Below, in pieces: positions 1 through 32,937 of a stretch of 32,937 nt of DNA (position 1 is its first letter; every line of letters starts with the position of its first letter). The notes beneath the pieces were generated by a model, which was given only the letters and a program-made list of their open reading frames with translations, was not told where the DNA came from and searched no databases. Source of the stretch: a bacterium (GTDB lineage: Bacteria > Elusimicrobiota > Elusimicrobia > UBA1565 > UBA9628). Position numbers and translations under genes: made by a program. Location of the stretch: the NCBI GenBank assembly GCA_021782205.1, contig JAJXVH010000020.1, positions 1-32,937 on the forward strand. The letters run 5' to 3'.

Positions 1-1
1 C

Positions 2-2452
2 GCGGCGCTGTCGCCGCGCCTGGCCGCCGCCGCGGACGCGGCCGCCGGTTCCGCGGCCGCCTACGACGCGGGCCGCGGCATCGAAGACGAACTGACCGGC
101 GCGCGTTCGGTCGCAGCGGCGGCCGCGCCGGCGTTGAATGCCGGCATCGGTGCCGCGCCTCTGGCCGCGGCGGTCGGCGAGGTGGGCCACGGCGGCTTTG
201 AGGGCGGCCGCGTGCCCGCCGCCGGCCCGACTGCGCAGCCCGGCGTCGATTCCGCCGCGTCCTACAAGATTCGACGCATGGCCCTGTCCGTGGCCGCGGC
301 ACTCACCGGCGGCGTGTATTCGCTTCCGGCCGCCGGGCCCGCGCTGACCGACGCGCTGATTACCCGCGCCGCCGACCGCCGCGCGGTGCTGTCCGACTAC
401 GACGACACCTTGGCTCCCTACAATCAGCGCCTGCCCCAGGACATGGTCCAGGCCGTGCAGGCCGTGCGCGCCGCGGGCAAGACCTTCGACGTGATCAGCG
501 ATCGCGGCGACGAGTCGCGACCCAACCAACTCAGCGTGTTCGACTCTCTGGACACCTTGCCCATCGCGACGCGGGCGGGCATGTATGTCGCGGCGAATTC
601 CGGCGGTCGGGTCTACCTTTATGGTGAAGACGGCGTGCCGACGAAGGTCTATGAAGCGCCGGCGATGAGCGACGCGGTCAAGTCCGACGTGGCCGCCGCC
701 GCGGAAACGACGAAGCAGCGGCTGAACGAGGTCGGCGCTTTGCAACACGACGGGGCGACCAGGGGTCCAGCCGAATCTTGGGGTCCTTACGGCTACGCGC
801 TGATGCTCAAGCCGGGTTCGTCGGAAGCGTCCGTGCGCGGCGCCGCCGCGATCCTCCAGCAGGAGCTGGATCGGCGCGGCGTCGAAGTCGAGGTCATGCC
901 CCGCTTCGCCAAGGACCCCGCAAATCCTCCTTATATAACGTTCTCGATGATCACGAAGGCCCAGGCCGCGGCTTATATCGCCAAGGCCCGCGGCGCGTCG
1001 GCCGAGGACGTGTTGATTCTGGGCGACAGTCAGTTCGCGCCCGCCTCGCCCAAGCGGCTGGCTTGGCTTGCGCGCCTGGCCGCGCGCGCGGGCGACGGCG
1101 TCGCGCACGCGTTCGGCAACCGCACCGACGCGAACATGGAGAAAGGCGTGCCTGGCGCGTTGACTTTGTCGGTGGGCGGCACCGGCGACCCGCGCGCCAA
1201 GAACCTTTACGTGCTGGCCGGCAAAGGCCCGGCCGTCACGCGCCGAATCCTGTTGAGCGTCGCATCCAAGCCCGCCGGCGCTCCGCGCGCCGCCAGCCGC
1301 GTCCGGGACGCGCTGGACGTCGCCGCGGTCGTCTCCTTGCTGGCGGCGGTCGGCTCGGCCTATTTCATGCTCATCCACGGAATTTCGGACTGGCTGCAAG
1401 CGTGGGAGAACATCCTGCATCAACTCATGGGCACGGATGCCGGCTTCTTCGGCGCCGCCGGCATGGTCGGCTTCGGCTCTGGTGCGAAAGCGAGCGTCTT
1501 GATTGAAGACCGCGAGCCGTCGCTTTCGGCCGCAATCTCGCGCCAGAGCCCGGTGGAGGGTTTTTCGACCTTCGTCTACGCGCGCGCGCTGGAATCGGCG
1601 CGGGGGCTGGCGGCGAAGGCCGGCTACCGCCCGGACAATCTGCGCTTCACCGACGCCGTCCTGCGTCCGCGGGAGTGGGGAGAAGATTGGCGCTTTTTCT
1701 TCGTTTCGCCGCGTCAGGACGAGCTGAAGGGGCCGCGCGAGTTCGGCGTGACGGTGCGGCGCACCATGGTCTCGGAGACCCAGCTCGACGCGATCGCCGA
1801 GGAGGACCTTGGGCCCGTGAGTCTGTTCACGGGCGTGCCCGCCGCCGCGGCGCCGGAATTGCTGAAGCTCACGCCCATGCAGGCGGTGGCCAAGACCGGC
1901 GACGAGGCGCGCACTCTGTCGGTGGAGGCTCGCTGGCAGGACGGCGAAGGTCCGGCCCAGCTCTGGTACGTCGCGCGCGGCGAAAAGGGCCGGGAGCTGC
2001 TGGCCATTCACGCCGGCACCGGGGAGGTCGTCGTGCCCCGGCCGTACGTGGCGCTCAAGCACGCGTTGGCCGTCGCGGGACTATTCGCTTTGGTCTTCGG
2101 CATCTATGGGCTGATCTATTACGGCTTCACGCACGCGCCGGCGGCGGTCGACCCCAACGCCCTGCCTCATGGCTGGGATGGAGCGCTGGGTATCTTCGGC
2201 GCGGCCGGCGTCCTGTCCGCGGCGCGGCCCCAAGCCGCTCCGAGCGACGCCGACGTCCGCGCGCGCGCGGCGGCCGTCGCGTCCTACAAGGGCTATCCGT
2301 GGTCGCAGACGGAATACAACGCGACCTACTACCCGGCTCTGGAACGCCTGAAGGCCGACGGTGCCACGGCGGAGCAGGTCGCGCTGTTCGAGCGCCTGTG
2401 CGCCGAGGCTCCTCTGCGCGGCGGGCGCTTCAACCCCTGGTCCGGAGACTAA
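2..2452 (+). CDS. HAD-superfamily phosphatase-domain membrane protein, 5'-truncated
   Basis: The reading frame is open to the left edge, so the true start lies outside the window; the first internal candidate start, TTG at 134, is probably not the real one. An Ala/Gly-rich stretch leads to a HAD-like domain: motif I reads DYDDT (395-409), followed by a downstream ISDRGDE segment, and a later ILGDS (about 1015-1030) resembles the Mg-binding motif IV, as in Cof-type or trehalose-phosphatase-like HAD hydrolases. Two hydrophobic segments (about 1320-1380 and 2060-2125) suggest two membrane spans enclosing a soluble domain of unknown type. The C-terminus is a short helical tail rich in Tyr, Glu and Ala. 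Family knowledge suggests phosphate-ester hydrolysis, but the substrate and the role of the second soluble domain cannot be told. Confidence is high that the gene is real and moderate for the HAD assignment. Confidence 0.75.
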   Translation, partial: AALSPRLAAAADAAAGSAAAYDAGRGIEDELTGARSVAAAAAPALNAGIGAAPLAAAVGEVGHGGFEGGRVPAAGPTAQPGVDSAASYKIRRMALSVAAALTGGVYSLPAAGPALTDALITRAADRRAVLSDYDDTLAPYNQRLPQDMVQAVQAVRAAGKTFDVISDRGDESRPNQLSVFDSLDTLPIATRAGMYVAANSGGRVYLYGEDGVPTKVYEAPAMSDAVKSDVAAAAETTKQRLNEVGALQHDGATRGPAESWGPYGYALMLKPGSSEASVRGAAAILQQELDRRGVEVEVMPRFAKDPANPPYITFSMITKAQAAAYIAKARGASAEDVLILGDSQFAPASPKRLAWLARLAARAGDGVAHAFGNRTDANMEKGVPGALTLSVGGTGDPRAKNLYVLAGKGPAVTRRILLSVASKPAGAPRAASRVRDALDVAAVVSLLAAVGSAYFMLIHGISDWLQAWENILHQLMGTDAGFFGAAGMVGFGSGAKASVLIEDREPSLSAAISRQSPVEGFSTFVYARALESARGLAAKAGYRPDNLRFTDAVLRPREWGEDWRFFFVSPRQDELKGPREFGVTVRRTMVSETQLDAIAEEDLGPVSLFTGVPAAAAPELLKLTPMQAVAKTGDEARTLSVEARWQDGEGPAQLWYVARGEKGRELLAIHAGTGEVVVPRPYVALKHALAVAGLFALVFGIYGLIYYGFTHAPAAVDPNALPHGWDGALGIFGAAGVLSAARPQAAPSDADVRARAAAVASYKGYPWSQTEYNATYYPALERLKADGATAEQVALFERLCAEAPLRGGRFNPWSGD

Positions 2453-2473
2453 ACGCCGCCGAGGCGGAAATGG

Positions 2474-2479
2474 TAGAAT
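2474..2479 (+). promoter_or_regulatory. Candidate -10 box (TAGAAT) for ccsA/hemA
   Basis: TAGAAT ends 7 bases before the GTG start of the CcsA/HemX-like gene, so a transcript from here would begin at or next to the start codon. No convincing -35 box lies at the expected distance. The same short spacing is seen at several other genes here (23564, 23493, 30369). Confidence 0.4.
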
Positions 2480-2486
2480 CGTCGGC

Positions 2487-3341
2487 GTGATCGCGCAGAG
2501 CGCGCTGTCCTGGTCCGCCTTCGCCCTTTACACGGCCGCTGCTTTCGCGGCGTTGGGCTATCTGTTCTCCAAGGACGCGCGCGTCAGCCGGGCGATGCTG
2601 GTGCTGCTGACGCTGGGCGTCGTCCTGCACGCGGCGGCCGTCGCCGTCCACGCGGCGGCGTTTTGGGCCTACCCGGAGAACCGCTGGTTCTTGCCGCTCA
2701 ACAACTTCTACGGAGCGCTGTCGTACATGGCCTTCGCCCTGGCCGCGGCGTTCCTGATCGTGGAGGCGCGCAACCGGCTGGGCATACTCGGCGCCTTCGT
2801 CCTGCCCGGGGCCGCGCTGGCGCTGGGCGCGGCCGTGATTCTGGCCGACCCCCAGGTCCAGCCGCTGGAAACGCCGCTGCGCTCCTACTGGCTGAACCTG
2901 CACCCGGTTCTGCTCATGACCGCCTACGCGGCTTTCGCCAACGCCGCGGGCGTGGCGGTGGCCCTGCTGATTCAAGAGCGCCAGATCAAGTCGCGCAAAC
3001 CCACCGAGCTGTGCTACCGCCTGCCCTCGCTCGACGAGTTGGGCGGGCTCAACGCGAAGATCGTCGCCAGCGCCTACCCGTTTCTCCTGGCCGGCCTGGT
3101 CATGGGCTTTGTCTGGGCCTATCGGGACTGGGGGCGGGTGTGGACGGCGGACCCCAAGCTGACGCTTTCGGTGCTGACCGCGGCCGTCTACGGGATGTTC
3201 CTCTGGCAGCACTATGCCGGCGGCAGGCGCGGCCGCCGGACCGTCTACGTTTCCTTGGCGGGCTTCGCTTCGGTGCTGGTGACCTTCTTCGGCGCGGAGC
3301 TGCTCAGCGGCCGCCACTCTTATTTGGGAGGGGGGCGGTGA
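2487..3341 (+). CDS. CcsA/HemX-family cytochrome c assembly membrane protein
   Basis: About 284 residues and strongly hydrophobic, with roughly eight predicted membrane spans. The conserved haem-handling segment of CcsA/ResC/HemX proteins is recognisable near the C-terminal third as an FVWAYRDWGRVWTADPK stretch (Trp-rich, close to the family WGxxWxxDPKE signature but ending DPKL). Conserved His residues sit in the second span (VLHAAAVAVHAA), before a LNLHP segment and at the WQHYAG loop. The GTG at 2487 is chosen because it follows a -10-like TAGAAT and begins the hydrophobic region; an upstream in-frame extension to 2361 overlaps the previous gene and reads as low-complexity Arg-rich sequence. 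The stop overlaps the GTG of hemA (GTGA). Family members either export or ligate haem for cytochrome c maturation (CcsA) or modulate HemA levels (HemX of Bacillus). Its place before hemA favours HemX, but the nearby haem-rich operon also fits CcsA. Confidence 0.85.
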   Translation: MIAQSALSWSAFALYTAAAFAALGYLFSKDARVSRAMLVLLTLGVVLHAAAVAVHAAAFWAYPENRWFLPLNNFYGALSYMAFALAAAFLIVEARNRLGILGAFVLPGAALALGAAVILADPQVQPLETPLRSYWLNLHPVLLMTAYAAFANAAGVAVALLIQERQIKSRKPTELCYRLPSLDELGGLNAKIVASAYPFLLAGLVMGFVWAYRDWGRVWTADPKLTLSVLTAAVYGMFLWQHYAGGRRGRRTVYVSLAGFASVLVTFFGAELLSGRHSYLGGGR

Positions 3342-4393
3342 AGCTTCTCCTGTTGGGCTGGAGCCATCGCGCTTCGGCGGCGGCCTCGCGCGAGGCGCTG
3401 GCGGCGGTGCCCGTGGAGCGCGTGCTGGCGGAGCTCAAGAGCCGCGGCGTGGCCGAGGCCGTCGTGCTGTCCACCTGCAACCGGTTCGAGCTGTATGCGG
3501 CCTCGACTCCCGACGCGCCGCCGGCGCGCGAGTCTCTCTTGAACGCGTTGAGCGAACTGGCGGGCGCCGACGTCCGCGCGGACGCCGAGGCGCGCGAGGA
3601 CGCCGCCGCGGTCGCGCATCTTTTCGGCGTCTCGTCGGGCATGGACTCGCTTGTGGTGGGCGAGACCGAGATCCTGGGCCAGCTTAAGACGTCCTATGAA
3701 GCCGCGAAAGCGGCGGGCATGACCGGCAAGCGCCTCAACGTCCTGTTCCAGCGCGCGCTCTATGTCGGCAAGCGCGTGCGCTCGGAAACCGGCATCGCCT
3801 CGGGCGCCTCGTCGGTGCCTTCGGTGGCGGTGCAGTTGGCGGAGAGCATCTTCGGCCGCTTGGAGGGCAAGTCCGCGCTGATCCTGGGCGCGGGCGCCAT
3901 GGCGGAGCTGGCCGTCAAGCACCTGGTCGCCCGGGGGACCGCCCGCATCACGGTGGCCAACCGCACCTGGGAGCGCGCCTACGCGCTGGCCGCGCGCTTT
4001 CACGGCGAGGCCGTGCGCTGGGATGCGGCCGCGGAGGCGTTGGTCGACGCGGACGTGGTCATCGCCTCCACCGGCGCGCCGAGCGCGGTGGTCACGCGCG
4101 CGATGGTCGCCGCCGCCCTGCGCCGCCGCGGCGGACGCTCCTTGTTTTTCATCGACATCGCCATGCCGCGCGACGTCGAGGAGTCGGTTCACGAGCTCGA
4201 CGGCGTCTACCTCTATCGCCTGGAAGATCTGGAGTCGATCGTGGCCAAGAATATGTCCGAGCGCGCCGGGGCCATCGCCGCCGCGCGCGCCATCGTCCAG
4301 GCCAAGGCCGCGGAGTTCGACGCCTGGGCGCGTTCTTTGTCCAGCGGCCGCGAGCTGAGCCTGCGCCACGCGCCGCGCTCCATCCAGTCTTAG
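3338..4393 (+). CDS. hemA: Glutamyl-tRNA reductase
   Basis: About 351 residues. HemA reduces glutamyl-tRNA(Glu) to glutamate-1-semialdehyde with NADPH, the first committed step of the C5 tetrapyrrole pathway, in the cytoplasm. The STCNRFELY motif with catalytic Cys47 is intact, as are the VVGETEILGQ segment (108-116) and a Rossmann GAGAMAE motif (about 184-190). The GTG start at 3338 overlaps the stop of the CcsA/HemX-like gene by four bases, so the two are probably translationally coupled. The protein is shorter than typical bacterial HemA (about 420 residues): it ends soon after the helix that follows the NADPH domain, so most of the C-terminal dimerisation domain appears to be missing. It ends tail to tail with the minus-strand QueC-like gene, sharing four bases. 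No other haem-synthesis genes are in the window. Identity is very secure. Confidence 0.95.
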   Translation: MKLLLLGWSHRASAAASREALAAVPVERVLAELKSRGVAEAVVLSTCNRFELYAASTPDAPPARESLLNALSELAGADVRADAEAREDAAAVAHLFGVSSGMDSLVVGETEILGQLKTSYEAAKAAGMTGKRLNVLFQRALYVGKRVRSETGIASGASSVPSVAVQLAESIFGRLEGKSALILGAGAMAELAVKHLVARGTARITVANRTWERAYALAARFHGEAVRWDAAAEALVDADVVIASTGAPSAVVTRAMVAAALRRRGGRSLFFIDIAMPRDVEESVHELDGVYLYRLEDLESIVAKNMSERAGAIAAARAIVQAKAAEFDAWARSLSSGRELSLRHAPRSIQS

Positions 4394-5052
4394 GAAACGA
4401 CCAGCGCGCGCTCGGCGCACTTGTTGCAGTTCCCGCACGCGCGGCGTCCGCGCGGATTGAGGCAGGAGAACGTCAGTTCCAGCGGCAGGCCGGGCGTCCG
4501 GGCCATGACGCGGGACTTGCTCAAGCGCAGGTAGGGCGCGAAGACCTCCACGCGCCGTCCCACGGCCAGGCTGATCGCGCGCGACATCGCGGCGAACGCG
4601 GCGGGCCGCGCGTCGGGAAAGGGGTTGCCGCGGAGCACCGCGGTCGCGATCGCCGGCAGGCCCTTGAGACCGCAAAGAACGCCGGCCTGCGACAGCAGGA
4701 TCAGGTTGCGGCCGGGAAGATAGACGCTGTCGGCGGCGCTGCGCGCGTCGGGCACGGCCGGCCCGGACAGGCTCCAATGCCCGGCGAGCGCGCCGTCCAT
4801 CGGTGCGGCCATCACCGTCAGCGGCCTCAGGCCGGGCCGGGCCAGGCGGCCCAGAAGGCGCTTCAGCCAGAACAGCTCCGCGCGCTCCCAGCGGAAGCCG
4901 CAGCGTACGTAGAGAGGATGCACTTCAAAGCCGCGGTTCAGGAGTTCCCAGGCCAGCGCGGAACTGTCCACGCCCGCCCCGGCCAGCAGGCAGACTCCGC
5001 GCATGCGACCGGACGCCATGCGGCGGAAGGCCGATTCGGGCGAGAATCTCAC
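4390..5052 (-). CDS. QueC-like PP-loop ATPase (7-cyano-7-deazaguanine synthase family), variant PP-loop
   Basis: About 220 residues. Three QueC hallmarks are visible: an N-terminal PP-loop region (residues 23-31), a YLPGRN segment (111-116) matching the family PGRN motif, and a C-terminal zinc site, Cys197, Cys206, Cys209 and Cys212, with the QueC spacing (C-x8-C-x2-C-x2-C). The PP-loop, normally SGGxDS, reads GAGVDS, with Ser to Gly and Gly to Ala changes. QueC converts 7-carboxy-7-deazaguanine to preQ0 with ATP and ammonia; QueC-like relatives also occur in Qat and type IV CBASS antiphage loci. The GTG start at 5052 is chosen because it overlaps the SET gene stop (GTGA); the frame upstream is a shadow of that gene. 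No queD, queE, queF or tgt lies nearby. Real gene and family are secure, but canonical preQ0 synthesis is uncertain. Confidence 0.8.
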   Translation of the reverse strand: MRFSPESAFRRMASGRMRGVCLLAGAGVDSSALAWELLNRGFEVHPLYVRCGFRWERAELFWLKRLLGRLARPGLRPLTVMAAPMDGALAGHWSLSGPAVPDARSAADSVYLPGRNLILLSQAGVLCGLKGLPAIATAVLRGNPFPDARPAAFAAMSRAISLAVGRRVEVFAPYLRLSKSRVMARTPGLPLELTFSCLNPRGRRACGNCNKCAERALVVS

Positions 5053-5654
5053 GGCGCTAAGTCCTTCGGCGGTAATGGAAAGATGTAGCCTGGCCCATAG
5101 TCCAGGAGGAACTGCTCGCCGCGCGCGATCGGGCGCGAGGCGACGAAGAGGACGCGCGGCAGACCCTCGTGGACGACCAGCGCGCGTGCGACGTTGGCGC
5201 GGCGCGCGGAGTGGTTGACGAAGCGCAGTTCGTTGCCTTGGGCCTCGGCGTCGACGGCATACGCGGACTCGAACGGATATTTCAGCAGGTAGGGGTTGAA
5301 ACGGCCCTGGCCGAGAGGCCGCCAAGCCCGGGTGAGAAGGCCCGCGTATTCCCCGACGGGCCGGCCCGGCGCCAGCGCGCGCGCGGCAAAGAGGCCGAAG
5401 CCGACCGGCTCCTGCGCGCGCGCAATCCAGCCGGAAACCGCGGCGGCGTCGCGCAGGAAGCGCTGGAAGAGCTGTATGGCCAGCGGGCCCCAGGTCCGCG
5501 ACGAATCGGCCGCGGCCGGGGCGGCCGCGGCGAGCAGGGATTCGGGCGCGGCTTCGTCACAGGACAACGACGGCTGATACGTCGCGCCGAACCGGCGCTT
5601 GAATTCGGCGTTGCCCAGGGTGGTCAGCGAGTCCTGCTCGAAGATTTGCGCCAT
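5049..5654 (-). CDS. SET-domain protein (putative protein lysine methyltransferase)
   Basis: About 201 residues. SET hallmarks appear in order: GFGLFAAR (85-92, the GxG SAM-binding strand), GEYAG (101-105), RFVNHS (144-149, the pseudoknot NHS motif) and ARGEQFLLDYG (178-187, with the catalytic-type Tyr). The first 80 residues are Ala-rich and match nothing I recognise, and no post-SET Cys cluster is present. SET proteins transfer methyl groups from SAM to lysine; bacterial examples act on host or self proteins. It is first in a two-gene minus-strand operon, and its TGA overlaps the GTG of the QueC-like gene, so the two are probably produced together. A TATAAT box lies 20 bases upstream of ATG 5654. 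The gene is divergent from the cytochrome operon. The target protein is unknown. Confidence 0.82.
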   Translation of the reverse strand: MAQIFEQDSLTTLGNAEFKRRFGATYQPSLSCDEAAPESLLAAAAPAAADSSRTWGPLAIQLFQRFLRDAAAVSGWIARAQEPVGFGLFAARALAPGRPVGEYAGLLTRAWRPLGQGRFNPYLLKYPFESAYAVDAEAQGNELRFVNHSARRANVARALVVHEGLPRVLFVASRPIARGEQFLLDYGPGYIFPLPPKDLAP

Positions 5655-5674
5655 CGTTTGATCTCTTCGCCCGT

Positions 5675-5680
5675 ATTATA
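5675..5680 (-). promoter_or_regulatory. TATAAT -10 box of the SET/QueC-like operon
   Basis: The minus strand reads a perfect TATAAT 20 bases before ATG 5654 in the 86-base divergent gap. Predicted transcription starts near 5668, giving a leader of about 14 bases. The -35 region is not clear. The overlapping AT-rich stretch (about 5674-5682) might also serve the plus-strand cytochrome gene. Confidence 0.5.
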
Positions 5681-5740
5681 TACAACGATGTCGCGCGGAC
5701 GGGTGCAAAACCCGCGCAAATTGGTCGCATCGGAGGCGAT

Positions 5741-6262
5741 ATGAAGAAGATTCAGAGTGCGGCGGTCCTGACGGCGTTGCTGGCGGGCGTTCTGCTGGGC
5801 GCCGCGCCGCGCGTCGCGGCGCAGATTTATCCCAACGACGCGGGCCCGACCAAGATCGACGTCTCCACTTATCCCAAGGAGATGCAGAAGACTTACGAGG
5901 AGTTCACCAAGAAGTGCTCGAACTGCCACACCATCGCCCGGCCGATCAACGCCCAGTTCGTGGAGATGTCCGCGGAGGAGGAGGCCAAGGCGCGCAAGGA
6001 GCAGCCGGACCTCTTTACCGACACGCGGATCATCGACGTCAACGAGCACGCCTGGAACCGCCTGGTCAAGCGCATGATGGCCAAGCCCGGCTGCCCGGTC
6101 AACAAGATGAGCGGCAAGCGCATCTGGGAGTTCCTGGTCTACGACTCGAAGGTGCGCAAGACCGGCGCCAACGCCGCCGCGTGGAAGGCCGCGCGGCTCA
6201 AGCTGGTGGAGGACTTCCAGAAAAAACACCCCGCCGACTACGCGCGCATCTTCCCGAAGTGA
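5741..6262 (+). CDS. Monohaem c-type cytochrome, ACIII-associated, copy 1
   Basis: 173 residues. A Sec signal peptide (MKK start, hydrophobic core, AAPRVAAQ cleavage region near residue 27) implies periplasmic location. One CSNCH haem-binding motif is at residues 59-63, and a candidate distal Met lies in RMMAKP (112-113). ATG 5741 is supported by GGAGG at 5732-5736. The mature protein begins with a IYPNDAGPTKIDVSTYP segment that closely parallels the second cytochrome at 6611 (TYPADTGPATIDVSKYP), so the two are paralogues, probably from a tandem duplication. This copy has about 25 extra residues between haem and distal ligand and a longer Lys-rich C-terminus. Its position just before an act operon suggests an electron carrier for ACIII, but the partner is inferred only from neighbourhood. 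Confidence 0.88.
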   Translation: MKKIQSAAVLTALLAGVLLGAAPRVAAQIYPNDAGPTKIDVSTYPKEMQKTYEEFTKKCSNCHTIARPINAQFVEMSAEEEAKARKEQPDLFTDTRIIDVNEHAWNRLVKRMMAKPGCPVNKMSGKRIWEFLVYDSKVRKTGANAAAWKAARLKLVEDFQKKHPADYARIFPK

Positions 6263-6270
6263 CCGGCCGG

Positions 6271-6306
6271 CGCGCGCCGGACGACTCTTGGAGCGTCCGG
6301 CGCGCG
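6271..6306. other. 13-bp perfect GC-rich hairpin between cytochrome genes
   Basis: Arms at 6271-6283 and 6294-6306 are exact inverse complements around a 10-base loop (6284-6293), eight bases after the first cytochrome stop. The tail (TCTTATGG) lacks a real U-run, so it may be a leaky terminator, a Rho-associated or mRNA-stabilising stem, or an uncoupler between the first cytochrome and the downstream act genes. Confidence 0.6.
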
Positions 6307-6355
6307 TCTTATGGACGTTGCTCGAAATCGCGCGCAAGCCTTCTCGTCGAGCTTT

Positions 6356-6385
6356 TTGACAAGACGCGCGCCAAGGTATTACGAT
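6356..6385 (+). promoter_or_regulatory. Sigma70-type promoter for the Tat peptide-cytochrome-act operon
   Basis: Perfect TTGACA (6356-6361), 18-base spacer, TACGAT (6380-6385). Predicted start of transcription is about 6392. The -10 box overlaps the first ATG of the downstream frame (6384), so translation must begin at the later ATG 6420, which has TGAGG at 6407-6411. Confidence 0.6.
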
Positions 6386-6419
6386 GACGCAGGAAAATAC
6401 GTTGCGTGAGGCCACTAGC

Positions 6420-6614
6420 ATGAACGAATCGAAAGAATCCGCGGCGAAGACCCGAAGGCAGTTCCTCGGGGGGGCGCTGGTCGGATTGGCGGGAGGCCTG
6501 ATGGCGTTTCCGCGGCTGGGCCGCTGGACCCGCGCTTCGGAGCCGCGCGCCCGGCCTCGCGGCCCCATCGACACCGTTTTCGAGCCGATCTCCGCTGACG
6601 CGGTGAGAAAGTGA
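6420..6614 (+). CDS. Small Tat-signal protein of the act operon, function unknown
   Basis: 64 residues. It is almost only a twin-arginine signal: TRRQFLGGALVGLAGGL (residues 11-27), then a short basic, Pro/Arg-rich tail ending PIDTVFEPISADAVRK. No Cys or CXXCH is present. The head resembles the N-terminal anchor of Rieske-type subunits, but no Rieske domain follows. ATG 6420 is preferred over ATG 6384 because the -10 box overlaps the latter and TGAGG lies 8 bases before the former. The stop overlaps the GTG of the next cytochrome (GTGA), so the gene is translationally tied to the operon. It could be a small membrane-anchored ACIII accessory subunit or a remnant of a lost Tat substrate. Confidence 0.6.
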   Translation: MNESKESAAKTRRQFLGGALVGLAGGLMAFPRLGRWTRASEPRARPRGPIDTVFEPISADAVRK

Positions 6615-7060
6615 GGCGGCGCGCGGTCGTGAAGGGCGCCCTTGCGGTTTTCTTCGTCGCCGCGGTCTTCGCCGGCTCCGCGGCGCGTGCGGCCGACCCG
6701 ACCTATCCCGCCGACACCGGTCCGGCGACCATCGACGTGTCGAAGTATCCCAAGGTGCAGCAGGACGCCTACAAGGTGTTCCTGGACAAGTGCTCGACCT
6801 GCCACACGGTGGCGCGCGCGATCAATTCGGATTACGCGACTCCCGAGGAATGGAAAGCGCTCGTCGATAAGATGCACCACAAGCGCTACTCGGGCATCGA
6901 CGGCGACGCCCAGAAGACGATCACGGACTTCCTCATCTATGACTCGTCGATCCGCAAGAAGGACCTTCTCGCCGCCAAATTGAAGGCCGCGAAGGCCGCG
7001 GCGGTGTCGACCTCCTCGATGACGACGCCGGCTGCGCCCGCAGCTCCGGCCAAGAATTGA
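6611..7060 (+). CDS. Monohaem c-type cytochrome, ACIII-associated, copy 2
   Basis: 149 residues. The N-terminal signal peptide is MRRR followed by a hydrophobic core, with cleavage near AARAAD (about 28). A single CSTCH motif sits at 61-65, and Met88 in VDKMHH is a candidate distal ligand. The C-terminus is a flexible Ala/Pro/Thr tail (from about 122). It is paralogous to the cytochrome at 5741 but more compact. The GTG at 6611 overlaps the stop of the Tat peptide gene, and actA follows after 10 bases, so it belongs to the act transcript. It is probably a periplasmic shuttle or peripheral ACIII subunit; whether it reduces an oxidase cannot be told here. Confidence 0.88.
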   Translation: MRRRAVVKGALAVFFVAAVFAGSAARAADPTYPADTGPATIDVSKYPKVQQDAYKVFLDKCSTCHTVARAINSDYATPEEWKALVDKMHHKRYSGIDGDAQKTITDFLIYDSSIRKKDLLAAKLKAAKAAAVSTSSMTTPAAPAAPAKN

Positions 7061-7070
7061 AAATCGGAGA

Positions 7071-8165
7071 ATGAATAGGATGAACGAGCGGCCGTCGCGA
7101 TCGAGTTTCGGGGCGTCCGCGCGCGCGGCCGCCGCGTTCGTTCTTCTGCTGGCGGCGGGGTCCGCGCGCGCGGACGACGCGGCCGGCTCCTTTCATGACA
7201 GCGCCCTGCTGTTCATTCAGCGCTGCGCGCAATGCCACACCCTCGGCGGCGGTCGCGGGGTGGGCCCCGACTTGACGGGCGTGACGTCCCGCCGCGCCAA
7301 GGATTGGCTGATCGGTTTCATTCAAAATCCGGATTCCTACTTGGACAAGGACGCGGACGCCCAGAAGCTCTTGGCGGAGTACGGCGGCGTGCGCATGGAA
7401 AACGTCCATGTGACCAAGGCCCAGGCCGAGGGACTGGTCGCTTTCATTCAGTCCGCGTCGCAGACGCCTTCGCCGGAACTGCGCTATCCCGACGAGGGCT
7501 GGCACGGCTTCTCCGTGCCGGGCCTGCTGATTTTCGCGGTCCTCGCGGCCGGGACCTTGGTCGTCATGATCTTCGGCGCGCGGCGCGACGCGGCGGTGCT
7601 GGCGGTGTTCTGCGCCGCGGCCGCCTACTGGGGCTTCGGCGGTTGGCGCTATTTCCGCCTGCCCGGCGACCAGCAGGGCCATATCCCGCCCCAGCCCATC
7701 GCGTTCTCGCACGAGCTTCACGCCGGGCGTCTGACCATCTCCTGCCTGTATTGCCACGGCGGCGCCCAGCGCAGCGACGTCGCGGGCGTGCCGCCGCTGA
7801 GCGTGTGCATGAACTGCCACGTGGCGGTGCGCTCCGTGTCCGGGGCCAAGGAGCCGTCGCCGGAGATCGCCAAGATCGTCGCGGCCTACGACGCCAGCGT
7901 CAGTTCTCCGACCGCGCCGGGCTTCGCCTGGAACCGGGTCCATCACCTGCCCGACTACGTCCACTTCAGCCACCGCGCGCACATCGCCAACAACCTGCAG
8001 TGCCAGGAGTGCCACGGGCCCGTGCAGACGATGACGCGCCTGCGGCAGGCCGCGCCCCTGACCATGGGCTGGTGCGTCAACTGCCATCGACTCACGCCGA
8101 AGGACGCGCCCAGCCACTGGAAGCGCGTCGGTGGACCGCTGGATTGCGCGGCCTGCCATTTCTGA
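7071..8165 (+). CDS. actA: Alternative Complex III subunit A, hexahaem, with fused N-terminal monohaem cytochrome c domain
   Basis: 364 residues. A signal/anchor segment (about 18-34) is followed by a class I cytochrome c domain with CAQCH (52-56) and candidate distal Met109, then a hydrophobic region (about 149-189) long enough for one or two membrane spans, then the ActA multihaem part: CLYCH 225-229, CMNCH 246-250, CQECH 311-315, CVNCH 335-339 and CAACH 359-363. Extra His residues (FSHELHAG, FSHRAHIA) are typical bis-His ligands of the cytochrome c7-like fold. ActA is normally pentahaem with one anchor and forms the electron exit side of ACIII. Here a monohaem domain is fused in front. GGAG precedes ATG 7071; ATG 7080 is an alternative start. 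ActB follows after 15 bases. Confidence 0.9.
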   Translation: MNRMNERPSRSSFGASARAAAAFVLLLAAGSARADDAAGSFHDSALLFIQRCAQCHTLGGGRGVGPDLTGVTSRRAKDWLIGFIQNPDSYLDKDADAQKLLAEYGGVRMENVHVTKAQAEGLVAFIQSASQTPSPELRYPDEGWHGFSVPGLLIFAVLAAGTLVVMIFGARRDAAVLAVFCAAAAYWGFGGWRYFRLPGDQQGHIPPQPIAFSHELHAGRLTISCLYCHGGAQRSDVAGVPPLSVCMNCHVAVRSVSGAKEPSPEIAKIVAAYDASVSSPTAPGFAWNRVHHLPDYVHFSHRAHIANNLQCQECHGPVQTMTRLRQAAPLTMGWCVNCHRLTPKDAPSHWKRVGGPLDCAACHF

Positions 8166-8180
8166 ATATTTGAGGAATCC

Positions 8181-11084
8181 ATGACCGAAGACGAGCGCCG
8201 CGCCTACGAAGAGCAGGACCGCCATGACGGCGTGCAGCGCCGTGACTTCCTAAAAATTCTCGGCGGCAGTTTCGCCGCGATGGCCTCCGGCTGCGATCTG
8301 CGCGCCCCGCGCGAGAAGATCGTGCCGTACGCCCGCCAGGCTGAAGGCCAGACGCCGGGCCTGGCGCGCTGGTATGCGTCCACCTGCGCCGGCTGCGCGG
8401 CGTCGTGCGGCGTGCTGGTCAAGAGCCGCGACGGCCGGCCGATCAAGATGGAAGGCAACCCCGACCACCCTCTCTCGCGCGGCGGCCTCTGCGCGCGCGG
8501 ACAAGCGACGGTTCTCGATCTTTACGATTCGGAGCGTCTGAAGTCGCCTCTCTCCGGCGGTGCGGCGGCGTCGTGGGCGGCTCTGGACGCCGGCGTGGAG
8601 AAGGCGCTGGCCGACGCGAAGCGCCATGGACGCAAGGTCCGCGTCCTCTCGCAGACCGTGCCCAGCCCGGCCCTGGACGCCGCGGCCGCGGAGTTCTGCG
8701 CCAAGCACGGCGCGCAGCGCGTGATCTATGACGAACCGTCTTTTGCCGCCATTTTGGAAGCGCACCGTCTGACCCACGGTCGGGCCGTCCTGCCGCATTA
8801 TCGCTTCGAGGACGCGCGCGCGATCGCCTCTTTCGACGCGGATTTCTTGGGAGCGTGGCTATCGCCCGTGGAGTTCACCAAGTCTTGGTCCGCCCGGCGC
8901 AAGCCCGACGCCAAGATGTCCTGGCATGCCCAGTTCGAATCGCGCCTGTCGATCACCGGCTCCAACGCCGATCTACGCGCCTCCCTCAAGCCGTCGGACA
9001 CGCTGGCCACCGTCGTGGAACTGTCCCGCTTGGTCGCCGAGCGTCTGCATCGCGCCGCCCCGGCGCACGGCGCCGGCAAGACGCCGGTCGCGCACGACGT
9101 CCTGCTGCGGACCGCGCAGGCCCTGACCGACGCGCACGGCGAGGCCCTGGTCGTCAGCGGCTCCTCCGACGCGGCCGTTCAGCGCGCGGTCAACGGCCTC
9201 AACGAGATGCTCGGCGCCTACGGCCGCACCGTGGACGTCGCCCATCCGTCTTACCAGCGCCGCGGCGAGACGGGCGCGATGGACCGCTTGATCGCGGAGA
9301 TGGAGCGCGGCGAAGTCGGCGCGCTGATCGTCTTCGAGGCCAACCCGTGCTACGACCACTCCCGGGCGGAGGCGTTTTCCGCCGCGCTGGCGAAGGTCGG
9401 CACGCTCGTGTCCTTGACGCAGCGCCGCGACGAGACCGCGATGCGCGCGGCCTTCGTGGCGGCGGCGCCGCACGCCTTGGAAAGCTGGGGCGACGCCCAG
9501 CCCGCGGCCGGCGTGCACAGCCTGGTCCAGCCGATCATCGAGCCGCTCTACGATTCTCGTCCGATCATCGAAAGCCTGTTGGCCTGGTCGGGCCGGACGG
9601 TCAAGGCTCACGACTACGTGCGCGAGGCGTGGCTCAAGACCGTCTATCCCCGTCATAAGGGCGGCGGTTCCTTCGACGCGTTCTGGGACCAGGCCTTGGA
9701 GCGCGGCGCGGTGGCTGTCGACGCCCCGGCCGAGGCGCACGGCCCCCTGCGCGCCGAGGCGCTGTCCGGACTCAGGTCCGCGCGCGCGGCGGCGGCGGCG
9801 GGAGAGTTCGAGCTCGACGCCTACGCCAGCGTGGCGATGTTCGACGGGCGCCAGGCCAACAATCCATGGCTGCAGGAACTGCCGGACCCGGTGACGAAGG
9901 TCACCTGGGGCAACGTGGCTTTGTTCTCTCCGGCCGACGCCAAGCGTCTGGGCGTGGAAGACGGCCGCATGGTGCGCCTGAGCGCCGCCGACCGTTCCAT
10001 CGATTTGCCGGCGTGCGTCCAGCCCGGCCAGGCCGACGGCGTGGTGGCCGCGGCGCTGGGCTACGGCCGCACCTCCGCGGGCCCGATCGCGGCGAACCTG
10101 CCCACGCGCAAGCTTCTGCCCATCGAAGTGGACCCGCCGGGCGGCGCGAACATCTTCCCGCTGGCGTCCGGCTCGGCGCTGTCGGTGGCGGTGCTGGAGC
10201 AGACGTCGACGCTGGCCCGAACCCAGACCTTCGACTCCTTGACGGAGCCGTTCAGCGGCCGCGAGCGCCCGATTATTCAAGAGGCGAGCCTTGAGGAATA
10301 CCGCAAGCTTGCGCCGGCCGAGGGCGTGCCGGAAAACGAGGCGGGGATGTGGCCCAAGCACGACTATAAGGGCCACAAGTGGGGGATGGCCATCAATCTG
10401 ACCTCCTGCACGGGCTGCGCCGGTTGCGTGGTCGCCTGCACGGCGGAAAACAACGTGCCGGTCGTGGGCAAGGCCGAGGTGCGCAAGAGCCGCGAGATGC
10501 ATTGGCTGCGCCTGGACCGCTACTACGGCGGCGACGAGCCCGAGACGAATCCGACCGTGGCGTTCCAGCCGATGCTCTGCCAGCATTGCGACGACGCGCC
10601 CTGCGAGACCGTGTGCCCCGTGGCCGCGACCACGCATTCGACGGAAGGCCTGAACATGCAGGTCTACAACCGCTGCGTGGGCACGCGCTACTGCGCCAAC
10701 AACTGCCCCTATAAGGTCCGCCGCTTCAACTGGTTCGACTACGCGCACGACGATCTGACGCAGAACATGGTCCTGAATCCGGACGTCACCGTGCGCACGC
10801 GCGGCGTCATGGAGAAGTGCTCCTTCTGCGTCCAGCGCATCAACGCCGCCAAGTTCTCGGCGGCCGAGGACGGCCGCGCGGTGGTCGACGGCGACGTCAC
10901 GCCCGCCTGCGCGCAGAGCTGCCCGGCGGACGCGATCGTGTTCGGCGACATGAACGACCCGAAAAGCCGGGTCTCCCGGACGGCGCGCGAGAACCACAGC
11001 TTCCGCGTGCTTGAGGAGTTGGGCGTGGGCCCCTCGGTGTTCTATGGGATCAAGGTGCGCAACGCGCAGGTGAGGAAGTCATGA
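8181..11084 (+). CDS. actB: Alternative Complex III subunit B, molybdopterin-oxidoreductase-like plus iron-sulfur domain
   Basis: 967 residues. A Tat motif RRDFLK (20-25) precedes a lipobox-like ASGC (Cys38), implying export and possible lipid anchoring. The first part (about 60-680) resembles complex iron-sulfur molybdoenzymes, with Cys69, Cys72, Cys76 and Cys104 in the usual N-terminal cluster positions; in characterised ACIII this region holds no molybdenum. The C-terminal ferredoxin domain has four Cys groups: 743/746/749/753, 800/803/808/812, 832/838/842, and 880/883 with 910/914, matching the three [4Fe-4S] and one [3Fe-4S] pattern known for ActB. It passes electrons from the quinol-oxidising membrane subunits towards the haems. 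GAGGA lies before ATG 8181. Its stop overlaps the actC start (ATGA). Confidence 0.94.
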
Positions 11085-12460
11085 GCGAACACGTCGTCTC
11101 GACGCTGCGCCGGCCGCTGATCGACGGGGGCAAGGACTACGCCCGCGTCTCCGAGGACGTGTGCTCTCCAATCGAGCGCGGTCCGACGTCCGCCTGGTAT
11201 TATTCGATCGCCGCTTCCTCCACGGTCCTGGCGATCGGAGCCTTTCTTGTCTTCGACCAGATCTGGACCGGTATCGGGACTTGGGGTCTCAATAAGACCG
11301 TGGGCTGGGCGTTCGACATCACGAACTTCGTGTTCTGGGTCGGCATCGGCCATGCGGGAACGCTGATCTCGGCGATCCTGTTCCTGTTTCGCCAGCGCTG
11401 GCGCACGTCGGTCAATCGTTCGGCCGAGGCCATGACTTTGTTCGCGGTCATGTGCGCGGGCGTGTTCCCGCTGATTCATATGGGCCGGCCTTGGCTGGCG
11501 TACTGGGTGTTCCCGTATCCGAACACGATGGGTCCGTTGTGGGTGAACTTCCGTTCACCCCTGCTCTGGGATGTGTTCGCGATCAGCACCTACTTCACCG
11601 TCTCGGCGATGTTCTGGTACATGGGACTGCTGCCCGACCTGGCTCTGGTCGCCGAGCGGGCCAAGGGCTGGCGTCGGATGATCTACCGGACGGCGAGCTT
11701 GGGCTGGGATGGCTCCATGCGCACCTGGACGCACTACGAGGCTTTGTATCTTCTGCTCGCGGGTCTGGCCACGCCGCTGGTGCTCTCGGTGCACACCATC
11801 GTCAGCTTCGACTTCGCGACCTCGGTCCTGCCCGGTTGGCACACGACGATCTTCCCGCCTTACTTCGTCGACGGCGCCATCTTCTCGGGCTTCGCGATGG
11901 TCATGACCTTGATGATCATCGCGCGCAAGGTGATGAATTTCGAGGAATACATCACGCTGCGCCACATCGACGCGATGTGCAAGATCACCTTGGCCACGGG
12001 GATGATCCTGACGCTCGGCTACTGCACGGAGCTGTTCTTCGCCTGGTACGGCAGCAACCCCTACGAGCGCTTCACCTTCCTCAACCGCCTCTTCGGGCCC
12101 TACCGGTGGTTCTATTACACGATGTTCATCTGCAACGCCTTCATCCCGCAGGCGCTGTGGTCCAAGCGCGTGCGCGCCACGCCGTGGATCGTCTTCATCA
12201 TCTCGATCTGCATCAACATCGGGATGTGGCTGGAGCGCTTCAACATCATCGTGATCTCCCTGCACCGGGACTTCCTGCCGTCGAGCTGGACGATGTATCA
12301 CCCGACGTATATCGAGATCGGCACGCTGCTGGGCAGCTTCGGGCTGTTCTTCACGGCGTTCCTGCTGTTCTGCCGCGTTCTGCCGATGATCGCGATCAGC
12401 GAGGTCAAAGGGGTGCTCCACTACGCCCGGCGGCCCGAGGAGGGCGCTCATGGCCACTGA
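11081..12460 (+). CDS. actC: Alternative Complex III subunit C, NrfD/PsrC-like quinol-binding membrane protein
   Basis: 459 residues with about ten predicted membrane spans. The segment [12 protein letters not shown] (about residues 127-138) is the conserved periplasmic-side motif of ActC near the quinol pocket, and the HGR/HAGT-type residues and Trp/Tyr-rich loops fit the NrfD/PsrC family. ActC contacts the ActB iron-sulfur domain and oxidises menaquinol or ubiquinol; a proton-translocation role has been proposed for ACIII but cannot be judged here. ATG 11081 overlaps the actB stop by four bases, and the 3' end overlaps the actD start by 11 bases, so it is in the middle of a fully coupled operon. 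Length is normal for the family. Confidence 0.93.
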
Positions 12461-12968
12461 ACTGGTCGTCGGAATTTTCCGCTCCGAGCACGACATCGTC
12501 GCCGCCGCCAAGAAGGCGCGCGCGGCCGGCTTCACGATCCAGGACGCCTACACGCCGTTCGCCGTGCACGGCCTGGACACGGCCATGGGCCTGCCGCCGT
12601 CGTTCCTGCCGCTGGCCTGCCTGGGCTTCGGCGCGGCGGGCTTGGCCACCGCGCTGAGCTTCGAGTATTGGGCCACGCGCATCGATTGGCCGATGATCAT
12701 CGGCGGCAAGTCCTACTCCGCGATTCCGGCGCTGATCCCGATCGGCTTCGAACTGACGGTTCTGTTCGCGTCCGTCGGCTCCGTGCTCACCTTCCTGCTC
12801 ACGCGCGGTCTGATCCCGAACCCCGAAAAGGTACCGGCCTTGTCGAGCCTGGGCGGCCTCAACGACCGCTTCGTGCTGGCGTTGAAGCGAAGCGGCGACG
12901 CCGCCGCGCTGCGCCGCCTGCTCAGCGACGCCGGAGCCGTTGAAGTCAAAGAGGAGTCCCTGCCATGA
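12450..12968 (+). CDS. actD: Alternative Complex III subunit D (DUF3341)
   Basis: 172 residues. The start ([20 protein letters not shown]) is the typical DUF3341 ferredoxin-like fold with the conserved [10 protein letters not shown] segment (about 34-43). Two hydrophobic stretches (about 54-72 and 94-114), separated by a [12 protein letters not shown] loop, form the membrane hairpin seen in ActD. ActD packs beside ActC and ActF in the complex and carries no cofactor. It overlaps actC by 11 bases and actE by four (ATGA), so translation is coupled. Family assignment is secure. Confidence 0.92.
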
Positions 12969-15301
12969 GCCGCCGCAGTCTGCTTCCCGCCGCGATTTTG
13001 GCCGTCCTGGTCGCCGGTGTTATCTTGGCCACGCGCCAGGACCTGACTCGGGTCAATCCCCGCATTTTCACGGATTTGTATCGCACGCCGGCGGTTCACA
13101 GCCAGGAGCCCAGCACTCTTTTTTCGGATGGCCGGGCGATGCGTCCGGCGCCGGAAGGGACGGTCGCGCGCGGACAACAGCCGCTCCTCTACGGCCCCGG
13201 TCCGCAGGAGTTGGCCCGGGCCGGACGCGAGTTGAAGAATCCGTTTCCACCCAGCGAAGAAAATCTGGCCCGCGGCCATAAAGTCTTCGAGATGTATTGT
13301 CAGCACTGCCACGGCTTCACCGGCCTTGGCGATGGCGCCGTCGCGCAGGCCTACCATCGCTTCTCCTTCCCGGTCGCCTCCCCGGTGGTCGCGGCCATGC
13401 CCGACGGCGCGCTGTTCCACATCATCACCTTTGGCCAGAACCTGATGCCGGCGCACGGCCCGCTGGTGAGCGTCGACGACCGCTGGAAAGTCATCGGCTA
13501 TCTGCGCACGCTGCAGCGCCAGGAGATCGCGCGCCTGGCCGACGACCCTCGCCGCAACTCGGCCCCGACGGCGGACTACGGCCGCGAGTTGTTCGCGCAG
13601 AACTGCGCGTCCTGCCACGGAGATAAAGGTCTTCAGCCCAGCCCCGGCGTGCCGACCTTGCACCTGCCGGCGGTGCTGTCGATTGCCGGCGACGAATACT
13701 ACACCGCGATCATCGCCAACGGCCGCCCTAGCGCCGGCATGCCGGCCTGGAAGACCGCGCTCACCCCCGCGCAGCGCCAGAGCGTTCTGCTCTACATCCG
13801 CACTTGGGCTTGGCCCACGCCGCACATCGAGCCTTATGCCGTCGCCAAGGCCGACCCGGCGCGCGGCAAGGCCTTGTTCCTGAGCCACTGCATCGGCTGT
13901 CACGGTCCCGAGGGCGCGGGCGGCATCGGCAACATGCTGAACGCGCCTTCGTTCCAATCGTTGGCCTCCGACGATTTCCTGCGCCGCACGATCTCCCTGG
14001 GACGCCATCGCACCGCCATGCCGGCGCCCTACGACCTGACCGAGGGCGACGTCAACGCTCTGATCGCCTACATCCGCTCCTGGCACGCTCCGGCGCCGGC
14101 CTACGATGCGGTGGCGGCGCTTTCGACCAAAGCCTCGTCTTCAAACGGCGCGAAGCTGTTTTCCGCCAAGTGCGCGGCCTGCCACGGAGCGAAGGGGGAG
14201 GGGTTGATCGGCTCCGCCTTGTCGGCCCCCTCGTTTCTGGCGATGGCGGACGATCACTTCCTGTACAACGTGATCACGCAGGGCCGTCCCGGCACCGCGA
14301 TGCCGGCGTGGCGTCAACTCAGCGCGCAAGAGATCGCCGACGTGATTTCCTTCATCGGCACGTGGCGCACCAGCCCCGCCGTGGCCCTGTCGTCGGCCCA
14401 GCGCCGCGGCAGCGCCGATCACGGCGCCGCGCTTTACCAGAACAACTGCCGCAAGTGCCATGCCGACCTGGGCGCGGGAGACATGGGCACCCAGATCGGC
14501 AACCCGGCCCTGCTGACCCAAGAGTCCGACGATTTCTTGTGGCATACCATCGCCGAAGGCAAGACGGGCACGGAGATGAAAGGATTCTTGAAGCGCGCCC
14601 GCGATCCTCTGACGTCCAAGGACATCGACGACCTGGTTGCCTACCTGCGCCGCCTGCAGTCCCACCCGCCGGCCGAAGGCCTCAAGCGGGCCTACTCCTG
14701 GGCGTCCGCTGACGACGGCAAGAAGGTCTACGTGGCCAATTGCGCGCGCTGTCACGGCGAGCAGGGCCAAGGGGGCATTGGACCGGGCATCGGCAACACG
14801 GCGTTCCTGCAAGTCGCCAGCAACGGCTTTCTTGAAGGGACCGTGATCCTGGGCCGCGAGGGCTCGATGATGCCCTCGTTCCACGACGGCCTGGAAAATG
14901 GCTCCTCGGTTCCGGCGTTGTCCTCGGACGACATCGACAACGTCGTGGCTTACGTGCGCAGCTTCGAGAAGCATGCGCCGACGGCCTACCGCGAGGTGGA
15001 CCGCTCCTCGGACAACGCGTCGGACGGAAAAGTGCTGTTCGTCGCGAACTGCGCGCGCTGTCACGGCGCCGACGGCCGGGGCAATCACGGAGAGAAGCCC
15101 GGCATTTACGCCCCGTCGCTGCGCGACCCCGAGTTCTTGAAAGCGGTCGACGATAATTTCCTCGAGGCGACGATCGCCCTGGGCCGCCCCGGCACGGTGA
15201 TGCCGGCATTCGGTGACGGCATGAACGGCAAGGCGGGTCTTGCCGCCTCGGACATCCAATCGATCATCGCCTACCTGCGATCTTGGGAGAAGCAAAAATG
15301 A
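12965..15301 (+). CDS. actE: Alternative Complex III subunit E expanded to seven tandem cytochrome c domains
   Basis: 778 residues against roughly 200 for ordinary monohaem ActE. Residues 1-22 are a signal/anchor; residues 30-185 match ActE, including RIFTDLYRTPA and the first haem CQHCH (112-116) with distal Met161. Six more domains follow: CASCH 214-218 (Met259), CIGCH 309-313 (Met352), CAACH 403-407 (Met446), CRKCH 495-499 (Met538), CARCH 593-597 (Met636) and CARCH 696-700 (Met746). Each has a distal Met, usually in MPAW/MPAF/MPSF; domain 5 has MKGF instead. Domains 3-7 resemble each other most (DDFL, GRPGT and YLRSW repeats), so they probably arose by serial duplication. Start and stop overlap actD and actF (ATGA), so this is one gene inside the operon. 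A haem chain of this length could act as a wire or electron store beyond ACIII. Confidence 0.93.
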   Translation: MSRRSLLPAAILAVLVAGVILATRQDLTRVNPRIFTDLYRTPAVHSQEPSTLFSDGRAMRPAPEGTVARGQQPLLYGPGPQELARAGRELKNPFPPSEENLARGHKVFEMYCQHCHGFTGLGDGAVAQAYHRFSFPVASPVVAAMPDGALFHIITFGQNLMPAHGPLVSVDDRWKVIGYLRTLQRQEIARLADDPRRNSAPTADYGRELFAQNCASCHGDKGLQPSPGVPTLHLPAVLSIAGDEYYTAIIANGRPSAGMPAWKTALTPAQRQSVLLYIRTWAWPTPHIEPYAVAKADPARGKALFLSHCIGCHGPEGAGGIGNMLNAPSFQSLASDDFLRRTISLGRHRTAMPAPYDLTEGDVNALIAYIRSWHAPAPAYDAVAALSTKASSSNGAKLFSAKCAACHGAKGEGLIGSALSAPSFLAMADDHFLYNVITQGRPGTAMPAWRQLSAQEIADVISFIGTWRTSPAVALSSAQRRGSADHGAALYQNNCRKCHADLGAGDMGTQIGNPALLTQESDDFLWHTIAEGKTGTEMKGFLKRARDPLTSKDIDDLVAYLRRLQSHPPAEGLKRAYSWASADDGKKVYVANCARCHGEQGQGGIGPGIGNTAFLQVASNGFLEGTVILGREGSMMPSFHDGLENGSSVPALSSDDIDNVVAYVRSFEKHAPTAYREVDRSSDNASDGKVLFVANCARCHGADGRGNHGEKPGIYAPSLRDPEFLKAVDDNFLEATIALGRPGTVMPAFGDGMNGKAGLAASDIQSIIAYLRSWEKQK

Positions 15302-16455
15302 AGGGAAACCGGCGTCTGCTGTCCCCGTCCGAGTCCTCCGTTGCGCTCGCGGCTTTGATCGGAGGAGCCGCGTTGTTCGTCGTCGGCGCGAAGTTCTCCG
15401 TCGCGCGCGCGGGCGCGGGGCTTCTGCTGGCGAACTTCTACTTCTCCTCGCTGGCGTTGACCGCGCTATTTTTTATCGCGATCCAGAACGTTTCCTCCGC
15501 GGGCTGGCCGGCGTTGTTCCGGCGCGTGCCGGAGGCGATGACGTCCTACCTGCCGCTCGGCGCGGCGCTGACGCTGTTGACGGCGCTGCTGGCGCGCGAT
15601 ATTTACCCGTGGGCCGTTGCCGGCGTCGCGCAGACGCTGGGGGCGGGCAAGGCCGTGTATTTCAGCGTGGGCTGGTTTGCCGCGCGCGCGGCCGTCTGCT
15701 GGGCGGTGTGGCTGGCGTACTCGCGCGTGCTGGTGGGCTCCTCTCGCGCTCAGGACGGAGCGCACGGCGAGGCCCCGCGCCTGCCCGTCGCGGCGTCGGC
15801 GACGTTCCTGCTTGCCTTCGGACTGACGTTCAGCTTGGCGGCCGTGGACTGGCTGATGTCCTTGGAGCCGCGCTGGACCAGCACGCTTTATCCGTGGTTC
15901 ATCTTCGCGGGGGCTTTCGAGGGCGGCCTGGCGGCGGTTACCGCGCTGGTCATCGTCCTGCGCCGTCGCGGCTTCTTTTCCGAGCTCAACGAGAATCACC
16001 TCCACGACCTGGGCAAATACCTGTTCGCTTTCAGCTGTTTCTGGATGTATCTGTGGTTCTGCCAATACCTGCTGATCTGGTATACGAACATCCCCGATGA
16101 GGCCGTCCACTACATGATGCGCTCGTCGCCGGCGTGGTCGTGCCTGTTCTGGTCGAACCCGGTCATCAACTTCATCGTTCCTTTCGGACTGCTTCTGCCC
16201 GCCAGCCGCAAGAAGAAGGAGGGCGTCGTGCTTTTCGCAGCGCTGCTTCTGCTCGCGGGTCACGCGCTCGACCTCTTCATGCTGATCGAGCCGTCCCAGG
16301 GTCCCGGACCGCGCCTGGGCCTGGCGGAAGCCGCGGCCTTCATCGCCGTCGGCGCGGCGTTCCTCCTGCTCCTGGACCGTTCGTTCGCCTCGGCCGCGCC
16401 CGAGCCCGAGCGCGACCCGTTCATCGAGGAAAGCCGAACCTTCGCGGGCGTCTAA
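15298..16455 (+). CDS. actF: Alternative Complex III subunit F, second NrfD-like membrane protein
   Basis: 385 residues with about ten predicted spans. Segments diagnostic for ActF include SLAAVDWLMSLEPRW (about residues 183-197), a central FxSELNENHLHDLGKYLF-type loop (about 228-245) and WYTNIPDE (about 261-268). ActF is paralogous to ActC but is not thought to bind quinol at an equivalent productive site. ATG 15298 overlaps the actE stop; an in-frame ATG at 15283 inside actE is less likely. It is the last act gene here: no actG, actH, cytochrome oxidase or SCO-like gene follows, and no clear terminator is seen after the stop. The C-terminal tail is acidic. Confidence 0.92.
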   Translation: MKGNRRLLSPSESSVALAALIGGAALFVVGAKFSVARAGAGLLLANFYFSSLALTALFFIAIQNVSSAGWPALFRRVPEAMTSYLPLGAALTLLTALLARDIYPWAVAGVAQTLGAGKAVYFSVGWFAARAAVCWAVWLAYSRVLVGSSRAQDGAHGEAPRLPVAASATFLLAFGLTFSLAAVDWLMSLEPRWTSTLYPWFIFAGAFEGGLAAVTALVIVLRRRGFFSELNENHLHDLGKYLFAFSCFWMYLWFCQYLLIWYTNIPDEAVHYMMRSSPAWSCLFWSNPVINFIVPFGLLLPASRKKKEGVVLFAALLLLAGHALDLFMLIEPSQGPGPRLGLAEAAAFIAVGAAFLLLLDRSFASAAPEPERDPFIEESRTFAGV

Positions 16456-16676
16456 CTTCCGGCAACAGACGTCTCGTCGGAGCCGAATAGGAGCGCTTGT
16501 GCTGCAGCGTCCGCGTCAAAGACCCCCGGTGCGCGATCAGATATAAGAGCTGTTGTTGAACGGGGGCTTCTGGATAAAATTCGGCCGGCGTAGTGAGTCG
16601 GCGGGCTTTGCGGGTGTGGCCGGGTGACAAAAACTTGGAGCCTGGAGCGTCGCGTCGCGGGAAGGGGGGTTATGTG
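16456..16676 (+). promoter_or_regulatory. 221-base intergenic region with a candidate promoter for the ankyrin gene
   Basis: No gene is seen here. TTGTTG (16553-16558), a 16-base spacer and TAAAAT (16575-16580) form a plausible promoter, giving a leader of about 90 bases to ATG 16677. No obvious terminator for the act operon is found; only a small AGACGTCT palindrome near 16468 is present. Confidence 0.4.
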
Positions 16677-17531
16677 ATGTCGAAATTTAAGACATTCTTT
16701 TCTGCACGCAAGTTCTTGGCTACAGGAATATTTTTCTCCATGGTTTCTGCATGCGCTCGTGTGCCTCCGATTATCAGCGCCGCGGTTTCCGGCGATTCCG
16801 CCCAGGTCAAAACACTCATTGCCAACGGCGCGGACGTCAACGCGCGATTCACAAATAACGTGACGGCATTAATGGGAGCTACGGACTTCGGACACGGCGA
16901 AACCGTCAAAATTCTCCTGGCCCATGGCGCGGATGTTAACGCCAAAACATCGAAGGGGAAGTCGGTCTTGATGTTCGTTGCACACCCCGGTCATATCGAC
17001 ATCGCCAAGGATCTTGTTGACCACGGCGCGGACGTAAGCGCCAAAAATAATTTAGGCGAAACGGCTTTGATGTGCGCAGCGTATGTCGGCGTTGCCGACC
17101 TCGCCGATCTTCTCATCGCCCATGGCGCGGACATGAATGCTAAAAGCAATCTGGGCGGGACGGCTTTGATGATAGCGGCGCTACTCGGCCATTCCGATAT
17201 CGCGAGTCTCCTCATGACCCATGGGGCGGATGTTAACAGCGCAAGCAACGCCGGGATGACGGCTTTAATGGACGCCGCGAAAGCCGGCCATGCCGACATT
17301 TCCGACCTGCTCATTGCTCGCGGTGCGGCTGTCAACGCCAGAGCAGACGATGGTGCGACGGCTTTGATGATTGCCGCGTGGTCCGACCGCTTTGACGTCG
17401 TCCGGTTGCTCCTTGCTCATGGCGCGGATGTCAATGCTCAAAATAAGAACGGCAAGACGGCTCTCACCTTCGCCGTGGAGGGTGGCCATACCGACATCGC
17501 CAATCTCCTGCGTGGGGCCGGGGCGCGTTGA
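16677..17531 (+). CDS. Ankyrin-repeat lipoprotein
   Basis: About 284 residues. The N-terminus has a lipoprotein signal (basic start, hydrophobic core, VSAC lipobox with Cys26), so the mature protein should be periplasmic or outer-membrane anchored. About eight ankyrin repeats of 33 residues follow, with the consensus TALMxAA-x-GHxDIAxLLxxHGADVNAK; the last is shortened. Repeats are very alike, pointing to recent internal duplication. ATG 16677 is chosen because the signal peptide begins there; an upstream in-frame ATG-less extension to 16593 is untypical sequence. Base composition is less GC-rich than its neighbours, with many AAA, ATT and TTT codons, which suggests transfer or relaxed selection. 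It is probably a protein-interaction module; some periplasmic ankyrin proteins are linked to oxidative stress, but no partner is visible. The 122-base gap after the stop shows no gene. Confidence 0.88.
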   Translation: MSKFKTFFSARKFLATGIFFSMVSACARVPPIISAAVSGDSAQVKTLIANGADVNARFTNNVTALMGATDFGHGETVKILLAHGADVNAKTSKGKSVLMFVAHPGHIDIAKDLVDHGADVSAKNNLGETALMCAAYVGVADLADLLIAHGADMNAKSNLGGTALMIAALLGHSDIASLLMTHGADVNSASNAGMTALMDAAKAGHADISDLLIARGAAVNARADDGATALMIAAWSDRFDVVRLLLAHGADVNAQNKNGKTALTFAVEGGHTDIANLLRGAGAR

Positions 17532-17653
17532 AAGATTGAACTGGTGCAAAATGGTAGCGGAGTTCCGTCCAATGCTGTCGCGGTCGTTGCTGACACTCGG
17601 GACTGTTGAAAAGTGCAGCGAAGCGCGAGTCTGAGCGCAGCGTATGGAGTGCG

Positions 17654-18463
17654 TCAGAGCCGGCAGGAACGCACAAGTTCGCGCGCCCGCGCCTGAGATT
17701 CGTTGAGGCGGGCGATTTCTGTGCCGCTGAGCGGGGGGATTTCATCGGCCGCGGTCCAGGAGGCGAGCGCGTCCTCGTAACGCGAGCGCTGGTCGGCGTC
17801 GGGAATGGTTTGGCGCGCGTCGGTCCGTGCGGCGTACTCGTTGGCTCCCAGCCGCTGCCGGAAGGCCCAATAGCGCGCCTTCAATTCGATCATGTCTTCC
17901 TGCACCGCCGCCACGCGCTCTGAGGCTGCGGAGCAGTCGACGCCCGCGACCTCTGCCCTCGCCTCGGGAGAGGCGATGGCGTCGCGCAGAACGGGCGCAT
18001 CCTCTTCGGACAGATCCGTTCCGGCCGCTGCGACGATGATGCCGGTCTGCGCCTCGACGACGCGGGCGTAGAGATGTATCCGGCCCTCGGAGATTTCGTA
18101 GCGGCCCACGATCAAGGCGTCGGCCGAAGCCAGCTTCGCCTCGCGGTCGGTAGCGCCCGCGACGGCGCCGGTGCGGTCAAGCTTCATTTCGTCGGCGAGC
18201 TTGCCGAGCAAGGAGCGCTCGACTGTCTGCACTCGGCCGCCGCGCACGAGAGCCAAGGTCAGCTGCTCGGTCAGCGCCTGGCCGCGGCCGTCATCGCGGA
18301 CGCCCGCGGGTTCCAGCCGCGCGACCGCGATCCGCGTCAGCCCCGCGGTGCGCGCACCGTCGGCCAGTTCACGCGCCAGTCCGTCGAATCCGGTGGCGGC
18401 GAAGGCCGGAGCCGGCATCATCGTCGCGAGGACCAGGAGCCGACGAAGAGAGCGAGTGTCCAT
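17654..18463 (-). CDS. FlgO/CsgG-like secreted protein
   Basis: 269 residues. A Sec signal peptide ends near PAPAFA (about residue 22), with no lipobox Cys. The central part (about 55-150) follows the FlgO pattern: a helix with ALTEQLTLALV, then VQTVERSLLGKLADEM, a hydrophobic ADALIVGRYEI strand and a VVEAQTGIIVAAA hairpin, as in the FlgO/CsgG/LpoB fold that assembles in the periplasm. The C-terminal third is a helical region (about 180-265) with two Cys residues (176 and 267) that might form a disulfide. A TATGCT box lies six bases before ATG 18463, suggesting a near-leaderless transcript. It is 56 bases downstream of the OmpR-type regulator. No flagellar genes are in the window, so a flagellar role is only a family hint. 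Confidence 0.75.
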   Translation of the reverse strand: MDTRSLRRLLVLATMMPAPAFAATGFDGLARELADGARTAGLTRIAVARLEPAGVRDDGRGQALTEQLTLALVRGGRVQTVERSLLGKLADEMKLDRTGAVAGATDREAKLASADALIVGRYEISEGRIHLYARVVEAQTGIIVAAAGTDLSEEDAPVLRDAIASPEARAEVAGVDCSAASERVAAVQEDMIELKARYWAFRQRLGANEYAARTDARQTIPDADQRSRYEDALASWTAADEIPPLSGTEIARLNESQARARELVRSCRL

Positions 18464-18519
18464 GCTCTCAGCATAGCCGCACGCGATGACCGCGGTCCGA
18501 ACGGTGAATGAAGTCCGTC

Positions 18520-19233
18520 TTAAGCGGCGCGGGCGGCGGGCGCGTCGTCGAACTTGTAGCCCAGGCCGGGGAGGTTCAGTATGCGTTTGGCCAGCGCGGG
18601 GCCCAGCTTTTTGCGCAGGTGGTAGACGTGGACCTCGACGGTGCCCGGGTCGTTGTAGTCGGCCGGGTCGTAGCCCCAGACGGTCTCAAGAAGATAAGGA
18701 ATGGAGAGAACCTTGCCGCTTTTCTCCACCAGCACCGCCAGCAGGTCGAACTCCTTGCGCGTCAAAGACACCGGCGACTTGCCGACCTTCACCGTGCGCC
18801 CGGACGCGTCCAGCTCCAGCCCGCATTTACGCAGCGTCTCGTCGTTTCCGCGCGCGGTCGCGTAGCGGCGCAGAACGGCCTGAAGGCGGGCGAGCAGGAC
18901 CGGCAGGGAAAAAGGCTTGAGCACGTAGTCGTCGGCGCCGCCTTCAAAGCCCTGCAATAGGGACTTGTCGTCGACGCGTTCACCGGACATCAGGATCACG
19001 GGAATAGAGCTCGTTGCGGCTTCCTGCTTGATGCGCCGACACAGCGCGTGTCCGTCAAGTCCCGGCATGGCGGCGTCGCAGAGGATGAGGTCGGGCTTGG
19101 AGTCGCGCACCAGCAGGAGCGCCTCGGATCCGTCGTCGGAGACCATCACGGTCATGCCGCTGGCCATCAGGAATTTCTTGACCAGGCCCAGGATCGCGCG
19201 GTCGTCGTCCACGACCAATATTTTGGCGGGCAT
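18520..19233 (-). CDS. OmpR/PhoB-family response regulator
   Basis: 237 residues. The receiver domain (about 4-118) has the acidic pair in VVDDD (8-11), phospho-acceptor Asp53 in LCDAAMPGLDG and the conserved Lys in VLKPFSL. The winged-helix DNA-binding domain (about 135-228) contains LTRKEFDLLAVL and VWGYDPADYNDPGTVEVHVYHLRKK-type recognition elements, then GLGYKF. It would bind direct repeats and control genes on phosphorylation. A near-consensus promoter lies 14 bases upstream. No cognate kinase is adjacent on the same transcript; the nearest kinases (19818-23484) are separated by a lipoprotein gene, so the pairing is unresolved. The flanking FlgO-like and LPP20-like genes are possible targets by proximity. 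Confidence 0.93.
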   Translation of the reverse strand: MPAKILVVDDDRAILGLVKKFLMASGMTVMVSDDGSEALLLVRDSKPDLILCDAAMPGLDGHALCRRIKQEAATSSIPVILMSGERVDDKSLLQGFEGGADDYVLKPFSLPVLLARLQAVLRRYATARGNDETLRKCGLELDASGRTVKVGKSPVSLTRKEFDLLAVLVEKSGKVLSIPYLLETVWGYDPADYNDPGTVEVHVYHLRKKLGPALAKRILNLPGLGYKFDDAPAARAA

Positions 19234-19247
19234 GAAGGGTTGCGCAT

Positions 19248-19276
19248 AGAATAAAGCATGCGCACCCGCGTGTCAA
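19248..19276 (-). promoter_or_regulatory. Sigma70-type promoter of the OmpR-type regulator
   Basis: On the minus strand TTGACA (19276-19271), a 17-base spacer and TATTCT (19253-19248) lie 14 bases before ATG 19233. Predicted leader is only about 7 bases, with no room for a normal ribosome-binding site. Confidence 0.7.
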
Positions 19277-19303
19277 CAGCGATCTTAGTCACACTCCCGC
19301 GCT

Positions 19304-19744
19304 TCAGCGCAGCGCCAGGCCCGTTTCCATGCCCAGCCGCTGCTTGGGCAGGCGCAGAGTGACCACGCAGCCTCCGTCGGAGGTAAACTCGCTCTTCAAG
19401 ACCTCCGCCCCTCGTACGGCGGCGCTCACCTTGGTCTCCAGCGTGGAGTCCACCTCGATGGCGCGCGAGATCTTGTAGCCGCCGTCCAGCTCCACGCCTT
19501 TGATCATGGACAGGAGTTCATACTGGGCCTGAACGATGGCCGCGTCGCGCGCCAAGGCGCGGCGCTGAGTCTCGGTCGGCAGGGAGGGGTCCGAGGCGCC
19601 GATGCCGACGGCTTCGAAGTAGGAGCTCCCGTCTGGGCGCTCATCCAAAACGTCGGGCAGGCGTCCGCCGATAAGCCGGGCGCGCGGCCCCGAGCAGGAC
19701 GATAGCAGCAGGACGGCGACGGCGAATAAGACGTAAAGTTTCAT
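19304..19744 (-). CDS. LPP20/FlgP-like lipoprotein
   Basis: 146 residues. A lipoprotein signal is clear: MKLYVL, hydrophobic core, LLSSC lipobox (Cys17). After a short linker comes YFEAVGIGASDPSLPTETQRR-type sequence followed by ALARDAAIVQAQYELLSMIKGVELDG, the characteristic helix-strand of the LPP20 family, which also includes FlgP of Vibrio and Campylobacter. The end has a beta strand GGCVVTLRLPK. ATG 19744 is chosen for its GGAGG ribosome-binding site five bases upstream and the signal peptide; a TTG four codons earlier is an alternative. A CATAAT -10-like box lies further upstream. It is probably an outer-membrane lipoprotein; flagellar involvement is not supported by neighbours. Confidence 0.82.
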   Translation of the reverse strand: MKLYVLFAVAVLLLSSCSGPRARLIGGRLPDVLDERPDGSSYFEAVGIGASDPSLPTETQRRALARDAAIVQAQYELLSMIKGVELDGGYKISRAIEVDSTLETKVSAAVRGAEVLKSEFTSDGGCVVTLRLPKQRLGMETGLALR

Positions 19745-19817
19745 TGCGGCCTCCAAGCGACGTTCCCATTATGCGGGCGCGCGCAATCCGAGCGCTGAGC
19801 CCGCGCTGAAATCGCCT

Positions 19818-21344
19818 TTAAGGCTTGGAGTCCAGCGTTTCGCGGAGCTTCGCGGCCAGCGTCGCCGTGGAGAAAGGCTTGGCGAGAAATGGGTAGGATT
19901 TGCCGCTTTCGGGTGCGGGCAGGCGGGCCTGGTCCGCATAGCCGGAGATGAACAGAACCTTGAGCTCGGGGCGGCTTTTGCGCAGGCGTGCCACCAGTGA
20001 AGGACCGTCGAGCTCCGGCATGATGACGTCCACGACCGCCGCGTCGAGAGCGGTGGCGCCGGCGGACGAAGCGAGCGCCTCCTGAGCGCCCGCGGCCGCG
20101 ATCACGCGGTAGCCGAGTTCGCCGAGCGCGCGGAGGAGCAGTTGGCGCAGGGGCGCCTCGTCTTCGACGACCAGCACGGTTTCGCGTCCGTCGGCGGACG
20201 GTGATGGCGCGCCGGACGGGACGCTGTCGGCTTCTTCGTCGGTGGCCGGCAGGCGGATGCGGAACGTCGCGCCAGCGCCGGGGGAGCTCTCCACGTCGAT
20301 GGTGCCGCCGGATTGGCGTACGACGCCGTAGGCGGTCGAAAGCCCCAGGCCGGTGCCCTTGCCTTTCTCTTTGGTGGTGAAAAAGGGTTCAAAGAGCCGC
20401 GCACGGACCTCCGCGCTCATGCCGATGCCGTCGTCGGCGAACGTCAGCTCGACGAAGTCTCCGTCAAGGCGGGTGGCCACGCGCAGGTGCCCGCCCTTGG
20501 GCATCGCGTCGCGCGCGTTCACCGCCAGGTTCATCAGCACGGTTTCCATCTGTCCGGAATCGACGCGAACACGGCGCAAGTCCGACGCCAGGGCCAGCTC
20601 GATGCTCACATCCTCGCCGATCACCCGCGTGAGCATGCGCGAGACGCCCCGCACGATCTCGTTGAGATCGAGAACGCGCATTTCAAGAACCTGCCGACGT
20701 CCGAAGGCGAGGAGCTGACGCGTGAGTTGGGCGGCACGCGTGGAGGCGGCGATTATTTCCTTCACGTCCTCCCTTTGCGGCGAATCAGGCGGCAACGCCG
20801 CATTCAGGAGTTCGGCATAGCCGGAGATCGTGGTCAGGATGTTGTTGAAGTCATGCGCGACGCCGCCGGCCAGGCGGCCGACGGCCTCCATCTTCTGCGC
20901 CTGAAGCAGCTGCTCGCGGCTGGCCCGCAGTTCTTCCTGGGCGCGCAGACGCTCGGCGCGCTCGCGCGCCTGCTCCAGCGCGCGGCGCAGGCTTGTGGGC
21001 AGGCGCGCGGGGCGGTCCTTGAGCACGTAGTCGGTCGCGCCGGCGCGGAGCAGTTCGATGATTTTTTCCTCGCCGACGGTTCCCGACACGCATAGAAACG
21101 GCAGGTCCGGGCGCAAGGCGCGGACCAGGGCCAGCGCCTCGGGCGCGTCCAGGCCGGGAACGCGGTAGTCCGAGAGCACGGCGTCGGGCCGGAAGTCCCG
21201 GAGCGCGCTTTCGAGTTGGGCCGGGGTCGCGACGCGCCGGTATTCGGCGGCGATTCCGCCGCCGGCGAGTTCGCGCATGACCAGCGCGGCGTCGTCCTCG
21301 GAGTCCTCGATGAGGATCAGTCGCGGCGCGCTGGCCGCACTCAC
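19818..21344 (-). CDS. Hybrid histidine kinase, REC-HisKA-HATPase-REC
   Basis: 508 residues from GTG 21344. The N-terminal receiver (about 8-120) has phospho-acceptor Asp59 in LSDYRVPG. A coiled linker (120-155) leads to the H-box GGVAHDFNN with His164, then the ATPase domain with NLAVNARDAM (N-box, about 272-281), DDGIGM (G1), GKGTGLGL (G2, about 328-335). A second receiver (388-505) has Asp439 in VVDVIMPELDG. No membrane span, so it is cytosolic and probably fed by phosphoryl transfer or interaction from the upstream receiver protein. GTG 21344 overlaps the stop of that receiver gene (GTGA); an ATG at 21371 inside it is an alternative start. Third gene of a three-gene signalling operon. The output is not visible, as the terminal domain has no effector. 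Confidence 0.93.
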   Translation of the reverse strand: MSAASAPRLILIEDSEDDAALVMRELAGGGIAAEYRRVATPAQLESALRDFRPDAVLSDYRVPGLDAPEALALVRALRPDLPFLCVSGTVGEEKIIELLRAGATDYVLKDRPARLPTSLRRALEQARERAERLRAQEELRASREQLLQAQKMEAVGRLAGGVAHDFNNILTTISGYAELLNAALPPDSPQREDVKEIIAASTRAAQLTRQLLAFGRRQVLEMRVLDLNEIVRGVSRMLTRVIGEDVSIELALASDLRRVRVDSGQMETVLMNLAVNARDAMPKGGHLRVATRLDGDFVELTFADDGIGMSAEVRARLFEPFFTTKEKGKGTGLGLSTAYGVVRQSGGTIDVESSPGAGATFRIRLPATDEEADSVPSGAPSPSADGRETVLVVEDEAPLRQLLLRALGELGYRVIAAAGAQEALASSAGATALDAAVVDVIMPELDGPSLVARLRKSRPELKVLFISGYADQARLPAPESGKSYPFLAKPFSTATLAAKLRETLDSKP

Positions 21345-21763
21345 CGCGGCGCCTGGTTGAGCACCAGCCAATACAAGCCCACGGTCGACACCGCCTCTTG
21401 GAACTTCTCGAAGTCGACGGGCTTGACGATATAGCTGTTGGCGCCCAGCGCGTAGCCGGCCTGCACGTCCGGCTCCTCCTTCGAGGACGTCAGGATCACG
21501 ACGGGCAACGCGCGCGTGCGCGCGTCCTCGCGCAGGCGCTTGAGCACCTCCAGGCCGCCCAGCTTGGGCATCTTCAAGTCCAGCAGGACCAGGCGAGGCG
21601 GCGGGGCATCGCCCGCGTGCAGGAATTCCAGGGCGGCCTCGCCGTCCCGGACGTGGACGATGCCGTTGGCGAGGTTTCTCTTGCGCAGCGCGCGGATCGT
21701 CATTTCCGCGTCGTCGGCGCTGTCCTCCACCAGCAAGATCTCGATGGGTTTTGCGGCGCTCAT
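21341..21763 (-). CDS. Single-domain response regulator (Rcp1-like)
   Basis: 140 residues, a lone receiver with no output domain. Acidic residues VEDSADD (12-18), phospho-acceptor Asp62 in LLDLKMPKLGG, Thr/Ser in VVILTSSKEE and Lys in SYIVKPVDFEKF are all present. The VEDSADDAEM start and the YIVKPVDFEKFQ end match the Rcp1-type regulators that partner Cph1-like or CHASE3-PAS kinases. ATG 21763 overlaps the stop of the upstream kinase (ATGA), and its own stop overlaps the hybrid kinase start (GTGA), so stoichiometric production is likely. It probably shuttles phosphate between the membrane kinase and the hybrid kinase. Confidence 0.93.
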   Translation of the reverse strand: MSAAKPIEILLVEDSADDAEMTIRALRKRNLANGIVHVRDGEAALEFLHAGDAPPPRLVLLDLKMPKLGGLEVLKRLREDARTRALPVVILTSSKEEPDVQAGYALGANSYIVKPVDFEKFQEAVSTVGLYWLVLNQAPR

Positions 21764-23484
21764 GCGTTCCTCCCGTGCGGCAGAGTGAAGCGGAACTCGG
21801 CGCCCGCGCCGACCGCGCCGTGGGCTCTCACGCGCCCGTCGTGGCGCTCCACGACGCGGCGCACCAGGGCCAGCCCCACGCCCGTGCCCTCGAACTCGTC
21901 GGCGCCGTGCAGGCGGGAGAACACGCCGAAGAGCTTGCCGGCATGGCGCGGGTCGAAGCCGACGCCGTTGTCCTTGATCCAATAGACGTCCGCGCCGTCC
22001 TCAACGGCGCCGCCGATTTCCACGGCGGCGTCGGCGCGGGGGCGGGTGTACTTCCAGGCGTTGGACAGCAGGTTGGTCCACACCTGGAACAGCATCGCGG
22101 CGTCGCCGCGGGCGGGGGGCAAGACGCCGAGTGCCAGGCGCACCGACCGCGCGGGCTCCGCGTCGGCGCATTGGCGGGCCGCGCGCGCGGCGAGCGCCGT
22201 CATGTCCACGTCGGTCCGGTTCAGTTCCTGGCGGCCGAGACGGGAGAACGCGAGGAGGTCGTCGATGAGGCGGCCCATGCGCTCGCTATTGGCGATGATG
22301 CGGCCGAACAAGCGCCGGCCTTCCGGATCGAGGCCGGCCGCGTGGTCTTCGGCGATGATCCGTGAAAATCCGCCGATGGCGCGCAAAGGCGCGCGCAGGT
22401 CGTGGGAGACGGAGTAGCTGAAAGCCTCCAGTTCCTTGTTGGCCGCCTCCAGGCGGCGCTCGTGGTCCTTAAGCGCGGTCACGTCCGTCGAGACGCCGCA
22501 CAGCGCCGGGCCTTCGGCGGGAAGGGGCGCGATCGGCGCCTTGAACGAGAGGTAGGTGCGCAGGCCGTCGGCGCTGGAGACGGTTTCCTCGATCTCGGCC
22601 GCGCGCCCGGCCGCGTGGATGCGCAGGTTGTTGGCGATCACCTCCGCGGCCTGTTCGGCTGGAAACAAGTCCCGGACTGAGCGCCCGGCGACGCTTTCGG
22701 GCGTGCCTCCGAGCGTACGCGCGCACTCCTTATTGAGGAATAGCATCCGCCCGTCCAAGTCGATGATATAGACGGAGGAGCGCACATTGTCGAGGACGAT
22801 CTGAAGAAGTTCCTTGGTCCGCTCAAGCTCTCTGTGAAGGCGCTCGTACGTCCCCAGGTCCCGCAGGAGCAGCCAAAGCGACAGGGCGATGCCGGCGCAG
22901 CCGGCGAGCGCGCCCGCGGCCAGGGACCATTCCGCCTGGCGCGAGAGGCGTTCGAAGCGGGCGCGGCGTTCGCTCAGCAGGGCGCGTTCTTCCTCGCTCA
23001 TGGCCCTTTCGGCGGCGAGCGCGCGGTCGGTGACGACGGTCACCTCGCGCCGCGCGACCATCCGCGTCGCGCCCACGACGTCGCCCGCGCGGCGCCGCGC
23101 CAGGAGGCGCGTGCTGAGCTCAAGAGAGGCGCGCGTCGCCGCTTCCAGCGACGCGGCGCGCGCGTTCTGCGCGGGGTTGTCCGCGGTCAGCCGGCGCAGG
23201 CTCCGCGCGTCGTCGAGGAGCGCGGTCATCGCGGCCGCGTGCGCGTCCGCGTCGGACGCGGAGCCGGTGAGCACGTAGCCGCGGCGGGCGGACTCGGCCG
23301 CCTTCAGCGCGTATCGGTAGTCGTCCAAGGCGCCCAGCACGGCCTGGGTGTGGTCGACCCAGCGCGCGGCGGAGCGGTCGCGGCGGAACTGGCGCGCGGA
23401 GAAAGCGCCGAGGGCGAGCACGACGCCCAAGCCCAGGAGCAGAAGCGTCTTCGCATCGCGGCGAATCCGACGCATCGGAGCCAT
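21760..23484 (-). CDS. Membrane sensor histidine kinase, CHASE3-PAS-HisKA-HATPase
   Basis: 574 residues. Span one (about 12-29) and span two (about 187-208) bracket a helical periplasmic domain (about 35-185) containing the CHASE3 signature ESARRGYVLTG (64-74). A PAS domain (about 223-340) includes VRSSVYIIDLDGRMLFLN, then the H-box FSYSVSHDLRAPLRAI with His361, and an ATPase domain with NLLSNAWKYT, DNGVGF and GTGVGLALV. This layout is typical of phytochrome-like kinases that lost the chromophore module. The ligand for CHASE3 is unknown. It is first gene of a coupled three-gene operon, with promoter TTGACG-18-TAATCT ending 8 bases before ATG 23484. ATG 23475 is an alternative start. Confidence 0.93.
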   Translation of the reverse strand: MAPMRRIRRDAKTLLLLGLGVVLALGAFSARQFRRDRSAARWVDHTQAVLGALDDYRYALKAAESARRGYVLTGSASDADAHAAAMTALLDDARSLRRLTADNPAQNARAASLEAATRASLELSTRLLARRRAGDVVGATRMVARREVTVVTDRALAAERAMSEEERALLSERRARFERLSRQAEWSLAAGALAGCAGIALSLWLLLRDLGTYERLHRELERTKELLQIVLDNVRSSVYIIDLDGRMLFLNKECARTLGGTPESVAGRSVRDLFPAEQAAEVIANNLRIHAAGRAAEIEETVSSADGLRTYLSFKAPIAPLPAEGPALCGVSTDVTALKDHERRLEAANKELEAFSYSVSHDLRAPLRAIGGFSRIIAEDHAAGLDPEGRRLFGRIIANSERMGRLIDDLLAFSRLGRQELNRTDVDMTALAARAARQCADAEPARSVRLALGVLPPARGDAAMLFQVWTNLLSNAWKYTRPRADAAVEIGGAVEDGADVYWIKDNGVGFDPRHAGKLFGVFSRLHGADEFEGTGVGLALVRRVVERHDGRVRAHGAVGAGAEFRFTLPHGRNA

Positions 23485-23492
23485 GATTATGG

Positions 23493-23522
23493 AGATTACA
23501 TCGCGTGTGCCGCCGCCGTCAA
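23493..23522 (-). promoter_or_regulatory. Promoter of the three-gene signalling operon
   Basis: On the minus strand TTGACG (23522-23517), an 18-base spacer and TAATCT (23498-23493) end 8 bases before ATG 23484. The predicted transcript starts within one or two bases of the start codon. Confidence 0.6.
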
Positions 23523-23539
23523 GAGCGAGGCACGCGCAT

Positions 23540-23569
23540 TTGACTCGACGGCGCGCTTAGAACTAGAAT
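23540..23569 (+). promoter_or_regulatory. Promoter of the peroxiredoxin gene, predicted leaderless
   Basis: TTGACT (23540-23545), an 18-base spacer and TAGAAT (23564-23569) end 6 bases before ATG 23576. The expected start of transcription is the A of the ATG itself. The promoter lies back to back with that of the kinase operon in a 91-base gap. Confidence 0.65.
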
Positions 23570-23575
23570 GACCGG

Positions 23576-24046
23576 ATGGCGACCAAGGCTCGCGAGCTCT
23601 CCGTCGGAGACAAGGCCCCGGATTTCTCCGCGCAGGACGAGACTGGCCGCGGCTGGTCGCTCAAGGCGCTCAAGGGTAAGTCGGTCGTTCTCTACTTCTA
23701 CCCGAAGGACAACACCCCGGGCTGCACCACCGAGGCCTGCGATTTCCGCGACCGCTACGACCACTTCGCCAAGAAGAAAGTCGTCGTGCTGGGCGTCAGC
23801 CCCGACTCGGCCAAGTCCCACGCGGGCTTCAAAGCCAAGCACGCCCTGCCTTTCCCGCTGTTGGCCGACGAGGAACGGGAGATCTGCAAGGCCTACGGCG
23901 TGTGGCGCATGAAGACGCTGTACGGGCGCAAGTTCATGGGCGTGGAGCGCTCCACGTTCGTGATCGGCGCCGACGGCAGGCTCGCGACGGTTCTGCGCAA
24001 GGTCTCGGTGACCGGCCACGCGCAGGCCATGCTGGACGCCGTCTAG
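23576..24046 (+). CDS. bcp: Bcp/PrxQ-type peroxiredoxin
   Basis: 156 residues, cytosolic with no signal peptide. The thioredoxin-fold sequence contains YFYPKDNTPGCTTEACDF (about 42-59), with peroxidatic Cys and a second Cys five residues later, the usual arrangement of atypical 2-Cys PrxQ/Bcp proteins that reduce H2O2 and organic peroxides with thioredoxin. The family segment GVSPDS and the late RSTFVIGADG strand are also present, and length is normal. The preceding promoter leaves no leader, so translation probably starts without a Shine-Dalgarno site. The MarC-family gene follows after 19 bases, in the same direction. Location next to redox signalling and aerobic-type respiration fits a role in peroxide defence. 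Confidence 0.95.
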   Translation: MATKARELSVGDKAPDFSAQDETGRGWSLKALKGKSVVLYFYPKDNTPGCTTEACDFRDRYDHFAKKKVVVLGVSPDSAKSHAGFKAKHALPFPLLADEEREICKAYGVWRMKTLYGRKFMGVERSTFVIGADGRLATVLRKVSVTGHAQAMLDAV

Positions 24047-24065
24047 CCGGGCCGGAATAAAATCC

Positions 24066-24722
24066 ATGCCGCTGATCTGGAAATACTTCGTGCTGGCGTT
24101 CAGCGCGCTTCTGCCGGTGGTCAACCCGCTGGGCTCCGCGTTGGTGTTTTTGGGCTTGGTCGGCGTGCGCCCCGCGGCGGAATACCGCGCGCTGGCGCGC
24201 GCCATCGCCTTCAACACCCTCCTGTTTTTTGCCGCCGTGGAGCTGGCGGGTTCGGCCGCGCTGAGCTTCTTCGGAATCTCTTTGCCCATCGTCCAGGTCT
24301 CCGGCGGCCTGGTCCTGGCCGCGATGGGCTGGGCGATGCTGAATGAAAAAGACGAGCCCGCTGATGCACCGCGGACGCCGCCGGGCGGCGGCGATCAAGG
24401 CACGTTCTATCCGCTGACGTTTCCCGTGACGGCGGGGCCCGGCTGCATCGTCGTCATGCTGACGTTGAGCGCGCACGCCTCCCGGAAGGTGCTCGTCGAG
24501 AACGCGTTGACGCACGCGGGCCTGTTCCTGGCCGCGGCCGCGCTGTGCGCGCTGGTGTATCTGGCCTACGCCTACGCCCCCAAGATCGCGCGCGCCGTCC
24601 CGCCGTCCACGGCGCACGGCGTCCTGCGCGTGGTGGCCTTTCTTCTGCTCTGCATCGGCGTGCAGATCGCCTGGAACGGCGCCGACGCGCTGATCACGGA
24701 CTTGGTCCACAGCCTGCGCTGA
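24066..24722 (+). CDS. MarC-family integral membrane protein
   Basis: 218 residues with about six hydrophobic spans. The start FSALLPVVNPLGSALVFLGL (about 12-31) is the family signature, and a second half-motif, TFPVTAGPGCIVVMLTL (about 118-134), is the inverted-repeat counterpart typical of MarC/UPF0056. A polar loop rich in Pro and Gly (about 97-112) divides the halves. The family was once linked to antibiotic resistance, but its true function is unsettled; small-molecule export is a common proposal. It lies 19 bases after the peroxiredoxin gene and is probably cotranscribed with it. ATG 24066 follows an AT-rich AATAAAATCC stretch and no strong ribosome-binding site. Confidence 0.9.
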   Translation: MPLIWKYFVLAFSALLPVVNPLGSALVFLGLVGVRPAAEYRALARAIAFNTLLFFAAVELAGSAALSFFGISLPIVQVSGGLVLAAMGWAMLNEKDEPADAPRTPPGGGDQGTFYPLTFPVTAGPGCIVVMLTLSAHASRKVLVENALTHAGLFLAAAALCALVYLAYAYAPKIARAVPPSTAHGVLRVVAFLLLCIGVQIAWNGADALITDLVHSLR

Positions 24723-24779
24723 AGCGGAATTCATCCTGGCTTAAGCACCGCATCATCGCCCCGGCGCTACGCTGGGTTC

Positions 24780-26666
24780 ATGAGCGCCGCGGACACATGC
24801 CGGGCGATATTCGACCACAATCCGAATCCGATGGTCGTTTACGACGAAACGTCCCTGAGCATTCTCGCGGTCAACGACGCGATGGTCGCGCGCTACGGCT
24901 ACTCCCATGAGGAGTTCCTGGCGATGCGCATCCTCGATTACCGGACGAAGGAAGATGCGTCGCGGTTGAGCCGCAACTTGGCGACGAATCCGGGCGAGCA
25001 AAATCGAGGCGTCTGGCGCCATCGAACCAAGAGCGGAGAGGTTATCGAAGCCGACGTGACCACGGTGCGGCATCTGTCCGAGGGACGGTTCGTGCGCATA
25101 TCGATCCTGCGCGATGTCACCGACTGGAATCGAGCTTTGCGTGAGTTGCGCGACAGCGAGCGCAATTGGCGGCGCCTTTTTAACGCGGTGGCCGACGCGC
25201 TCGTCGTCATCGATGTCGGCGCCGGGCGGGTGCTGGAGATGAACGATATCGCCCTGGCAATGTACGGCTATGCGCGCGACGAGGTCTCCGGACTTCCGGC
25301 CGCGGCGCTCTGCGCCGAGCCGGGGCCGATCCCGGGGAGATTCGCCGATGCGCGACGGCATCGACGCAAGGATGGAACTGAGTTCCCCGTGGAGGTCCGT
25401 AACTCGGAAATCGAGTCGGAGGAGGGACCGCGGATCGTCGCCGCCGTGCGCGACATCACCGCGCGGATGGAAAGCGAGCGCCGATTGATTGAGACTGAAT
25501 CGCGATTGCGTCAAGCGCAAAAGATGGAGGCGGTCGGTCGCTTGGCCGGAGGGATCGCGCATGACTTCAACAATTTGTTGACCGCGATATTGGGTCTGTC
25601 GGAGGTGTCGATCGCGGCGTTGCCCGTGGGCCATCAGGTTCGCGCGGATTTGGAAGAAATCCGGCGCACCGGCGTGCGGGCGGCGACATTGACGGGCCAG
25701 CTGCTGGCATTTTCCCGCCGTCAGGTCATCGAGCCCCGCCCGTTTGATCTCAATGACGCGGTGCTCTCCATGGCGAAGCTTCTGCGTCGCGTGATCGGCG
25801 AGCACATCGAGTTGTCGGTCGTTCCCGGCGCGCGACCCGCGGTGGTGCGCGCCGATCCGGGGCAGATCGAGCAGTTGGTGATGAACCTGGCCGTCAACGC
25901 ACGCGATGCGATGTCCGAGGGAGGCAAGCTGACCATTGAAGCGGGCCTTATCGAACTGGACGTGAGCTCGGCGGCGGCCTACGACGGCCTCGCCGCCGGG
26001 GCCTACGCCCGGCTCATCGTGACCGACACGGGACCTGGAGTTCCCGATGCGGCCAGGCCGCATCTCTTCGAGCCGTTTTTTACTACGAAGGAGCGGGGCA
26101 AGGGTACGGGCCTGGGGTTGGCGACCTGCTACGGCATCGCCAAACAGAACGGCGGAGCCGTGATCTGTCGCAGCGACTCCGGACAGGGCGCGGTGTTCGA
26201 GGTGCTTCTGCCGCGGCACGCGGCGGACCTTGCCAAGGAAAACTCCGGTGCGCCCGTGCCGCCGCCGCCGCGCGGCAACGAAACCGTGCTGATCGCCGAG
26301 GACGAAGCGCCCATCCGCCGGCTGAGCACGCGCATACTCGGCTCGCTGGGCTACACGGTCTTGGAAGCGCCGGATGGCGAGGAGGCTCTTGAGGTTTTGG
26401 CCGGCGACCGAGAGCGCCGCGTGCGTCTGGCGCTCATCGACATGGTCATGCCCAAGCTCGGCGGGGTCAAACTGGCCGAGGCCATCGCGCGCGTCCGCCC
26501 GGACGTGCGGGTTCTGTTTACGTCGGGCTATACGGAAGACGCCATCCCCGGCCGCGCCGTGTTCGAGTCGGGCGCGGAATTCCTCAGCAAGCCCTACACC
26601 GTCGGTGAACTCGGCACGCGCATACGAGCGACGCTCGACGCCGTGCCTTCAGCCCAGGCGCAGTAG
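24780..26666 (+). CDS. Cytosolic hybrid histidine kinase, PAS-PAS-HisKA-HATPase-REC
   Basis: 628 residues without membrane spans. PAS1 (about 5-118) and PAS2 (about 128-234) each show the aromatic-Gly-Tyr pattern (RYGYSHEEF, MYGYARDEV). The H-box is GGIAHDFNN with His261, followed by NLAVNARDAM (369-378), DTGPGVP (416-422) and GKGTGLGL (440-447). The terminal receiver (about 502-620) has Asp554 in LIDMVMPKLGG. The kinase core resembles the hybrid kinase at 19818 closely (MEAVGRLAGG and HDFNN blocks), so the two are probably paralogues. No effector domain is attached. TACGCT lies six bases before ATG 24780. The 3' end overlaps the convergent MgtC/DUF4010 gene by 18 bases. Signal and output are unknown. 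Confidence 0.93.
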   Translation: MSAADTCRAIFDHNPNPMVVYDETSLSILAVNDAMVARYGYSHEEFLAMRILDYRTKEDASRLSRNLATNPGEQNRGVWRHRTKSGEVIEADVTTVRHLSEGRFVRISILRDVTDWNRALRELRDSERNWRRLFNAVADALVVIDVGAGRVLEMNDIALAMYGYARDEVSGLPAAALCAEPGPIPGRFADARRHRRKDGTEFPVEVRNSEIESEEGPRIVAAVRDITARMESERRLIETESRLRQAQKMEAVGRLAGGIAHDFNNLLTAILGLSEVSIAALPVGHQVRADLEEIRRTGVRAATLTGQLLAFSRRQVIEPRPFDLNDAVLSMAKLLRRVIGEHIELSVVPGARPAVVRADPGQIEQLVMNLAVNARDAMSEGGKLTIEAGLIELDVSSAAAYDGLAAGAYARLIVTDTGPGVPDAARPHLFEPFFTTKERGKGTGLGLATCYGIAKQNGGAVICRSDSGQGAVFEVLLPRHAADLAKENSGAPVPPPPRGNETVLIAEDEAPIRRLSTRILGSLGYTVLEAPDGEEALEVLAGDRERRVRLALIDMVMPKLGGVKLAEAIARVRPDVRVLFTSGYTEDAIPGRAVFESGAEFLSKPYTVGELGTRIRATLDAVPSAQAQ

Positions 26667-27908
26667 GGGCAGAAGCCCCAGCGCCGCCAGCGCCAGCAGG
26701 AGCAGCAGGGACGGACGACCGGTCTCCGGCTCGGCGAACGTCCAGGCGTAGACGCCCTTGACCGCGTTATTGCTCGCCGCGGCGATGGCGATGGCCGCCG
26801 CGGCGACGTTCAGCGCCGTGCCGGCGCCGGACTGAGTCATGCCCATGATGAAGGGATCGACATCGGTCAGGCCCATGATCCCGGCCAGGCCGTAGACGCC
26901 CGCGTTGCCCAGATAGGTCACGACCAGGTGCGTGGCGATCAGGATGGCCACGAACAGCGCGGCAAACAAGAAGGCGGCGTCCAGCTCCAGCGGATTTTTT
27001 GGCGCGCCCGTGTCGGACGCGACCGCGCCGCCGGCGTCCGGGCGGCGCGCCCACCACAGCCCGGCGAGCAATCCGACCAACGCCAGGACCGCGAAGGCCG
27101 GACCCAGCAAGGCGAAAAGGCCGCGATTGAACAGCCAGAGCAGGCCCAGCAGGCGCACGTACATCACGCCCGACGCCATCAAAATGGAGCCCGCGTACAA
27201 TTTCGGCCTGCCCGCGCCGCGCGATTTCTTGGCGAGCGTGACCGTGGTCACGGTCGAGGAGTAGGCGCCGCCCAGCAGAGCGGTGGTTAAGACGCCGCCG
27301 CGACCCTTGAACAGGCGCTGGAGCACGTAGCTGCCGTAGGAGACGCCGCTGACCGCGACCACCACGAGCCAGGTCTTGTAGGGATTGAGCTGGAACGAGG
27401 TGAAGCTGCGATCCGGCACCGCGGGCAGGATCACGGCGGCCAGCAGGAGGAACTTGGTGAAGGACAGGATTTCGTCGCCGGCGAAGCGGCGCGAGAGGTC
27501 CTCCAGGCCGCGCTTGAGCTCCAGCAGGAGCAGGCTGATCACCACGAGCGTGGCCGCGATCCAGTAGAAGTCGCGCTGGATCAGCGCGCCAAGGGCGTAG
27601 GTCAGCAGGGCGGAGACCTCGGTGGTCACGCCCGAGGTCGGGTGGGCGTCGAGCTTGTGCCGAAACGAGATAAAGAGGAACGCCCCGATCACCGCGAAAC
27701 CCGCCGCGAACGGCAGGCTATTGGCCGTCGACAACAAAGACAGTGCGTAGCCCAGCAGTCCGATCAGCGGGAACGTCCTCACCCCGCCGAACGAATACGC
27801 TCCCGCCGACGTCCGATCCTCGCGCTCCAGCCCGATCAGGAAGCACAAAAAGAGCGTCAGCAATATCTTCACGGCGTCCGGCGGCGCCAGCGCGATCAAT
27901 TCGTTCAT
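26649..27908 (-). CDS. MgtC/DUF4010-family membrane protein
   Basis: About 419 residues, roughly a dozen hydrophobic spans. The N-terminal domain holds the MgtC-like FLIGLEREDR segment (about 24-33) and FGGVRTFPLIGLLGY, while the C-terminal half matches DUF4010 (AGSILMASGVMYVRL, then GLTDVDPFIMGM and ASNNAVKGVYAW). MgtC proteins are linked to Mg limitation and membrane energetics, but transport by the DUF4010 fusion is unproven. ATG 27908 is chosen; an in-frame ATG at 27935 lies inside the palindromic repeat and would add nine repeat-derived residues. No Shine-Dalgarno site is seen before either. The 3' end overlaps the hybrid kinase gene tail to tail by 18 bases. Confidence 0.88.
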   Translation of the reverse strand: MNELIALAPPDAVKILLTLFLCFLIGLEREDRTSAGAYSFGGVRTFPLIGLLGYALSLLSTANSLPFAAGFAVIGAFLFISFRHKLDAHPTSGVTTEVSALLTYALGALIQRDFYWIAATLVVISLLLLELKRGLEDLSRRFAGDEILSFTKFLLLAAVILPAVPDRSFTSFQLNPYKTWLVVVAVSGVSYGSYVLQRLFKGRGGVLTTALLGGAYSSTVTTVTLAKKSRGAGRPKLYAGSILMASGVMYVRLLGLLWLFNRGLFALLGPAFAVLALVGLLAGLWWARRPDAGGAVASDTGAPKNPLELDAAFLFAALFVAILIATHLVVTYLGNAGVYGLAGIMGLTDVDPFIMGMTQSGAGTALNVAAAAIAIAAASNNAVKGVYAWTFAEPETGRPSLLLLLALAALGLLPLLRLG

Positions 27909-27913
27909 ATTGA

Positions 27914-27978
27914 CAAGAGGGTCAGTCCTTGACATCTGCGACTTCGCAATTTGGAGATGTCAAGGACTGACCCTCTTG
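27914..27978. repeat. Perfect 24-bp inverted repeat (REP/MITE-like palindrome)
   Basis: Arms 27914-27937 and 27955-27978 are exact inverse complements around a 17-base loop, which itself holds a small GCGA/TCGC stem (38-47 of the 27900s). Lower GC than its surroundings. The right arm, loop and left arm encode the last 18 residues and stop of the acyltransferase, and the left arm also holds an alternate start for the MgtC-like gene. Probably an inserted palindromic repeat that may also act as a transcription or mRNA-stability stem. Confidence 0.8.
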
Positions 27979-28860
27979 GACATTTTTAAAGCGGCGGTGG
28001 ATCCAGAGCCATTGCTCGGGGCGGGCGCGGACCCAGCGTTCGACGATGGCGGCGATGATCGTGGTGGCCTTCGTGGCGTCGCGCAGGGCGTCGCCGAACT
28101 CGATTTCGGGCTCGATGACGACGTGGCAGAGGCCGGCCGCGTCGCGGTGGACGGTGACGGGCACCACGGCCGCGCCGCTGCGTAGGGCCAGAGGGGCGAC
28201 GGCGGCCAGGGTGTCCACCTTCACGCCGAAGAACGGTACCGGCAGGCCCATGGGCGGGCGGGAGTATTGATCGTTCATGAAGGCGGCGCAGCCGCCGCGG
28301 CGCAGGGCCTTCATGACGGCGGGCACGGAGCCGGGGTGAAAGGCGTGGAGCACGCCGGCGGACTGGCGCGCGGCGACGATCTTATCGTGCAGCCACTTCG
28401 GCTTCAGGTAAGTCGTGACCACGGTGGGCGCCATGCCGGCCAGGCCCGCGGCGGCCGCGCTCATCTCCCAGAAGCCCAGGTGGCTTGAGACGAAGATCAC
28501 GCCCTTGCCGCGCGCGTTGGCTTTCTTCCAATGCTCCGATCCTTCCAGAACGGAAATGCGCCCCGCGTAGGCGCGGTAGTGGCCGGGAAGGGGGGAGAAG
28601 AAATGCAGGAATTCAAAAAAGAGAATCCCGTAGTGCTCGAAATTGAGGCGGATCAGGCGCTCGCGCTCGGTCGGTGTCCAGTCCGGAAAACATCGCGAGA
28701 GGTTCTCCCTCACGGTCTTGAGCTTGAAGCCGCCGCAGGCAAGCACGAGACGTCCCAGCTTCGGCCCCCAAAACATCTCCGCGCTCCGCGGCAGGAAGGA
28801 GACCGCCAATCCCGCGCCCGCCAACGTCAGCCGCAACGGCCATGAAAACAGTTTCAGCAC
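27922..28860 (-). CDS. LpxL/HtrB-family lipid A acyltransferase-like protein
   Basis: 312 residues from GTG 28860. An N-terminal membrane anchor (about 5-25) precedes the acyltransferase domain. The catalytic HX4E motif is SSHLGFWEM with His127 and Glu132; NDQYSRPPMGLPVPFFG (about 196-212) is the second conserved block, and PEQWLWIHRRFK the family-typical C-terminal end. These enzymes transfer secondary acyl chains to Kdo2-lipid IVA in the inner membrane, or acylate related glycolipids. After RRFK the last 18 residues and the stop come from the palindrome, so the original 3' end seems to have been replaced. Upstream, TAAATT lies a few bases before the GTG, again with no normal leader. Confidence 0.9.
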   Translation of the reverse strand: MLKLFSWPLRLTLAGAGLAVSFLPRSAEMFWGPKLGRLVLACGGFKLKTVRENLSRCFPDWTPTERERLIRLNFEHYGILFFEFLHFFSPLPGHYRAYAGRISVLEGSEHWKKANARGKGVIFVSSHLGFWEMSAAAAGLAGMAPTVVTTYLKPKWLHDKIVAARQSAGVLHAFHPGSVPAVMKALRRGGCAAFMNDQYSRPPMGLPVPFFGVKVDTLAAVAPLALRSGAAVVPVTVHRDAAGLCHVVIEPEIEFGDALRDATKATTIIAAIVERWVRARPEQWLWIHRRFKNVQEGQSLTSPNCEVADVKD

Positions 28861-28897
28861 CCCCCTAATTTAGCAGTTCCAAAAGACATTTTTTCCT

Positions 28898-28926
28898 TTG
28901 ACAGTCTTCATAGGTATTGTTATAAA
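28898..28926 (+). promoter_or_regulatory. Near-consensus sigma70 promoter of the FadL-like gene
   Basis: TTGACA (28898-28903), exactly 17 bases, TATAAA (28921-28926). Transcription should start near 28933, giving a leader of about 30 bases. This is the strongest promoter match in the window and suggests high expression of the porin. Confidence 0.8.
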
Positions 28927-28963
28927 CCCCGTCGTGGGCATTCGCCCTGGGAGGATGTCAATA

Positions 28964-30313
28964 ATGAAGAAGCGGCTTTATGGCGTGGTCGCAACGGTCA
29001 TGTCTCTGAGCATGGCCGGTCAGGCCTTCGCTCTGGGCACGGCGAGCTACAGCAGCGAGCTCATCAGCTCGAAATCCCTGGGCATGGGCGGCGTCGGCGT
29101 GGCCGGCGCCACCGACGACGTCTCCGCGTCCTACACCAACCCCGCGGCCTTGACCGCGCTCAAGGGCACCCAGGTCACCATCGGCGGCACCTACGTCAAC
29201 GCCAGCCCCACCTTCACCAGCGCGGGTTCGAATGCGACTTCCCCGGCTTCGGCGGCCGGAGACGTTTCCGGCGCGCGCGCCACCAGCGTGTTCGTGCCGA
29301 ACTTCGGCATCTCGTCGCAGTTCTTCGGCGGCAAGCTGGCCGCGGGCCTGGCCGTGGTCGATCCCTACGGCCTGGAGACGCATTTCGACGGCAACAGCCC
29401 CGTGCGCTACGCCGCCACGGACGCCCGCCTGCGCATCATCGACATCACGCCGTCGGTCGCCTATAAAGTCTGCTCCGGCTTCTCCATCGGCGTCGGCGCG
29501 GACTATTACGACACCATCGACGGCGCGCTCGACCACGCGGTCAACGTCAGCGCCCTCAACGCCAAGCTCGGCTCTCCCGGTTTGGCCGCCGACGGCAGCT
29601 CGGCGCTGGCCGCCACCGGCGACGGCTGGGGCTACCACGTCGGCACCACGTTCGAGCCCAACGAGCACCACAAGATCGGCTTGGTCTATCACAGCAACGT
29701 GAAAATGAGCCTCAGCGGCAACGTGCAGCTGTCGGGCTTGAGCGGCGCCAGCGCGCTGGTCTTCGGCGGCCCCACGTTCACCGCCGCCGCCACCGCGCCG
29801 GTCTACATCCCGCAGAACGTCCAGCTTGGCTACGCCTACAAGCCCAACGACAAATGGGTCATCGAGGCCGACGCCGCCTGGTACGACTGGTATGACGCCC
29901 GCCAGCTCGGCGTCGTCTACAGCGGACTCAACGCGACGCAGACCAGCATCCTCGGCACGCCCCAGTCGTTCGACCCGGGCAAGACGCGGAACTTCGGCCT
30001 GGGCGCCCAATACAAAAAGGACGACGCCTGGCAGTTCCGCGGCGGCGCCTATTACGAGGGCGCGTCCCTGCCGGAGAGCGCCTTCGACCCGGCCTTCGCC
30101 GACCTGCCGCGCTACGGCTTGACCGCGGGTCTGACCTACGCGTTCACCTCGGCGCTCAGCGTGGACGCGGCCTACAACGCGGTGATGTTCCACTCGCGCT
30201 CCATCAACCAGAACCAGATCGCCCAAGGTCAGGCAGGCTTCTACGGCTCGTTCAGCAGCTTCGCCAACATCCTCTCGGCGAACTTGAACTACAAGTTCGA
30301 CACGCATTTCTAA
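28964..30313 (+). CDS. FadL/TodX-family outer-membrane transport protein
   Basis: About 449 residues. A Sec signal peptide (MKKRLYGVV, hydrophobic core, GQAFA, cleavage near residue 23) is followed by the FadL plug-region hallmark: ISSKSLGMGGVGVAGATDD and then SYTNPAAL (about 52-59). The rest alternates amphipathic strands with aromatic residues and ends in NLNYKFDTHF, with terminal Phe as in outer-membrane barrels. Family members take up long-chain fatty acids or hydrophobic compounds. ATG 28964 is chosen because GGGAGG lies about eight bases before it; ATG 28955 sits directly on that site. It has its own near-consensus promoter and is followed by a strong terminator, so it is a single-gene unit. 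Substrate is unknown. Confidence 0.92.
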   Translation: MKKRLYGVVATVMSLSMAGQAFALGTASYSSELISSKSLGMGGVGVAGATDDVSASYTNPAALTALKGTQVTIGGTYVNASPTFTSAGSNATSPASAAGDVSGARATSVFVPNFGISSQFFGGKLAAGLAVVDPYGLETHFDGNSPVRYAATDARLRIIDITPSVAYKVCSGFSIGVGADYYDTIDGALDHAVNVSALNAKLGSPGLAADGSSALAATGDGWGYHVGTTFEPNEHHKIGLVYHSNVKMSLSGNVQLSGLSGASALVFGGPTFTAAATAPVYIPQNVQLGYAYKPNDKWVIEADAAWYDWYDARQLGVVYSGLNATQTSILGTPQSFDPGKTRNFGLGAQYKKDDAWQFRGGAYYEGASLPESAFDPAFADLPRYGLTAGLTYAFTSALSVDAAYNAVMFHSRSINQNQIAQGQAGFYGSFSSFANILSANLNYKFDTHF

Positions 30314-30334
30314 GACGCACGCGTGCGGCGCAAG

Positions 30335-30364
30335 GCCCCGCGGGGGAAACCCCGCGGGGCTTTT
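30335..30364 (+). terminator. Intrinsic terminator after the FadL-like gene
   Basis: An 11-bp perfect GC stem (30335-30345 with 30350-30360) closes a GAAA tetraloop (30346-30349) and is followed by TTTTGTT. It lies 21 bases after the stop codon and directly before the -10 box of the next gene. Confidence 0.92.
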
Positions 30365-30368
30365 GTTC

Positions 30369-30374
30369 TATAAT
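30369..30374 (+). promoter_or_regulatory. Consensus TATAAT -10 box for the envelope operon, predicted leaderless
   Basis: TATAAT ends 8 bases before ATG 30383, so the transcript should begin within a base or two of the start codon. The -35 position falls inside the preceding terminator and does not match the consensus. Confidence 0.55.
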
Positions 30375-30382
30375 CCGGGCCT

Positions 30383-30910
30383 ATGCGCCGAACGCTTGCC
30401 GCCGCGACCTGCGCCGCCGCGCTTTCGGCCTGCGCGGCCTTGCCGCCACGCACGGACATCCTGGCGCGCAACGCCGCCTTCAAGGCGCGGGTCGTCGCGG
30501 TCGCGGTGTTGGCCGGAGGCGGGCGCGAGGAAGCTCTGGCGGCGCGCGCCTTGGCCGACGCGGCGCGGCGCGCGGGGCTGAAGGCGACCTCGCTCGACGA
30601 GTCCGACGCGGGACTGGCGGGCACGCCCATGTCGCTTGACGCGCTGTCGGACCCGCGCGTGCTGGCGCAGGTGCGCGCGGCGACGGGCGCCGACGCGGTG
30701 GTCCTGCTGACCTACGAGGCGGGCGGCGCGCCCGCGCGCCTTGACGCGCTCGACGCCGCCACCGGCGACTCGGTCCTGCGCGCGACTTTGACGCCGCGCG
30801 CCGGCGCTTTCACGGGTGCTACGGAGGCCGCGCGCGCGGCGTTCGCGGCGCTGGCGACGCTGGCCGGCCGGCCGCCGACGGCGCGGCTTGACGACATCCC
30901 TGAACCGTGA
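30383..30910 (+). CDS. Small lipoprotein, first gene of the L,D-transpeptidase operon
   Basis: 175 residues. The lipoprotein signal (MRR, Ala-rich core, LSAC lipobox, Cys17) implies an envelope anchor. The mature part is Ala-rich, with alternating helices and strands: a VVAVAVLAGG strand, a paired helix, then LAQVRAATGADAVVLLTYE (about 93-111) and LDAATGDSVLRATL. This order recalls LpoB/CsgG/FlgO-type periplasmic domains, but similarity is only by pattern. The stop overlaps the GTG of the L,D-transpeptidase gene, so the two are coupled and may act together on the cell wall, by analogy with LpoB activating peptidoglycan synthases. That function is an inference. Confidence 0.78.
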   Translation: MRRTLAAATCAAALSACAALPPRTDILARNAAFKARVVAVAVLAGGGREEALAARALADAARRAGLKATSLDESDAGLAGTPMSLDALSDPRVLAQVRAATGADAVVLLTYEAGGAPARLDALDAATGDSVLRATLTPRAGAFTGATEAARAAFAALATLAGRPPTARLDDIPEP

Positions 30911-31704
30911 CGAACACTCCCGAAAAGACGGACTGGACGGCGTTCGGGCGCACGCTGTATCCGCTGGGGCTGGTCTTGTGGCTGGGCGCGTTCGGCTGGC
31001 GGCTGTGGAAGCTGGCCGCCGCGGCCGACGCGCTGTCTTCGCGCACCCAGCGCGTGGAGGCGCAGGCCGACGCGCTGAACGCGGGCGCCAAGACCTTGCG
31101 CGACCTGACGCGCGAGTCCGTGGCGCAGTCGCGCGAGGCCGAGTTCCTGGAAAGCCTTCCCAATATATTGCCCCAGGATAAAGGCTACCTGCGCACGCAG
31201 AAGGCCATCGAGGACGAGGTGGCGGTCCTGCGCGGCAAGGTGGGCCGCCGCGTCAAGAACTCCCTCTACGTGGTCGTCGACGCGAAGGCCAACCGGCTGT
31301 ATCTCAAGCGCGGGCTCAAGCTCCTGTGGCAGGCCGACGTGTCGGTGGGCCGCGGCGGCAAGCTCTACGACCGCAAGAGCGGCCAGCGCTGGGAGTTCGT
31401 CACGCCGCGCGGCAAGTTCCGCGTGATCGGCAAGGGCGTCAATCCGAAATGGCGCCGCCCGGACTGGTCCTTCGTGGAGGCGGGCGAGCCGGTGCCGCCG
31501 CCCGACGACCCGTCGCGCTTCGTCGACGGGGAACTGGGCGCGTACTTCCTGAACTTGGGCGACGGCTACCTGATCCACGGCACGCGCTCGGTGGAGATGC
31601 TGGGCCGCCCCGCGTCGCACGGCTGCGTGCGCGTGGGAGCGGCGGACCTGGAAAAAATCTACGACTTGGTGCCGGTCGGCACGGAGGTTTTCATCTTCGA
31701 ATGA
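30907..31704 (+). CDS. L,D-transpeptidase (YkuD domain), membrane-anchored
   Basis: 265 residues. One membrane span (about 17-35) is followed by a coiled region (about 38-110) and a YkuD domain (about 118-265). The catalytic signature is intact: LIHGTRS (His about 221) and ASHGCVRVG, with the His-Gly-Cys-Val-Arg core at about 237-241. These enzymes make 3-3 crosslinks in peptidoglycan or attach lipoproteins to it, in the periplasm, using the Cys as nucleophile. GTG 30907 overlaps the lipoprotein stop, and the stop overlaps the ATG of a degenerate paralogue (ATGA). Length and order fit a working enzyme. Its direct substrate (crosslink or protein anchor) is not clear. Confidence 0.93.
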   Translation: MTNTPEKTDWTAFGRTLYPLGLVLWLGAFGWRLWKLAAAADALSSRTQRVEAQADALNAGAKTLRDLTRESVAQSREAEFLESLPNILPQDKGYLRTQKAIEDEVAVLRGKVGRRVKNSLYVVVDAKANRLYLKRGLKLLWQADVSVGRGGKLYDRKSGQRWEFVTPRGKFRVIGKGVNPKWRRPDWSFVEAGEPVPPPDDPSRFVDGELGAYFLNLGDGYLIHGTRSVEMLGRPASHGCVRVGAADLEKIYDLVPVGTEVFIFE

Positions 31705-32498
31705 GCGCGTCCCTCTCCACCTGGCTGCGCCGTCTCGACCGCCGCGTCCCGTGGCCGGCCCTGCTGGCCGCGGGCGTCCTCGTCCTTTTGGGGCTGCGCG
31801 CGCTGGCGACGCGCCTGCGCGCGCGGACCGCGGCCGCGGCGCCGGGGCTTGCGGCGGACGCGGCGGCGCAGGACGACCTGGACGTGGAGATCGCGGAGCG
31901 GCGCTCGCTCAAGAACCTGGTCGCCGCCAACCTGGACCGCGCCAAGCGCGACGCGGCCAGCCTCTCGCGCTCGCGGCGCGTGCTCTTCGAGGGCGGCTTG
32001 GCGCTTTCCGAGGAGAAGCGGTTATTGGAAAAGCAGTGGGAGATCATGACCACCTGGGTCTTGATCGATCCGGCTGCGGACCGCGTACAGGTCATGCACG
32101 GCGACCAGATCGATCAAATCCTGCCGCTCAAAGGCGCGCGCGAGCGCGCGGTCGGCGGCGAGCGCCGCGCCCTGCCCGCGAAGGCCGTCATCGTCTCCAA
32201 GGAGCGCTACGCCCACCCGGAGCGCGGCAAGTCCGAGGAGTCGGACGGTCGCCTGGACTGGGATCCGCCGCAGGTGGGCACCTCCTCGCGCGCGCGCGCG
32301 CTGGGCCAATACGTCCTCTTCACGCGCGAGGGCCTCATCATCCACGGCCCGCCCTTAGATAAGAAGGAACACGAGGCCTATCCGCACCTGTGCCTGACCT
32401 TGCCTCTGGCCGTGGCGCGCCAGGTCTACGCGCGCACCTTCATCGGCACCACGGTCGTCTTCAAGCCCGCCTTGGGCTCGGCTCCCGCCGCGCCGTGA
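31701..32498 (+). CDS. Degenerate YkuD-like paralogue of the L,D-transpeptidase
   Basis: 265 residues, the same length and layout as its upstream neighbour: one membrane span (about 19-36), a coiled region (about 55-115) and a YkuD-like domain (about 118-260). It parallels the neighbour with WVLIDPAADRVQV, REGLIIHGPP and GTTVVFK. The core HGCVR is replaced by HLCLT (about 232-236): His and Cys remain but the Gly and Arg of the signature are lost. It could be an inactive regulatory partner or an enzyme of altered specificity. ATG 31701 overlaps the stop of the active enzyme gene; its stop overlaps the GTG of the permease gene, so production is coupled. Gene is certain, function inferred. Confidence 0.8.
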   Translation: MSASLSTWLRRLDRRVPWPALLAAGVLVLLGLRALATRLRARTAAAAPGLAADAAAQDDLDVEIAERRSLKNLVAANLDRAKRDAASLSRSRRVLFEGGLALSEEKRLLEKQWEIMTTWVLIDPAADRVQVMHGDQIDQILPLKGARERAVGGERRALPAKAVIVSKERYAHPERGKSEESDGRLDWDPPQVGTSSRARALGQYVLFTREGLIIHGPPLDKKEHEAYPHLCLTLPLAVARQVYARTFIGTTVVFKPALGSAPAAP

Positions 32499-32937
32499 GC
32501 GCGCCGCGTCCGCTGACGCGCGTCCACCTGACCGCGCTGGGCGTCAACGCGGTGGTGGGCTCCAGCATTTTTCTATTTCCGGGCTTGCTGGCCGGGATGC
32601 TGGGTCCGGCGTCGATTGCCGCTTTCCTGCTGACCGCGCTGCTTTTGGCGCCGGTGGCGCTGTGCTTCGCGGAGGCCGCGTCCTCGCGCGACCGCGCGGG
32701 GGGGCCGGGACTCTACGCCCAGCAGGCGTTCGGCCCCACCGCGGGCTTCGCGATCGGCTGGCTGTGCTGGATCGTGGAGATCGTCAGTTGGGCGGCCATC
32801 GCCGCGGGCCTGTCGGCCTACGCGGCCCCGTTCTGGCCCGCGCTGGCCTCGCCCTGGGCGGCCAAGGCCGTGGCGGCCGCGGCGGTGGCGGGGTTTGCCG
32901 GCTTGAACCTGCTCGGCGCGCGCCCCGGCGCGCGCGC
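32495..32937 (+). CDS. APC-superfamily amino acid permease, 3'-truncated by the window
   Basis: The frame runs from GTG 32495 to the window edge (about 147 residues). The first helix contains GVNAVVGSSIFLFPG (about residues 16-30), the unwound substrate-binding motif of APC transporters (usually G-x-G-I-F), and further spans follow (about 39-59 and 87-110). The GTG overlaps the stop of the degenerate L,D-transpeptidase gene. Substrate cannot be told from the N-terminal third. Whether transport is linked to the wall-remodelling genes upstream, for example by recovering D-amino acids, is speculation. Confidence 0.85.
   Translation, partial: MSAPRPLTRVHLTALGVNAVVGSSIFLFPGLLAGMLGPASIAAFLLTALLLAPVALCFAEAASSRDRAGGPGLYAQQAFGPTAGFAIGWLCWIVEIVSWAAIAAGLSAYAAPFWPALASPWAAKAVAAAAVAGFAGLNLLGARPGAR

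Follow-up and report, generated by a model that had tools for sequence, protein, structure and literature searches.

Proteins resembling the queuosine enzyme QueC have recently been found modifying proteins in phage defence, and a locus in which a QueC-like gene overlaps a gene for a SET-domain protein raises the question of which reaction such a protein serves and what the SET pairing says about it. The window, the whole stretch of 32,937 nucleotides analyzed here, belongs to an Elusimicrobiota assembly (G000) of 3.09 Mb with 95.6% completeness. The features of the pair are collected in Table 1.

Table 1. Features of the SET/QueC-like pair in the window.
Feature	Positions	Strand	Basis
SET-domain protein, 201 aa, lineage-specific type-1 SET family	5049-5654	-	PF00856 1.5e-15; family alignment
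QueC-like PP-loop protein, 220 aa from GTG	4390-5052	-	PF06508 1e-21; alignments, tree, dN/dS
GTGA stop-start overlap of the SET and QueC-like genes	5049-5052	-	identical junction in G016 and G023
Altered PP-loop GAGVDS (family consensus SGGxDS)	4963-4980	-	alignment
GFRWERAE, family motif GxxWExxE in place of canonical YGQxHxxE	4876-4899	-	alignment
LPGRN (canonical VPxRN), Arg and Asn kept; PGRN at 4716-4705	4705-4719	-	alignment
NPFPDA substrate loop (canonical SGYPDC)	4609-4626	-	alignment
Zinc site C(x)8CxxCxxC, intact	4417-4464	-	alignment

In profile searches, the SET protein scored 57.9 bits against a PF00856 cut-off of 22.4 and the QueC-like protein 77.9 bits against a PF06508 cut-off of 22; an alternative ATG at 5004 would shorten the latter to 204 aa. 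The pair is isolated, and SET is the only operon partner of the QueC-like gene. Among the flanking genes, which were named by eye, hemA converges on the QueC-like gene, the two sharing 4 nt at 4390-4393, and a cytochrome c/alternative-complex-III-like operon (5741-16455) is divergent from the SET gene. The GTGA overlap probably couples the translation of the two genes, as judged from the junction. The dN/dS values between G000 and G016 were 0.104 for the QueC-like gene, 0.232 for SET and 0.114 for HemA, and with the first two values both genes of the pair look functional. Recurrence of the pair in G016 and G023, together with purifying selection on it, makes the arrangement more than chance. 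PADLOC gave no match beyond the generic QueC model. The preliminary description had reported an isolated, GTGA-overlapping operon, a kept zinc Cys quartet and PGRN motif, GAGVDS in the place of SGGxDS, and no other queuosine gene nearby; the open reading frames and motifs bore this out, with TGT and PTPS located on other contigs and QueE not detected in the assembly.

Sequence comparisons support the view of the QueC-like protein as a paralogue of QueC no longer engaged in queuosine synthesis. It scored 59.6 bits against the QueC equivalog TIGR00364, far below the cut-off of 150.3. The fold, C(x)8CxxCxxC, PGRN and the Asp of YPDC are common to canonical QueC and the QueC-like family, whereas the family has GxxWExxE for YGQxHxxE, NPFxDxxP for SGYPDC and SCL for SCY. 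The window protein accordingly carries the canonical zinc site and RN, and in place of SGGxDS, YxQxHxxE, YPDC and the zinc-region Tyr it has GAGVDS, GFRWERAE, FPDA and SCL. The family signature (GxxWExxE, YLPGRN, NPFxDxxP and SC(L/I)) is uniform from Elusimicrobiota to Planctomycetota, and the window protein shows it and falls in the corresponding clade. This clade stands apart from canonical QueC in the tree with support of 100/100, and the EFI-style alignment score of the divergent and canonical pairs compared never exceeded about 21, the published network having been cut at a threshold of 30. Mutagenesis of E. coli QueC found Tyr35, Arg99, Tyr131 and Tyr189 essential for preQ0 synthesis, with Tyr131Phe partly active (PMC13329287). 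At these sites the family has Gly for Tyr35, Phe for Tyr131 and Leu/Ile for Tyr189, and keeps the Arg; the zinc site, RN and the Asp of YPDC are retained across the family, the Asp being invariant in the alignments.

Canonical QueC was present in 48 of the 56 genomes of the order (about 159-241 bits; one split) and a second, divergent QueC in 31 (59-110 bits), with both copies in 26; outside Elusimicrobiota, 32 of 50 genomes carried the canonical enzyme alongside the divergent copy. Canonical QueC is operonic with QueE in G016, G017 and G025. A canonical QueC-QueE pair usually accompanies the divergent copy, and does so in both sister genomes (G016 and G023) sharing the SET-QueC arrangement. 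On the signature and on the coexistence of canonical QueC in close relatives, queuosine QueC was rejected as the identity of the window gene. The described PF06508 clusters comprise QatC, Cap9, LarE, PfkB-linked, WbpG, GMPS and three archaeal groups (PMC13329287), and by their descriptions the QueC-like family does not obviously fall within any of these. In the literature library searched, there was no published description of this family and nothing relevant on QueC with pterin or with SET.

Within the assembly G000, the window protein is the sole PF06508 protein above the cut-off, so a second, canonical queC, which the preliminary description had advised looking for, was not recovered, and the 12.3-kb queC-queE locus of G016, unrelated flanks included, has no counterpart there. 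As the flanking genes of G016 are missing too, both an assembly gap and a loss of the block are possible. Contig C170 of this genome carries PTPS, FolB and a pteridine reductase together.

The AlphaFold model of the QueC-like protein was confident (pLDDT 94.9) and closest to Cap9, then to QueC. Cap9, a protein-deazaguanylating QueC relative from type IV CBASS (PDB 9NTO), was also the best PDB match overall (1.9e-20 by profile and 8.4e-12 by fold), only slightly ahead of QueC by profile. The NPFPDA loop has Phe for Tyr, keeps the Asp and lacks the two-residue insertion, and this shortened substrate loop is shared by Cap9 and the QueC-like family. Unlike the family, Cap9 keeps the F/YxQ motif and the Tyr and Cys of YxDC and pairs with a CD-NTase; neither F/YxQ(x)5E nor YxDC was found in the window protein, and no CD-NTase or Cap10-type partner adjoins its gene between hemA and the cytochrome operon, as named by eye. 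Since Cap9 does not nest within the QueC-like family, the likeness may reflect a shared shorter loop and not a shared function. QatC has the QueC scaffold in common with the window protein, but is about 400 aa long, no longer has YPDC or VPxRN, carries a variant of the zinc site and pairs with QatA/B/D (PMC13329287); the window protein has 220 aa, and no QatA, QatB or QatD neighbour was found at the window locus.

The altered PP-loop does not set the family apart. In the alignment, GAGxDS occurred only in G000, G016 and G023, while most relatives in the paralogue family, G013 included, retain SGGxDS. The altered loop is thus a trait of only some members, not a hallmark of the family. The ATP chemistry of the window copy is uncertain because the first PP-loop Ser is missing. 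Other drifted loops were seen in Elusimicrobiota, namely SGADS with a deletion in G022 and AGGGSDS in G048 (L031:1555-2232, L033:6892-7539). Type-1 SET is present in four of the five altered-loop genomes; three of these four are one clade, and the SET gene of G022 is unlinked.

The SET protein has a SET domain with the GxG (about 5402-5394), NHS (about 5216-5208) and LLDYG (Tyr at about 5099-5097) motifs kept, which makes it a putative SET methyltransferase. It has GxG, NHS and DY in common with the PF00856 lysine methyltransferases (nearest PDB structure, the KMT2A SET domain), and differs from them in being short, restricted to a family of few Elusimicrobiota and devoid of post-SET cysteines. 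Of the 56 genomes of the order, 8 encode a type-1 SET protein; in a phylum-wide sample of 295 genomes, 9 gave a match, which was strong in 7. In G000, G016 and G023 the SET gene adjoins the QueC-like gene, each time through the GTGA junction; in G013, of another genus, the two genes lie in one co-directional block with a histidine-kinase-like gene between them. The adjacency is hence not unique to this genome, which the preliminary description had left to be searched. The pairing was confined to 4 of the 31 genomes of the order with a QueC-like gene, the QueC-like copies of these four form one clade (99/93), and G022, G044 and G047 carry the two genes without linkage. Screening 84,980 species genomes by pattern gave 375 relatives, and the best 80 loci were fetched; they were chosen as best matching the window's own family and were not sampled at random. 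Among these best 80 of 375, no SET gene lay beside a QueC-like gene outside Elusimicrobiota, and SET-QueC was rejected as a general module, since SET was found at only 3 of the 80 loci (L043, L044 and L053). All three are Elusimicrobiota records, identical to those of G016, G013 and G023. The SET pairing is a local feature shared by a small number of related bacteria.

The relatives come from Elusimicrobiota, Acidobacteriota, Nitrospirota, Omnitrophota, Planctomycetota, Chloroflexota, Armatimonadota, Actinomycetota and others (phylum names as in the record titles), and the family signature was found in about eight phyla. A PTPS/QueD-like gene lies within about 3 kb of the QueC-like gene in 26 of the best 80 of 375 loci, and in 13 of the 80 it is co-directional within 300 bp, as raw counts without phylogenetic correction and with gene calls outside the window from a simple script; assuming one or two PTPS genes per 4 Mb, a rough chance expectation for such proximity is well under one locus. 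A pteridine-reductase-like SDR with TGxxxRxG is adjacent in at least 10 of the 80 loci, its top NCBIfam equivalog being pteridine reductase with 224-250 bits, below the cut-off of 288, and FolB is nearby in 7. PTPS was detected in all 50 tested genomes outside Elusimicrobiota, and 13 Planctomycetota genomes have two PTPS genes, mirroring two QueC copies; because PTPS is nearly universal in these genomes, its presence is uninformative and only its adjacency counts. In Elusimicrobiota the QueC-like gene is mostly not beside PTPS. Eight genomes (G064, G065, G067, G074 and G080-G083) have the QueC-like gene and PTPS without detected canonical QueC, QueE or TGT. In a different set of eight genomes, where the QueC-like copy is the only one, QueE is kept, along with TGT in six. 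Most of the genomes are MAGs, which makes every absence call soft.

In QueC and Cap9, ATP serves to activate a 7-carboxy group, which is then converted to an amide. The Watson-Crick edge of guanine is also found in pterins. The Cap9 Asp that matches the YPDC Asp reads this edge on 7-deazaguanine (PMC13279940). Since the Asp is invariant in the QueC-like family and the edge is shared by pterins, we propose that members of the family would use ATP to activate a carboxylate carried by a guanine-like (2-amino-4-oxo) ring and would turn it into an amide or nitrile; a product of the 6-carboxy-tetrahydropterin type, made by the PTPS/QueD-like enzyme that adjoins the family in other phyla, is the most likely substrate. 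In a few Elusimicrobiota, this genome among them, the gene would have joined that of a SET-domain protein methyltransferase in a translationally coupled pair, and the ATP loop of the copy in this pair would have drifted to GAGxDS with the rest of the protein constrained. A modified pterin is preferred to queuosine because the family adjoins pterin-making genes in several phyla, and a pterin substrate is favoured because CDG is not expected in the eight genomes without canonical QueC, QueE and TGT. The overall reading, that the family makes a modified pterin and not preQ0 and that the window copy was captured into the SET pair, is a tentative one to which we give somewhat less than an even chance; the pterin substrate, the amide product and the retained chemistry of the window copy are what we infer. 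Its narrower form, a pterin carboxamide or nitrile made from 6-carboxy-tetrahydropterin together with PTPS and pteridine reductase in about eight phyla and SET-coupled in some Elusimicrobiota, is conceivable yet rather doubtful. No description of such a branch of pterin metabolism was found in the literature. If correct, it would point to a pterin-derived compound not described before, or to carboxy-tetrahydropterin being put to a new use. The lineage is not mentioned in the current PF06508 map (PMC13329287), and automatic QueC calls may be wrong in Planctomycetota, Acidobacteriota, Omnitrophota, Nitrospirota and Elusimicrobiota, with queuosine-pathway predictions inflated.

Linkage to PTPS alone cannot choose between a pterin and a 7-deazaguanine, because canonical queC also often adjoins queD (PMC13329287). 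An alternative 7-deazaguanine enzyme, a second QueC or a substitute for QueC that converts CDG to ADG or preQ0, would have the QueC fold and zinc site and the adjoining QueD-like PTPS, and in Nitrospirota and some others, where QueE and usually TGT accompany a QueC-like copy only, the latter could fill the QueC step. Such an enzyme is nonetheless unlikely, given that the equivalents of Tyr35 and Tyr189 are missing, that canonical QueC coexists in most genomes and that eight genomes have the QueC-like gene without detected QueE or TGT. Loss of ATP-dependent catalysis in the SET-coupled copies, leaving a binding or scaffold partner of the SET enzyme, would agree with the removal of the first PP-loop Ser by GAGxDS, with the drift of other loops (AGGGSDS, SGADS) and with the inactivity of a QatC double Ser mutant (PMC13279940). 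The dN/dS of 0.10 over the whole protein and the retained Asp, second Ser, RN and zinc site make this improbable.

The substrate might also be a protein or peptide, with a base or pterin carboxylate joined to a protein amine and SET methylating the same or a related protein. Cap9 as the best PDB match by profile and fold, the shortened loop common to both and the conserved GTGA coupling to SET agree with this, as does an operon of another Elusimicrobiota clade with a gene for an aKG-HExxH peptide beta-hydroxylase domain (TIGR04267, 99.5 bits in L013, the one tested representative of the cluster). The QueC-like gene lies directly downstream of that gene cluster in eight genomes (G017, G018, G021, G024, G026, G027, G028 and G030), and this operonic association leaves a protein or peptide substrate some probability; taken together, the HExxH operon and the SET pair are suggestive of protein modification. 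No recurrent protein partner was recognised, however, and the partners differ between clades; type-1 SET is confined to few genomes, most QueC-like genes lack both kinds of partner (SET and HExxH), and Cap9 does not nest in the family. Protein modification thus has a small chance of being correct, and the same low chance is left to the protein-marking system that had been proposed for SET-QueC, the pairing being limited to one clade and the partners across phyla being pterin genes. That SET and QueC-like proteins are merely neighbours with unrelated roles would fit their separate occurrence in G022, G044 and G047, but is very unlikely in view of a stop-start overlap conserved in three species and of both genes in one block of a fourth genome from another genus (G013).

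Several further arrangements were observed. At L013:4057-6694, with equivalents in L009-L012, L017, L025 and L029, the QueC-like gene, the aKG-HExxH-type gene and an uncharacterised gene of 227 aa are co-directional and overlapping. The single PTPS of Elusimicrobiota is regularly beside a pteridine-reductase-like SDR (L126-L132, L133); it is of a CYGHRL type outside the genus g1 and of another type in g1 (G000, G016), with FolB beside. The divergent PTPS was rejected as a specific partner, as it tracks no QueC-like presence and replaces the ordinary PTPS in Elusimicrobiota outside g1. A KS/FabD/PPTase-like cluster is repeatedly convergent downstream of the Elusimicrobiota QueC-like gene (L060, L062, L051, L058 and L066); it looks positional and was rejected as a partner. 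In Actinomycetota (L095:982-4028, L110:5618-8629), the QueC-like gene and PTPS are accompanied by two co-directional genes, encoding a heptosyltransferase-like protein of 302-303 aa and an uncharacterised protein of 356-358 aa. In G038 (L018:7446-10141), two co-directional genes precede the QueC-like gene, one for a CmlS-like flavin halogenase/monooxygenase homologue and one for a GlcD-like FAD oxidase.
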